Part shown: positions 1-64,000 of the stretch, one piece after another
Layout of the letters: every line of letters starts with the position of its first letter
Numbering within the stretch: position 1 is the stretch's first letter
Source: Ramlibacter terrae
Lineage (GTDB): Bacteria; Pseudomonadota; Gammaproteobacteria; Burkholderiales; Burkholderiaceae_C
Assembly (NCBI GenBank): GCA_013127575.1
Contig: CP053418.1
Span: forward strand, 4,092,001-4,156,000
DNA length: 64,000 nt
Reading direction: 5' to 3'
Notes under the pieces: model-generated
The model's database searches: none
The model's input: only the letters and a program-made list of their open reading frames with translations
What the model was told of the DNA's origin: nothing
Program-made: the position numbers and the translations under genes

Positions 1-2
1 CG

Positions 3-959
3 CGCGGGCTCGACGTCGTGCTGAAGCTCGTCGCCACCGCCGACGTCTTCAGCGAGAACTTCAAGAACGGCGCCATGGAGCGCATGGGCCTCGACTATGC
101 GCGCCTGTCGAAGCTGAACCCGCGGCTGGTGTACGTCTCGCACAAGGGCTTCCTGCCCGGCCCGTACGACCACCGCACGGCGCTCGACGAGGTCGTGCAG
201 ATGATGGGCGGCCTCGCGTACATGACCGGTCCCGAAGGCCGGCCGCTGCGCGCCGGTGCGTCGGTCAACGACATCATGGGCGGCATGTTCGGCGCCATCG
301 GCACGATGGCGGCGTTGCGCGCGCGCGAGACCACGGGACGCGGGCAGGAAGTGCTGTCGTCCCTGTTCGAGAACAACATCCTGCTGGTGGCCGCGCACAT
401 GATGCAGTACGCCGTCACCGGCAAGCCGGCCGCTCCCATGCCCAGCCGCATCTCGGCACGGGGCATCTACGACGTGTTCGCGGTCCGCGACGGCGAGCAG
501 ATCTTCCCGGCGATCGTCTCGGACACGCAGTGGAAGGTGTTCTGCCAGGCCTTCGGCTTCGGCGACCTGCTGGCGGACCCGCGGCTGGCGACCAACAACC
601 AGCGCGTCACCGAGCGTGGCTGGATGATGCCGGCGCTGCGCGAGCGCCTCGCCACGCGGCCCGCCGCCGAGATCGCGGCGACGTTCGAGCAGGCCGGATT
701 GCCGTACGCTCCCATCAAGGCGCCGCACGAACTGCTGGACGATCCGCACCTGGTCGCCACCGGCGGGCTGGCGCCGATGCACCTGCCGGACGGCCGCGAA
801 GTGTCGACGCCGCTGCTGCCCCTGATGCTGGGCGGCGAGCGGCTGCCGGTGCGGCAGGACCCGCCGGCCATCGGCGCCCACACCGGCGAAGTGATGGCCG
901 GCCTCGGCTATACGGAGGCGGACGTGCGCGCGCTGCGCGACGCGAAGGTCGTGGCCTGA
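3..959 (+). CDS. CaiB/BaiF class III CoA-transferase, 5'-truncated
   Basis: This is the C-terminal ~318 residues of a family III CoA-transferase, which moves CoA between acids through an aspartyl-CoA thioester. The frame is open from the first bases of the window, so the N-terminus lies outside it. The stretch ASVNDIMGG (Asp codon about 270-272) matches the catalytic-Asp segment of the family, and the following alternating Gly/Ala helix and the C-terminal return domain (PLLPLMLGG...IGAHTGEV) are typical. The reading frame is unbroken, unlike most of its neighbours. The substrate cannot be told from sequence. Confidence 0.9.
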   Translation, partial: RGLDVVLKLVATADVFSENFKNGAMERMGLDYARLSKLNPRLVYVSHKGFLPGPYDHRTALDEVVQMMGGLAYMTGPEGRPLRAGASVNDIMGGMFGAIGTMAALRARETTGRGQEVLSSLFENNILLVAAHMMQYAVTGKPAAPMPSRISARGIYDVFAVRDGEQIFPAIVSDTQWKVFCQAFGFGDLLADPRLATNNQRVTERGWMMPALRERLATRPAAEIAATFEQAGLPYAPIKAPHELLDDPHLVATGGLAPMHLPDGREVSTPLLPLMLGGERLPVRQDPPAIGAHTGEVMAGLGYTEADVRALRDAKVVA

Positions 960-1061
960 GTCGCGCGCGCCAGGCGGCGGACGGGGGCGAGGACTCCGCT
1001 CGCGATCGCCTGCGGTCTGCGCTGACATGCAGGCCGCGGAGGCCGAACCAGACTCGCCGGC

Positions 1062-2117
1062 ATGCAGACGCAATCCGGAACTTCATCCTCCACCCCCACG
1101 GCGCGCCTGGTCGCCGTTGCCGAATTCGACCACCGGGTGACCGGCGTCACGGTCGCGCCGTCCGGCCGGATCTTCGTGAACTTCCCGCGCTGGACCGAAG
1201 ATGCGCCCGTGTCGGTGGCCGAGTTGCTGCCCGACGGTTCCTTGCGCCCCTATCCGGACGAACGCTGGAATGCCTGGCGGAACGCGAAGAAGGACGAGCT
1301 CCAGCCCGGCGACCACTGGGTCTGCGTGCAGAGCGTGGTGGCCGACCGCGACGGCAACGTCTGGGTGCTCGACCCCGCCGCGCCCGCGCAGGACCGCGTG
1401 GTGCCCGGCGGCCCCAAGCTGGTGAAGATCGACGCCGCCGGCAAGGTAGGCCAGAAGATCGCCTTCGGTGAAGACATCGCCCCGCAGGGCAGCTACCTGA
1501 ACGACGTGCGCTTCAGCCCCGATGGCGCCCACGCGTACATCACCGACTCGGGCGCGCAGGGCGCGCTGGTCGTCGTGGAGCTGGCGTCGGGCAAGGCCCG
1601 GCGCGTGCTCGACGGGCATCCCAGCACGCAGCCGGAGAAGGACGTCCAGATCCGCGTCGACGGCCACGTCCTGCGCCGCAGCGACGGGCGCGGCGTGGAG
1701 TTCTCCGCCGACGGCATCGCCCTGTCGCGCGACGGCCAATGGCTGTACTGGCAGGCCATCAAGGGGCGGACGCTGTACCGGATCGCGACGGAGGCGCTGC
1801 ACGACACGCGCCTTCCGCCCGACTCCCTCGCGGCGCGCGTGGAACGCGTCGGCGAGAACGGTCCCGCCGACGGGCTCTGGATCGACGCCGAAGACCGGAT
1901 GTACGTGAGCGCGGTCGAGGAGAACGCGGTCAAGGTGCGCGAGGGCGATCGGCTCGAGGTGCTGGTGCAGGACCCGCGGCTGCGCTGGCCGGACACGTTC
2001 TCCGAAGGCCCGGACGGCGCCATCTACATCACCGCCTCCCACATTCCGGACATGCAGTGGTTCCGGCCGGAGAACCCGCTGGCTGTGCGGACGACGCTTT
2101 TCCGCATCGAAAGCTAA
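1062..2117 (+). CDS. Major-royal-jelly-protein/yellow-like beta-propeller
   Basis: This intact 351-residue protein resembles bacterial members of the MRJP/yellow family, related to SMP-30-like lactonase propellers. Diagnostic stretches are FVNFPRW near residue 30, PYPDERWNAW about residues 61-70, the WVLDPAAP strand, and YITASHIPDMQW near the C-terminus. Repeating blades of the form DG-x-(V/I)-W/Y support a six-bladed propeller. No signal peptide is visible, so it is probably cytoplasmic. No strong ribosome-binding site precedes the ATG. Bacterial homologues are often annotated as L-dopachrome tautomerase-related or gluconolactonase-like, but the reaction is unknown. Confidence 0.75.
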   Translation: MQTQSGTSSSTPTARLVAVAEFDHRVTGVTVAPSGRIFVNFPRWTEDAPVSVAELLPDGSLRPYPDERWNAWRNAKKDELQPGDHWVCVQSVVADRDGNVWVLDPAAPAQDRVVPGGPKLVKIDAAGKVGQKIAFGEDIAPQGSYLNDVRFSPDGAHAYITDSGAQGALVVVELASGKARRVLDGHPSTQPEKDVQIRVDGHVLRRSDGRGVEFSADGIALSRDGQWLYWQAIKGRTLYRIATEALHDTRLPPDSLAARVERVGENGPADGLWIDAEDRMYVSAVEENAVKVREGDRLEVLVQDPRLRWPDTFSEGPDGAIYITASHIPDMQWFRPENPLAVRTTLFRIES

Positions 2118-2127
2118 CGCGACGGGA

Positions 2128-3290
2128 TCACCAGCCGCGCTGCGCGGCCCAGCCGCCGATCAGCGCCACGGCCTGCTTCAGGTGCTCGGGCTGACCCTTG
2201 AAGTAGTGGTTGGCGCCGGCGAGGCGGTGAAACTGCTTGTCGGCGCTGCCGGCTGCCGCGTGCATGAGGCCCATGTCGGGCTGCGGCACGGCGTCGTCGG
2301 CCGTGTGTTCGATGGCGAGCAGGGGCACCGTCACGTCGCGCGCGCAGGTTTCGCCGTCGGCACGCGAATGCTCCAGCGACCACTGCGACAACCACGAGCG
2401 CAGCATGGAGAAGCGGGCCAGCCCCACGGGGCCGCTGTTGACCGTCTCCGGCACGCCCAAGTAGCAGGTGCCGATCGGGCGGTCGTTCGGCTGCAGCGTG
2501 GCGTCGAGGAAGCGCGGCTCGGCCAGCGTGCGGTGCGTGATGAAGCCGCGTTCGACCTCCGCCGTGCCGCGCTTGCGCAGCATCTCCAGCGTCTCCTGCA
2601 CGCGCGCGGTGATGCGCTGCACGCGCTGCACCTGCGCGGCGCGGTACGCCGCCAGCCAGTCACGCGGGTACGGGGGCTGCACGGGAAGCGTCGGCGAATA
2701 CAGATCGAACTCCGGCAGCCGCCGGTCCGGGTCGTTCTCGTCGATGACCGACGGATCGATCCAGTCGGCCAGGCAGCGGGCGCGCGAGCGGTGCGCCGCT
2801 TCCAGCACCATGCCGTCGGCGGGCCAGAGGCCGGCCGCCGGAGGTCGACCGGGTCGCCGGCCGGCGTTTCGGTGATGGTCGGGCGCTGCGCCTGCGCCTG
2901 GTAGAACAGCGCCAGCGAACCGCCGCCGGACCACCCGAGCAGGATCACGTTGCGGTAGCCCAGGCGTTCCTTCGCGTGGCGGATGCAGGCGCCGAGGTCG
3001 AGCGCCACCTTCTCGTAGACCAGCGCCGTGTCGTTCTTGGCATAGCGGCTGCCCATGCACAACACGGAGTGGCCGGCTTCGGCCATCGCGCCCGGCAGCG
3101 GCAGCAGTTGCAGCGTCGACGCCGGATGCATCATCAGGAAGACGGTGTCGCGGCCCCCTTGCGCCGGCCGCAGCAGCAGGCCTTCGAGGTTGACCGTCCC
3201 CCGGCTGCCGACGAAGCCGTAGGTTTCGGTGATCTTGCTCGTCTCCGCATAGGAGACGTGCACCCACTCGCGCCGGATCTCCTGCTTCAT
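2128..3290 (-). CDS. Alpha/beta hydrolase, frameshifted
   Basis: This encodes an alpha/beta hydrolase of about 387 residues. The nucleophile elbow GWSGGGS places the catalytic Ser near residue 121. The acid is probably in EHTADDAVP and the catalytic His in LAGANHYFKG close to the C-terminus. The chain is broken by one single-base frameshift near 2840: upstream residues read in one frame and the rest, from about GLWPADGMV on, in another. The start codon overlaps the stop of the FMN-reductase gene in an ATGA, so the two are co-transcribed. An esterase or peptidase-like role is plausible; the substrate is unknown. Confidence 0.8.
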
Positions 3291-3848
3291 GCCGCCTGCA
3301 TCGCCTTCACGCCGCGGATCCACTTCTCGGGGCGGCCATCTGCGCCGTGACGAACTTGCGGGTGGCTTCATCGGTGCAGGCGCCGGACGCGTCGAACTTG
3401 CCGGCGGCGCTGCCGATGAACACCTCGGGCTTGACCAGCACCATGGCGTTGACGAACATCATCACGCGGCGCAGGTCGTACTGCACCCGCGCGCCGCCGA
3501 GCGGCCCTTGCGACGCGCTCAGGATCGCCACCGGCTTGCCTGCGAAGGGCTGGTCGTCGCCGCGGCTGATCCAGTCGAGCACGTTCTTGAACACGCCCGG
3601 GAGGGTGAAGTTGTATTCGGGCGTGGCGATCACCACCGCATCGGCGCGGCGGATGCGCTCGCGCAGCGCCTGCACCGCCGGCGGCCAGCCCTTGTCGAGT
3701 TCGTCTGGTCGAACGGCGGCACGCTGCGCCAGTCGCCGATGTCGAGCTGCATGCCCGAGGGCATGACTTCGCCGGCGAGCTTGAGCGCCTTCATGTTGAT
3801 CGAGTCGCGGCGCAGGCTGCCGCAAAGTCCGAGGATGTCGAGTGCCAT
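3287..3848 (-). CDS. NAD(P)H-dependent FMN reductase, frameshifted
   Basis: This is a flavodoxin-fold NADPH-dependent FMN reductase of about 187 residues (chromate/quinone reductase family). The N-terminal GLCGSLRRDSIN is the FMN-phosphate loop and TPEYNFTLPGVFKNVLDW is the family signature. Single-base breaks occur near 3705 (after PPFDQ) and near 3340 (after TAQMAA). Repairing the second gives the C-terminus EKWIRGVKAMQAA and a stop overlapping the hydrolase start by ATGA. It probably reduces flavin or quinones in the cytoplasm. Confidence 0.85.
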
Positions 3849-3869
3849 GGGTTCCTTCGAGAGTGGATG

Positions 3870-4853
3870 TCAGGTGACGGTGATGTTCGCGGCCTTGATG
3901 TAGCGGCCCCAGCGGTCGTACTCCGCCAGCATGTAGCGGTGGAAGTCGGGCTGGGCCATGCGCTCCACCAAAGTCGAGAGTTTGCGATTCTGCTCGGCCG
4001 GGCCGGGATCGGCGAGTGTCGCCTCGATCGCATCGTGCAACTGCGCGACGATGTTCGCCGGCAAGCCGGTGGGCGCCACGATGCCGCCCGGGAGCCATTC
4101 TCCAGCGGGATGCCCTGCTCCTTGAAAGTGGGCACGTCGGGAAAGTTGGGCAGCCGCTCGCGGGCGGTCACGCCGATCATGCGCACCGCGCCGCTGCGCA
4201 GGTGCTGGTCGAGCGAGACCACGTGCGTGAAGGTGGTGGCGATCTGGTTGCCCAGCAGCGCCTGCGTGAGCTGGGCGCCGCCCCTCGAAGGGAACGTGGA
4301 GCATGTCCACCTTGGCCGTGTCGCGGAAGGCCTCGCACAGGATGTGGCCGGCGCTGCCGACACCCACCGTGCCGTAGCCCACCGCCGGCTTCTGCTCCCC
4401 GGCCCAGGCCACGAACTCCTTGACGTTGCGCGCGGGCACCGACGCATGCACCGCCAGCCCCATCGGGTACAGGCCCATGGTAGCGATGCCGACGAAATCC
4501 TTGCGCGCATCGAAGGGCGGCTGCGCATGCGTGTGCGAGACGATCGAGTGCGTGTCCGCCGTGGAATACAGCAGCGTGTAGCCGTCCGCCGGGCTGCGGG
4601 CCGCCAGCGCATGGCCGATGGCCCCACTCGCGCCGGCCTTGTTGTCGATCACCACCGGCTGCCCGAGCCGCTGCGTGAGCCCCGGCACCAGCAGCCGCAC
4701 CGACACGTCGGAACCTCCGCCCGCGGGCCACGGCACGATGATCTTCACCGGCCGGTTCGGAAAGCCGGACTGCGCGAACGCAGGCAGGCCGAAGGCCGAA
4801 CCCGCGAGTCCGGCCAGGACGCCGCGGCGGGTGAAGGACGGTGGTTGCTTCAT
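3870..4853 (-). CDS. Bug-family tripartite tricarboxylate transporter binding protein, frameshifted
   Basis: This is a periplasmic solute-binding protein of the Bug/TctC family, about 327 residues. It has a Tat-like or Sec leader (FTRRGVLAGLAGSAFGLPAFA) ending near residue 27. The family blocks are all present: FPNRPVKIIVPWPAGG, VVIDNKAGASGAIG, SPADGYTLL and LPDVPTFKEQG-like. Frameshifts lie near 4285 and 4103. It is the first of seven such genes here, and no TctA/TctB membrane subunits are seen. It stands divergent from the IclR regulator at 4937, which is its likely controller. The ligand is probably a carboxylate. Confidence 0.9.
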   Translation of the reverse strand: MKQPPSFTRRGVLAGLAGSAFGLPAFAQSGFPNRPVKIIVPWPAGGGSDVSVRLLVPGLTQRLGQPVVIDNKAGASGAIGHALAARSPADGYTLLYSTADTHSIVSHTHAQPPFDARKDFVGIATMGLYPMGLAVHASVPARNVKEFVAWAGEQKPAVGYGTVGVGSAGHILCEAFRDTAKVDMLHVPFEGRRPAHAGAAGQPDRHHLHARGLARPAPAQRRGAHDRRDRPRAAAQLSRRAHFQGAGHPAGEWLPGGIVAPTGLPANIVAQLHDAIEATLADPGPAEQNRKLSTLVERMAQPDFHRYMLAEYDRWGRYIKAANITVT

Positions 4854-4936
4854 GCTTGTCTCCAGCGGGTGGTTTGCGCCGGATCGTCCCCGGGCCGCCG
4901 CTTGTGGCACGCTTCGCCCGCAGGAGTGGTCACATA

Positions 4937-5694
4937 GTGAGCGAACCTAGGGAAATCACGGGGGCGCGGACGGCGCAGCGGGCGCTGCGCGTGCTGAAGC
5001 TGGTCGGCGCGCACAACGGCAACGGCATCGGCACGCAGGAGATCGTCACCCGCCTTGGCGAGCAGCGCTCGGCGGTGCAGCGCGCCCTGCAGTCGCTGGT
5101 GGCGGAGGGGCTGGTGCAGCGGCGGGCGGACGGCCGGCTGTACGAACTCGGCGTCGAGGCGGTGCACTTGGGGCGCGCCACCTTCCGCCAGTCGCCGCTG
5201 GTGGCCAAGTACCAGTTCGGCCTGCAGCGGATCGCCCGGCTCACCGGCGACACGGTGTTCCTGAGCATGCAGGTCGGCGACTTCGTGATGTGCGTCCATC
5301 GTGAGGAAGGCTCCACCAGCGTGCGGGCCCCGCGCACGCGCGTGGGCGACCTGCGCGTGATCGGCACCACGGCCGGCAGCCTCGCGCTGCTCTCGACGTT
5401 CGCCGACGATGCGGTGCGCGCCATGTTCGAGCGCCACCGGCCCGCCTTCGCCAGGCCGGGCTCGACTTCGCGGGCCTGCGCCGGCACGTGTCGCTCGCGC
5501 GCTCGGCCGGCTATGGCTTGCTCAGCGACAACGTGAGCGAAGGCGTGGTGTCGGTCGGGATCTGCCTGCAGGGCCCGGGCGCCCCGTTCGCCGTCGCCGC
5601 GATCGCAGCGGCCAAGTCACGGATGAATGCCGAGCGCCTGCGGGCGCTGCACCAAGCCTTGCGCGGCACGGAGGGGGACGCAAGTCCGCCCTAG
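4937..5694 (+). CDS. IclR-family transcriptional regulator, frameshifted
   Basis: This encodes a regulator of about 252 residues with an N-terminal winged helix (TAQRALRVLKLVGAH, recognition-helix region EQRSAVQRALQSLVAEGLV) and a C-terminal IclR effector-binding domain (VMCVHREEGS, GTTAGSLALLS). I chose the GTG at 4937 because the homologous region begins soon after it; the frame stays open upstream to 4841. One break occurs near 5455 and the second half ends at 5694. Its TAG stop overlaps the stop of the convergent MFS gene within one CTAG. It probably regulates the divergent Bug gene. Confidence 0.85.
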
Positions 5695-6953
5695 GCTGCG
5701 CTCGGGCGCGGCGTGAAGCCGGGGCCGGCCGGACCGCGCGGGAACAGCATCGCGATGCCGGCCGCGGCCGGGCCCATCGCCATCGAGCCGATGTACAGCC
5801 AGGCGTAGGTGCCGAAACGGTCGAACAGCCAGCCGCCGATGAAGGGCCCCAGTGCCATGCCCGGGCTGGACAACAGCGTGGCCGCGCCGAGGACGGTGCC
5901 CGGATGCGGGCGTCGAATGCGTCGCGTGCCAGCGCCGCATACAGCGGCATGGTGCCGCCATAGGCCGCGCCGAACACGATGGCCACCGCATAGAAGCCGC
6001 CGAGCTGGTTGACCGCCGGGTAGGCGACGGCGGCGAACGCCTGCACCAGCAGGCCCACGACCAGCACCGGCTTGGCGCCGTACTTGTCCGAGGCCAGCCC
6101 GAACAGCAGGCGGCCGCCGAGCCCCGCCGCGCCTTCCATGCTGTAGATCGTGACGGCCGCCACCATCGGCAGCCCGCAGCCGATGGCGTAGCTCACCGTG
6201 TGGAAGATCGGTCCGGAATGCGCGGCGCAGCAGGCGAAGAACGCGGCCCCGGGATCAGGAAGGCCGGCGAGCGCAACGCCTGGCGCGCCGTCAGCGCGGG
6301 GTCTTGCGCCGACGCCGCACCGGCAACAGCGTGCGGCAGCGGCACGACGCGGATGAGGTGTACGAAAGGCAGCAGGAGCACCCACGTGCCGATGCCGATG
6401 CCCAGCATCGTGGTCCGCCAGCCGTACAGCGTGACGAGCCATCCGGCCAGCGGCGCGATCGTCATCGGCGCCACCCCCATGCCGGCGCTCACCAGCGACA
6501 CCGCCAGGCCGCGGCGCTTGTCGAAGGAGACCGTGGTGGCCGAAATGATGGGCGCGAAGAACGCGCCCGCCGCCGCCCCGATCAAGAGGCCGAAGGTGAC
6601 CGGAACTGCAGCAGCGTCGTGGCGCGGCTGGCGAGCACGCTGGCCAGGCCCAGCAGCAGCACGCCGGCCAGCACCACGCGCCGCGGGCCATAGCGGTCGC
6701 TGAGCGAGCCCCAGCCGAAGCCCGAGAAGCCCATGCTCAGGAAAGCCAGCGTCATGGCGCCGGAGATGCCGGCGCGCGACCAGCCGGTGTCCACGCCCAT
6801 CGGGTCGAGGAACACCGCCAGCGAGAACACGACGCCGATCGCCACGCAGGTCATCAGGGCGCCGGCGGCGACCAGCGGCCAGTTGCGGTCGATCGCCGGG
6901 CGGAGGGGCTGGAGGCGCTCATGGAAGGTCCTTGGTGGCAGGAATGCCCTCAC
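5691..6953 (-). CDS. MFS transporter, frameshifted
   Basis: This is a major facilitator superfamily permease of about 420 residues, with roughly twelve hydrophobic helices once the frames are joined. The loop 2-3 signature is visible as WGSLSDRYGPRR and its second-half counterpart as FGLASDKYGAKP. Breaks lie near 6600, 6245 and 5905. The GTG at 6953 is the first in-frame start before the first helix. Substrate type is unclear; the pattern resembles the monocarboxylate/oxalate-formate antiporter branch. It follows the small propeller gene by 27 bases on the same strand. Confidence 0.85.
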
Positions 6954-6980
6954 GACGAACGGGAGCGGCCGAATTCGACA

Positions 6981-7642
6981 TCAGGGACGCCGGACTGCCC
7001 GTACCTTGCCGCTGCCGCCCCCGCCGCAATAGAAGAGGCCGGCGCCGTCGGATTCGAGGCCGCTCACGCCCGCGCCTTGCGGCAGGGCCAGGCGCTCGAG
7101 CACGTCGCCGCTTTGCGCGTCGACGCGGCGCAGTTCGCTCTCGTCGCCTTCCCGGTGCCGTGCCACAGCTCACCGTCGACCCAGGTGACACCGGTGACGA
7201 AGCGGTTGGACGCGATGGTCCGCTGGATCGCCCCGGTGGCGGGATCGATCTGGTGGATCTGGCGGCCCCGGTAGTTGCCCACCCACAGGCTGCCTTCGGC
7301 CCAGGTCAGGCCGGAATCGCAGCCATTGCCCGGCGCGGGAATGGAAGCCACCACCTTGCCTGTCGCCGGCTCGATCTTGTCGATGCGCGACTCGGCGATC
7401 TGCCACAGGTGCGAGCCGTCGAAGGCGGTGCCGGCGTCGCAGGGGCAGTCCAGCGTGCGCGTGACGTCCCCGCTGGCCGGGTCGATGGCGAGCAGGTGCG
7501 CGCCGGTGGCGGCCCAGACGCGGCTGCCGTCGTAGCTGACGCCGTGCACGGCGCCGGCGTCGTTGAAGGGCCCGTATTCGCGCACGATTTCCGCCGGCCG
7601 TGCCGGGGTTTCGGGCTGCCTGTCGAGGGTGTCGTTTCGCAT
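6981..7642 (-). CDS. Small YncE/streptogramin-lyase-like beta-propeller, frameshifted
   Basis: This encodes a protein of about 220 residues made of repeated blades of the type VWAATGAHLLAIDPASGDV, LWQIAESRIDKIEPATGKV and LWVGNYRGRQIHQIDPATG. A perfect AGGAGG ribosome-binding site precedes the ATG at 7640-7642. One break near 7155 separates the last blades, which end in GGGGSGKVRAVRRP. Related proteins are annotated as glutamine cyclotransferase-like, Vgb-like or YncE-like. No catalytic residues can be assigned. It follows the winged-helix gene by about 44 bases, so the two may work together. Confidence 0.7.
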
Positions 7643-7686
7643 GGCGTCCTCCTGTCGGTGCGCCTTGGCGGCGCGATGGAAGGACT

Positions 7687-8906
7687 CTACGCAGTCGGCA
7701 TCGCCGTGGGGAGTAACAAGATTGTCGTGAAACCCACCAGCGGTGGCGCCAGCCAGCGCCGCGCGCGGGCCTGCCCGATCGCGCGGACCTGCCCCGCCGC
7801 CTGCAGCTCGGCCAGCGCGCGCTGCACGGTGCGCTGGCTCGCATCGAGCGCCAGCGCCAGCGCCGACGTCGACCACGCGGCGCCATCGGACAACAGCGCC
7901 ACCAGCGCCGCCTGCTCGCCGGGGATCGGCGGGACCAGCACGGCCACGGGGGCATCGCCGACGGGCCGCAGGGCGAATCCGCGCGCCGTCGCTTCGATGC
8001 GCGCCATCGGCTTGGCGAGCGCGCGCAGCCGTCCGATCTCCACCCGCAGCCGGGCGCGGTGCGTCTCGTCGGGCTCGCGCATGCGGAACGCCGTGGCGAT
8101 CAAGGCGTCGCGCTCCACGTCGTTCGGCCAGGCCTCGGCCAGCGCTTGCGCCGGGGCGAACAGGATGGGACGGCGGGCCAGCGGCTGCGACGCGCCCGCC
8201 AGCGACAGGCCGCGCCTGCACGCATCCAGCACCAGCGTGCCGGAGGCGAGCAGCGCCTCGATCTCCTCCAGCCGCACCGCATGCTCCACGCCGCTGCGGC
8301 GGCAGCGCGCCGCCGGCCGCTCCAGCGCGGCGCTCGCCTCCGCCACTTCCGCGATCAGGGCCGGCACGCCGGCGCGCTGCGCGGCCTGCGCGGCACGGGC
8401 CAAGGCGGCTTGCGCGGGAGCGCAACGCAGCGAGCGCAGCGCCAGTTCCGCCGCGGTCAGTTCCGCCACCGCCGCCAGCGTCGGCGGCAAGCCGCTCGCA
8501 TCGAACGCGTCCAGCAGGGCGGCCGCTTCGGCGAGGCGCCCCACCAGCACCAGGCGCCGCGCGGCGACGAGCCGCGCATGCAGCGCATTGGCGCGATCGC
8601 CATGGAGTTCCAGCGTGGCCGCAGCAGCCGCCAGCGCACGCGGCGACCCGCCCAGTCACGCAGGGCGAGCGCCACCTCGGCTTCGGCGACCGCGCAGCGG
8701 GCACGCGCCACGGCCTCCTGGGGCCGGAAGGCGCGCCCGGCGCGGCGCAGCAGGTCGCGCGCCAGCGCCAGTTCGCCGAGCTGCGCCATCGCGATGCCGC
8801 GCAAGGCCAGCGCGGGCGGATCGTCGCGCAATGCCACGCGCTTGAGCGCGCCCAGCGCGTCGCCCGCGGCGAGTGCGCGGGCCGAGGCGGCGATCAGCGA
8901 ATCCAC
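7687..8906 (-). CDS. Helical-repeat protein with C-terminal winged helix, frameshifted
   Basis: This encodes about 406 residues. The N-terminal two thirds are Ala/Leu-rich antiparallel helices like TPR or bacterial activator repeats. The C-terminal part has a predicted winged helix (STSALALALDASQRTVQRAL followed by AGQVRAIGQARARRWL), so it is probably a transcription factor. The GTG at 8904-8906 follows the dehydratase stop by three bases. One break is near 8630. Regulators of this layout beside a small YncE-like propeller are common in Burkholderiales, but I recognise no characterised member. Confidence 0.6.
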
Positions 8907-8909
8907 GCG

Positions 8910-10728
8910 CTAGTGGTTGTCGCGCGGCAGCCCGAAAGTGGTGTTGATCCGCTGGTACTTCACCGCCGGCTTGAGCACCATGCCCTCGGAGAGCTCGCCC
9001 ACGATGCCGCGCTGGATCTCCTGCCACGGCGTCTGGCTGGCCGGGTACTTGTAGCCGCCGGCGGCTTCGAAAGCCGCGCGGCGTTTCGCCAGCTCGGCGT
9101 CGCTCACCAGCATGTTGGCCGTGCGCTTCTTCAGGTCGATGCGGACGCGGTCGCCGGTCTTGAGCAAGGCCAGCCCGCCGCCGTTGGCCGCCTCGGGCGA
9201 CGCGTTCAGGATCGAAGGCGATCCCGATGTGCCGGACTGGCGGCCGTCGCCGATGCAGGCGAGCGCCGTCACGCCCTGCTTGAGCAGGTAGTCCGGCGCG
9301 CGCATGTTGACGACCTCGGCCGCGCCGGGATAGCCGATGGGGCCCACGCCGCGCATGAACAGCACGCTGGACGCCGTGATCTTCAGCTTGGGATCGTCGA
9401 TGCGACGGTGGTAGTCCTCCGGCCCGTCGAACACGACCGCGGTGCCTTCGAAGGCCATCGGGTCCGCCGGGTTCTCCGGTACTGCTGGTGGAACTCCGGC
9501 GTGATCACGCTGGTCTTCATGATGGCCGAGTCGAACAGGTTGCCCTTGAAGTGCAGGAAGCCGGCGTTCTTCTTCATCGGCTTCGCGTACGGGAAGATCA
9601 CCTTCCGGTCGCTGGTGAACTGGCCTTCGCAGTTCTCGATCAGCGTCTTGCCGTTGGCCGTCAGCGACGGCTTGATCAGGCCGCGCGCGATCAGTTCCGC
9701 CACCACCGCGGGCACGCCGCCCGCGCGGTAGTACTCCTCGGCGGTATTCGCCCGCCGGCTGCAGGTTGACCAGCAGCGGGATCTTGTAGCCGTGCTTCTC
9801 CCAGTCGTCCATCGTCAGTTCGACGCCGACGTGCTTGGCGATGGCACACAGGTGCACCGGTGCGTTGGTCGAGCCTCCGATGGCCGAATTGACCACGATG
9901 GCGTTCTCGAAGGCGGCGCGCGTGAGGATGTCGGAAGGCTTCAGGTCTTCGCGCACCATCTCCACGATGCGCTTGCCCGTCAGGTACGCCATCTCTCGGC
10001 GGTCGCGGTAGGGCGCGGGAATCGCGGCGCTGCCGGGCAGCGTCATGCCCAGCGCTTCCGCCAGCGAGTTCATGGTCGACGCGGTGCCCATGGTGTTGCA
10101 GTGGCCGGTGGACGGCGCCGACGAGGCCACCAGCTTCAGGAACTCCGGTAGCCGATCTCGCCGGCGGCCATCATCTCGCGCGCCCGCCAGACGATCGTGC
10201 CGGAGCCGGTGCGCTCGCCCGGTACCAGCCATTGAGCATGGGGCCGGAGTTCAGCGCGATGGCCGGGATGTCGACCGTGGCCGCAGCCATCAGCTGCGCC
10301 GGCGTGGTCTTGTCGCAGCCGGTGGTGAGCACCACGCCGTCGATCGGGTAGCCGTACAGGATCTCGATCAGCGAGAGGTACTGCAGGTTGCGATCGAGCG
10401 CTGCCGTCGGGCGCTTGCAGGTTTCTGGATCGGGTGGATCGGGAATTCGAAGGCGATGCCGCCGGCGTCGCGGATGCCCTCGCGCACGCGCTGGGCGAGC
10501 ACCGGTGGTGCCGGTTGCACGGCGCGATGTCGGAGCCGGTCTGCGCGATCCCGATGATCGGGCGGCCGGATTGCAGTTCGTCGAAGCCCAGGCCGAAGTT
10601 CATGGTGCGCTCGGGTAGAGCGCGGTCATGTCGGCGTTGGCGGGGTTGTCGAACCACGCTTGGGAGCGCAGGCGCGGCAGCGCCTTGCGGCCGGGGGCCT
10701 TGCGTTCGGGGGATTTCTTGTTCTTCAT
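8910..10728 (-). CDS. IlvD/Edd-family sugar-acid dehydratase (L-arabinonate-dehydratase-like), frameshifted
   Basis: This is an Fe-S dehydratase of about 606 residues that removes water from an aldonate to give a 2-keto-3-deoxy acid. The cluster-ligand segments [11 protein letters not shown], a GCDKTTPAQ-type segment (around 10310) and [14 protein letters not shown] are all present. The C-terminal block [16 protein letters not shown] is diagnostic. The pentonate-dehydratase branch is suggested by [15 protein letters not shown] and [14 protein letters not shown]. At least six one-base breaks occur (near 10608, 10510, 10420, 10225, 10150, 9745 and 9480). The ATG overlaps the DenD stop (ATGA). 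Context argues for sugar-acid catabolism rather than branched-chain amino acid synthesis. Confidence 0.85.
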
Positions 10729-11740
10729 TGGAGGCCTTTGAGGGTTTGCGCCGCGGTCGGGAGGGCGCGGCAATCGTCGATGTACTGCTGCACGATCTCT
10801 GCGAAGTTCTCGTGCGGCTTCAATCCGAGCCGGGCGGCACGGGCCGCGCTGGCGCCACCGGGCCAGTTGGCCACGATGCCGGCGATGCGCTCGTCGCGCT
10901 CGAAGCGCACCAGCTTGCGCACCGCCGGGCCGGCCACCTGTTCGACCGCATCGAGCATCTCGCTCACGCGCACGTTGAGCGCCGGCAGGTTCATCGCGGT
11001 GCGGCCCGGGAACTGCTCGCGCGAGGCTTCGTAGACGGCGATCAAACCATCCACGGTGCGTGAAGGCGACGACACCGGATGCGAAACGTCGGCCGAAACC
11101 GGGCACACGGATTCGACGCCGGCGAGCGGCTCGCGGATGATCCCGCTGAAGAACGAGGACGCCGCGCCGTTGGGCCGGCCCGGCCGCACCGTCACCGTCA
11201 TGAGGCGCGCCGCGCGGCCGTCGATGAAGCCCTTGCGCGTGTAGTCGGCCACCAGGTGCTCGCAAATGAGCTTCTGCGTGCCGTAGGAAGTCTGCGGCGC
11301 CGGCAGCGTGTCGTCGGCCACCAGCTTGGGCAGCGGCACCGCCGGATCGGGCCCGAACACGGCCACCGAGCTGGAGAAGACGAGGCGCGTGAGCTTGCCG
11401 CCCGACGCGGCGTTCGCGCGCAGTGCGTCGAGCAGCGCGCGCGTGCTGTCCAGGTTGGAGCGCATGCCCAGGTCGAAATCGGCTTCGCATTCGCCCGACA
11501 CGGCGGACGCCGGTGGAACACGCCGTCGAAAGCTTCGGTGCGCAGCGCGTCGGCCTGCGACAGCAACGTGCCGGTGCGCGCTTCGACGCGCGGGTCGGCC
11601 AGCAGGTCGGCCGGCGGCGGCGCGATGTCGGCCAGCACCAGGCCGTCGATACGCTCGCCTGCCAGCGTGCCGCGCGCCAGCAGCGTGCGGGCGAGGCGGG
11701 AGCCGAGGAAGCCCCCGCCGCCGGTGATCATCAGTCTCAT
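10725..11740 (-). CDS. denD: DenD-like D-erythronate dehydrogenase (extended SDR), frameshifted
   Basis: This is an NAD-dependent extended SDR of about 338 residues. It has the Rossmann motif [11 protein letters not shown] at the N-terminus, the Tyr-x3-Lys pair in SYGTQKLIC, and the DenD-type block [20 protein letters not shown]. DenD oxidises D-erythronate to 2-keto-D-erythronate. One break lies near 11505. The stop overlaps the dehydratase start, and the start overlaps the GntR stop, both as ATGA, so translation is coupled. The exact substrate could also be another aldonate or uronate. Confidence 0.8.
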
Positions 11741-12480
11741 GGTTTTTCCTTCGTGGATCGGGTGCGCCGCTGCGCGGGAATGACGCCGCCTTCCACCAGC
11801 CGCTGTTCGCCGCTCAGGATGTGGCGGGTGGCATGGTGGCGGGCGGCCGCGGGGTCGCGCGCGGCAATGGCTTCGACGACCTCGCGGTGTTCGTGCTGCA
11901 CGGCCTGCATGAAGTCGCGGCGCCGCGCCTCGTTGCCGCGCGTGATGCGCATGCCTTCGCGCAGGTACTGCTCAAAAAGCCGAGCAGCAGGCGGAACTGG
12001 GGATTGCCGGCGCATTCGCCGATCGCGCGGTGGAACGCCGGTCTTCGGCGACGCCGTCGCGGCCTTCGGCGACGGCACGGTCGATGGCCTTGAGGGCGCG
12101 CCGCAGCTGCGCGATCTGGGCCCGCGTGGCGCGCTCGGCCGCCAGCGCCGCGATCTCGCCTTCCAGCACCCGGCGCACTTCGATGACGTGCACCACGGCC
12201 TCGACCGATTCGAGCACCGACGGGTCGAAGGCCAGCGGCTGGTTGACCGCTCGCGGCGCGACGAACACGCCCGAGCCCGGCGCGCCACCACGAGCGCGCG
12301 CGACTTGAGCTGGTGCATGGCTTCGCGCACCACGGTGCGGGACACGCCGTGCGCGGTGGCCAGCTGCTGCTCGGTGGGGAAACGGTCGCCGGGGCCCAGC
12401 ACACCGGACGCGATCTGCGCGGCCAGCCGGGCCGCGAGCCGGTCGGACAACCGCTCGGTGACCAGTGGCGCGGGGGTCAC
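11737..12480 (-). CDS. GntR/FadR-family regulator, frameshifted
   Basis: This encodes about 248 residues with an N-terminal GntR winged helix (GDRFPTEQQLATAHGVSRTV, VVREAMHQLKSRALV) and an all-helical C-terminal FCD ligand-binding domain (FHRAIGECAGNPQFRLLLGF, HREVVEAIAARDPAAARHH). Breaks occur near 12275, 12040 and 11975. It heads the minus-strand operon with denD and the dehydratase and is divergent from the ABC transporter. It is the natural local repressor of both units, sensing a sugar acid. Confidence 0.85.
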   Translation of the reverse strand: MTPAPLVTERLSDRLAARLAAQIASGVLGPGDRFPTEQQLATAHGVSRTVVREAMHQLKSRALVVARRARACSSRRERSTSRWPSTRRCSNRSRPWCTSSKCAGCWKARSRRWRPSAPRGPRSRSCGAPSRPSTVPSPKAATASPKTGVPPRDRRMRRQSPVPPAARLFEQYLREGMRITRGNEARRRDFMQAVQHEHREVVEAIAARDPAAARHHATRHILSGEQRLVEGGVIPAQRRTRSTKEKP

Positions 12481-12519
12481 TGTGGGGTCTGGACATGGGC
12501 TTGGAAATCGAAGGCGGTT

Positions 12520-12540
12520 ATCAGGTCATCATACAAATTG
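12520..12540. promoter_or_regulatory. Candidate operator between GntR and ABC operon
   Basis: The 187-base gap between the divergent GntR and ABC-transporter genes holds an AT-rich island, reading TTGTATGATGACCTGAT on the minus strand. It resembles FadR-subfamily operators described for sugar-acid regulons in related bacteria. That link is inference from position and composition. Confidence 0.4.
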
Positions 12541-12667
12541 CCAGCCTTTCGACTAGCGGGTTTCCCTGATAGGCGGCTGACGGGTTCCGTGCCGATACTG
12601 CGCCAGCCGCGATGAGCACTTTCTGCTGCCTCGCGGTTTTTCACGGCACCCCGGAGGGCATCAGCGC

Positions 12668-13740
<1,073 letters not shown>

Positions 13741-13781
13741 CTGATTCGTGATCGTCCGTTCAAACCACCGAGGAGACAGAC

Positions 13782-15109
13782 ATGAGTGAGTTCAATCGCC
13801 GGAAATTCCGGAGGGCTCGGCCAGCGTCGCGGCCGCCGCCGGCATGGGCGCGGGCGCCGCGGTGTTCGCGCCCGCGGTGCACGCGCAGGCCCTGAACCTC
13901 AAGCCCGAGAAGGGCGCCAAGCTGCGCGTGCTGCGCTGGAGCCGCTTCGTGCAGGGCGACATCGACGCCTACATGGTGAACGTCAGGAAGTTCACCGAGA
14001 AGACCGGCGTCGAAGTGCGGGTCGACAACGAAGGCTGGGAAGACGTGCGGCCGAAGGCGGCCGTCGCCGCCAACACCGGCGCCGGCCCCGACATCATCCT
14101 GTCGACCAACGACGACGCCAACCTGTACCCCGAGAAGCTGCTCGACGTCACCGACGTCGCGGAATACCTCGGCAAGAAGTACGGCGGCTGGTTCCCCGCC
14201 GTCCACCAGTACCTGCGCCCCGACGGCAAGAAGTGGCTGGGCCTCGGCACGGGCGCCGCCGGCTCGATGATCGTGTACCGCGAAAGCATGGTGAAGGCCG
14301 CCGGTTTCAGCAGCTTCCCGAAAGACACCGCCGGCTTCCTCGCGCTGCACAAGGCGCTGAAGGACAAGGGCACGCCCGGCGGCTATGCGCTGGGCAACGC
14401 CACCGGCGACAGCCTCTGGACGAACTGGCTGCTCTGGTCGCACGGCGGCCAGCTGGTGGACAAGAACAACAAGGTGGTGATCGACAGCCCGGAGACGATG
14501 AAGGCGCTGGAATACGGCAAGGAGCTGTACGCCAACTTCATCCCGGGCACGCTGTCGTGGCTCGACCCGAACAACAACAAGGCCTTCCTCGACGGGCAGA
14601 TCAGCGTCACCAACAACGGCATCTCGATCTACTACGCCGCCAAGAACTCGACCGATGCCAAGGTGAAGGAACTGGCCGGCGACATCCAGCACGCCTCGTT
14701 CCCGATCGGGCCGGTGGGCGTGCCGACCGAGTCGCACCTGTTCTTCAACCAGATGATCTTCAAGTACACGAAGTACCCGCAGGCGGCCAAGGAGTTCCTG
14801 CGCTTCATGATGGAGCGCGAGCAGTTCGAGCCGTGGCTGACGGGCGCGGGCGGCTACATCGCCCACCCGCTCGCGGCGTACAAGTCGGCGCCGATCTGGA
14901 CGTCGGACCCGAAGCACACGCCGTACCGCGACTGCGTGAAGAACATGCGTCCCACGGGCTACGCCGGCAAGCTGGGCTACGCATCCGCCGGCGCCGGGGC
15001 CGACTTCATCGTCGCCAACATGGTGGCCGAAGCCATCAGCGGCTCGAAGTCGCCCAAGGAAGCCATGGAACGCGCCCAGAAGCGCGCCGAGCGCTACTAC
15101 AAGGTCTGA
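13782..15109 (+). CDS. Extracellular sugar-binding protein of ABC transporter (family 1), frameshifted leader
   Basis: This is a periplasmic family-1 solute-binding protein of about 443 residues. It has a Tat-like leader (SEFNRRKF..., then Ala-rich to VHAQA), broken by one base near 13812; the mature part from 13844 is intact. Typical stretches are VLRWSRFVQGD, GPDIILSTNDDANLYP and LFFNQMIFKYTKYPQAAKEF. It delivers a carbohydrate or polyol-like ligand to the permease pair that follows. A GAGGAGA ribosome-binding site precedes the ATG. Confidence 0.9.
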
Positions 15110-15119
15110 GAGGGCCGGC

Positions 15120-16092
15120 ATGACGAATCCTGCGGTGCCATCGACCACGCACGTTGGTGCGCCGCAGGCGCGCGTCCCCCGGCTGCCGTCGCTGCTGGAG
15201 CGCTTCCAGAACAACCGCAACGCGCTGGGCTGGGCGTTCATGCTGCCGGCGACGGTGCTGCTGCTGCTGTTCCTGACCTATCCGCTCGGCACGGGCACTG
15301 GCTCGGCTTCACCGACGCGAAGATCGGGCGCGGCGGCGAGTGGGTCGGGCTGGAGAACTTCAGCTTCCTCGTCGGCGACAGCGTCACCCGCCTGGCGCTG
15401 TTCAACACGCTGTTCTACACGGTGGTCGCAAGCATCTTCAAGTTCGTGCTGGGCCTCTGGCTGGCGCTGCTGCTCAACAAGCGGCTGCCGTTCCAGAGCT
15501 TCTTCCGCGCGGTGGTGCTGCTGCTGCCCGGATCGTGCCCACCGCGCTGTCGGCCATCGCTTTCTGGTGGATCTTCGACGCGCAGTTCTCGATCATCAGC
15601 TGGGTGCTGGTCAAGCTCGGGCTGATCGACACCTACATCGACTTCCTCGGCAACCCGTGGAACGCGCGCATCTCCACGATCATCGCCAACGTGTGGCGCG
15701 GCATCCCGTTCGTGGCCATTTCGCTGCTGGCCGGCCTGCAGACGATCTCGCCTTCGTACTACGAAGCCTCTGCGATCGACGGCGCCACGCCGTGGCAGCA
15801 GTTCCGCCACATCACGCTGCCGCTGCTCACGCCGATCATCGCGGTGGTGATGACGTTCTCGGTGCTCTTCACGTTCACCGACTTCCAGCTGATCTACGTG
15901 CTCACGCGAGGCGGCCCGCTCAATGCGACGCACCTGATGGCGACGCTCGCGTTCCAGCGCGGGATTTCTGGCGGCGCACTGGCGGAAGGCGCAGCCATCG
16001 CCACGCTGATGGTGCCCTTCCTGCTGGCCGCGATCATGTTCAGCTACTTCGGGCTGCAGCGCCGCGCCTGGCAACAGGGGAGCGACAAGTGA
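15120..16092 (+). CDS. Sugar ABC transporter permease (MalF/UgpA type), frameshifted
   Basis: This inner-membrane permease of about 324 residues has six predicted helices. The first is LGWAFMLPATVLLLLFLTYP. The EAA loop, which docks to the ATPase, reads YYEASAIDGATPWQQFRHIT with LPLL following. Breaks lie near 15292 and 15530. The last codons overlap the next permease start (GTGA). It is partnered with the second permease and the ATPase at 12668. Confidence 0.9.
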
Positions 16093-16964
16093 AGGAGTCG
16101 AAGAACAACGACGCATCGCAGGGCATGGACTTCCTGCAGTCGATGCCGCGCCGCTGGGTGATGCTCTACATCCCCATCGGCATCTTCGTCTTCGTGCTGC
16201 TGTTCCCCTTCTACTGGATGGCGATCACGTCGTTCAAGCCCGACAACGAACTGCTCTCGCGCACCGGCAACCCCTTCTGGATCATCGGCCCCACGCTCGC
16301 GCACTTCGAGAAGCTGCTGTTCCGCACCGAGTACCCGGCCTGGCTCTGGAACACGGTGATCGTCTCGGTGATCGCCACCGGCATCTCGCTCGTGGCGTCC
16401 ATCCCGGCGGCGTACGCGATCGAACGGCTGCGCTTCGGGGCGCCAAGCCCGCGGGCGGCGCGATCTTCTGGCCTACCCGGTGCCGCCTTCGATCCTGTTC
16501 ATTCCGCTTGCGGCCATCGTCGTCAAGCTCGGGCTGTTCGACAGCCGCATGGCGCTGATCCTCACCTACCCCACCTTCCTGATCCCGTTCTCGACCTGGC
16601 TGCTCATGGGCTACTTCCGGTCGATCCCGTACGAGCTCGAAGAGTGCGCCCTGATCGACGGCGCCACGCGCTGGCAGATCTGGTCAAGATCGTGCTGCCG
16701 CTCGCCGTGCCCGGCCTGATCTCCGCCGGCATCTTTGCCTTCACCCTGAGCTGGAACGAGTTCATCTACGCCCTCACCTTCGTCTCGTCGAGCGAGAACA
16801 AGACGGTGCCGGTGGGCGTGGTGACCGAACTGGTGGAAGGCGACGTCTACCACTGGGGACCGCTGATGGCCGGCGCGCTGCTCGGCTCGCTGCCGGTGGC
16901 TTTCGTGTACTCTTTCTTCGTCGAGTACTACGTGTCGGGCATGACCGGATCGGTCAAGGAATAG
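16089..16964 (+). CDS. Sugar ABC transporter permease (MalG/UgpE type), frameshifted
   Basis: This is the second CUT1 permease, about 292 residues. It starts at a GTG that overlaps the previous TGA. The first helix is YIPIGIFVFVLLFPFYWMA. The EAA loop is ELEECALIDGATRWQIW, followed after a break by KIVLPLAVPGLISAG. Breaks lie near 16450 and 16682. The stop TAG is followed at once by the ATG of the dehydrogenase, so the two are translationally coupled. Confidence 0.9.
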   Translation: MKESKNNDASQGMDFLQSMPRRWVMLYIPIGIFVFVLLFPFYWMAITSFKPDNELLSRTGNPFWIIGPTLAHFEKLLFRTEYPAWLWNTVIVSVIATGISLVASIPAAYAIERLRFGAPSPRAARSSGLPGAAFDPVHSACGHRRQARAVRQPHGADPHLPHLPDPVLDLAAHGLLPVDPVRARRVRPDRRRHALADLVKIVLPLAVPGLISAGIFAFTLSWNEFIYALTFVSSSENKTVPVGVVTELVEGDVYHWGPLMAGALLGSLPVAFVYSFFVEYYVSGMTGSVKE

Positions 16965-17861
16965 ATGGCGGAACAGAAAGTCGGCGTGATCGGGCTCGGG
17001 GCCATGGGCTCCGGCATGGCGGCGTCGCTGCGCCGCGCGGGATACGACGTCGCGGTGTTCGACGTGCGCGCCGAGGCGGCGCGAAAGTTCGCCGCCGATG
17101 GCGGCACCGCGTGCGCAAGCGTCGCCGAACTCGCGGCGCGGTGCGACGTGGTGGTGAGCGTGGTCGTGAACGCCGCCCAGACCGAAAGCGTCCTCTTCGG
17201 CGAAGGCGGCGCCGCTGCCGCGATGCGGCCGGGCAGCCTGTTCGTCATGTGTTCGACGGTCGATCCCAACTGGTCGGCGGCGCTCGAAGGCCGGCTGGCG
17301 GAGCGCGGCCTCCTCTACCTCGACGCACCGATCTCCGGCGGCGCCGCCAAGGCCGCCTCGGCGCAGATGACCATGATGACGGCCGGCACGCCCGAGGCGT
17401 ATGCGCGGGCCGGCGGCGTGCTGGATGCGATGGCCGCCAAGGTCTACAAGCTGGGCGACCGCGCCGGCGCGGCCAGCAAGGTGAAGATCATCAACCAGCT
17501 GCTGGCCGGCGTGCACATCGCCGCCGCGGCCGAAGCGATGGCGCTCGGCCTGCGCGAGGGCGTCGACCCGGCGTCGCTGTACGACGTGATCACGCACAGC
17601 GCGGGCGCGAGCTGGATGTTCGAGAACCGCATGGCGCACGTGATCGCCGGCGACTACACGCCGCTCTCGGCCGTCGACATCTTCGTGAAGGACCTCGGGC
17701 TGGTGCTCGACCTCGCGCGCGCCACCAAATTTCCCCTGCCCCTGTCGGCCACCGCCCACCAGATGTTCATGCAGGCGTCCAGCGCGGGCTACGGCGGCGA
17801 GGACGACAGCGCGGTGATCAAGACCTTCCCCGGCATCGAGCTGCCGCGCAAGCGCGACTGA
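16965..17861 (+). CDS. ltnD: L-threonate dehydrogenase-like 3-hydroxyacid dehydrogenase
   Basis: This intact 298-residue member of the 3-hydroxyisobutyrate dehydrogenase family has the NAD-binding motif GLGAMGSGM at residues 10-18, the substrate loop DAPISGGAAKAAS at 120-132 and the catalytic Lys in KVKIINQ at about 174. The run HIAAAAEAMALGLREGVDP and the GDYTPLSAVDIFVKDLGLVL block are close to LtnD, which oxidises L-threonate to 2-keto-L-threonate. It closes the ABC operon with no intergenic gap, so the imported compound is probably a hydroxy acid. An erythronate or other aldonate substrate is possible. Confidence 0.85.
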   Translation: MAEQKVGVIGLGAMGSGMAASLRRAGYDVAVFDVRAEAARKFAADGGTACASVAELAARCDVVVSVVVNAAQTESVLFGEGGAAAAMRPGSLFVMCSTVDPNWSAALEGRLAERGLLYLDAPISGGAAKAASAQMTMMTAGTPEAYARAGGVLDAMAAKVYKLGDRAGAASKVKIINQLLAGVHIAAAAEAMALGLREGVDPASLYDVITHSAGASWMFENRMAHVIAGDYTPLSAVDIFVKDLGLVLDLARATKFPLPLSATAHQMFMQASSAGYGGEDDSAVIKTFPGIELPRKRD

Positions 17862-17868
17862 AGGCGCT

Positions 17869-18521
17869 TCAGGGCCGCACCAGCCCGCGCCGCGCCGCTT
17901 CCAGCGCGGCCTCGGCGCGCGACGAAATATCCAGCTTGCGGTAGATCTGGCGCACGTAGTCGGCCACGGTGTTGCGCGAAAGGCCGAGTTGCACCGCGAT
18001 CTCGGGCAGCGTGTAGCCCTTGGCGACGCGCTGCAGCACCTCGGTCTCGCGGTCCGTCAGCGGCGTGTGGACTTCCACCGGCGGCGGCGACGGGCTGGCC
18101 GGCGGCTGCCCGAAGTACGAGAGCACCCGCCGCGCGATCGACGGCGAGAGCGGCGGCTCCCCGTTCGTGATGCGCAGCAGCTGCTTCACGAGCGTCTCCG
18201 CCGGCTGCTCCTTGAGCAGGTAGCCGAAGGCGCCCGCCTGCAGCGCCGGGAACAGGTGGTCGTCGTCGTCGTAGATCGTCACCACGATGCTGGTGGCCTG
18301 CGGCTGCAGCCGGTGCAAGGTGCGGATCACGTCGATGCCGCTTCCGTCGGGCAGGCCCAGTCCACCAGCGCCAGGTCGAAGGAAGTGCGCGCGACGGCCG
18401 CCAGCGCCTCGTCGCGCCGCCCGGTGGTGACGACGTTCACGGCGGGAAACGCCGTGCGCGCGACGTCGAGCAGCCAGTCGCGGATGTTCGGCAGGTCTTC
18501 GACGATGAGGGCGTTGTTCAT
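17869..18521 (-). CDS. LuxR/NarL-type response regulator, frameshifted
   Basis: This is a response regulator of about 217 residues. The receiver domain has the acidic pair in LIVEDL, the phospho-acceptor Asp54 in DLALVD and a Lys in GYLLKEQ. The C-terminal LuxR helix-turn-helix reads LTDRETEVLQRVAKGYTLPE and continues to LSRNTVADYVRQIYRKL. One break lies near 18348. Its start overlaps the kinase stop as ATGA, so the pair forms a two-component system. The regulated genes are unknown. Confidence 0.9.
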
Positions 18522-20326
18522 GGCTGCCGGCTGCTCGGTGGAGCGGAGGGCAGCGGCACGCGCACCACCAGGCGCGTGCCGCCGTTCGATTCGAAATGGT
18601 GCTCGCCGTCCGGGTTGCGCACGCGCCGCTCGATGTTCAGCAGCCCGTGTCCCTGCCGGCGTTCTTCCGGCGCGGGGAGGCCGCGGCCGTCGTCTTGCAC
18701 GTCCAGCACCACCTCGCCCGGCGGAAAGCCGATGCGCACCGTGCACCGGGTGCCTCCGCTGTGGCGGATCGCGTTGGAGACGGCCTCGCGCAGGATGCGG
18801 GTCAGCTGCACGTGCGTGCGCGCCGGCAGGATGGCGCCGGCGGGCGGCTCCTGCGCCTCCCACGTGCCCGTCATGCCGGCGTCGGCCAGCCGCGTGATGG
18901 TTTCTGCGCGCCAGTCGGCGAGCGCATCGGTCGTCATCGTCGCGCCGCCCGTGAGCCCGCGCACCGACAGGCGCATCTCCTCCATCGCCGACCGCGCCAT
19001 GCCCGCGACGCGCTGCGGATCGGCGCCCCGCTGGCTGGCCTGCGCGATGGTGAGCAGCTGCGCGCCGAGGTCGTCGTGCAGGTCGGACGCGATGCGGCGG
19101 CGCTCGTCCTGCGCCGCCTGCTCGGTGCGCAGTTGCGCGACCTGCTGCCAGCTCTTCTCGATCTCGCTCGATTTTTCGGCGACGCGCTGCTCCAGCTGTG
19201 CGTTGAGCGTTTCGGCCTGGCCCAGCGCCTGCACGAACAACTGGATGAGGCGGCCGCCGACCACGCCGAACAGCACCGGCATCGCGAAGTGGATGACGTG
19301 GACCTTGGGCAGCGGCAGCAGGTCGTTCTGCAGCGCCACCTCCACGGCGGTCAGCACGATCGCGAACAGCAGCACGCCGCCCATCAGCCAGAAATCCTCT
19401 CGGTGCCTGCGCCAAGCCACCCGAAAGAAGCAAGCCACCACGACGAGGAATTCGAGCGCGAGCGCGTCGTAGACCAGCGTGGCCACCGCGAGCAGGCGGT
19501 GCGGCGCGGCCGCCACCAGCGCCGCCGGGACGAGCAGCGCCCTGCCCCGCCAACGCCCACCCGATCCAGCGCCTGCGAACTTCGACCGGGTGCAGCAGGA
19601 ACAGGTAGGCGCAGGCGACGACGGGCGGAAACGCGCTGCAGATCAGGACCTCCATCGCCTCGTTCGACAGCGGCACTGGCGGATGAAAAGCCGGGTGCTG
19701 ATCAGGCCCCAGCCGGCCGTGAACAGCCCGAAGTACAACAGGTAGGAATCGCGCCGGCGCAGCGTCCACAGGCACACCATGGCCAAGCCCAGCACACCGA
19801 CCATCGCGGCGATGATCTGGGCGGCGGTGATGTTCCAGAACAGCTGGCGGTCGTACATCGGCTGCAGCGCCTCGATGGCGCCGACGCTCACGGCCGACAG
19901 TCCCCCGGCCCGCTGCCGCGCCGACACGTCCTCCACGGCATGCCCGGCCACGCGGATGCGCAGCTCGTTGCCTTCCGGCCGCAACAGGGCGCGGGGGATG
20001 GCGAAGAGGTGCGGGTAGTAGCAGGTGCGCGCGACCGGCGGCGCCATGCGGCCGCCGCTGCCGACCACTTCGCCGTTGACGCGCACTTCGAGGTTGGCGC
20101 AGGCGCGCTGCACGTAGACACCCGCCAGGCGATCGTCCTGGGGCGCGGCGAAGTCCAGGCGGTACTCCAGGCTGCCGGAGAAGCCGGGGAAGCCCTCCTC
20201 CCAGTCGTGGGGAAGGGCCACCCGCCGCCCTTCGACGACCGCCTCGCGCAGCGTGAGCACTTCGCCCCACGCCGCGGGCAGCACGCAGAGCGCGCAGCAA
20301 AGGGCCGCCCAGCGCGCAAGGATCAT
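18518..20326 (-). CDS. Membrane sensor histidine kinase with periplasmic jelly-roll domain, frameshifted
   Basis: This encodes about 603 residues. A signal or first helix (WAALCCALCVLPAAWG) precedes a periplasmic jelly-roll-like region with LPHDWEEGFPGFSG and LEVRVNGEVVGSGG, like DISM extracellular domains. Several membrane helices follow, then a coiled coil and a HisKA_3 H-box DERRRIASDLHDDLGAQ. The HATPase N-box is REAVSNAIRHSGG and the G-box DDGRGLPAPEERRQGHGLLN. Breaks lie near 19668 and 19545. It is the NarX-like partner of the downstream regulator. The signal is unknown; a carbohydrate ligand is possible. Confidence 0.85.
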
Positions 20327-20406
20327 CGGACTCCGGGAGTGTTGGAGAGCGACTGTAGCGATGAAGGGCTTGCCGGTGAACCCCTCCATTCGAGGGGCCG
20401 GGGAGT

Positions 20407-20457
20407 TGGTGCCGATTGTCCGAATCGAACGGACGACCTACCGCTTACAAGGCGGCA
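20407..20457 (-). repeat. 3' fragment of tRNA-Thr(TGT), probable attachment-site remnant
   Basis: On the minus strand this reads as the 3' half of a tRNA. The anticodon arm pairs GCCGC with GCGGT around the loop CTTGTAA (anticodon TGT, Thr). A perfect T arm follows (GTCCG-TTCGATT-CGGAC), then an acceptor 3' strand AATCGGC, discriminator A and CCA. The D arm and 5' acceptor strand are missing: bases beyond 20457 do not fit. A tyrosine recombinase starts 190 bases away, so this is best explained as the displaced 3' end left by integration into a tRNA-Thr gene. Confidence 0.8.
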
Positions 20458-20521
20458 AGGATCGGTTGGAAATGGTCCTGTGGCTGTGGCCTGCTCGGCG
20501 AGCAGTCACTAACACGGACAC

Positions 20522-20538
20522 ACCCGTTTTGTGCGGGT
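20522..20538. other. Short inverted repeat
   Basis: ACCCG and CGGGT flank a 7-base TTTTGTG loop between the tRNA fragment and the integrase. It could be a recombinase arm site or a weak hairpin. The evidence is only the symmetry and the position. Confidence 0.35.
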
Positions 20539-20648
20539 TCAGCTGTATAGCTCCATAACCTTTTACTTACTTTCAGTATACCGTGCGCCGGCACAGAAAA
20601 AAGCCGAACTACTGATCGCTTCACTGCCCTCCCATCACGAGGTGCAGC

Positions 20649-22061
20649 ATGAGTGTCAAGGAAATCAAGATCAAGTCGGGCAAGACCAAGTACCAGGCGC
20701 AGGTCTGGTACGACAACCAGTATTTCGCGGCGAAGACCTTCGAGCAGCGGTCGCTCGCGGAGAAGTGGGAAGAAAGGACATACGCCGGGCCGTCACAGGA
20801 GACATCCTGCCTGCGGCTGCGCGCGCCAAGAAGCGCGAACTCGAGGCGCAGCTCGAAGCCATCAAAGCAGCACTGGACAGTCCGCTGCTGCCCTATGCCT
20901 TCCGCTACGTCGAAAGCCAAGCCACTTGGACAACACGGAAGCACGGTGAGTCGCGCAACAGGGACTATCTCCGCGTGGCCACCCCGGCGGGAGAGACGCC
21001 GCTGCGCGCCTTCAGCGGCGAAGCCGGTCGCCGCCTGATTCCTGAGTTCGCCGCCATCCTGTACGCCTCTCGACGGTCGAAATCCAACAAACCGAGGCCG
21101 GCAGGATCCCCACCGCTGCAGCCCTTGAAGCGCAACACTGTGAGGCTGTTCTTGACAGCCTTGTTTCGCCTGCTGGCTTGGATTCGTACCCAGCTTCCCA
21201 AGGAAGCGGAGTTCATCGTCCCTGATCTCGAGGAAATGACCCGCTTCGGTTGGGCGCTGCCGGCAGCACACGCTGTCCCTCGGACGCGCGAACCCAGTGC
21301 GTTGGAGTTCGCACAGATTCTCAGGGTTATTGGCGTCAACAGCCCGCTCGGTGAGCTGCTGCAGATCCAGGACGAGACCGGCTGCCGCTTGAGCGAGGTG
21401 GCGAAGGCCACCGGTTCGCGAGTCACTTTCATCTTCGGGGAGAAAGGCGAGTTGGTCGGCGGCAACCTGCACTGGTGGAGCACAAGACCGTGCACAAGAT
21501 CGAACGACCGCGCGACGTTCCCCTGTCCCCTGGTCGCTGCTCGCCTGCCTGCTGCAGGCCCGCAAGAAACTCCCGGGCGACGGCCGGCTGTTCCCGACGC
21601 TGCGGAGTTCGGACGCGATCTGCAAGCTGTTCGACGCTGCCTGTAAACGGGCTGGCGTGTCGAACCTCGTCACCAAGGACTTTCGGCGCAGTTTCGCCAA
21701 CCGGAACAAGACATGCGTGCCCTACGTCGACATGGTGCATATCCTCGGTGACTCGCATCTGCTGGATGCTGATGATGCGAGTGCTGGCGAGAAGGCTGTC
21801 CAGGACGCCTTGGGCCACACCACGCTTCGGACCACAGTCGCCTACACGGTCCCGAAGGAGGAGGCTCTTGCTCGCACGTTCACGAGCACCAGCCGAAACG
21901 CTAAAGTCTTGGCCTTGGTGGATCAACTGGAGGCCGGCGACCGACGCAACGCGATCGCTGAAGGTCCCGTTCACGTGCCCGCGCCAGTGGCGCCGACCCC
22001 GGAGGTGCTTGCTCTGGCGCGCGCGTTCGGCACCTACGACGAAACCTTCGGGTCGCTCTAG
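20649..22061 (+). CDS. Tyrosine recombinase/phage-type integrase, frameshifted
   Basis: This site-specific recombinase of about 470 residues starts MSVKEIKIKSGKTKYQAQV after a GAGGTG ribosome-binding site. The N-terminal part resembles an arm-binding or SAM-like domain. The catalytic domain is recognisable: box-I Arg in ETGCRLSEVAK, a beta-hairpin Lys in EHKTVHKIERPRDVPL, the box-II segment TKDFRRSFANRN, and ALGHTTLRTTVAYTVP with the Tyr nucleophile. Breaks lie near 20772, 21472 and 21530. It sits beside a tRNA-Thr 3' fragment and differs in codon use from its neighbours. It may be active, given the error pattern of this sequence. Confidence 0.85.
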
Positions 22062-22157
22062 AGAGAGCTACTGCCAAGTTGACCAGGCGTCGCTGTCTTT
22101 GTCGCTGTCGACGCGTTGTGCCACTTCGGCCGCGACACGAAGGCGAACTCGGCCTAC

Positions 22158-22487
22158 TCACCGCGCACGGGCGCGGACTTCCATCTGCAGCAGGAAGCTG
22201 GACAGCGCTTTGCCGTGGGCATCAAGGTTCAGGGCCGCATTGACGCCGCCATCCAGCACGCCATCTAGCACGAAGTTCATCGCGCCCAGTCGCGGCAGCA
22301 GGTAGCGCCGCACCGAATGCGGCCGACGCAATGCGAAGTGCCTGGCGACCGCTTCTTCCGTCACCTGTTCGACCAGCAGCGGGTAGGACGCGGCGTCGAA
22401 GGCCACCACGCTGATGTTGGAGCGGTCGCCCTTGTCGCCGGTGCGGCCGTGCGCCAGCCGGTACAGCGGCACGGTGCGGGCCGTCAT
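22158..22487 (-). CDS. AtuA-associated small domain protein
   Basis: This intact 109-residue protein carries the motif LAHGRTGDKGDRSNISV near its start, typical of the ferredoxin-like domain found C-terminal to, or as a separate partner of, AtuA/DUF1446 proteins. The ATG overlaps the upstream AtuA stop (ATGA). A second ATG 12 bases upstream would add four residues. It is the last gene of the minus-strand operon. Its biochemical role is not established; it probably forms a complex with the AtuA homologue. Confidence 0.8.
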   Translation of the reverse strand: MTARTVPLYRLAHGRTGDKGDRSNISVVAFDAASYPLLVEQVTEEAVARHFALRRPHSVRRYLLPRLGAMNFVLDGVLDGGVNAALNLDAHGKALSSFLLQMEVRARAR

Positions 22488-23866
22488 GGCGTGGCCCATG
22501 CGAAGCCTGCCTGCACCGCCTCGCGCGGCACCAGGCAGGAGAGGTTGTTCAGGCGCGCGGTCAGCGTGGTCCGCACACCACCGCCGCCGGCCGGGCCGCA
22601 GGTGTAGAGCGCCGTCACTTCGCGCAGGAGGCGCTCGGCTTGGCGGCGTTCGGGATGGGCGGCGGCGGCGCGCAGGCGCACGTCTTGCGCGTCGCCTGCC
22701 CCGCTTGCGGCGAGTGCCGCGCCGGCGTCGTCACCCAACACGCTCACGACGCCGATCAGGTCGAAGCGAACCTCCAGCGCGGGCAGCCGTTCGCGCAGCA
22801 CCTGCACCGCCGGGCGGGCTCGCGCTTCGGCGCGCGGGCCGGCGTAGGAGATCTCGCCTTCTGCCAGCCAGCCGCCCTCGTGGAAGATGTTCGCCTTGAG
22901 CGTCGGTGGCCTCGGATGGCCGCGCACCCCGCGCAAGGTGACCGCGTCGAGGCCGAGCTGTTCCACCTCCGCATCGGTGATGTCCGCCACCACGTCGGGC
23001 GTGAGGTAGGCGGCCGGATCGTGCACCTCGTACAGCAGCTGCTCCTTGACGGTCGCCAGCGTGACCATCCCGCCGGTGCCGACGGCTTTCGTCACCGTGC
23101 AGCTGCCGTCGGCACGCAACTCCGCAATCGGGAAACCGAGCGCGTGCAGCCCCGGCACTTCCTTGAAGCCGGGGTCGGCGAAGTACCCGCCGGTGACCCG
23201 GGCCCCGCATTCCAGCAGGTGGCCCGCCATGGTGCCGCCGGCGAGCCGGTCCCAGTCGTTCCAGGCCCATCCGAAGTGGGCGACCGCGGGACCGAGGGCC
23301 AGCGAGGGGTCCGCCACCCGGCCTGCGACGACGATCTGCGCTCCCGCGTCGAAGGCGTCGGCGATCGGCCGCGCGCCGAGGTACACATTGGCGCTGACGA
23401 CACGGATGTCGTCGAGTCGCGGCCCCGCGGCCGCGCGCAGCACCGGCCGCACCGCTTCGCCGGACACGTCGTCGCCGCTGACGACGGCGATGCGCGGCGA
23501 GGTGAGCCCGATGCGCGCGGCGAGCGCGTGGATCGCTTTCGCGGCGCCGGCCGGGTTGGCGGCGCCGAAGTTGCCGACGATGCCGATCCCATGCTGCAGG
23601 CAGCGCGCCAGCACCGGCTCCAGCAACTCCTCCAGCAATGGCTCGTAGCCCGCTGCCGGGTCCTGCCGGCGGCGCAGCTGGGCGAGAGCCAGCGTACGTT
23701 CCGCCAGCGTCTCGAACATCAGGAAGGCGCGCGAGCCCGGCGTCTCGCGGCAGCGTTGCACCAGTGTCTCGACCACGGGGCCGGCCGCATCGGTGCGGTC
23801 GCCCGAGAAGCCGGCGGCGCAGCCGATGAACACCGGCGGCTTGCCCTCGCGTGTTTCAGTAGCCAC
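22484..23866 (-). CDS. atuA: AtuA-family (DUF1446) acyclic-terpene-utilization-like protein
   Basis: This intact 460-residue DUF1446 protein is named after AtuA of the Pseudomonas acyclic-terpene pathway. The N-terminal IGCAAGFSGDRTDA, the MFETLAERTLALAQ segment, and the internal GTMAGHLLECGARVTGGYF and KAVGTGGMVTLATVKEQLLY blocks are family hallmarks. It starts at a GTG that overlaps the end of the dehydrogenase gene by 11 bases. The function of AtuA itself is unsolved. Here it sits with a hydantoinase-type pair and an aldolase instead of terpene genes. Confidence 0.88.
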   Translation of the reverse strand: MATETREGKPPVFIGCAAGFSGDRTDAAGPVVETLVQRCRETPGSRAFLMFETLAERTLALAQLRRRQDPAAGYEPLLEELLEPVLARCLQHGIGIVGNFGAANPAGAAKAIHALAARIGLTSPRIAVVSGDDVSGEAVRPVLRAAAGPRLDDIRVVSANVYLGARPIADAFDAGAQIVVAGRVADPSLALGPAVAHFGWAWNDWDRLAGGTMAGHLLECGARVTGGYFADPGFKEVPGLHALGFPIAELRADGSCTVTKAVGTGGMVTLATVKEQLLYEVHDPAAYLTPDVVADITDAEVEQLGLDAVTLRGVRGHPRPPTLKANIFHEGGWLAEGEISYAGPRAEARARPAVQVLRERLPALEVRFDLIGVVSVLGDDAGAALAASGAGDAQDVRLRAAAAHPERRQAERLLREVTALYTCGPAGGGGVRTTLTARLNNLSCLVPREAVQAGFAWATP

Positions 23867-24806
23867 GCCGCACGTCCACTTGCCGCAGCAGCGGCAAGCC
23901 GGCTTCGAGCCGGCGGGCGTTCTCGAGGATCTGCTCCACGATCACGTTCGGGCTCGCCAGCGTCGCCATGTGCGGGGTGACCAGAAGTCCGGGCGTGTGC
24001 CAAAGCGGATCGTCCGCCGGCAGCGGCTCCTGCGGGAACACGTCCACCACGGCGCCGCGCAGGCGCCCGGAGCCAAGCGCCCGCACGAGGTCGTTCGGCA
24101 CCGGTGTTCGCCGCGGCCGCAGTGCACCAGCGCCGCACCTTCAGGCAGGGCGTCGAAGGTGTCGCGTCCGAGGATGCCACGGGTTTCCGGCGTCAGCGGC
24201 AGCAGGCAGACCGGGATGTCCAGGTCAGCCAGGGAAGCGGACCCGCTCCGAGTCGCCGGCGTAGGTGGCGATGCCGGGGAAGGATCGCGACCGGCGGCTC
24301 CAACCACTCACCGAATAGCCCTGCGCCGCGAGCGCCGACGCAGCGCGGCCGCCCAGTTCGCCCAGCCCCATGATGCCGACGCGGCATTCAGCCGCAGCGC
24401 GAAGGCGCGGGCGTTGCCAGCGCTGCGACTGCTGCTGGCGCAGCGCCTGGTCGAACCCGCGATGAAAGTGCAGCACGCTCCACAGCACGTACTCCACCAT
24501 GCCGCGCGCCTGCGCTTCGTCGATCACGCGGCACACCGGCGCCTCGGGCAGCGCCTGCCCCGCGATCAGGTTGTCGGCGCCCGCCGCGATGGCGTGCACC
24601 AGCCGCAGCCGGTGCATCGGCGGATAGACGCCCGGCGGGCAGTTCCAGCCCACCAGCAGGTCGGCCTCTTCCCAGCCGGGCTCCGGCCACAGGTGCAGCC
24701 GCCAGTCAGGCCGGCGCTCGTGCAGCTCACGGCCGAGAGGGCGCAGGTCGAACGACGCACTGACGAGCGCGACGTCCCGGATGGCGCCGGCGCGCGACGC
24801 CGTCAT
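23856..24806 (-). CDS. D-2-hydroxyacid dehydrogenase (GhrA-like), frameshifted
   Basis: This NAD(P)-dependent reductase of about 317 residues is most like glyoxylate/hydroxypyruvate reductase A. The coenzyme motif is GIMGLGELGGRAASALAAQG. The substrate-domain region DLDIPVCLLPLTPETRGILG is followed by VHCGRGEH with the catalytic-Arg region, and the catalytic His is in VTPHMATLASP. Breaks lie near 24240 and 24105. Its start overlaps the aldolase stop (ATGA). It may reduce a 2-oxo acid made by the operon. Confidence 0.85.
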
Positions 24807-25605
24807 CCGAGGAGGTCCGTGTAGGCGATGCGCGCCTTGCGCAGGAAGGCCTCGAACGGGAGTTCGCCGCGGCGCGCCGTGCCCGCGGCCGCGCTCATGG
24901 GCCGGAGCTGGCCGGGGATCGCATCGAGCACGTGCTGCGGCACGGGGACGTTCGGCCCCGCCGCCGCATCGGTAGCCAGCTGGATCTCGCAGGCGCGTTG
25001 CACGCTCCACATGCGGCCGAAGGCACCGGGAACGTGCGGCCCCACCGTGAGCAGGCCGTGATTGCGCAGCACCAGCACTTCGCGCTCGCCGAGGCTCGCC
25101 ACCAGCCGCGGCTGTTCCTCAGTACCGGTGGTAATGCCTTCGAACGCGTGATAGGCGACGATGCCTTGCAGAGCCGCGCTGTAGAAGTTGTCGCTGCGCA
25201 GGCCGTCCTGCTTGCACGCGACGGCGATGCCCGCCGTCGTGTGCGTGTGCATCACGCAATGCGCATCGGGCCGTGCGCGATGGATAGCGGCGTGGATCAC
25301 GAATCCAGCCGGGTTCACCGGCCGGGCGCGTCGTCCAGCAGCGCGCCGTTCGCGTCTATCTTCAGCAGATTGGCCGCCGTCACCTCGCCGTAGTGCAGGC
25401 CGTACGGATTGATCAGGAACGCTTCGCCGCCGGCGTCGCCCGGCACCCGCAGCGTGATGTGGTTGTAGATGCTTTCGGACCAGCCCAGCCAGTCGAACAG
25501 CCGGTAGCAGGCGGCCAGCTCGAGCCGCAGCGCCCACTCTTCGGCACGCATGCGGGCGGGGCGGCGGGCCAGCGCTTCGGCCTTGCCATTGTCGGGAATC
25601 GTCAC
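24803..25605 (-). CDS. Class II aldolase/adducin-family protein, frameshifted
   Basis: This zinc-dependent aldolase-fold protein has about 267 residues. Metal-binding histidines are visible in VMHTHTTAGIAV and LRNHGLLTVG, and the N-terminal phosphate or carboxylate loop region is SIYNHITLRVPG. One break lies near 25322. The GTG start lies one base after the PaiB-like stop. Family members cleave or decarboxylate hydroxylated ketoacids, so it could act on a product of the operon. Epimerase activity is an alternative. Confidence 0.85.
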
Positions 25606-25606
25606 G

Positions 25607-26288
25607 TCAGTAGTTCCCGGGGCCGAGCCGCTTGGCGACGTCCATCTCGCGCGAGCCCCGGCCGAGGGTCTGTTCCATCAGCTGGGCGATGGCGCGAGTC
25701 GCGTCGGTGCCGCGTGAGCGCAAGCCCGCGATCGCACCGGCCTTGTCCTCGTCCGGGTAGTGCTGCAGCAGCTTGAACTTGGGCTGCACCTCCTCGACGT
25801 CGAGCACGAAGCCGAGGATGTGCGGTGTCAGTCGCGCCCGGCGCTCAGCGCTGTAGCCCCGCACGTCCCACTGTTCGGGCAGCTCAGACTCGTTCACCGC
25901 GATCAGCTCGTCCACGATGTCCGTGGTCTGTTGCGGCGTGTCCAGCAGGCGCACGCGGCCGGCCGGTGCACGGTCACGAAGTTCCAGCTCGGCGCCGCCG
26001 GCAGCCGGGCGAGTACCACTGGGCCGACATGTACGCATGCGGGCCGTTGAACACGAAAGTGGCGCGCGGGTCCTGCTGCAGCGCCTGCCAGTGCGCGTTG
26101 GACCGCGCGAAGTGGCCGCGCAGGCGGATCACCCGCTCGCCCTCCACGTCCACCGGGACGGGCAGGTGCGAGAAGTGCAGTTCGCCTTCCAAGTGAGACA
26201 CCGGGAGGCCGAAGCGTTCCTTGCGCATGAAGTCCGTAGCCCACGCCATGGGCGAAGCAAAGCGCTGGGGGCGGTGCAGCACCGACAT
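25607..26288 (-). CDS. PaiB-like FMN-binding split-barrel protein, frameshifted
   Basis: This protein of about 227 residues matches the PaiB family (FMN-binding negative transcriptional regulator). The segments LEGELHFSHLPVPVDV, LRGHFARSNAHWQAL and FNGPHAYMSAQWY, and the C-terminal SWNFVTVH followed by ELPEQWDVRGYSAERR, define it. Breaks lie near 26010 and 25965. It starts two bases after the HyuB stop. Within a catabolic operon it may be a flavin-dependent enzyme rather than a regulator; this is inference. Confidence 0.8.
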
Positions 26289-26290
26289 GC

Positions 26291-28002
26291 TCAGGCCACC
26301 GCCGGTTCGGCCGCGGGTGCGGCGAGCTGCGCCACCTGCGCCGGATAGTGCTTCTCGGCGAACGCCTGCGTGATGATGCCGTCGGCCGGTCGCCGGCCAC
26401 CGCGTCGGCCGCCCGCAGCGCGGGATCGCCCCAGCCGGCGCCGCCGCCGACGCTCAGTTCGACGATGTCGCCACGCTGCAGCTTCATCAGGTCGGTGTTG
26501 GGCAGGCGGAACACCTCGCTCCCGCGGCGCACCACGAGGGAGGCCAGGGCGGCGTCGCACCCGCCCTGCTTGCCGCGCGGCGGATAGCGGAAGTGCTCGG
26601 AGTAATAGCTCAGCTCGATGCCGTCTTCCAGCACCTGAATGGCGCGCGAGAAGCCCAGGCCGCCGCGCCAGCGTCCGGCGCCGCAGGAGTCCGGCACCAG
26701 CCGGTAGTGCAGCATCTGCAGCTGCGGATGGATCTGCTCGATGGATTCGATCGGGGTGTTGCGGCTGGAACTAAGGATGCCGGCGAGCGCATGCGCGCCG
26801 TCGTAGTCGGGCGCCGCGCCGTAGCCGCCGCCGAGAACGTCGGCGTAGATCCGGATGCGGCCGTCGGGTCGCTTCTGCGTCAGGTACAGGCCGGTGGTGG
26901 AGTTGAAGCCTTGCGCGGGCACGCGCTCGGGCACCGCCTTTGCCAATGCGTCGTGGACCGCGTCGAGCAGGCGGTACGAGGCGATCACGCGCGCGCGCAC
27001 CGGCAGGCCGGCCTGCGGATTCAGGATGGAGCCGGGCGGCAGCTTGACGTGGATCGGCCTCAGGCAACCGTCGTTGGCCGGGATGTCCTTGTCGGCGAGG
27101 ATGCTGCGCACCGAAGAGATCGCCGCCGCCAGCGCCGACGACGTGGAGCTGTTGAACATGCTCTTGACCTGCGGCGCCGTGCCTTCGAAGTCCAGCTCGA
27201 TGTTGCCGCCTTCGGTCACCGTGACCCGGCCTGCACCCGGAGCGGCGTGGTGCCACGCACGTCATTGTCGATCAGCGCCTCGCCCTGCCAGCTGCCCAGC
27301 GGCAGCGTGGCGATGGCGGCGCGCATGCGGCGCTCGGCGTACACCAGCGTCTCTTCCATCGCGCGCTTCAGCGTGGCCACGCCCGTGCGGCGCGCCAGTT
27401 CCTGCATGCGCTCAATGCCGGTGCGGTTGGCAGCGAGCTGCGCGTAGAAGTCGCCGCGCCCGAGGTCGGGCGTGCGCACGTTGGCGAAGATCAGCCGATC
27501 GACGATGCCGTCGTGCAGATCGCGCTGCACGTCGATCAGCAGCGGCGGAATGACGATGCCTTCCCGGATCAGCTCCGACGCGTCGATGTTGATGCCGGCG
27601 CCGCCGCCGCCCACGTCGAGGTGGTGCGCCGTGTTGCCGGCCCAGCCGAGCAGCTCGCCCTCGAGGAAGATCGGCTGGAACAGGATGAAGTCGTTCAGGT
27701 GTTGGCCGCCCGCGTACGGGTCGTTCAGCAGGATGGCACTGTCGGGACCGACCCGCGACAGGTCCAGCTGGCGCGCCGACGCGTGGAACGCCTGGCTGAG
27801 TCCGCCGTTGTGGATCGGGATCATCTCGGCCTGCGCGACCACGTTGCCCCCGGGCGTCCAGCAAGGCGGTGGCGCAGTCGCGCGCTTCGCGCACGATGGT
27901 GGAGAAGGCGGAGCGCACGAGGTTGGCGCCCATCTCGTCGGCGATGGCGCGCATCGCGTTGGCCGGGATGGCCAGCTGGGTCGGATCTTCTTGCAGGCTC
28001 AT
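26291..28002 (-). CDS. hyuB: Hydantoinase B/oxoprolinase beta-type subunit, frameshifted
   Basis: This encodes about 570 residues of the HyuB family, the partner of HyuA in ATP-dependent opening of hydantoin-like or lactam rings and in acetone-type carboxylases. Blocks seen are EMIPIHNGGLSQAFHASARQ, LNDPYAGGQHLNDFILFQP, GNTAHHLDVGGG and SCGAGRWRGGLGFSRAIQVL. Breaks lie near 27850, 27235 and 26390. The start overlaps the HyuA stop (ATGA). No third small subunit (AcxC-like) is present, which favours a hydantoinase or oxoprolinase-like role. Confidence 0.9.
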
Positions 28003-29997
28003 TCGGGTTTCTCCAGCAGCAAGTCGCCTGTTTCGAGGCACCGCGCGGTCCAGCCGGGCGGCACGAAGACGGTCGACGTGTTTTCTTCGAGGACAGCGGG
28101 CCCGTCGATCGAATCGCCTGCCGCCAGGCTGGCGCGCGGCACGAAGGTGGTGGCGAGCGTGCGTCCGCCCAGCACCACGTCCTGCATCTCGGCGGGCCGG
28201 GCGTCGGCCGCCGCCGGGGGCGTGCGCAGCTGCGTTTCGTTGCGGCGGACGATGCGGCCGCGCAGGTTGACCACCTGCATCGGCAGCGTCGAACGGGCGT
28301 ACCCGTAGCGGCGCTTGTGCTCCTGCTCGAACAGCTCGCGCAGGCGATCGGCTCCGGCGGCGCCTTCGGGGTTCCAGACGGTGATCTCGAAGCCCTGCCC
28401 GGCGTAGCGGAGGTCCGCGCCCACGTCGACGGCATAGCTGCCCGGCGCGAGGCCGATGCGCTCCGCCTGTGCGGCGCAATCGGCGCGCACCTGCTCGACG
28501 CTGGCGGCGTCCAGCGAACTGTCCGACAACGGCTCCATGCGGGCACGCACCACGTCGACGATCAGGTCCGCGACCAGCAAACCGAATGCGCTGGAGATGC
28601 CGGGCGACCACGGGATCAGCACCCGGCGCATCCCGACCTCGTCGGCGACCATGGCGCCGTGGACCGGACCGCCGCCGCCGTAGGCGACGAGCGTGAAGGC
28701 ACGCGGATCGATGCCGCGCTGGGTGGAGACGACGCGCACGGCCGCGGCCATGTTGCTGTTGACCATGCGCAGGATGGCGTCCGCCTTCTCGCGGACGGTG
28801 CCCGGCAGGTTCAATCCCGCAAGCGCACGTTCGGCGAGATCGGCGCGCAACGCCATGCGGCCGCCGAAGAAGCGCGCCGGGCGCAGCAGGCCGGCGATCA
28901 CCGGGCATCGGTCACGGTCGGCAGTTCGCCGCCGCGGTCGTAGCAGGCCGGGCCGGGCACCGCGCCGGCGGACGCAGGGCCGACGTTGAGGAAACCGCCG
29001 GCGTCGATTGACGCGATGCTGCCGCCGCCGGCTCCGACGGTGGCCATGTCGACGGCAGTGGTTCGGATCGGCAGGTCATCGACCACCAGTTCCGACACGA
29101 TGCGGGGCTCGCACTGCGGAGCGACGGCCACGTCGGTGCTGGTGCCGCCCATGTCGAGCGTCAGCAGGTCGGCGATGGCATTGCGCCGCGCGAACCAGAT
29201 CGCAGCGCGGACGCCTGCGGCCGGACCGGACAGCAGCATGCGCACGGCGTTGGAGCCCGCGGCCGCGGCCGGCATGATCCCGCCATTGGACTGCATCAGG
29301 CGCAGCGCGCCGCCGTAGCCACCGGCCGCCAGGCCGGCCTCGAGGCGATCCACGTACCCGCGCACCACCGGACCCACGAAGGCGTTGACGGTGGTGGTGA
29401 CAGTCCGCTCGTACTCGCGGAACTCGGGCGACACCTCATGGCTGGCGAACACTTCCAGCTCCGGCGCGCGCTCGCGCAACATCGCGGCGAGTGCCTGTTC
29501 GTGCGCGGGGTTGCGGTAGGAATTGAGCAGGCAGATGGCGAGCGAGGTCACGCCCGAGCCGCCGAGCAGCGGCTGCACCTGCTTCCGGCCGCTTCCAGGT
29601 CGATCGCCTCCGTGACCGCGCCTTGCGCATCGATGCGCTCGTCCACTTCGCACACAAAGCGCCTCGCGACCGGCGCCTTGGGCTTGCGGTAGAACGCGGT
29701 GTAGATGTTGCCCACGCGATCGTGCGTGCCGATCTCCACCACGTCGCGAAAGCCGCGCGTGGTCACCAGCCCGGTGGCGCTGCCGCGGCGCGTGAGCAGC
29801 GCGTTGGTGGCCACGGTGGAGCCGTGCGAGAACTGGTCGAGGCGCGCCAGCGGCACGCCGGCGCTGGCCACGGCGTCGAGTACCGCCTTGTGGATATTGC
29901 CGGGCGTCGACGGCACCTTGCCCGTTGCGACCGATCCGTCCTCCTGCAGCCACACCAGGTCGGTGAAGGTGCCGCCGATTTCCACGCCTACATGCAT
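27999..29997 (-). CDS. hyuA: Hydantoinase A/oxoprolinase alpha-type subunit, frameshifted
   Basis: This ATP-dependent subunit has about 666 residues in the actin/ASKHA fold. The N-terminal phosphate loop is VEIGGTFTDLVWLQ; the second phosphate loop is LDMGGTSTDVAVAP, and the adenosine region is VGAGGGSIASIDAGG with GPASAGAVPGPACY. Breaks lie near 29585 and 28903. It follows the Bug-protein gene by 38 bases and couples to hyuB. The substrate is probably the compound the Bug protein binds. Confidence 0.9.
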
Positions 29998-30035
29998 TCG
30001 CTGCTCCTGCTTGCCTTGCCGTCGGTTCATGCGGT

Positions 30036-31018
30036 TCACGAACCCATCAGGAGGCCGGCGCGGCGCACGCGCTCCTTCTCGATCTCGTAGGACTCGCGGA
30101 TCAGCGCGCCGTAGGCCGTGCCGTCGCGGTAGTACACGTCCATCGCGTTGCGCTCCAGAGCGGAGACGGTGCCTTGGTCGTTGAGGCCAGCGCGGAAGGC
30201 GTCGTGCAGTTTCTTCACGACCGCGGGCGGCATGTTGGCCGGGCCGACCAGGCCAGTGGGGCTGCTGGCGGGAATCTTGTAGCCCAGATCGAACAGCGTC
30301 GGTGCATCGGGCCACTTCTTCAGGCGCCGGTCGGAGAAAACGGCCAGCCAGCGCGCCTTGCCGCCGTCGACCATGTTGCCGAGGATGGTGCCGCCCGCCT
30401 GTGCGTCGATATGGCCGCCCAGTAGCGCCACGGTGGCTTCGGCGTCGCCTTTATAGGGAATGTGGTTGAGCTTGACGTTCTCCTGCGCGGCCAGTGTGAC
30501 CAGCGCGAGGTTCTGCGACGTGGCGGTACCGTTCGTGCCGTAGGTGACGATGCGGGGCGCTTGCGCGCGTCCTCGATGAAGTCCTTGAACGACTTGTACG
30601 GCGAATCGGCGCGAACGATGATGCCGACGTCGAGCGCGCTCACCTGCAGGATCGGCGTGAGGTCTGCCAGGGCGTTGTACGTGGTCTTTTGCATCAGCTG
30701 CAGCCGCAGCACGGCGGAATGCATGACGGCGATCTGGTAGCCGTCCGGCTTGCCCCGGGCAACGGCGGCGGCGCCAAGGGTAGCGCTCGCGCCCGGCCGG
30801 TTCTCGATCACGATGGGTTGCCCCAGGTGCGGCTCGGTCGACTTGGCCAGCGCGCGGAACACGGTGTCGGCGGTGCCGCCGGCCGGGAACGGCACGATCA
30901 GGGTCACCGGGCGCGCGGGGTAGGCGGCGTCTTGGGCAGCGGCGAAGCCGGGCAGGCCCACCGAGGCTGCGGACAGGCCGGCGGCGAGGAAGGACCGGCG
31001 CTTGAGGGGCATGGACAT
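30036..31018 (-). CDS. Bug-family binding protein heading the HyuAB operon, frameshifted
   Basis: This Bug/TctC periplasmic binding protein has about 327 residues. Its leader is LKRRSFLAAGLSAASVGLPG with cleavage near AAAQD. Family blocks are YPARPVTLIVPFPAGG, IVIENRPGASATLG and KPDGYQIAV. One break lies near 30555. It is the first gene of the eight-gene minus operon and is divergent from LysR. This suggests a carboxylate ligand that is also the inducer or pathway substrate. Confidence 0.9.
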
Positions 31019-31083
31019 GAAGACTCGGCTGTGGCAGAGGTGGGCCGGCGGGCGCCGACACAAGCGAACTCTAGGATTCGACG

Positions 31084-31102
31084 TTCAATCTGTAAAATTG
31101 AA
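31084..31102. promoter_or_regulatory. LysR-box inverted repeat
   Basis: TTCAAT and ATTGAA flank a 7-base spacer (CTGTAAA), forming a perfect 6-bp inverted repeat in the 112-base gap between the divergent Bug gene and LysR. It contains the T-N11-A core expected for LysR-type regulators. It lies 28 bases upstream of the lysR ATG, so it may serve autoregulation and activation of the operon. Confidence 0.75.
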
Positions 31103-31130
31103 AGATCGGAACTAGCATTCGGTTTTCTGG

Positions 31131-32058
31131 ATGAATATCTCCTTCCGCGACCTCGAGGCCTGCTTGGCGGTGGCCGACCTGCAGAACTTCAGCCGGGCGG
31201 CGGAGCGTTGCCACCTGTCGCAGTCCGCCTTCAGCACGCGCATCGCCGCCATCGAGCAGGAGCTGGGCGCGCGGCTGTTCGACCGCACGACCCGCGCCGT
31301 CGAACTCACGAAGGAAGGCGCGCTTTTCATCGAATCGGCGCGCCGGCTGGTCGGTGACTTCACCGAACTCGTCGACGACTTCCAGCAGCACACCAGCCAT
31401 CGCAAGGGCCGCGTGGCGATCGCCGCATTGCCATCGATTGCGTCCGCCTGGCTGCCCGCCGTGTTCGCGGACTTCCATGCGCAGCATCCCGGCATCACGC
31501 TGACGCTGCACGATGTGATGTCGGACGCCTGCATCGCCCGCCTGCGAGAGGGCAGCGTCGACTTTGCCGTGGCCTCGCATCCGCCGGAGGGCGAGGACAT
31601 GGAGGCGCGCCAGCTGAGCGAGGACAACTTCTACTTGGTGTGCCGGCGCGGCCACCCGCTCTCGTCGCGCAGCGGACTGAAGCCCGGCGACCTGGCCGGC
31701 CACCCGTTCATCAGCTTGTCGCGCGACAGCAGCGTGCGGCAAAAACACGGAGCGCGCGCTGCACCCGGTGAAACTGCAGAGCGTGATGGAGCTGGAGCAC
31801 CCGGCCACCGTGGCAGGGATGGTGCAGGCCGGGCTTGGCATCACGGTAGTGCCCGAGCTGACGCTGTTCCAGTTCACGCGACCGGGGCTCGTGGTGCGGC
31901 CCCTGAAGATCGCCGGGCTGGAGCGCTCGATCTACATCGTGCGCCGTCGTGGCAAGACGCTGTCGGCCGCGGCGTCAGCGCTGTACGACCACATGATGAG
32001 CGAGCGCGGCAAGATCCATGATTACCTGCGCATGCAGCTGGGGGCTGCGGCGGTCTGA
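31131..32058 (+). CDS. LysR-family transcriptional regulator, frameshifted
   Basis: This regulator of about 309 residues has an N-terminal LysR helix-turn-helix (LEACLAVADLQNFSRAAERC, LSQSAFSTRIAAIEQELGAR) and a periplasmic-binding-like effector domain (HRKGRVAIAALPSIASAWLP, VVPELTLFQF). One break lies near 31742. It faces the hydantoinase operon across a LysR box and is the likely activator of that operon in response to its substrate. Confidence 0.9.
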
Positions 32059-32282
32059 ACCGATCGCGGCAGTGCTTGGGATCAGCTCCACAAAAACGCC
32101 GCGACCGCTGGCCGGTTCGAATCCCTGAATACACGGCAAACGCGCCTTGGCCGGGACGGCCTTGGCGAGGGCTGCACCCCGGCGCAGCTTGCCTTCAGCA
32201 AGGTGCGGCCCAAGGTCGTGCTTTTCAGTGTCGCACCGAGTCCTTGAACGCGACCGCGTCCGGGGCTTGGAGCGCTAGCGGT

Positions 32283-33110
32283 TTATTCGCGATCCGGCCA
32301 CCGGAACAGCGGCGGCTGCTTTCCAACGAAGCGGTCGAACGCCGCCTTCGCGTAGCTGCTGGTAGCGGCGACAGACTGTGCCGCCGACTCCATCTCCAGC
32401 ATTTCCGGCAAGCCGCTTTGCATCGTCGCCAGCAACATGCGCTTCGTCAGGCCGTTGGCCACAGCGGAGCCGGACGCGATCGCCGCCGCAATGCCGTGCG
32501 CCCGTGCATCCAGCGCCTCCGGAGGCACCGACTCCAGTGCAATCCCCAGTTCCACCGCTTCGGCAGCGCCGACCTCGCGGGTCGTCATGATCAGTTCTCG
32601 CGCTCGCTGCAACCCGACCACGCGCGGGAGGGAATAGGTGGCGCCGAAATCGGGCACGAGGCCGAACCGGTGGAAAGCCATGCAGAACCGCACGCGGCTC
32701 GAGACCACGACGATGTCCGCGAGCAGCGCAAGTCCCATCCCGGCGCCGTAGGCCGCGCCGTCCACCGCCGCAACCACGGGGCGGTCCGGGCGGGCCAGGC
32801 CCGTGATCAACGGGTGCCGGGAGCGCATGCGCGCCAGCCGAGCTTCCGGCGTCGCCTCGGCGCCGGACGCCATCCCCCGGAGGTCGCCACCGGCACAGAA
32901 GTGATTGCCGCTGCCTCGCAACACGACGACACGCACCGAAGTGCCCCGCTCGATGTCGCGGACCGCTGCTGCCAATCCGTCCCGGATGCCCGGGGACAGC
33001 GCGTTGCGCTCGGCGGGACGGTTGAGCGTGAGGGTGACCACCCCGTCCTCCTGCTGCACAAGCAGTTCGGATTCGGAGGCAAGTTCCCGGGCCGGCGGCA
33101 TGTTCACCAA
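32283..33110 (-). CDS. Enoyl-CoA hydratase/isomerase family protein
   Basis: This intact 275-residue crotonase-fold enzyme has the oxyanion-hole segments HFCAGGDLRGMASG (about residues 70-83) and AAVDGAAYGAGMGLALLADI. One catalytic acid position carries FGATYSLPRVVG in place of the usual double-Glu pattern, so isomerase or other crotonase chemistry is possible. The ATG region overlaps the carboxylase end by 7 bases. It is the last gene of the Bug-carboxylase-hydratase operon and may act on the carboxylated acyl-CoA. Confidence 0.88.
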   Translation of the reverse strand: MVNMPPARELASESELLVQQEDGVVTLTLNRPAERNALSPGIRDGLAAAVRDIERGTSVRVVVLRGSGNHFCAGGDLRGMASGAEATPEARLARMRSRHPLITGLARPDRPVVAAVDGAAYGAGMGLALLADIVVVSSRVRFCMAFHRFGLVPDFGATYSLPRVVGLQRARELIMTTREVGAAEAVELGIALESVPPEALDARAHGIAAAIASGSAVANGLTKRMLLATMQSGLPEMLEMESAAQSVAATSSYAKAAFDRFVGKQPPLFRWPDRE

Positions 33111-36100
33111 GGATCGATGTTGGGCCGACGCTTGCCCGCTCTCGGCGGGGTCGGCGGCAAGGACCGGATGGACCGCACCAGCCAGTGCCGCGTGTCGGCC
33201 GGGTCAACCACGTCGTCGAAGGCGAGGAATGGCGCAATGTTCACGGCCTTGCCGTGTTCGTACATCTTCGCCACGAGTTCCTCATAGCGGGCCGCGCGCT
33301 GCGCCTCATCCTCGATGGCCGCCAGCTCGGAACGGTAGGCCAGGCGGACAGCGCCTTCGAGCCCCATCGCCCCGAACTCCCCGTCGGCGGGAGATCGCGC
33401 AAACGCCGGCCCGCTGGAACGACCCGCCTCCGATGGCCATGGCTCCCAGTCCATACCCCTTGCGCAGGACCACCACGAACATCGGCACCTTCAAGCCGGC
33501 GGCAGTCACGAACATGCGGGCGGTGTGCCGCACGAGGGCGCGCTTCTCCGCCGTTGGCCCAACCATGAACCCCAGGCGTGTCGACCAGCGACAGAATCGG
33601 AATATCGAAGGCGTCGCACAGTTGCATGAAGCGCGCCGCCTTGTCGGATTCGTCCGCATCGATGGCGCCGGCCGGTGCTGCGGATTGTTGGCCATGACGC
33701 CGATCGTGCGTCCTTCGATCCGAGCCAGCGACGTCACCATCCCCGGTCCGAAGGCCTTGCGAAGCTCGAGCACCGAACCGGTGTCGGCAAGGAGCTCAAT
33801 GACGCGCCGCACGTCGTACGCCCGAAGGCGGTTCTCCGGAACCACGTGACGCAGCGCGCGCTGGTCGGAGCATTCCCACGACGCCGCATCGCCCCGAAGT
33901 ACGCCGGTACTTCTTGGCCACCGCGATCGCTTCCGGCTCGTCGCCAACAACCACGTCGACGACGCCATTGGGCGCCTGCACACCGACAGGGCCGACTTCC
34001 TCCGGGCTGAAGGTACCCAGGCCGCCGCATTCGATCATCATCGGCCCGCCCATGCCGACCGTGGCGTCGCGGGGGTGGCGATGATCACATCGCAGGCCCC
34101 GAGCAGGACGGCGTTGCCGGCGAAGCAGCGCCCGCTGACGATGCCCACCAGCGGCACGAGGGCGCTCAGACGCGCCATGCGCCAGAACGATGGGTTCGAC
34201 GGGTTCGCGCCGCCGATGTTGTCGGTGTCGCCCGGCCGACCACCACCGCCTTCGGCGAACAACACCACGGGCATCTGCAAACGTTCGGCCAGTTCGAGCA
34301 CGCGATCCGTCTTGCGGTGGGCCATGAAGCCTGGGTGCCCGCGAACACGGTGTAGTCGTACGCGAGCACCATGCAGCGTGCGGCTTGGGTGCCGAAGTCG
34401 GCGGCATTCACGCTGCCGGTGCCGGCCACCAGCCCGTCCGCCGGGCTGATCCGGCGGAGTTCATCGATGGAGCGGCGACTGCGCTGCCCGGCGACGGCCA
34501 AGGGCCCGTATTCGAGGAAGCTGTCCGCGTCCATCAGGTCGGCAACGTTCTGGCGCGCCGTGCGCTTGCCCTTGTCGTTGCGCGAAGCCACGGCATCGGG
34601 GCGGCGTTCATCCGACTGCCATGCGTGGCGCTCGAACGATTCGGCAGGTCGGCGCGGACGAGATCGAGGTCCACGGCGCCCCCGGCTTGCTCGGCGTCGA
34701 TTTCAACGTCCATCAACTCCACCGGGAGCAGCGCTTCGCCCTCCTCGACCTGCGCTCCCGGTGCATGCAGCAGGCGCGTCACCCGGCCCTGCAGCGCTGC
34801 GGGCACTTCGTGCTCCATCTTCATCGACTCGAGCACGGCTACGGTGCTGGACCGACCGACCTGCTGTCCGACGGTCGCCGACAGGGTCACCAGCCGTCCG
34901 CCCATGGGCGCCACCACCGCACGGACGTTGGGGGAAGGTCCAGGGCACCGATGTCGAGCGTATCGTGCTGGTCGTCCCCGGCAGGCGCGACTGATGCAGG
35001 CAACTCCGCGCGCGTCTCGGCCGCCGAGACGAGAAGCCGCGGGAGTTCCTCGTCGAGGTAAGAGGTGACCACCGGTCCGGCCTGAAGCTTGCCGTCGCCG
35101 AGAATGGCTTTCAGCAGTCCGAGATTCGACTCCATGCCTTCGATTCGGAACTCGGACGCCGCCCGCGCCGCGCGCGACAGGGCGTCACTCAAGTCGGGCG
35201 ATGGGTGGTGCACGACGATCTTGGCGATGAGGGAGTCGAACGCTCGGCTGGGCGCAAGGCCGGCATATCCGCACGTGTCGACCCGCACGCCCGGTCCGCC
35301 TGGCAGGTCGAACACCCGCAGCGCCCCTCGCGAGGGGCGCGCCGTTCCTTGCGCGTCGAGCGTCTCGAGATTCACGCGTAATTGGACGGCGTACCCCCTC
35401 GGCTGCAGCATATCGCCCAGGCCGGCCTCGGCGAGGGTCGCTCCGCCGGCGAGGAGGATTTGCGCGCGGACGAGGTCCACCCCGTAAGCCTCCTCGGTGA
35501 CGGTGTGTTCTACCTGCAGCCGCGGATTGGCCTCGATGAAGAAGAAGCCGGAACCGTCGGCCGGAACAAGGAACTCGAACGTTCCGAGCGCCCGGTAGCG
35601 CAGTTCGCGCGCAATCAGCACCGCTGCCTCGCGCAGCCTGTCCCGCGTCGCAACGGGCAGGAACGGCGCGGGCGCGATCTCCACGACCTTCTGGTTGCGC
35701 CGCTGCACCGAGCAGTCGCGCTCTCCGATGTGCACCACGTTGCCGCGCTCGTCGCCGGCAATCTGCACTTCGATATGGCGCACCTGCCGGAGCCGCTGCT
35801 CCACGTACACGTCCGGATTGCCAAATGCACCTTCGGCTTCGGAGCGGCAGCGGGCGTAGGCGGCAGCCAGCTCAGCACGGTCCGACACCGCGCGCATGCC
35901 GCGACCGCCGCCGCCTGCGACTGCCTTGATCATGACTTCGCCGCCGGCCCGCAGACTGTCGAAGAATCCCTCAACGTCGCGCAGCGAAGTTGGGCCCCGG
36001 GTGCCTTGAGGAACCGGCACACTCAACCGCTGGGCGAGTGCGCGGGCGCGGCCTTTGTCTCCAAGCAGCCCGATGGTGGAATGCTGCGGTCCGATGAAGC

Positions 36101-36401
36101 GCAATCCGGCGGACTCGCAGTGGGCGGCGAACTCCGCGTTCTCGCTGAGGAAGCCGTATCCCGGATGTACCGCCCGGCAACCATGCGCGACGGCAAGCTG
36201 CGCGATCCGCTCCGCATCAAGGTAGGCGGCGGGGCCGCTGCCCTCCAGCGCAATCGCGCTCGTGGCCGCGAAGCGATGCCGTGCCGCTGCGTCATCACTC
36301 GAATAGATCGCGATCGTCTCGATGCCGAGATCGGCCGCCGCGCGCGCTATGCGGATCGCTATTTCGCCGCGGTTAGCGACCAGCAGTCTGGAGAGCTTCA
36401 T
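33104..36401 (-). CDS. Single-chain biotin-dependent acyl-CoA carboxylase (BC-BCCP-CT), frameshifted
   Basis: Read as one gene of about 1,099 residues. The biotin carboxylase half is intact to about 34930: VANRGEIAIRIARAA, ATP-grasp KAVAGGGGRGMRAV, FIEANPRLQVEHTVTEE. A biotinyl domain follows with the biotin Lys in ESMKMEHEV (about residue 528). The carboxyltransferase half starts near ERHAWQSDERRPDAV with GGGGRPGDTDNIGGANP, GRCFAGNAVLLGACDVI and GYGLGAMAIGGGSF. One missing base near 34648 accounts for the break between BCCP and CT, with no plausible new start there. At least seven breaks lie in the CT half. The acyl substrate is unknown. Confidence 0.85.
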
Positions 36402-36408
36402 CCCCGCG

Positions 36409-37400
36409 CTATTCCGCCTTGATGTTCGAGCGGCGGATCACGTCGGCGAGCAAGCCCGTTTCCTGCTGGATGTGAGCATGGAACTGTTCCGGGGTCGAGG
36501 TCACCACCGGCCTAGGGGCTCCAGCCGGGCTCGCACCGCCGGGTCCTTCGAACTCGCCACGATCGCCTCGTTCACCTTGGAGACCGCTGCGGCGGGCGTG
36601 CCCTTGGGCATGAAGACCCCGGACCAAAATCCGATGTCGAACCCCTTGTATCCCAACTCGTTCATGGTGGGAACGTCCGGCAGTTCTTTCAGCCGCTCCA
36701 TCGAGGACACGGCGAGCGCGCGCATCTTTCCGGCCCTGATGTGCTGGATGGCAGTGAGCGTGTCGAAGCCCATGGCCACTGTCTGGGAGAGCAGCGCGGC
36801 TTGGGCCTCGGAGGAACCCTTGTACGGAATCGACAAGAGCTTCACCCCTGCTTCCCCTGCGAAGAGTTCGAAGGCGAGTTGCTGCACGTTCCCGTTCAGC
36901 CCGGCCGAACCGTAGGAGAGCTGGCCCGGCACCTTCTTGGCCGCCGCTACCAAGTCCGGAACGGTGCGGATGTTCTGCGTCGCAGGATTTTCCGGATTGA
37001 CCACCAAGATCAGCGGCGAGGCGACGATCCGGGTGACTGGTGTGAAGTCACGGTCGAAGTTGTACTTGAGGTCCTTCTTCAGCGTCGGCGTGATGGTCAC
37101 CATGCTGGCGTTCGTGATCAACATCGTGTAGCCGTCCGCTGGTGCGGCCTTCACGATATCCGCAGCGATAGCGCCATTCGCTCCTGTGCGGTTCTCGACC
37201 ACGAACGGCTGCCCCAGCTTCTGCGAAAGCTGCTCCGCCACGATCCGCGCCGCCAGGTCGATCGGTCCACCCGCCGCGAAGGCGACGACGAGCTTGACCG
37301 GCTTGTTCGGGTAGGCAGCGCCTTGCGCGTGCGCACCGGTTGCGATGGTCAGCGCCGGGGCCGCGACGACGGCGGTGCGATTCAGGAAGCCCTTGAACAT
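36409..37400 (-). CDS. Bug-family binding protein, frameshifted near C-terminus
   Basis: This Bug/TctC protein has about 330 residues and a Sec leader (LNRTAVVAAPALTIATGAHA). Family blocks are YPNKPVKLVVAFAAGG, FVVENRTGANGAIA and APADGYTMLITNAS. One break lies near 36515, leaving the tail HIQQETGLLADVIRRS in another frame. It is seven bases upstream of the carboxylase gene, so the ligand is likely the acid processed by that operon. It is divergent from the ADP-forming synthetase across a GTATAC site. Confidence 0.92.
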
Positions 37401-37470
37401 GGTTCTGTCTCCAGTAGTGGTAGGCGATGCACCAGCCGTTCGTTGTCGTAGTATTCGGCTGTACGTGCTA

Positions 37471-37476
37471 GTATAC
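37471..37476. promoter_or_regulatory. GTATAC palindrome, site 1
   Basis: The context is CTAGTATACCGAG in the 108-base gap between the divergent Bug gene (start 37400) and the ADP-forming synthetase (start 37509). It is one of five similar sites in promoter regions between 37 and 55.3 kb. It fits the GT-N2-AC core of GntR/FCD operators. Confidence 0.55.
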
Positions 37477-37508
37477 CGAGAAATACGTAAGTGGAAAAGA
37501 GGCGTTGG

Positions 37509-39608
37509 ATGCGTGATCTCTCCCCCTGCTGAGGCCCGCCTCCATCGCGATGGTCGGCGCATCATCCGATCCCTCGCGCGGCAACGGTCGAACGCTGCGC
37601 TACCTGATCGAAGGGGGCTTCGCCGGCGACTTGTATGCCATCAATCCGCGCCGTAGCGAAGTGCAGGGACTTCGCAGCTGGCCTTCCATCGGCAGCATCG
37701 GCCAGCCTGTGGATGCCGCGATCGTCGCCCTTCCCGCCAATGCGGTGGCCGGCGCGCTGCGGGAGTGCGCGGACGCTCGCGTGCGTTCGGCCGTGGTGTA
37801 TGCAGGTGGGTTCGCGGAGTTGGGCGAGGCGGGCCGACAGGCGCAGGCTGAGCTAACGTCGATCGCGCAGGCCGCCGGCATGCTGCTGTTGGGGCCCAAC
37901 TCGCTTGGCGCCTACGACGCGCGGTCCCGCAGCTTCATGACCTTCTCCAGCATGTTCGAGGAGGGTTTCGCTGAGGGTGGCCGCATCGGGATGGTGACGC
38001 AAAGCGGCGGCTGGGGCAGCCAGGCGCGCGCCCGGCCGCGGACCGCGGCATGTCGATCCTGCAGTGGGTCAGCACCGGCAACGAATCCGACGTCGATGCA
38101 GGGGAAGTGCTCCACAGCATGGCGCTCGATCCGGATATCGACGTGATCCTCGTTTACCTCGAAGGCGTTCGCGACGGAGCGCGGCTGCGCGCTGCCCTTG
38201 AAGCGGCCCGCCTCCAGCGCAAGCCCGTCGTGGCGATCAAGGTAGGCCGAACGGCGGCCGGGCGCGATGCCGCCGCTTCGCACACCGCTTCTCTGACGGG
38301 TGAGGACCGCGTCTTCGATGCTATCTGCCGCAACTTCGGCGTGCACCGCGCCGACAGCGTGGAGGAGTTGCTGGACGTCGCTTACGCTGCCCTGCATGCG
38401 ATCCGGCACTGTCGCATGCCGCGCAACCCGTCTACGGTCATCCTGAGCCCGTCAGGCGGCTTTGCCGTCCACATGACCGACCAAGCGGAACAACTGGGCC
38501 CGGAGCTTCCTCCTCCACCACCGGCCGTCCGGCAGGCCATCCTCGATATGGTTCCCTACGCTTCGGCCGCGAACCCCGTCGACATCACCGGCCGGTGCTG
38601 AACCAACTGGGCGACTTCGGTCATGCCCTCGACATCCTGCTCGAGGGCGACCACTACGCATCCGCGGCGATCTTCGTCGGCATGGCCGGTGCGGCACCAG
38701 CGCTGCGCGAGGGTTGGCTCGAGACGCTGGCGAAGGCTGCCGCGAAGCGACCCGGAAAATGGCTCGGGCTTTCCATCCTTGCGCGCCCGGAGATCGCCGC
38801 GCGCTATGAGGACGCAGGGTTCGCGGTGTTCGAAGACACGTCGCGCATGTTGACGGCGCAAGCCGCGCTGGTCCGCATCGCCGCCGGGTTCGATCGCGAG
38901 CATTCGGCTCAAGGTCCGGCGACGCCCCGGGAGTCGCGGGCGTGGCCGCCTGGCACGGCCTCCGAAGTCGACGCCAAGCAGTTGCTGCGGGAACTCGGGA
39001 TCACGGGGCCCGTTGAAGTGGTCTGCAGCGGTCCCGAGGAGGCGGCGCGCGTGGCGCGCGAACTGAACGTTGCGGTCGCGCTGAAAGTGGTGTCGCCCGA
39101 TATCCAGCACAAGACAGAAGTCGGCGGCGTCGCCCTCGGCTTGCGCGGCGACGAACAGGTGCGCGCAGCCGTGGAGGCCATGGACGCGCGAGTGCGCGCC
39201 GCCTGCCCCGCGGCGCAGATCCGGGGCTACCTCGTCTCCACGATGGCGCCGGACGGCACGGACGTCATGATCGGTCTCCGGCAGGACCCTGCGTTCGGCG
39301 CTTTCGTGCTGTTCGGCGCCGGCGGCATCCTCGCCGAACTGTTGGGTGACGTGGCGATCCGCCTGGCGCCGGTCACGGTGCCGGAAGCGCGTGCCATGAT
39401 CGCCGAAACGCGCATCAGCAAGCTGCTTGCGGGCTGGCGCGGCGCTCCGGCCGCGGACGTGGAGGCGCTCGCTCGGGCAATCAGCACCATGTCGGCATGC
39501 GCGGAGTACTCCGGTGAGCGGCACGACATCGAAGTGAACCCGCTGCGCGTGCTGCCGGAAGGCCGAGGGGTGCTGGCCCTCGACGCGCTGATCGCTCGCA
39601 GCGCCTGA
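37509..39608 (+). CDS. ADP-forming acyl-CoA synthetase (acetate-CoA ligase family), frameshifted
   Basis: This protein of about 700 residues fuses an N-terminal CoA-binding Rossmann domain (SIAMVGASSDPSRGNGRTL), a ligase-CoA domain with the phospho-His region in ASHTASLTGED, and a C-terminal ATP-grasp (VSPDIQHKTEVGGVALGLRG). It activates an acid to its CoA ester with release of ADP and phosphate. The ATG at 37509 gives MRDLSP and then needs one extra C in the CCCCC run near 37525 to continue as LLRPASIAMVG. Further breaks lie near 38025 and 38598. The usual SQSGALG is SGGWG-like here (VTQSGGWG). Confidence 0.9.
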
Positions 39609-39615
39609 GGACTTT

Positions 39616-40395
39616 TCAGCGACCCCTGGAAAGCGTACGGCCGCTTGGCGGGGAACGCGTCGCAGGCCTGCGCATGGTCCTGCGTGCCCCGCAGGAAAGC
39701 CTGCAGGTCGGCCTCGGTCTGCAGGGCGTCTTCGAGGGACGCGGGGCGCCGCGCAAGGGCGCTTTTCGTGGCGGCAATGGCAAGCGGCGCAATGGCTTCG
39801 TACTGCCGCGCCTTCTGCATCGCAGCGTCCAGCGCGGCGCCGTCGGGCACGAGGGCGTCGACGATGCCCATGCGCAGGGCTTCCTCTCCGTCGAAAGGGC
39901 GCCCGGTGAGCAGCAGGTCCCGCGTCACGCCGATGCCGGTGCGCTGCGGCAACGTCCAGAACAAGCCGCAGTCCGCCACCAGTCCCAAGCGCCCAAAAGC
40001 CGCACTGAACCGGCTGCCCTCGGCGGCCACGATGTGATCGCAAGCGGCTGCGATCGACAGTCCGGCGCCATAGGCAACGCCTTCAACGGCAGCGACGACC
40101 GGCTTCGGTCCGGCCGGGGATCTGGCGAATGACGTCGTGCAGTACGTCCAAACGTTGCCGCGCCACCGGGGGTCCGGCCGCTCGGACATCTGCCGGACGT
40201 CGCCGCCGGCACTGAAGGCCTTGCCTTCCCCGGTAAGCACGATGCTGCGGACGCCCGGGTCTGGTTGGCTTCTCGCAAGCGATCCCGCAGGGCCAAGCGC
40301 ATCCCGGTCGACAGCGCATTCAGGCGCCCGGGCGCCTGCAACGTGAGTACGGCAACGGCGCCGTCGCGACGCACCGAGATCGTTCCATCGTCCAT
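39616..40395 (-). CDS. Enoyl-CoA hydratase/isomerase, frameshifted
   Basis: This crotonase-family enzyme of about 260 residues has the oxyanion segments AFSAGGDVRQMSE and AAVEGVAYGAGLSIAAACDH. The helix FWTLPQRTGIGVTRDLLLTG sits at the active site. One break is near 40265. The C-terminal FPAKRPYAFQG runs past the expected stop; removing one G from the GGGG near 39622 gives QGR and a stop at 39616. It is convergent with the ADP-forming synthetase and divergent from the next Bug gene. Confidence 0.88.
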
Positions 40396-40430
40396 GGATC
40401 CTCCAACGCCATGTCCATCACGGCATGCAA

Positions 40431-40440
40431 CAGTATACTG
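40431..40440. promoter_or_regulatory. GTATAC palindrome, site 2
   Basis: CAGTATACTG is a perfect 10-base palindrome between the divergent hydratase (start 40395) and Bug gene (start 40468). It lies 28 bases before the Bug ATG. It belongs to the same motif set as the site at 37471. Confidence 0.6.
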
Positions 40441-40467
40441 ATGCATCCTTCATCGCCGGGAGTGTTC

Positions 40468-41425
40468 ATGCGCACCGCTGCTCGCCTCTTTGTTCTCTTG
40501 CTTGCGCTGGCATGCCACTTGGCTTTCGCCCGGGAGTTCCCGACCAAGCCCCTACGGCTGCTGGTCGGCTATGCGCCGGGCGGGCCGTCAGACGCCATCG
40601 CCCGGGCGATCGCCCGCGAGCTCGAAACCGAGTTGAAGCAGCCGGTGGTTGTCGAGAACAAGGCTGGGGCGGCCGGCATCATTTCGCTCGAGGCGCTTAC
40701 CCAGAGTCCCGCCGACGGGTACACCCTCGGCCTCCTGAGCAACTCGACGACGACCGCACTGCACTTCGGCAACAAACCGCTGGATGTGGACCGGCGCGCC
40801 ACCGTGTTAGCGCAGTTCGTCGCCACGCGCCTGATTCTTGCCGTGAATCCCAAGGTGGTCGACGTCCGCAGTCTGGCTCAGTTCATCGCGCACGCCAAGG
40901 GCAAGCCGGGGCTCACGTACACCAGCTCGGGCCAAGGCAGCCCGGGTCACCCGGGCATGGAGCTGTTCGCACGCCAGAAGGGCCTTCAGTTCACCCACGT
41001 GCCATACCGCGGCAGCGCGCCGGCGATGCAGGACGTGGTGGCCGGACGGGTCGGGATCGTGGTGGTCGATGCGTCCACGGCGGCGCCTTTCATCGCGTCG
41101 GGCGACCTCCGGCCCGTGGTCACCGTTTCCACCGCGCGCGCTCCCGGCCTTCCGGACCTGCCGACGGCGCTGGAGCAGGGGAGCTGGCGTTCCAGATCGA
41201 TTCCACCATGAGCTTGGTGGTGCCTCCCGGCACGCCCCGGCAGTGGCGGAGCGACTGCGAGTGGCGCTCCGGCGGGCCGTCCACAGCGACGGGTTCGAAG
41301 CCCACGCGCGCCGGGCGGGCAACGCGGTGGCACGGATGGATGCAGCGGACTACAAGGGCTGGCTCCAGCGCGATTTCGAGCGCTGGGGCAAGGTGATTCG
41401 CGACGCGGGGATCGTCGCGAACTGA
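40468..41425 (+). CDS. Bug-family binding protein, frameshifted near C-terminus
   Basis: This periplasmic Bug protein has about 319 residues and a Sec leader (MRTAARLFVLLLALACHLAF) cleaved near FARE. Family blocks are FPTKPLRLLVGYAPGG, VVVENKAGAAGI and SPADGYTLGL. The internal TYTSSGQGSPGHPGMELF is the ligand-loop region. I chose the ATG at 40468 because it has a GGGAG site and a good leader. Breaks lie near 41178 and 41240. It is convergent with the PrpB-like gene. Confidence 0.9.
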
Positions 41426-41436
41426 CCTGCCTCACC

Positions 41437-42318
41437 TCAACCCGGGCGCTTGGCGAACAGCTGGTCGAGCTTGTCCTCGTAGCTGTGGTAGTCGAGGTAC
41501 TTGTACAGGTCGGCGCGCGATTGCATGTGGGGCACCAGCGAGCCCTGAGTGCCTTCCTCGCGCAGCGTCTCGTAGAACCGCAGCGCCGCAGCGTTCATCA
41601 TCCGGTAGGCCCCGCAGCAGTACAGCGCCATGTCGACGCCGACCTTGCCGATCTCCTGGAGCGTGAACAGCGGCGTCTGGCCGAACTCGGTCAGGTTGGC
41701 AAGGATGGGGACGTCAATCGCCGCGCGCACTTGGGCGTAGTCCTGCAACGAACCCATCGCCTCGGGAAAGATCATGTCCGCGCCCGCCTCGCAGTAGGCC
41801 CCCGCCCTGTCGATGGCCGCCTGCAGCCCGTGCGAAGCCGCGGCGTCCGTGCGCGCCATGATGACGAAGCTGGCGTCGGTGCGCGCGTCCACCGCGGCCT
41901 TGATGCGGTCGACCATTTCGGCGGTGTCGACGACCTCCTTACCCGGACGGTGGCCGCAACGCTTCTGGCTGACTTGGTCCTCGATGTGGATCGCCGCCGC
42001 CCCGGCCTTCACGAAGGTGCGCACCGTGCGCGCTATGTTGAAAGCGCCGCCCCATCCCGTGTCGACGTCGACGAGGACGGGGAGCGACGACGCGTCCGTG
42101 ATGCGGCGCAGGTCGATCAGCACGTCCTCCATGGTGCTGATGCCCGGGTCGGGCATGCCGAGCGAGTTGGCGGCCACGCCGCCGCCCGAGATGTACAGCG
42201 CGCGGAAACCGCAAGCCTCCGCCATGCGCGCCGCATAGGCGTGGACCGCGCCCGCGATCTGCAATGGCTTCTCTTGCGAAAGCGCTTGGCGGAAGGCCCA
42301 ACCGGGTGTGGATGTCAT
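41437..42318 (-). CDS. prpB: 2-methylisocitrate lyase-like PEP mutase/ICL family enzyme
   Basis: This intact 293-residue enzyme of the isocitrate lyase/PEP mutase superfamily has the catalytic Cys in QKRCGHRPGKEVV (about residue 121), Mg ligands in LVDVDTGWGG and HIEDQ, and SGGGVAANSLGMPD near the N-terminus. All are PrpB-like. PrpB cleaves 2-methylisocitrate to pyruvate and succinate. No prpC, prpD or acnD is nearby, so a related malate-type substrate is possible. It follows the aldehyde dehydrogenase by 10 bases, last in a five-gene operon. Confidence 0.85.
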   Translation of the reverse strand: MTSTPGWAFRQALSQEKPLQIAGAVHAYAARMAEACGFRALYISGGGVAANSLGMPDPGISTMEDVLIDLRRITDASSLPVLVDVDTGWGGAFNIARTVRTFVKAGAAAIHIEDQVSQKRCGHRPGKEVVDTAEMVDRIKAAVDARTDASFVIMARTDAAASHGLQAAIDRAGAYCEAGADMIFPEAMGSLQDYAQVRAAIDVPILANLTEFGQTPLFTLQEIGKVGVDMALYCCGAYRMMNAAALRFYETLREEGTQGSLVPHMQSRADLYKYLDYHSYEDKLDQLFAKRPG

Positions 42319-42328
42319 ACGGTACGCC

Positions 42329-43800
42329 TCAGGTCTTGACTGCGAACGCATCGAAATCTTCGCCGGAAAAGTCGATCATCACGTTCTTGGGTGCGAGGTA
42401 GCCGTCCAGCGCCGCCTCGCCCCGCTCCCGGCCGAAGCCGCTTTGCTTCACACCACCGAACGGCGCCTGCACGGCGAGGGACCGGTACGTATTGACCCAG
42501 ACCTGCCCCACCCGCAGTTCGCGCGTCACCCGCAACGTGCGCGGCAAGTTCTGCGTCCAGACCCCCGCCGCCAGCCCGTAAGGCGAGTCGTTCGCGATGC
42601 CGATCGCCTCCTCCTCCGTGTCGAATGGAATGACGGACAGGACCGGGCCGAACACCTCTTCGCGCGCAATTCCCATGCGGTTGTCCACGTGGTCGAACAC
42701 GGTGGGCTCGATGAAGAAGCCGCCTGCCAGCTCGCCGGCCGTCGCCGCCTTGCCGCCCGCGACCAGCTGGGCGCCTTCAGCACGCGCGGCCTCGATGCTG
42801 CGCAGGATGCGCGCGAACTGCGGCTCGTTGGCCGCCGTTCCCATCTCGGTCGCCGGGCTGAGCGGATTACCCATGCGGATCGCGCCGGCCCGCTGCGCGA
42901 GACGTTCGACCATCCGGCCGTGGATACCCCGTTGCACGAGCAACCTTGATCCGGCAATGCAGGTCTGGCCCGTGGCGGCGAAGATGCCGGCGAGCGCTCC
43001 CGACACTGCCTTGTCGAAGTCGGCGTCGTCGAAGATGATGTTGGCGGACTTGCCACCGAGCTCCAGCGTCACCGGCACGAGATTGCGCCCAGCCTGCGCG
43101 GCGATCTCGCGGGCGACGCCACCGCTTCCCGTGAAGCTGATCTTGTCGACCGCGCTCGCGGCCAAGGCGCGCCCGGTTTCGGCCGCGCCACAAACCACGT
43201 TGATCACGCCAGGCGGAAAGCCGGCCTGCTCCACAAGTTTGCAGAACTCGACCGTCGTCGCCGACGCGTGCTCCGACGGCTTGATGACCACGCAGTTGCC
43301 GGTCGCCAGCGCGGGAGCCAGCTTGTTGGCGAGCAGGCCCATCGGCGAATTCCACGCCGTGATCAGCGCAACCACGCCCAACGGCTCTCGGGTCGTGTAG
43401 TCGAACACGTCGCGGCGGTCGAGCGGGAGTTGCGCGCCCCACAGCTTGTCGGCATAGCCCGCGAAGAAGCGGTAGGCGCGCGCCGCGAACACCATCTGCG
43501 GCTTCGTCTCGCGTATCACCTTGCCGTTGTCGGTGCTCTCGAGCGTCCCCATGTGCGCAGCTGCGGCTTCGAGCAGGTCGGCGAGCCGGACCATCAGCCG
43601 GCCGCGCTCCACGCCGCTGGTCTTGCGCCAGGTCGAATCGAACGCCTGCCGCGCGGCGGCAACGGCCGCCGCGACGTCCTCGTCGCCCGCCTGCGCCACG
43701 GTGGCCCGGCGGTTCGATCGAAAGGATTGATGGTCTCGAACCGTGCGCCTGACCGGCTCTCGGTGAATCGGCCGTCGATGAACAGGGGAAAGTGCTGCAT
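42329..43800 (-). CDS. NAD(P)-dependent aldehyde dehydrogenase, frameshifted
   Basis: This ALDH-superfamily enzyme has about 490 residues. The catalytic Cys is in TGQTCIAGSR (about residue 281), the general-base Glu in TLELGGKSAN, and the NAD-binding segment is ISFTGSGGVAREIA. WNSPMGLLANKLAPALATGN is the classical N-terminal signature. One break lies near 43715, 30 residues into the protein. It lies in the thiolase-Bug-epimerase-ALDH-prpB operon and probably oxidises an aldehyde from aldol cleavage. Confidence 0.92.
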
Positions 43801-43822
43801 GCTGCGATGTCCGTTGGGAGCC

Positions 43823-44871
43823 TCAGGCTGCCGGTTGCGCCTTGTACCAGGCGATGTAGCGCCGCACGCCTTCCTGCATGTCGACCAGCGGCTCCCATTG
43901 CAGCTCGCGCCCGGCTTTCGCGCGGCTGAAGTTCAGGTGCGGGACGGCAGAGGAGCGCACCGCGCGAGTGTCTTCCTTGTATTGGGGACGCAACGACGTC
44001 TTGCCGGTTTCTGGAGCACGAGTTCGACCACGCGCGTCAGCGTCGTATCCACCCCGGTCGCGATGTTCAGGACGTGCCCGTGCGAGGCCCCCGCCATTGC
44101 CATGAGACAGCCGCGCGCCACGTCCGTCACGTAGATGTAGTCATGGACTTCGCTGCCATCGCCGACGATCACGGGAGGCTCGTCCTTCAGCACGCTTTGC
44201 AGCGTCTGCGCGATGAACAAGGCGTTCACCGCGCGCGCATGCTGGCGTTCGCCGTACACCGAGGAAAAGCGCAGTGCGTTGAACTGCAGCCCGTGGGCGC
44301 GCGCGTACTGTGCGCAGAGCGCTTCGCCGAGCAGCTTGCTGGTGCCGTACATCTGAGATGGCGCGGGCAGGCCGTGGGCGGTGAAAGGCGTCTCTTCAGT
44401 GATCTGCGCCGCCGTGCTGTTGCCGTACGCGGACACGGAGGACGACAGGACGATGCGCCGCACACCGGCCGCCTTGCATGCATCCAGCGTGTTCACCAGG
44501 CCGATCACGTTGACTGACAGCCCGAGGTGGGGATTGTTCGCCATCGGCAGCGTCAGGAACCCCGCCAAAGCAAAGACCCCGGTCACCCCGTTGAACGCCC
44601 GGGCCAAGTCGTCGGTCGAAAGGACGTCTCCCTTGATCAGCTCGACGCGGTCATCGCCTCCGAGATGCGCGATGTTGTCGCGGGAGCCGAGCGAGAAGTT
44701 GTCGAACAGTCGCACCTTGCCCGCGCCGGCTTGCAGGAGCTGGTCGGCGATGTGGGAGCCGATCAGGCTGGCGCCGCCGGTGATCAGCCAGGTCTTGCCG
44801 CGGATCTCGGCCTGCATGGAATCGGGGAGGGTTGCGGTCATGTTCGGTGTTGCGTGGGGTTGGGTCGTCAT
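43823..44871 (-). CDS. NAD-dependent epimerase/dehydratase (extended SDR), frameshifted
   Basis: This extended SDR of about 350 residues is related to UDP-glucose 4-epimerase. The coenzyme motif is ITGGASLIGSHIADQL; the catalytic set is SSSVSAYG with YGTSKLLGE, and FSSVYGERQHARAVNALFI is typical. The start overlaps the Bug stop (ATGA). One break near 44010 leads to the tail RYIAWYKAQPAA and the stop at 43823. Within a CoA-catabolic operon it more likely acts as a dehydrogenase or epimerase on an acid than on a nucleotide sugar. Confidence 0.85.
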
Positions 44872-45826
44872 TCGGGTTCGATGCGCGCGGCCTTGATCAA
44901 CTCGGACCACTTGGCGATTTCGCTCTCGACATAGGCCTTGAGTTCGGCGCTGCCCGCCGGAAACGGGATCAGCCCGAAATTCTCGATGCGTTTCTGAACC
45001 GCGGGATCGGCCAGCGCAGCCTGCAGGTGCTGCGACAGCACGCTGACGACCGCATCGGGCGTCCCCGCCGGCGCGAACAAGGCGTACCACCCCAGCAGCT
45101 GAAAGTTCGGGATCGTGTTCCCCAGCGGCGGCACGCCGGGTAGGGCCGGCGTCTCACGCGGGGAGGTCACTGCCGGGGCGCGCATTTTCCCGGACTTGAT
45201 GTGCGGCAGGACGCTGGCCGGGTCGGCAATCGTGAAATCGATCTGCCCCCGAGCATGTCGACGACGATCTGGGGCACGCCCTTGTACGGAACGGCGGTGC
45301 TGTCGAACTTCGCATGCCGCACCAGCGCCGAGGCCGCGACCTGGTTGGCTGAATTGGCATAGCCCCACGCGAGTGGCTTCGGGTTCTTCTTCAGCCCGTG
45401 GTCGATCAGTTCCTGCACGGACTGGACGGGCAGGTCTGCACGGACGACCAGTGCGAACACGACTGCGCCGACGCGGCCGATCGGCGCGAAATCCTTGTTG
45501 GGGTCGTAGGACAGCTTCTTGAACAGGCTCGGGGCTGCTGCCTGCGACGTGCTGGTGCCGAAGAAGAGCGTGTAGCCGTCGGGCTTCGCGCGGGCCACCT
45601 CAGCGGCGCCCAGCGTGGCCAACGCGCCCGGCTTGTTGTCCACCACGATCGACTGGTCGAGGCGCTTCGCCAGCAACTGGGCGACCTCCCGGCCGAGGGT
45701 GTCTGTCGACGAGCCGGGAGGAAACGGCACCACCATCCGGATCGGCCGTTCCGGATACGAGCGTGCCGCCGCCTTGAAGGCGGGAAGAAGGGCCGCCGTG
45801 GCGGCGAGTACGTGTCGTCTCTTCAT
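44868..45826 (-). CDS. Bug-family binding protein, frameshifted
   Basis: This Bug/TctC protein has about 319 residues and a leader MKRRHVLAATAALLPAFKAA. Family blocks are YPERPIRMVVPFPPGSS, IVVDNKPGALATLG and KPDGYTLFFG, plus FTIADPASVLPHIKSGKMRA in the second lobe. One break lies near 45252. It is placed inside the thiolase-epimerase-ALDH-prpB operon, so it probably captures that pathway's substrate. Confidence 0.9.
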
Positions 45827-45849
45827 GGAATGATCGTTGGTTCTTAGGG

Positions 45850-47010
45850 TCAGGCGGTGAGCGCGTCGCCGGTCACCAGGATGTTGGTGCTCTGGGCGGA
45901 GAACACGCCGCCGCTTCCCTGGCAGACGCAGGTGCTGGCGCCGGCCACCGGCGGTCGCCAGCCTCGCCGCGCAGCTGGCGGCTGCCTTCGACCAGCGTGA
46001 AGAGGCCGTACATGCCGGGGTGGGCGAACGAAAGGCCGCCCCCATTGGTGTTGACGGGAAGGCTGCCGCCCGGGGCGATGTTGCCGTCGGACACGAAGCG
46101 CCCGCCCTCGCCCTTCGGACAGAACCCGAGGTCTTCGAGCAGCATGATGGTGCTGATCGTGAAGGCGTCATAGAGCTGCACGACGTCCATGTCGGAAGGG
46201 CCCATTCCTGCCATCTCGAAGGCGCGCCGGCTCGAGGCGGTGGCGGCGGTGCTGCAGACATCGACCATGGCGCTGACCTGCTTGTGCCAATGCTCGGAGG
46301 CGCAGCCGGCGAGGTACACCGGCGGCTTGGGAGAATCCCTTGCCTCCTCCGCCCGCACCATGACGATGGCAGCCGCGCCGTCCGTGACCAGGCAGCAGTC
46401 GTTGCGGCCCAAGGGGCTCGAAACCATGGGTGCGGCAAGCACGTCGTCCAGCGACAAGGGACCGCGCGCGAAGGCTTCCGGGTTGCGTTGCGCCCACTGG
46501 CGTGCCGAGACAGCCACGGCGGCGAGGTCCTCTCGCCGGGTGCCGTACTCATGCATGTGAGCGGGCGGCGGCAAGCGCATACGAGGTCACCGGGAAACGC
46601 GCTGCGTAGGGAGCCTCCGTCGCCGACCAGTTCGACGCCACAGCCGTCTGCAGCTTGCCCATGGCCGTTCGCTGATTGCTGGCGTAGACGATGAGGGCCA
46701 CGTTGCAGAGGCCGGCCTGCAGCGCCATCGCCGCTTGCTGGGAGTGGGCGGGGAACGAGGAACCACCCGGGCGGTTGTTGTCCGAGAAGGTGGGGCGAAG
46801 CCCGAGGTATTCACCGATCGCCAACGTGCTCAGGAACTCCGTCTGCAGCCCCGAGAACAGGCCGTCGACCCGCCGCAGGGGGATGCCGGCGTCACGGCAA
46901 GCGTCCAGCGCGACACGGGCCGCCATGTCCAGCGGATCCGGGCTGCCTGCGCCGTGCACAAAATCGGTGGCCACGCCGACGATGGCGGCTTCTGCCTTGC
47001 GCTTAGCCAT
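45850..47010 (-). CDS. Thiolase-like protein (SCP-x/Ltp2 type) lacking the usual nucleophile Cys, frameshifted
   Basis: This encodes about 386 residues. The N-terminal thiolase fold is seen in DPLDMAARVALDACRDAGIP and VDGLFSG. Where canonical thiolases carry the acyl-accepting Cys, the sequence reads RPGGSSFPAHSQQAAMALQA. The C-terminal signature GGGLSFAHPGMYGLFTLVEG with the preceding QLYDAFTIS is complete. Breaks lie near 46562 and 45957. The Cys-less arrangement is known from the retro-aldolase Ltp2, which needs a DUF35 partner; such a gene lies at 50448. It heads the minus operon, divergent from an AMP-forming ligase. Confidence 0.82.
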
Positions 47011-47060
47011 GGACACTGTCCCTTGTGCTCAGGCACTTCGCGTGCCATTTTCCAATCTTG

Positions 47061-47066
47061 GTATAC
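47061..47066. promoter_or_regulatory. GTATAC palindrome, site 3
   Basis: The context is CTTGGTATACATCGG in the gap between the divergent thiolase-like gene (start 47010) and the AMP-forming ligase (start 47132). It belongs to the GTATAC set in this region. Confidence 0.55.
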
Positions 47067-47131
47067 ATCGGCATTCCGTTGTCGACAGCGCGATGATAGA
47101 CTTCGCCATCCCCCACTGTCAAGGAACGTGA

Positions 47132-48697
47132 ATGAAGTCCAACGCTGGTGCGCGTTCGTTGCCGAATGAGGTCATCCAGGCCAGCAAGCCGAGGCTGGCG
47201 GCGTTCTTCGACCGCCGGTGCGGCTGGGCCCCGACCGCCCCGCCGTCGAGTCGCCGCGCCTGTCCATGACGTACGGTGAACTCCAGCAACGTGCCCTTCG
47301 CCTGCAGGCGCGTTTACAGCAGGCAGGCGTCCGCCGCGGCGACGCGGTCTGCATCCTCAGCGAGAACGACCCGGACTTTCTCACGCTCTCCATCGCCGCT
47401 CTGCGCATCGGCGCACCGGTCGCCACGCTGAACACGCGCTTGCTCGTTCCAGAGATCGCCCATTGCATCCGTCTCGTCGCGCCCAAGGTGATCTTCGCAT
47501 CCAAGCGGATGCAGGCACAGTTCAGGGGCTCGACCGGCACGGCGCGCAACTGGTTCCGTTTGGGGCCGGCACGACACTCGCTGCCGAACTGTCACGGTCC
47601 GACGCCGCCACGCCGGCGCCGGATGGTGAGGAGCCGGACCCGGAAGATATCCAGTTCGTGATCTACACCAGCGGCACCACAGGCCTTCCCAAGGGCGCGA
47701 TGATCAGCCAGCGCGCCATGCTCGCCCGTCTCATGGTGTACCTCATGGACTATGGAGTCGACGGCGCGGACACCTTCCTCGCCTGGTCGCCGCTTTGCCA
47801 CATGGCATCGGTGGAGCTGTCATTCGGCACGTTGCTCTGGGCGGCAAGGTCGTCGTCGTCGATGGCGCGGACATGGCGACGATCTGCGACCGGCTGGAGC
47901 AGGAGCCGATCAGCAACCTGATCTTTTTCCCGGGCATGGTGGAGCAGGCCATCGCATTCCTGCGCGAGCGGAAACCCAAGGTCCGGCGCATCAAGAAGTT
48001 CGGTGCCCTTGCCGACCTGTTCAACCCCAAGCACATTGCCGAACTCACCCGCTTGCTCGGCGTTCCGTACACGAACACGTTCGGCAGCACCGAAACCGGA
48101 ATGGCGCCCGCTTCGGCCGGGACGCTGGCGGCCGGCGTGGTGCCTGCCGACTTCGGCAAGTCCGACAGCGCGTTATGCGAGGTGCGCCTGTTCGCGGCGG
48201 ACGGACGGGAGGCCGCGACCGGCGAGATCGGGGAACTCGCCATGCGCGGGCCGACGCTTTTTAGCGGGTACTGGGGCGCAGCGGAGGCGACGCGGGCAGC
48301 GTTCGCAGGCGGCTGGTACCGCAGTGGCGACATGTTCCGGCGCCGAGCCGACGGTCGGCTGGACTACGTCGACCGGCTGAAGTACCTGATCAAGTCGGGT
48401 GGCGAGAACATCTATCCCGCCGAGATCGAAAGGGTGCTGGTTACCCATCCCGGGGTTGAGGAGGCGGTGGCCATACGCCGGCCGGACGCGAAGTGGGGCG
48501 AGGTGCCGGTGGCCGTGGTGGTCGCGCGTGGCGCAGCCCCTCCGGCGAGCGAACTGGAAGCGCTGTGCCGCGCTAACCTGGCGCCCTTCAAGTGCCCGAA
48601 ACAGATCTTCTTCGTCGGCCAGCAGCAGCTCCCCCGCAACACCACAGGCAAGGTGATGCGTGGTGAACTGGAGCAGTGGGTGCTGGCGCAGCCCTAG
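47132..48697 (+). CDS. AMP-forming acyl-CoA synthetase, frameshifted
   Basis: This class I adenylate-forming ligase has about 521 residues. The ATP loop is YTSGTTGLPKGAM; the later motifs are TFGSTETGM, WYRSGDMF, GGENIYPAEIE and the C-terminal Lys loop PRNTTGKVMRGEL. It activates a carboxylic acid through an acyl-AMP. Breaks lie near 47213, 47525 and 47845. An AAGGAA ribosome-binding site precedes the ATG. It probably activates the acid degraded by the divergent thiolase operon. Confidence 0.9.
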
Positions 48698-48704
48698 TGG
48701 CAGG

Positions 48705-49196
48705 TCACACCGCTGCCGGGCGCCGGCGGTACAGGATCGTGATGCGCATCTCCTGCACCGCTTCCCCGCGCTGGTTCACGAAGCTGCGGTCGAAGGTGAC
48801 GATGCCCGCATCCGGTCGGGACTTGCTTTCCTGCAGCGCCGCGACCAATGACTCCACGTGGATCGTGTCGCCATGCTTGACCGGAAGCTTCATTCGCCAA
48901 TTGTCGATGCCCATGAGCGCCAGCAAGGTCCCGTCGTTGATGCCGGACGCGTAGTTGAGCCCCGCGGCGACTGCGAACACCAGGGGCCCGTGCGCGATCG
49001 GCTCGCCGAACGGGGTCTGCCGCGCGTACTCGTGGTTGGTGTGCACGTCGTTGAAGTCGCCGCTCAGGCAAGCGAAGTTCACAATGTCGGTCGAAGTGAT
49101 GGTGCGCCTTCCGGTGCGCAGGACTTCGCCAACGGTGAAGTCCTCAAAGTACCGGCCGCGCGGCGCAGCGGGCTGGTGTCCCGCGGGGGCCGTCAT
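48705..49196 (-). CDS. MaoC-like (hot-dog) enoyl-CoA hydratase
   Basis: This intact 163-residue single hot-dog-domain hydratase has the Asp/His catalytic pair in LSGDFNDVHTNHEYA and FGEPIAHGPLVFAVAAGL. MaoC enzymes hydrate trans-2-enoyl-CoA to 3-hydroxyacyl-CoA. Its start overlaps the acyl-CoA dehydrogenase stop (ATGA), giving a dehydrogenation-hydration pair. It is convergent with the AMP-forming ligase, separated by seven bases. Confidence 0.9.
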   Translation of the reverse strand: MTAPAGHQPAAPRGRYFEDFTVGEVLRTGRRTITSTDIVNFACLSGDFNDVHTNHEYARQTPFGEPIAHGPLVFAVAAGLNYASGINDGTLLALMGIDNWRMKLPVKHGDTIHVESLVAALQESKSRPDAGIVTFDRSFVNQRGEAVQEMRITILYRRRPAAV

Positions 49197-50353
49197 GCGA
49201 GCCCCATGAGCTTGGCCATGATATTGCGCTGGATTTCGTTGCTGCCGCCACCGATAGGTCCCAGCACGGAATCGCGAAACAGTCGCTGCATGTCGTGCTC
49301 CATGGAATAGCCGGCGCCGCCCATTACCTGCATGCCGATGTTGGCACATTCGAAATCACAGTCGGTCGCCACGATCTTGGCGATCGCGGTCTCCATCCGC
49401 GAGTCGACACCTGCATCCAGCATCTCCGCCGTGCGATAGGTCACGAGTCGCGCGAGCTCCGCCTTGATGCGCATGTCCGCCAGCTTGTGCTGGATCACCC
49501 GGTGGCTGCTGATCGGAACGCCGAACTGCACGCGGTCCATGGCATATGTCTGCGCGATATCGATGGCGTGCTGCGCATTGCCCGCACCGCACGCGGCGAT
49601 GGCCATGCGCTCCGAGGTTCAACCCGCGCATCAACGTCTTCCAGCCCCGGTTCTCCTCGCCGATCAGGTTCTCGACCGGGACGCGGACCTCGTCGAAGTA
49701 GATCTGGTTGGTATGGGTCGTGTGCCGGCCCATCGTCTTGATCGGCAGCATCGAGACGCCCTTGGCCTTGGCGTCGACCGGGGAAGATGCTGAAGCCGTT
49801 GTGGACCGGCTCGGCCTTCGGATTGGTCTTTGCCACCACGACGAGGTAATCCGCCATGTGCGCGGAGGTGATGAACCACTTCTGCCCGCTTAAGACGTAG
49901 TCGCCGCCTTGACGGACCGCATGCGTCTTGATGGAGGCCACATCCGAGCCGGTTTGCGGCTCCGTCAGGGCGAAGGCGATGTAGATCTTGCCCCGGATCA
50001 TCGGCATCATGTAATCGCGCTTGAGCTGCTCGGAGCCGTTGTGCAGCAACTGCAGGCCGGCGTAGATCGCGCTCGTCATGTACGTCGTGCCCAGGCAGGC
50101 GTAGTGGTACGACAGGGTCTCGAGCAGGATCGCGAGGTCCTTGTAGGAGCCGTCGAGCCCGCCGTATTCCTCCGGGTAAATCAGGCCGAGCCAGCCATCG
50201 CGCGCCATGGCGTTGTATGCCTCAGTGGGCCATCCGTCCTCCTCGTCCATCTTCCGGATCTTCTCCGGGGGCAGTTCAGCCGGGCGAGCCTGAGAAGGGA
50301 TTCGCGCATCATCTTCTGCTCGGGGTGAACCCGAAGTCGGTCAGCATCGGCAT
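49193..50353 (-). CDS. Acyl-CoA dehydrogenase, frameshifted
   Basis: This FAD-dependent acyl-CoA dehydrogenase has about 387 residues. FAD- and substrate-binding segments are FALTEPQTGSDVASIKT and KWFITSAHMADYLVVV; the C-terminal signature is QVMGGAGYSMEHDMQRLFRD. The start ATG at 50353 gives MPMLTDFGFTP. Breaks lie near 50325, 50285, 49785 and 49620. It forms an operon with the MaoC gene and is divergent from the DUF35 gene across a GTATAC site. Electrons probably pass to the ETF at 51996-53686. Confidence 0.9.
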
Positions 50354-50406
50354 TGGTTTCTCCAAATCAGCGTATGGCGCATTCTAAAATACAAGTGAAT
50401 GCGGCG

Positions 50407-50412
50407 GTATAC
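50407..50412. promoter_or_regulatory. GTATAC palindrome, site 4
   Basis: The context is GCGGTATACTCTC between the divergent acyl-CoA dehydrogenase (start 50353) and the DUF35 gene (start 50448), 36 bases upstream of the latter. It belongs to the GTATAC set. Confidence 0.55.
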
Positions 50413-50447
50413 TCTCTCTGTTTTTGTTCCTGCAAGGCGGAGGCGCG

Positions 50448-50840
50448 ATGGATGGCGAACAGCACGATGCGGGGCCGATGGTCCAGTGGCGGGACTACCT
50501 GCGGGCGGGCCGACTCATGCTGCAGCGATGCGCCGACTGCGCGCGGTACCTCTTCTACCCCCGGGTCTTGTGCCCGCATTGTTCGGGCGTCGCCCTGACA
50601 CGGGAACCCGCCAATGGCAGCGGCATCGTCTATTCCACCAGCACCGTTGCGCGCCGCGCTGAACAGGGAGGCGACTACAACGTCTCGCTCGTCGATCTCG
50701 ACGAAGGTGTTCGGATGATGACTCGCGTGGATGGCATCCCTTCGAAGGACGTCCGCATCGGGATGCGGGTGCGTGCCGGGATCGTGCAGGAAGGTGCCGA
50801 GCACCTGCTGGTTTTCCGTCCCGCTCAAGAAGGCATGTGA
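50448..50840 (+). CDS. DUF35 OB-fold protein with zinc ribbon
   Basis: This intact 130-residue protein has an N-terminal rubredoxin-like zinc ribbon with Cys28, Cys31, Cys42 and Cys45 (CADC and CPHC knuckles) and an OB-fold tail. DUF35 proteins bind thiolase-like enzymes and are required by Ltp2-type aldolases. The likely partner is the thiolase-like protein at 45850-47010. The ATG follows a GGCGGAGG site. Its end overlaps the convergent PrpF-like gene by 16 bases. Confidence 0.88.
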   Translation: MDGEQHDAGPMVQWRDYLRAGRLMLQRCADCARYLFYPRVLCPHCSGVALTREPANGSGIVYSTSTVARRAEQGGDYNVSLVDLDEGVRMMTRVDGIPSKDVRIGMRVRAGIVQEGAEHLLVFRPAQEGM

Positions 50841-51976
50841 ACGAAGCCGTCCATCAGCACGCGGGCCGACCGGCTGAGGCGCACCGACGCTACACGCCAC
50901 GTGCCGGATTCCCGGGCAGCGCGCGCCGCGACCGTCGTCGTGCCGGAAGGGTGGCCGAAAGTCAGCCCCGCTTCCTGCATGGGACCTGCGAGTTCGTGGA
51001 CGACCGTGCCGGGAACCGCCGCTGCCGCGGCAATCCCCACGGCGCCCGTGCCGGTCATCGCATGGTGGAGCCGTCCCATCGAAAAAATGCGCGCCAGGAC
51101 GTCGATGCTGCCCGCTTCCACCCCGCGTCCGTCTGCCGCTCGGTAGCTGGCCGGTGCAGCGAAGAACGCCAGCTTGGGCGTGGCCGGGCGATCGCGTGTC
51201 GCCGCCTCGCTCGTGGGAGCCAGCCCCATGGCCACCGCGGCAGCCGCGCGCACTGCTTCCGCTTTCGAGAGCAGCGCCGGATCGGAATTCACGTCTTCGC
51301 GCATTTCCCTGCCCGACAGTCCCAAGGCGCCCGCGTGCACGAACACTGCGGGATTGCCGGCGTTGATCAAGGTTGCCCGCACCGGGCCCGGGCCCGGAAC
51401 ATGGATCTGGTCGACCACGTTGCCCGTGGGAAAGAGAACGCCCTCCCCCCATCGCCGCCCGGGTCGGCGAATTCGAGCTCCACCGGCGATCCCGGGAACG
51501 CGACACCGTCCAGGACGAAGTCACCGGTTTCGACCACCACGGCCGCTTGCCATCTGCACCGTCGCGACGATGGTTTTCGAGATGTTCGCCTGCCAGATAC
51601 GCACACGGGCCGGGCCATCGTGCTGCACGTCGACCAGTCCGCGCGCGATTGCGAACGGGGCCACGGCCGCGCTCAGGTTTCCGCAGTTTCCCGACCAGTC
51701 GATCACGGGTTCCCCGATCGCGACCGCGCCGAACAGGTAGTCCACGTCGTGGCCGGGCCGGGCCGAGCGTGAAATCAGCACGACTTTGCTGGTGCTGGAG
51801 GTGCCGCCGCCCATGCCGTCGATGTGGGCGCCGTAGGGGTCGGGGCTGCCGATGACGCGCAGCAACAGGCGGTCCCGCTCGGGCCCGGCGGGCGGAACGT
51901 CGCCTGCGGGGAAGAAAACGCCCTTGCTCGTTCCGCCTCGCATGTAGGTGGCAGGGAGGCGAAGGGCGCTTTTCAT
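50825..51976 (-). CDS. prpF: PrpF-family aconitate/methylaconitate isomerase, frameshifted
   Basis: This protein of about 384 residues belongs to the PrpF family. The family N-terminal signature is [15 protein letters not shown], followed by [22 protein letters not shown] and the [17 protein letters not shown] segment with the catalytic Cys. The second half has [19 protein letters not shown]. PrpF isomerises 2-methylaconitate; relatives isomerise aconitate or oxalomesaconate. Breaks lie near 51555 and 51435. It is last in the TcuA-etfB-etfA operon, 19 bases after etfA. Confidence 0.88.
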
Positions 51977-51995
51977 GGTGCAAGCCCCGTTGTTG

Positions 51996-52926
51996 TCACA
52001 AGGCCTTCTCGAGCTGGGGCAGGATCTCGAAGAGGTCTCCGACGATACCGTGGTCGGCAACCTGGAAGATGGGCGCTTCCGGGTCCTTGTTGATCGCCAC
52101 GATCACGCGCGAATCCTTCATGCCTGCAAGATGCTGTACGGCGCCGGAGATGCCGACCGCAACGTACAGGTCCGGAGCGATGATCTTGCCCGTCTGGCCG
52201 ACTGGCTGTCCGCGGGCGCATACCCCGCGTCGACTGCGGCGCGCGAGGCGCCGATGGCGGCTCCGAGCTTGCGCGCGGTAGGTTCCAGCAAGGCAAACTG
52301 CGCCTGCGAGCCCATGCCGCGGCCGCCGGAGATCACCGTACGAGCATCCGCGAGTTCGATGGCAGTTGACCGGACTCCGTCCGCGAGACGAGTACCGCCA
52401 CGGACGCACCGGCGGCAGCCGTTTCGATCGTGCGCAGGGATGCGCGCTCGCTGCCGACTTCAGCGGCGCCAAATGCGCTCACCCGCACGGTGACCACCTT
52501 GACGGCATCGGAGGACCGGAACGTCACCGGGCGCTCCCGGCATACGTTGGGCGGGCAAACAATCGGGGCCATCCACGCGAACCACGTCGGACAGTTGCAT
52601 GACGTCTAGCAGAGCCGCCACCCTCGGCAACACGCCCTTGCCGTAAGGCGTGGCGGCTGCGAAGAGATGGCTGGCCTTCGTCTGGCGGGCTGCATCGGCG
52701 ATGACACGTGCATCTGTTTCGGCCATGCAGGCAGCGGCGCCCCTTCGGCAATGACGACCACTTCCAGCACGCCCTTGACCCGCCGAGCCTGATCGATGGC
52801 ATCTTCGGCTGCATCGCCGATGAGCGCTAACGTGACGGGCCCGAGCGTCGTCGCCGCCGCAATTGCGTGCAACGCGCTCTTGCGCAGTTCGCCGGCGGCA
52901 TGTTCGCAGAGAACGAGGATGGTCAT
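51996..52926 (-). CDS. etfA: Electron transfer flavoprotein alpha subunit, frameshifted
   Basis: This ETF alpha subunit has about 310 residues. The N-terminus is [19 protein letters not shown]. The FAD domain is seen as [30 protein letters not shown] and [20 protein letters not shown]. At least four breaks occur (near 52738, 52560, 52370 and 52195). The start overlaps the etfB stop (ATGA). With EtfB it carries electrons from flavoprotein dehydrogenases to ETF-quinone oxidoreductase. Confidence 0.92.
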
Positions 52927-53686
52927 GCGGCGGCTCCCACGATCTTCTTGCTGCGCAATGCTTCCACCAGCGCAGCGGCATCCGGATGAAGCTGCACCCG
53001 CCGTTGCTGGTCCGTGCTCGCGACCGACAACACAGTCAGGCGATTTGCCAGCCGCGCTTCTGGAACCAACTCCGCGACCGGAATGACCTCCATCGGCTTG
53101 CGGCGGGCGGCCATGGTGTTCGGCAGCGTTGCATAGCGGGGATCCGCCAGCCGCAGGTCCGCCGTGACCACCGCGGGCATGGGCATGGACAGCACCTCAG
53201 CGCCTTGTTCCACGTCCCGCGTCACGGTGAGGCTTCCGTCCTCGATCGCGAGCGCGGAGGCGAAGGTGGCTTGCGGCCAGTCCAGCATGGCGGCCAACAT
53301 GGGGCCGCACTGCGCGGCGTCGGCATCGACCGACTGCTTTCCCATCAGAACCAGTTGCGGTTGTTCCCGGCGCACTACCTCGGCCAGCACGTGCGCCACC
53401 GCCGGGGTTCCAGCGGCCGTGCGCACTCCACCAGCACCGCACGGTCCGCGCCCATTGCCAGGCCCATGCGCAGCGTGTCCTTGGCTGCTGCAGGCCCTAC
53501 GCTGACGAGCACCACCTCGCTCGCCTTGCCGGCCTCTTTCAGGCGCACGCCCTGCTCCACCGCGACCTCGTCGAACGGATTGATGGCCGTCTTCAGGTCC
53601 TTGGTGTCGAAGTCGCTGCCGTCGCTGCGGATCCGCACGCGCACGTTCGGGTCGACCACCCGCTTGATCGCCACGAGGACTTTCAC
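52923..53686 (-). CDS. etfB: Electron transfer flavoprotein beta subunit, frameshifted
   Basis: This ETF beta subunit has about 254 residues. It starts MKVLVAIKRVVDPNVRVRI and has the AMP-binding family region INPFDEVAVEQGVRLKEAG, then KQSVDADAAQCGPMLAAML and VVTADLRLADPRYATLPN. One break lies near 53410. It lies three bases after the TcuA-like stop, so the ETF is probably dedicated to that dehydrogenase and to the local acyl-CoA dehydrogenases. Confidence 0.93.
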
Positions 53687-53689
53687 CGG

Positions 53690-55175
53690 TCAGCCCTTGG
53701 CGTAGCCGGCCGCGCTGGTGCCGGAGAGCCGCCCGAACACGGCGCCCGACATCAGGCCGGCACCCCCGGTAGTTGCCGTAGAAGATTCCGCCGACCAGTT
53801 CGCCGGCTGCGTACAGGCCGGGGATGGTGCGTTCCGTGGTGTCGAGGACTTCCCCGTTCTCGTTGATCTTGAGACCGCCGAAAGTGAAGGTAATGCCGCA
53901 GGTGACGACGAAGCCGGTGTACGGCGCCTTGTCCAGCGGCAGCGCCCAATTCGACTTGGGCGGCGTGATGCCTTCGGTGCGCACGCCATCGAGGATCGCA
54001 GGGTTGTACTTGCCGTCCCGGCATGCGGCATTGAATTCCCGGACCGTCTGCACGAACCCTTCCTTGTCGATTCCCAGCCCCTCGGCCAGGCCTTCAAGCG
54101 TGTCGGACGTGAACTTGGTGACCTGCTTGATCCGGTACTCGTCGCGCACCATGTCGATCGTCTTGGCGTCGAAAACACGGACGGCGGCCCGCTTGGGCTG
54201 CTTCATGACCTCGCGCCCGTACTTGGCGTAGGTGTGGTTGCGGAAGTCGGCGCCCTCGTCGACGAAGCGCTTGCCTTCCATGTTGACGATGATTCCGATC
54301 GGGTAGGAATGCTTCTGGAAGTTGTCCAGCACTACGCGGTCGCCGAAGGGCGGCGCGCTGATGTCCCACTGCACGGCGTGCGCCGACGACCATCCGCCGA
54401 AAGCCTGAGCTCCGATGTCCAGCGCCGCCCGGATGCCGTCGCCCGTGTTGTGGCGGGTGCCGCGCACCCGGCAGGACTCCCAACCCGGCCCGAGGTAGGC
54501 GACGCGCATGCGCGGGTTGGCTTCGAAGCCGCCGCACGCCAGCACGACCGACTTCGCGGAGATCTCCGCGTATCCGTCTGGCCCGAACACCCGCACTCCG
54601 GATACCGCGCCTGCGTTGTCCTGCAGCAGGGAGCGCAGGCCCGTGCCATAGCGGATCTCGATGCCCAGCTTCTCGACCTGCTTGATCAGCGAGTCCACCA
54701 GGCCCCAGCCGCCGCCCACCGCCTCGATGTTCACGCCGCCATAGAAGTGGTGCTTGCCTTCGACCTTGTACGACTGGCGCCCGAACATCGGGATAAAGCG
54801 GACGCCATGGGTGCGCATCCACACCATGGTTTCGCGCGACTTGCCGATCAGCAGGTCGGCCAGCATGGGATCGGTCTGCCCTTCGGTGACTTTCTCCAGG
54901 TCAGCGTGGAACAGTTCCTCGGGCAGCTTGGGCAGGACGATCTGCTCGACCTCCGCGTCCGAGAGGTCCACCAGCACGTCTTTGCGGACATCGTGGATGC
55001 CGTCATGGACGAACCGGAAGCCGCCGGCGGTGAACAGCGAGTTGCCTCCGCGTTCCTCCACCGAGGCCTTCTCCAGCACCAGGACCCGGGCGCCTCCCTC
55101 GGCGGCGGCCGGGGCCGCACAGAGGGCGGCATTGCCGGCACCAACCACTACCACGTCATATCTGTCCTGTGCCAT
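53690..55175 (-). CDS. tcuA: TcuA-like FAD-dependent tricarballylate dehydrogenase, frameshifted near C-terminus
   Basis: This flavoprotein of about 495 residues is in the FAD-binding-2 (fumarate reductase flavoprotein-like) family. The dinucleotide fold is VVVVGAGNAALCAAPAA, the EERGGNSLFTAGGFRF block is TcuA-like, and VVLACGGFEANPRMR and GLYAAGELVGGIFYGNY are family signatures. TcuA oxidises tricarballylate to cis-aconitate. One break near 53762 separates the tail AGLMSGAVFGRLSGTSAAGY. No TcuB Fe-S partner is present; etfB/etfA follow directly. A GTATAC site lies about 42 bases upstream of the ATG. Confidence 0.85.
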
Positions 55176-55216
55176 CGAAGCTCCGATCAAGTTGATGTGC
55201 GCTCTTGTGCGCTGAT

Positions 55217-55222
55217 GTATAC
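55217..55222. promoter_or_regulatory. GTATAC palindrome, site 5
   Basis: The context is TGATGTATACCGCAG, upstream of the TcuA-like gene (start 55175). It belongs to the GTATAC set and shares the GTATACCG extension with the sites at 37471 and 20576. Confidence 0.55.
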
Positions 55223-55284
55223 CGCAGTATTTTCTAGAATCCAAGAGCGGTTGTCAAGATCGGCGGAGAGTGCCGCACAAGTAA

Positions 55285-55309
55285 GAACGCCCGCTTCAAG
55301 CGGGCGTTC
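55285..55309 (-). terminator. Strong hairpin downstream of GntR
   Basis: GAACGCCCGCTT pairs perfectly with AAGCGGGCGTTC around a single base, giving effectively a 9-10 bp GC-rich stem and short loop. It lies 18 bases past the GntR stop on the minus strand and is followed there by CTTACTTGTG, a weak U tract. It should separate GntR from the tcuA operon. Confidence 0.75.
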
Positions 55310-55327
55310 GGGGGTGGAAGTCAGCCT

Positions 55328-56023
55328 TCAGGTGGACCGGCCCGTGAAAAGCTGGGTCATCCTGACCTTCTGGGCAGCGCGAATGTGGTTGCGGAGCGCC
55401 TGCTCGGCTGCATCGGCATCGCGGTTGGTGATCGCGTCGACGATCGCCCGGTGCTCCCGCAGCGTTTCTTCCGCGCGCTCGGGCTTGGCCAGCGTCGTCC
55501 GTCCCAGCAGCGACAACGTGTCGTGCAGGCCATTGACCATGCTGATCAGGTAGCGGTTGTGGCTGCACCGATACAAGGTGTCGTGGAAATGCCGGTTGCT
55601 CTGCTCCAGCAGGGCTTCGTTGTCCAGCGATTCGCCGTACTGCCGGCACAGGTCTTCGAGGATCGAGATCTCGACCTCAGATGCATGCTGGGCGGGCAGG
55701 CGCGCCGCCGTGCCTTCCAGCACCTCACGCATGTAGTACAGCTCCGTCACCATCCGGTAGTCCAGCTCGGCCACCATGATGCCTCGGCTGGCATCGTGGA
55801 CCACCAGGCCGTCTGCTTCCAGCTTGGCAAGCGCTTCGCGGATGGGTGTGCGGCTGAGCCCGATGTGGAGGGCGAGCTCGCCTTCCCGCAGGCGGTCTCC
55901 CGGCTTCAGGCTGCCGGATTGGATGGCCGCCCGAAGGTAGCGGTACGCCTGCTCTCCGCGCGGCAGGCTCGGGTCGTCGAAACTCGGTGCCGGTGCGGGC
56001 GCGGCGGACTTTCTGGCTTTCAT
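55328..56023 (-). CDS. GntR/FCD-family transcriptional regulator
   Basis: This intact 231-residue regulator has an N-terminal winged helix (YRYLRAAIQSGSLKPGDRLR, IGLSRTPIREALAKLEADGL) and a C-terminal FCD domain (YMREVLEGTAARL, NRHFHDTLYRCSHNRYLISM, HRAIVDAITNRDADAAEQA). The metal/ligand His positions are present. FCD regulators bind GT-N-AC palindromes, so it is the best local candidate for the GTATAC sites between 37 and 55.3 kb. It stands between the tcuA operon and the tandem Bug genes. Confidence 0.92.
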   Translation of the reverse strand: MKARKSAAPAPAPSFDDPSLPRGEQAYRYLRAAIQSGSLKPGDRLREGELALHIGLSRTPIREALAKLEADGLVVHDASRGIMVAELDYRMVTELYYMREVLEGTAARLPAQHASEVEISILEDLCRQYGESLDNEALLEQSNRHFHDTLYRCSHNRYLISMVNGLHDTLSLLGRTTLAKPERAEETLREHRAIVDAITNRDADAAEQALRNHIRAAQKVRMTQLFTGRST

Positions 56024-56053
56024 GGCGTCATTATTGCTTAAGGAGGTACTCCG

Positions 56054-56179
56054 GCATACCTCGGTACGCATTTGTCTGCAGGCAGCCACACCTCGCAAAG
56101 CCTCGTTTCCGCCGGCGACGAACGGCCGCACCACAACCGCCAAATGCTCGTTTATCCCGGTGTATCCCTTTGCATACTT
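56054..56179. promoter_or_regulatory. Promoter region with degenerate GTATAC-like sites
   Basis: The 206-base gap between GntR and the divergent Bug gene contains GGCATACC and CGGTACGC near 56053-56069, and GGTGTATCCCTTTGCATAC near 56160-56178. These are one-mismatch variants of GTATAC. They could allow GntR autoregulation and control of the Bug pair; this is inference from similarity. Confidence 0.4.
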
Positions 56180-56229
56180 CGGTGTAAAACAGCGATGCGG
56201 GCGTTCGCCCCACAAAAACCGGAGCCGAC

Positions 56230-57240
56230 ATGCCCCTCGCTACTGCTTTCCCGATGCGCCTCCTGCCCATTCTTGCCGCTCTCGCCTTGGTCGTGCCCAT
56301 AGTGGCCGGGCCGGCCCCGGCACAGGCTCAGCAACAGCCCGCAGATGCTTACCCGAGCCGTCCGGTGCGTCTCGTGATCCCGTACCCGCCCGGGGGAAGC
56401 ACGGACCAACTCGCCAGGGCACTGCAGCAACCTCTGGCCGACTTCCTGAAGCAACCGGTGGTGGTTGAAAACAAGGCGGGCGCGGGCGGCGCCATCGGCA
56501 CCGACATGGTCGCCAAGGCCCCTCCCGACGGCTACACCATCCTCTTCGCGAACTCGGGCCCGAACGCCATCCTTCCCCTGCTGCGCAAGACTCCTTACGA
56601 CACGGCGCGCGATCTGCGCTCGATCTCCACGGTCGCTTTCATGCCGATGATCCTTGCCGTACCCGCCGACAGTGCGGCCAAGGACCTGCGTAGCTTTCTC
56701 GAACTGGCCAAGGCGAACGGCGCGGTGGAACTTCGGGTCCGTGGGAAACGGCTCCATGTCCCATTTGGCGGGGAGTACTACCTGAACATGGTTTCCGGGT
56801 TGAAGCTCGCCCACGTGCCGTATGGGGGCGCGGCGCCGATGATGACCGCACTGGCTGGCGGGCAACTGGAAGCCGCCTTCGTCACGGGGATGGACGGCAC
56901 GCCGATGGTCCAGGGCGGCCGCATCCGCTACCCGGGAATCGGCACGCCAAAGCGCTCGTCCATTCTCCCGACCGTTCCCGCCATCGGCGAGCAAGTGCCT
57001 GGCTTCAGCACCGTCGTCTGGTTTGGCATCATGGCGCCAGCCGGTGTCCCGGAGCACGTGGCTGCACGACTGCATGCCGCGGTGGTGCATGCGGTGGGTC
57101 GCCCCGAAGTACAGCGGATGTTCATCGACCGCAACGTGGAGCCGCGCACCAGCACGCCCGAGGAGCTCGATCGCCTGATCCGCGAAGAGTCCGTGCAGTG
57201 GAAGGAAGTGATCACGAGGGGCGGCATCAAGCTCGACTAG
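56230..57240 (+). CDS. Bug-family binding protein with a compensated double frameshift
   Basis: This Bug protein reads open for 336 residues. It has a Sec leader (FPMRLLPILAALALVVPIVA) and blocks YPSRPVRLVIPYPPGGS, VVVENKAGAGGAIG and PPDGYTILFANSG. Residues about 167-182 (VELRVRGKRLHVPFGG) do not fit the family. Read in the adjacent frame the same bases give NFGSVGNGSMSHLAG, the expected ligand loop. Two opposite one-base errors near 56728 and 56772 therefore mask the true sequence. It is the first of two tandem Bug genes. Confidence 0.9.
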   Translation: MPLATAFPMRLLPILAALALVVPIVAGPAPAQAQQQPADAYPSRPVRLVIPYPPGGSTDQLARALQQPLADFLKQPVVVENKAGAGGAIGTDMVAKAPPDGYTILFANSGPNAILPLLRKTPYDTARDLRSISTVAFMPMILAVPADSAAKDLRSFLELAKANGAVELRVRGKRLHVPFGGEYYLNMVSGLKLAHVPYGGAAPMMTALAGGQLEAAFVTGMDGTPMVQGGRIRYPGIGTPKRSSILPTVPAIGEQVPGFSTVVWFGIMAPAGVPEHVAARLHAAVVHAVGRPEVQRMFIDRNVEPRTSTPEELDRLIREESVQWKEVITRGGIKLD

Positions 57241-57257
57241 CGGCGCGCACTCCTGAA

Positions 57258-57273
57258 TCGTCGTTTCCGACGA
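57258..57273. other. Small hairpin between tandem Bug genes
   Basis: TCGTCG and CGACGA flank a TTTC loop 18 bases after the first Bug stop. The stem is short and has no T tract, so it may be an mRNA stability element or a weak terminator. Confidence 0.35.
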
Positions 57274-57328
57274 CGCAGGCTGCCCGTGCAGCAGCGACCA
57301 TGGGCGCAGCCCCCATCAGGAGACAACG

Positions 57329-58295
57329 ATGAAGTTCTTTCGCAACCTGGCGCTGGCGCTGGCATGTGCCGCCCTCGGCAGCAGCGCTCGGGCACAGGCT
57401 GACGCCTACCCATCCAAACCGGTCCGCCTCATTTCCGGCTTCGCAGCTGGCGGGTCGTCGGACCTGATCGCGCGGGCCATCGCCCAGGCCCCGGGCGAAC
57501 AGCTTGGCCAGCAGGTGGTGGTGGAAAACCGCGCGGGCGCTGCCGGCAAGATCGGCATGGACGTCGTCGCCAAGGCCCCTCCCGACGGCTACGTCATCGG
57601 CCTGCTGGCCGGCACCACGCTCAACGCGCTGCACTTCCTCAACGAGCCGCTCGACGTTGGCACGCGTTTCGAGCCGGTCGGCCGCTTCGCCTCGTCGCGC
57701 ATCCTGTTGGCCGTCAACCCGAAGGTGATCGACGTCAAGACGCTGCCCGAGCTGAAGGACTACCTGAAGCGACATCCGAATACCCCCTGACCAGCGCCGG
57801 GCATGGTGGCCTCGGACACACGGGACTTGAACTGTTCGCGATGGAGCAGGGGCTGAAGATCATGCACGTGTCCTACCGCGGAAACGGCCCGGCGCTCAAC
57901 GACGTGCTGGCCGGTCAGGTCGGTGGCCTGATCACGGAGGCCAACCAGGCCTTGCCGCAGATCGAAGCCGGCAAGCTTCGCCCGATCGCCACCGTCTCGA
58001 CGGAGCGCATCCCCTCCTTGCCCGACCTGCCGACCGCGCTTGAGCTCGGCTACAAGTCGCTGCAGATCGATTCCACGTTCGGCATCACTGTGCCGCCGCG
58101 CACCCCCAGCCGATCATCGACAAGTTGCGGCAGGCCCTGAAAGCGGCCGTCGCGAGCCGCGGCTACGTCGACTTCTCGCGCCGCACCGGAAATTCCGCCT
58201 ACTTCGAGGATGCGCCCGAATACCGTGAATGGCTGAACGCGGAGTTCACTCGCTGGGGCAACGTCATCCGCACCGCAAAGATCAAGCGCGAGTAA
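57329..58295 (+). CDS. Bug-family binding protein, frameshifted
   Basis: This second tandem Bug protein has about 322 residues and a leader MKFFRNLALALACAALGSSA. Blocks are YPSKPVRLISGFAAGGSSD, VVVENRAGAAGKIG and PPDGYVIGLLAG. It is closest in pattern to the Bug protein at 40468 (both have the ALHFxNxPLDV and ILAVNPKVxDV/ILLAVNPK segments). Breaks lie near 57785 and 58108. An AGGAGA site precedes the ATG. Its end overlaps the convergent IclR gene by 14 bases. Confidence 0.9.
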
Positions 58296-59080
58296 CGTCC
58301 GGGCGCTCCGCCGTGCCGCTGCCGATTCGCCGGGTAAAGTCGTTGACCAGGCCGCGCAGGTAACCACCCAGCTCCGTGTGGCCGTCACGCACTACGCTGG
58401 ATCCGGCGCCGACGGACAGCGTCAGCGACTTGCCGAACGGGTCGCTTTCGTTCAGCAGCACCGCGACATCGCCTACCCCCGGCAAGTTCGAGTCGGCCTG
58501 CCACGCGTAACCCGAGGTGCGCGCTTCGGCGATACGCTGCATCAGCAAGCCTTGGTTGATCGGCCGACCCTCGACCGCGGCCGTCGTCCGCGCGATCAGC
58601 TTCACCTTCTCGTCGTCATCCAGCGTCAGCATGGTGATGCCGGCCGCGCTGCGGCAGATCGGCCGCAGCGTACCGCTGCTCGGATTGCGGCTGACGAAGC
58701 CCTTGGCGAGCGCCAGCTGCACGTAGATGTACTGCACGTGGTGACCATGGCGCGTGCTGAGCACGGCCGACAAGCCGGTGGCCTGCCCCGCTTCGCGCAC
58801 CAGCGCGGCCAGCGCATGGCCATCCGCGTGGCCGGCGCGGATCCACCCACCGAGCAACGGCTGCCTCATGGTCGGAGCGAACTTCTGGCTGTCCGGGTGC
58901 CGGTTCAGGTATCCCATGTCGCACAGTGTCCGCACGAGGACGGAAGTGCTGGAGACCGGCCACTGCATCGCCCGGGAAATCTCCTGCACGCCCGCAGGCC
59001 GCTGGACCTGTTCGAAGTACTCCAGCACCTGCAGCGCGCGCCGCCGACTTGACCTGCGCGTTTCCCGATCCAGCCATCAT
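58282..59080 (-). CDS. IclR-family transcriptional regulator, frameshifted
   Basis: This regulator of about 266 residues has an N-terminal winged helix (VQEISRAMQWPVSSTSVLV, TLCDMGYLNRHPDSQKF) and a C-terminal IclR domain (ICRSAAGITMLTLDDDEKV, RIAEARTSGYAWQADSNLPG). One break lies near 59040, after the start MMAGSGNAQVKSAARA. It is divergent from the acyl-CoA dehydrogenase at 59188, its likely target. Confidence 0.88.
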
Positions 59081-59187
59081 GAATGTGAAATCTCCTCGTG
59101 TGCCGGCGCATTCTGATCGATTGCGCGGCTGCTGTCTTATTCTCGATCGCGCTGCTTCTTGCAGCGATCCTGCAGGAGACAAGCACC

Positions 59188-60421
59188 ATGACGGCCATCG
59201 CCCACCCCTATCCCGACGACATCGTCGCCATCCGGGAAGGACTCGCCAATTTCATCGAAGCCGAGGTCGTTCCTCGCCACCGGGCCAACGCGGAACTGCT
59301 GGAGAACGAGCACCACACCTTCACGCCCGACGGCCGCTACCACCCTGACGTGTTGCGCCTGATGCTCGAGGTGCGCCGGGCGTCCGCGGCGGCGGGCTAC
59401 TACACGATGTGCGTACCCGAAGCGCTGGGCGGCGCGGGCATGGGCTACACCGCATGGTTCGCGGCCGGGAGCAGATCGCCACCAGCTGCCGGGGCCGCTA
59501 CTTCCGGGCGAGCAAACCGTCTCGCACTGGGCCACCGGTCCCAGTCCCGTGCTGGCGCACCTCACGCCGGCGATGCGCGAGCACATCCTGCCGGGGCTCA
59601 TGGCGGGCGACATCACCACCTGCTTCGGCATGTCGGAGCCCGACTGCGGCTCCGACGCCATGATGATGAAGACACGCGCCGAGCCGGACGGAGATGGCTG
59701 GCGGCTGTCGGGAAGCAAGATCTGGACGACCAACAGCCCCTACGCCGACTACTGCATCGTGTTCGCCGTGACGGACCCCGATGCGGCGACCAAGCGGCGC
59801 GGCGGCATCAGCGCCTTCCTCGTGCCCACCGACAGCGCGGGATTCGAAGTGCAGCGGGTGATCCGCATGTGGGGACACGGCGGGGGCAACGAAGCCGTTC
59901 TCGCTTTCGACAACGTGCGCATAGAACCACAACAACTGGTGGGCGAGCTGCATCGCGGTTTCGCGACCGCCATGCTCGGCGTCAACCTTGGCCGCGTGTA
60001 CAACTCGGCGCGCGCGGTGGCGCTGGGCCGCTGGGCGATCGGCGAGGCCCCGGAGTACGTGAAGATCCGCAAGACCTTCGGCAAGCCGCTGGCGGAGCAC
60101 CAGGCAGTGACCTTCCCGCTCGCTGAAGCCGCGATGCAGGTGCACGCCGCGCACCTCATGTCGCGCAACGTCTGCGAGCTGCTCGATGGAGGGCATCCGG
60201 CGCGCAAGGAGCTGTCGATGACCAAGACGTACGCGATCGCCGCCGGCCAGTTCGCGCTCGACCGCGCCATGCAGGCGCACGGGGCCATCGGCTTCACGAA
60301 CGAAATGCACTTCGCGCAGAACTTCCTGCGGATGCGGATGCTCAACGTCGCCGACGGTACGCACGAGATCCTGCGCCGCACGATCGTCAAGGAAATGCTC
60401 GACGGAGACATCGACCTGTGA
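59188..60421 (+). CDS. Acyl-CoA dehydrogenase, frameshifted
   Basis: This acyl-CoA dehydrogenase has about 411 residues. The FAD/substrate signature is CFGMSEPDCGSDAMMMKT with KIWTTNSPYADYCIVF; the C-terminal region is RKTFGKPLAEHQAVTFPLAE and NVADGTHEILRRTIVKEML. The long N-terminus (AIREGLANFIEAEVVPRH) resembles FadE-like or APH-fused dehydrogenases. Breaks lie near 59470 and 59535. A CAGGAGA site precedes the ATG. Its stop overlaps the GTG of the CoA-transferase (GTGA). Confidence 0.9.
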
Positions 60422-61685
60422 CCGAACCCCACCGGCGCAGCGGCCTCTACATGGCGTGCGCGTCGTCGAAATGGGCAGCGTCGTGCTGGCGCCTTACGCG
60501 GCCCAGCTGTTGGCCGACCTTGGGGCGGACGTGGTCAAGATCGAACCGCCCAAGGCGGCGACATCACCCGCAACCGGGGCTTCAGCCGGCATCCGGGAAT
60601 GGCGGCGCTCTACCTCAGCTGCAACCGGGGCAAGCGCAGCGTGGTCCTCGACGCCAAGGACCCGGACGGCCTCGACGCGCTCAGGCGCATCGTCGCCGGC
60701 GCCGACGTGTTCCTGCACAACATGCGCGCCGATTCCGCCGCGCGGCTCGGCGTGGCCTACGAGCAGGTACGCGCCGCCAACGAACGCCTTGTCTACTGCT
60801 GCACCTACGGGTTCGGAGCCTCGGGTCGCTACCGCTCGCGGGCAGCCTACGACGACATCATCCAGGCCATCTCGGGCGCCGCGAGCCTCGCGCAGATGAT
60901 CGGCGACGCTCCGGCCTACATGCCCACCATCGTCGCCGACAAGACGACGGCGCTGTTCGTGGTGATCGGCATCCGGGGGCGCTGCTGCGGCGCCACGCCA
61001 CCGGCCGCGGCGAGCAGCTCGAAGTGGCTATGTTCGAAACCATGGCGCACTACCTGAGCGTCGAGCACTGGCAGGCCATGCATTCGAGCCGCCGCTGGGG
61101 CCGGTCGGCTACCGGCGCATGGTCAGCCCGCATCGGAAGCCCCACCGCACCGCCGACGGGTTCATCGCGGTGATGCCCCACAATGAGCGCGACTGGCGTG
61201 TCTTCTTCGACGGGTGCGGCATGCCCGCGTTCATGGACGACCCCCGCTTCATCGGCAATGCGAACCGGGCGCGCCACATCAACGAGCTGTACGCGAAACT
61301 CGCCGAGCTGATGCCGCAGCGCACCACCGACGAATGGGTCGCTTTCCTCGACGCGCACGACATCCCCAACGCCGTGATCAACACGCTCGACGGCTTGCGG
61401 ACCGACCCGCACATGGACGATGTCGACTTCTGGCACGAGTTCGACCACCCCACCGAAGGGCGCCTCGTCGCCCCATCGTTCCCGGTCCGCTACGGCGGGC
61501 CCGAAGGCTCCGCGCGCCCGGCGCTGCTGGCGCCCGGCTTCGGCGAGCACAGCGTCGAAGTGCTGCGAGAGGCAGGCATCGACGCGGCACGGATCGATGC
61601 GATGGTGGACCGGGGCGTCGTCCTCACCCGGTGGCCCGGCGCACCGGAGTCGCCGGATCGAGCCGGCGCGCAATCAGCTCCTTGA
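60418..61685 (+). CDS. CaiB/BaiF class III CoA-transferase, heavily frameshifted
   Basis: This family III CoA-transferase has about 422 residues. N-terminal blocks are VVEMGSVVLAPYAAQLLADL and ADVVKIEPPK. The catalytic-Asp segment is PTIVADKTTALFVVIGI. The second domain has FIAVMPHNERDWRVFFDGCG and HDIPNAVINTLDGLRTDPH. At least four breaks occur between 60430 and 61120. It starts with GTG overlapping the dehydrogenase stop. The two genes probably activate and then dehydrogenate one acid. Its end overlaps the convergent dehydrogenase by about 60 bases. Confidence 0.85.
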
Positions 61686-62808
61686 GAACCTCGTTGGAGC
61701 CGCCGTAGATGCGCGTCACGCGTGCGTTGACGTACATCCGCGCGATCGGGTATTCCTCCATGTAGCCATAGCCGCCGAATAGCTGCAGGCACTCATCCAC
61801 CACCGTCCCGTAATGTTGCGAACACCACCATTTCGCCATCGCGGCCGTCTCCACGTCCAGCGTGCCCGCGAGCGCGCGGCCGATGCAGTCGTCTACGTAG
61901 ACCTGCGCCAGCGAGGTGTACGTCTTGCACTCCGCGAGCTTGAAACGGGTGTTCTGCAGGTCGAGCAAGCGCTGGCCGAACACCTTCCGGGTGCTGGCGT
62001 ATTCCACCGTCAGGTCCGGGGCGCGCTGCATGGCGGCTGCGGAGATGATGGCGACGATCAGCCGCTCCTGCGCCAGCTGCTGAACCAGCTGGAACATGCC
62101 CTGCCCTTCCTCCTCGCCGAGCAGATTCGCACAAGGCACGCGCATGCCCGAGAAGAACAGCTCGGAAGTGTCCTGGCCCTTCTGTCCGATCTTGGCAAGG
62201 TTGCGCCCCCGTTGGAAGCCGGCGAGGCCTTCCGTTTCCACGACGACCGGGGACACGCTGCGGCTCCCGGTCCCCTCTGCCGTCTTCACGACCACGATGA
62301 TGAGGTCTGCGTTGATGCCATTGGTGATGAACGTCTTGCTGCCATCGATGACGTAGTGGTCGCCATCGCGCACTGCACGCGTCCGCACTGCGCGCAGGTC
62401 CGAACCGGCGCCGGGCTCCGACATCGCGATCGCCGCGATCAGCTCCCCGGTCGCCATGCGCGGCAGCCACTTGCGCTTCTGCTCCTCGTTGCCATAACGC
62501 AGGAGGTAATGGGCGACGATTCCGCTGTGCACGTTGTTGCCGAAGCTGGTCACGCCGGCGCGCGAGAGCTCCGACGTAATGACCGCTTCGTGGGCGAAGT
62601 TTCCGCCGCCGCCGCCGTATTCCTCGGGAATGCTGGCGCACAGCAGGCCGGCGCGGCCGGCGCGCCGCCACATGTCGCGGCTCATGCGCCGTTCCTCGAT
62701 CCAGCGCTCTTCAGTCGGCGCGAGTTCCTGTTCGACGAAGCGCCGCACGCTGTCGCGGAACATCGCGAGATCTTCGGTCATCCAGGCAGGGGAGTGTTCG
62801 GGAAACAT
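61624..62808 (-). CDS. Acyl-CoA dehydrogenase
   Basis: This intact acyl-CoA dehydrogenase has 394 residues counting from MFPEHSPAWMTEDLAMF. I chose that ATG because the upstream open frame has no family similarity. Signatures are AAIAMSEPGAGSDLRAVRT, KTFITNGINADLIIVVV and LFGGYGYMEEYPIARMYVNA, with the catalytic-Glu region in YGGSNEVLKELIARRL. It resembles long- or medium-chain acyl-CoA dehydrogenases. It is transcribed toward the CoA-transferase and divergent from the SDR gene. Confidence 0.92.
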   Translation of the reverse strand: MFPEHSPAWMTEDLAMFRDSVRRFVEQELAPTEERWIEERRMSRDMWRRAGRAGLLCASIPEEYGGGGGNFAHEAVITSELSRAGVTSFGNNVHSGIVAHYLLRYGNEEQKRKWLPRMATGELIAAIAMSEPGAGSDLRAVRTRAVRDGDHYVIDGSKTFITNGINADLIIVVVKTAEGTGSRSVSPVVVETEGLAGFQRGRNLAKIGQKGQDTSELFFSGMRVPCANLLGEEEGQGMFQLVQQLAQERLIVAIISAAAMQRAPDLTVEYASTRKVFGQRLLDLQNTRFKLAECKTYTSLAQVYVDDCIGRALAGTLDVETAAMAKWWCSQHYGTVVDECLQLFGGYGYMEEYPIARMYVNARVTRIYGGSNEVLKELIARRLDPATPVRRATG

Positions 62809-62966
62809 GCGGCATTGTGGTCGCCGCGAGGGTGGCCGCACAAGGCGCGCGACGCAAAATCGTCCCTTCCGACGATGCCGCACCAACCCCTCCACCAAGA
62901 ATCCTTCCGAGCCGCCCGCCGTCGCGGGTGACGCCATCAGCGCATCGCGAATCGAAGGAAATGGAC

Positions 62967-63733
62967 ATGAATCTGCAAGGGACCTCCGCCGTCGTCACGG
63001 GCGGCGCATCGGGCCTCGGGTTGGCAACGGCGAAGCGCCTGCTGCAAGCCGGAGCCAAAGTCACCATCGCCGACCTCGCCACGTCCAGCGGCAAGCTGGT
63101 GGCCGAGGAACTGGGCGCGTCCGTCCAGTTTGTCGCCGCCGACGTTACCGACACGGCCGCGATGGAAGCGGTGTACGACGCGGCGGAGCGCTGGGGACCC
63201 GTCCGCGCGCTGGTGCACTGCGCCGGGCGCGGCGGCGCCGTGCGGCTGGTGGAGAAGGACGGCAGCCCGGGTTCGCTGGAGACCTACGAGGCCGTCATCC
63301 GGACCAACCTGGTGGGCACCTTCAACACTCTGCGACTGGCAGCGGTACGCATGGCACGCAACGAGCGCATCGACGGAGGTGATCGTGGCGCCTGCGTGCT
63401 GACCGCCTCCGTGGCGGCCTTCGAAGGACAAATCGGCCAGATCCCCTACGCGTCGGCCAAGGCCGGCGTGGTCGGCATGACGATCGTCGCCGCGCGCGAC
63501 CTGGCTACCAAGGGCATCCGCGTCTGCACCATCGCGCCGGGCCTGTTCGACACCCGCGCTGCTGGCCCGGCTGCCGCAACAGGTGAAGGATTCGCTCGGG
63601 CAGTCGGTTCCGCACCCGGCGCGGCTAGGCACGCCGGACGAATTCGCGCACTGGCGCAGCACATCTGGAGAACCCGATGCTCAATGGCGAAACCATCCGC
63701 CTCGACGGCGCCATTCGCATGGCGCCGCGCTAA
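62967..63733 (+). CDS. SDR 3-hydroxyacyl-CoA dehydrogenase (HSD10-like), frameshifted
   Basis: This classical SDR has about 256 residues. The NAD motif is [16 protein letters not shown]; the catalytic set is [10 protein letters not shown] with [21 protein letters not shown] follows. The layout matches type 2 3-hydroxyacyl-CoA dehydrogenase, which acts on short branched 3-hydroxyacyl-CoA. Breaks lie near 63560 and 63650, after which the tail reads [18 protein letters not shown] chose the ATG at 62967 for its AAGGAA spacing; an ATG six bases upstream is also possible. Confidence 0.88.
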
Positions 63734-63749
63734 GCGAACCGCACAGCCC

Positions 63750-64000
63750 ATGAACGCACAGTCCACAGCCCGCGCGGAACCGGATCCCACCGCGATCCGG
63801 TGGCCACGCTGCCTGGCGGCATTCGCGTCCTGACGATCTCGCGGCCAGACCGGATGAACGCCCTTGATCCGGCCGCGTCCGCGGCGCTGCGCCAGACCCT
63901 CGCCGACGCGATGGAGGACCGTGCACTGCGGGCGCTTGTGCTGCACGGCGCCGGGCCGCATTTTTGCACCGGCTTCGACCTCAAGCACCAGCGCGTGCCC
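63750..64000 (+). CDS. Enoyl-CoA hydratase family protein, 3'-truncated and frameshifted
   Basis: This is the start of a crotonase-family enzyme cut by the window end. After one break near 63800 the sequence reads LTISRPDRMNALDP, then LVLHGAGPHFCTGFDLK, which is the first oxyanion-hole segment. It follows the SDR gene by 16 bases in the same operon, fitting hydration before 3-hydroxyacyl-CoA oxidation. Confidence 0.8.

Follow-up and report, generated by a model that had tools for sequence, protein, structure and literature searches.

The interval from 20404 to about 111606 is, with a probability of roughly 93%, one genomic island, which a tyrosine recombinase inserted into tRNA-Thr(TGT), a gene with a single full-length match in the Ramlibacter terrae genome. 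Positions refer to the window, the whole stretch of 64,000 nucleotides that was analysed (bases 4092001–4156000 of a single 5.28-Mb contig; completeness 63.7%), and are continued past its ends as window equivalents. The island fills 20404–64000 of the window and runs on to window-equivalent 111606 (contig 4203606), 91.2 kb in all. This reading rests on the attachment (att) cores, on the arrangement found beside related integrases, on an excisionase-like gene and on empty sites in relatives. The kind of island is ordinary, insertion at tRNA genes being a well-known route of gene gain; this example is unusually large and clearly mapped. Both ends are now fixed for a 91-kb catabolic island, which is tied to a family of integrases whose attachment core, reaching from the anticodon stem to the CCA end, is nearly constant, and the family recurs in four genera at one DciA-tRNA-Thr(UGU)-SspB site.

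Two copies of a tRNA-Thr 3' end

The left att site, read as the displaced half of attB, is a 3' fragment of tRNA-Thr(TGT) at 20407–20455 on the reverse strand. It keeps four of the five bases of the anticodon stem 5' strand, the loop, the anticodon 3' strand, the T arm, the acceptor 3' strand and CCA, and lacks the D arm and the acceptor 5' strand, which confirms the original observation of a truncated tRNA that has lost its 5' half. ARAGORN calls no tRNA in the window, where no intact copy had been seen before either. The intact gene lies at contig 4203607–4203682 on the reverse strand (window-equivalent 111607–111682) and carries the same 49 bp, so that the two att cores are identical; the core-to-core spacing is 91,200 bp on one strand and one contig. 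The fragment and this gene are the sole two genome matches to the tRNA query (E <= 1e-8), and an exact, correctly oriented 49-bp repeat is far beyond chance. The intact tRNA adjoins SspB (PF04386, E = 2e-24) and a GST-domain protein, which we take to be SspA. Searched with Rfam, 20200–20700 gave no tRNA match for the fragment, its sole match being a plastid family at chance level, and no repeats were found within 20300–20700.

It had been predicted that the element would lie to the right of 20407, with an intact tRNA-Thr(TGT) beyond the window on the same strand, and that it might span the whole 22–64 kb catabolic region. The intact copy indeed sits to the right of the fragment and not to its left, 91.2 kb away beside sspB, and the island extends past the window end. 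The interval thus shows the features by which Islander defines an island, namely an intact tDNA and a cognate fragment on one replicon and the same strand, with an integrase gene between them.

On the proposed mechanism, the element would have entered as a circular form that recombined with the tRNA gene inside the anticodon arm. The 5' half of the host gene would then be joined to the 3' half that the element brought with it, restoring a working tRNA at the far end, and the 3' half that the host had before would be left next to the integrase; excision of the presumed circle would be the reverse reaction. Carried between the att sites as cargo would be 73 kb of catabolic genes (22.1–95.6 kb) and a low-GC segment (95.7–111 kb), which could have entered in a single event or have built up inside the element.

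A frame-broken integrase and its relatives

Homology and profile matches place a tyrosine recombinase (integrase) at 20649–22061 on the forward strand, near full length by homology but split by this assembly into three or more reading-frame pieces. The recombinase predicted beside the fragment is therefore real, though weakly scored. First, its C-terminal piece matches PF00589 with E = 1.2e-3, under the curated cut-off. Second, a scan of two pieces against PHROGs gave a match to PHROG 216 (E = 1.3e-5). Third, three pieces cover most of three open relatives (447, 457 and 477 aa) at 34–47% identity. The alignment of the pieces contains the catalytic R, K, R, H and Y of tyrosine recombinases, within TGCR, KDFRR, GHTT and AY; in KDFRR a Lys replaces the usual His, and the KHKT-type lysine falls where the sequence was read by eye, in a different frame.

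The broken reading frame counts against the island reading, but the assembly is rich in indels: 24 single-base indels were found in 13,536 bp of conserved flank, or ~1.8 per kb (measured on L003:1-13886, an indel being counted when at least 60% of four or more relatives support it). Because two to three breaks in 1.4 kb are what this rate predicts, they say little on whether the integrase is dead or alive. They may be assembly errors, and frameshifts in the window should not be read as pseudogenes. Ahead of the integrase gene, TTCAGTATACC at 20572–20582 recurs at L068:12909-12919, likewise ahead of an integrase gene; in these two sequences it possibly marks a promoter or an arm-type site.

Relatives of the integrase are rare. 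Within the genus, two of the 58 other genomes matched (G048 and G014), and G048 holds a true relative; G014 (E = 8.4e-4) was rejected as a family member on comparison with the full integrases, and its 3.2-kb locus has no tRNA match. A family sample of 398 other genomes, in each of which the seven best candidates were scored, yielded a relative in three (G365, G476 and G598). None was found in phages, plasmids, viral contigs or named genome contigs, where records very near this genome are possibly absent, nor in the other 299 sampled genomes of the order, and no solved structure matched a profile of the aligned integrases.

All four related integrases adjoin a tRNA 3' fragment whose limits fall within two bases of those at 20407–20455 (three tRNA-Thr, one tRNA-Asp). 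In each, the fragment ends in the anticodon stem 5' strand, the integrase lies on the side of the lost 5' half, and a matching intact tRNA is present beyond the integrase. The tRNA-Thr(TGT) elements measure 25,494 bp from fragment to intact tRNA in G365 (cores identical over 49 bp), 12,581 bp in G476 (identical over 55 bp) and 11,035 bp in G598, where the copies differ in the T arm. The G048 element occupies tRNA-Asp(GTC) and measures 67,901 bp, with cores matching at 53 of 54 positions; by reading and alignment, its integrase has lost the middle part and is frame-broken. That island (G048:C9:1512616-1580596) has a GC content below its flanks through most of its length. Across the family, the integrases are 34–49% identical in pieces to that of the 91-kb island and share its layout, with the integrase at the fragment end and the intact tRNA opposite. 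The three Thr elements differ from the island in length (11.0–25.5 kb), and G048 differs in its target tRNA and in its integrase without a middle.

In G365, G476 and G598, which represent three other genera, relatives of SspB and SspA follow the intact tRNA in every case. A relative of the DciA-family gene of the left flank (PF05258, E = 1.7e-5) is the next gene beyond the fragment in G476 and G598, whereas in G365 ~6 kb separate the two. Because these neighbours recur, related integrases have entered one DciA-tRNA-Thr-SspB site in four genera. By tblastn (E <= 1e-6), the integrase and an excisionase-like gene are all that the three Thr elements have in common with the island, while the G048 element shares with it catabolic-family genes at 27–46% identity and a second recombinase module.

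The excisionase-like gene lies at window-equivalent 111165–111491 on the reverse strand, ~115 bp from the intact tRNA. It matches HTH_17 (E = 1.3e-7) and an excisionase-family domain at 26.8 of 28.8 bits, just below the NCBIfam cut-off, a slight shortfall that counts against the island reading. Its homologues, at 47–53% identity, lie near the same end of the G598 and G476 elements and 2.1 kb from the tRNA in G365. Since both the integrase and this gene have relatives at the same ends of other elements, the 91-kb interval is bounded on both sides by matching components of a single family of elements.

Empty and occupied sites in the genus

The distance from the left-flank gene to tRNA-Thr was measured in 48 genus relatives that have both on one contig and strand. 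It is at most 250 bp in 25 of them, between 250 and 5000 bp in 14 and greater than 5 kb in nine, with a maximum of 49.1 kb; at 117,717 bp, the distance here is the largest. The 25 include G054, whose tRNA is cut by the contig end; three relatives with the genes on different contigs were set aside, and the flank gene has no match in eight of the 60 genomes. These 25 empty sites go beyond the Islander definition, to which the comparison was added, and the nine occupied ones mark the DciA-tRNA-Thr-SspB site as an insertion hotspot.

Fragments with the same limits occur in 3 of 60 genus genomes: this one, G059 and G015. The layout of G059 is the simplest (flank, fragment, 26.7 kb, tRNA, SspB side), and that of G015 runs flank, 20.1 kb, fragment, 29.1 kb, tRNA. 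PF00589 has no match on the contigs of the G059 and G015 islands.

Cargo and composition of the island

The first catabolic cargo gene belongs to the AtuA family, of acyclic terpene utilisation (22484–23866, reverse strand; PF07287, E = 3.4e-140). At contig 1358077–1359689 lies a sequence with 71% DNA identity to this gene. Ten further ORFs scanned between 25906 and 62937 encode hydantoinases A and B, a biotin carboxylase, an ATP-grasp protein, a PEP mutase/ICL-like protein, an aldehyde dehydrogenase, an AMP-binding protein, an FAD/ETF protein and two acyl-CoA dehydrogenases. Among the ORFs scanned over the whole of 22.1–95.6 kb, those with matches are mostly catabolic, and the segment also encodes class III CoA-transferases, a thiolase, ETF, a TctC receptor and regulators of the LysR and LuxR types. 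Shared synteny of the catabolic region with all relatives would have spoken against an acquired origin, but 22.1–41.9 kb is syntenic in none of the 59 genus relatives (five best candidate places per genome, E <= 1e-150), the best matches being single genes at 67–76%. No conjugation family (relaxase, type IV secretion) and no phage structural family was met in the 44 island ORFs Pfam-scanned outside the integrase, many of which have no match at all; that these ORFs show no transfer route argues against the island reading.

Composition does not mark the left boundary. The suggested check for a compositional shift at 20.4 kb bears out only in the 1.7-kb integrase stretch, where GC falls to 0.616 and the tetranucleotides are far from the core; no sharp change in GC or tetranucleotides is seen otherwise, and the strong shift comes at 95.7–111.6 kb. 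As a test of the left edge, the GC/tetranucleotide shift was accordingly rejected, and its absence outside the integrase is a point against the island. The cargo at 22–95.6 kb has a host-like GC of 0.667–0.703 by segment and is moderately off-core in its tetranucleotides, its 8-kb correlations with the core over 20–92 kb being 0.63–0.84, mostly below the core minimum of 0.81 (16 windows). With both island ends fixed, this catabolic region can be recognised as acquired in spite of its native-looking GC.

The segment at 95.7–111.6 kb has a GC of 0.622–0.633 and a tetranucleotide correlation with the core of 0.26 and 0.62 by halves. At its left edge, where GC drops, lies a second tyrosine recombinase (95.7 kb; PF00589, E = 1.3e-4, under the cut-off), which could mark a separate element and to that extent weakens the case for a single island. 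The module around it, at 95.7–99.6 kb (L005:11691-15600), is 72, 61 and 56% identical in pieces to a module 7.2–10.5 kb inside the G048 tRNA-Asp island, which encodes a 671-aa recombinase. A KptA gene also falls in the low-GC segment (L005:14280-15197). Near the intact-tRNA end, an AAA ATPase and S8 peptidase pair (L006:1475-4379) matches IetA and IetS partially and under the NCBIfam cut-offs, and from these matches the far end of the island carries IetAS-like predicted phage-defence genes.

These contrasts within the interval raise a composite history, in which a small integrase element like those of G598, G476 and G365 occupied the tRNA first. Other recombination would later have placed the 73-kb catabolic block between the ends of that element, so that the block lies inside the att sites without having arrived with the integrase. 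The integrase stretch and the 95.7–111.6 kb segment are both low in GC and far from the core, the block between them is host-like in GC and moderately off-core, and its right edge is marked by the second recombinase. The related Thr elements, at just 11–25 kb, likewise suit an initially small element and count against a single large one. However, the 67.9-kb element of G048, with GC mostly below its flanks, shows that large elements of the family exist, and a second tRNA-Thr fragment was not found around the catabolic block: at the 95.7-kb recombinase edge, the words tried gave none at up to two mismatches, the nearest similarity being one shared 11-mer at 98.5 kb. We regard later addition of the block as a real possibility, with the odds tilted somewhat against it.

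Inserted DNA to the left of the fragment

The preferred reading, a single 91-kb island, fixes its left att site at 20.4 kb, as the original prediction of an edge there had proposed, but the DNA to the left is not undisturbed flank. The match of the relatives' left chromosome to this contig stops at 4085886, window-equivalent -6114, and a 26.5-kb segment, here called E1, occupies -6.1 to 20.4 kb (start about -6106; 1–20403 within the window), from the conserved flank to the fragment. It is absent between flank and tRNA in the relatives and is thus also inserted. With the conserved flank stopping 6.1 kb before the window begins, the junction at 20.4 kb falls inside a larger variable region.

E1 is largely native-looking and carries catabolic and sugar-transport genes. 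Its tetranucleotide correlation with the core is 0.87 and 0.90 by halves, with 8-kb windows of 0.78–0.80 over 0–12 kb. A sugar-transport operon at 8.9–17.0 kb is, in whole or part, 78–87% identical to copies in the genus; in six relatives that have both on one contig, it lies 0.4–2.2 Mb from tRNA-Thr. The 3-hydroxyisobutyrate-dehydrogenase-family gene that neighbours the operon in E1 is also its neighbour in G052. The stretch 8906–17861, which comprises this sugar-acid/ABC-transport operon and the dehydrogenase-family gene, is therefore genus-native DNA that lies elsewhere on the relatives' chromosomes.

One account of E1 is a tandem array, in which E1 entered this tRNA earlier as an element of its own, its fragment then decaying and its integrase being lost, and the 91-kb island integrated second. 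A 13/16 match to the tRNA 3' end is found at -6106, ~25 bp past the apparent stop of the flank gene, where relatives carry the tRNA, and G015 is stacked alike. The match is a possible decayed tRNA scar; three others as good occur in 164 kb on both strands, the two true copies excluded. Against an older element stand the mostly core-like composition of E1 (even though some windows fall to 0.78–0.80), the native operon and dehydrogenase gene that relatives keep elsewhere, and the lack of an integrase remnant: below E = 0.3, neither E1 nor the islands of G015 and G059 gave a remnant of the integrase family or of the excisionase-like gene. An earlier integration at this tRNA is a possible explanation of E1, with the odds moderately against it, and its junction may instead be a misjoin in an error-prone contig. 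A fragment that arose by chance, as an unrelated tRNA remnant or through misassembly, in otherwise ordinary chromosome is very improbable even in an indel-rich contig of 63.7% completeness, since the exact 49-bp core has an integrase at the fragment end and the arrangement is repeated at five loci in five genomes (this one and four others), four of them at the same chromosomal site.

Relation to known islands

As far as PMC4383910 sets them out, the islands of Islander number 3919, of which the commoner type A, with its site centred on the anticodon, makes up 2083. The single island proposed here resembles those described there in its intact tDNA, its correctly oriented cognate 3' fragment, the integrase between them and its type A site; it differs from them in its 91 kb, its catabolic cargo, its integrase, frame-broken in this assembly, and the 26.5 kb of largely native-looking DNA on its outer side, between flank and fragment. 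The clc-like islands GI1–GI3 of Bordetella petrii, in the account that PMC2717098 gives of them, are stacked at a tRNA gene and have captured core-like host DNA in the array, and in both respects (stacking at a tRNA gene, core-like DNA between) they are similar to the region studied here. Unlike it, they use the last 18 bp of tRNA-Gly and are ICEclc-like, whereas the island described here has a 49-bp core and tRNA-Thr(TGT) as its target, and its scanned ORFs showed no conjugation genes. Coarse literature searches found no description of this island or of its integrase family; a search on tRNA-Thr with Burkholderiales islands found nothing, and one on Ramlibacter islands found nothing on this island by title.

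Possible replacement of the tRNA 3' half

Islands at this site may act as agents of gene conversion, each integration giving tRNA-Thr(UGU) the element's version of its 3' half, from the T arm through the acceptor 3' strand to CCA; on the sequences compared, we consider this close to an even call. The genus genomes searched have a single full-length match to tRNA-Thr(UGU); if the idea is true, the T arm of this gene would evolve partly by horizontal replacement. The site makes it possible to ask whether tRNA genes are partly rewritten by islands. In this genome and in G365 and G476, the fragment and intact copies are identical and carry no T-arm signal. In G059, G015 and G598, by contrast, the T arm of genus members is found, unchanged or almost so, in the displaced fragment, and the intact tRNA has a different, internally paired one. 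The T arm of the G015 fragment is that of the intact tRNA in G009, G012, G013, G048 and G075.
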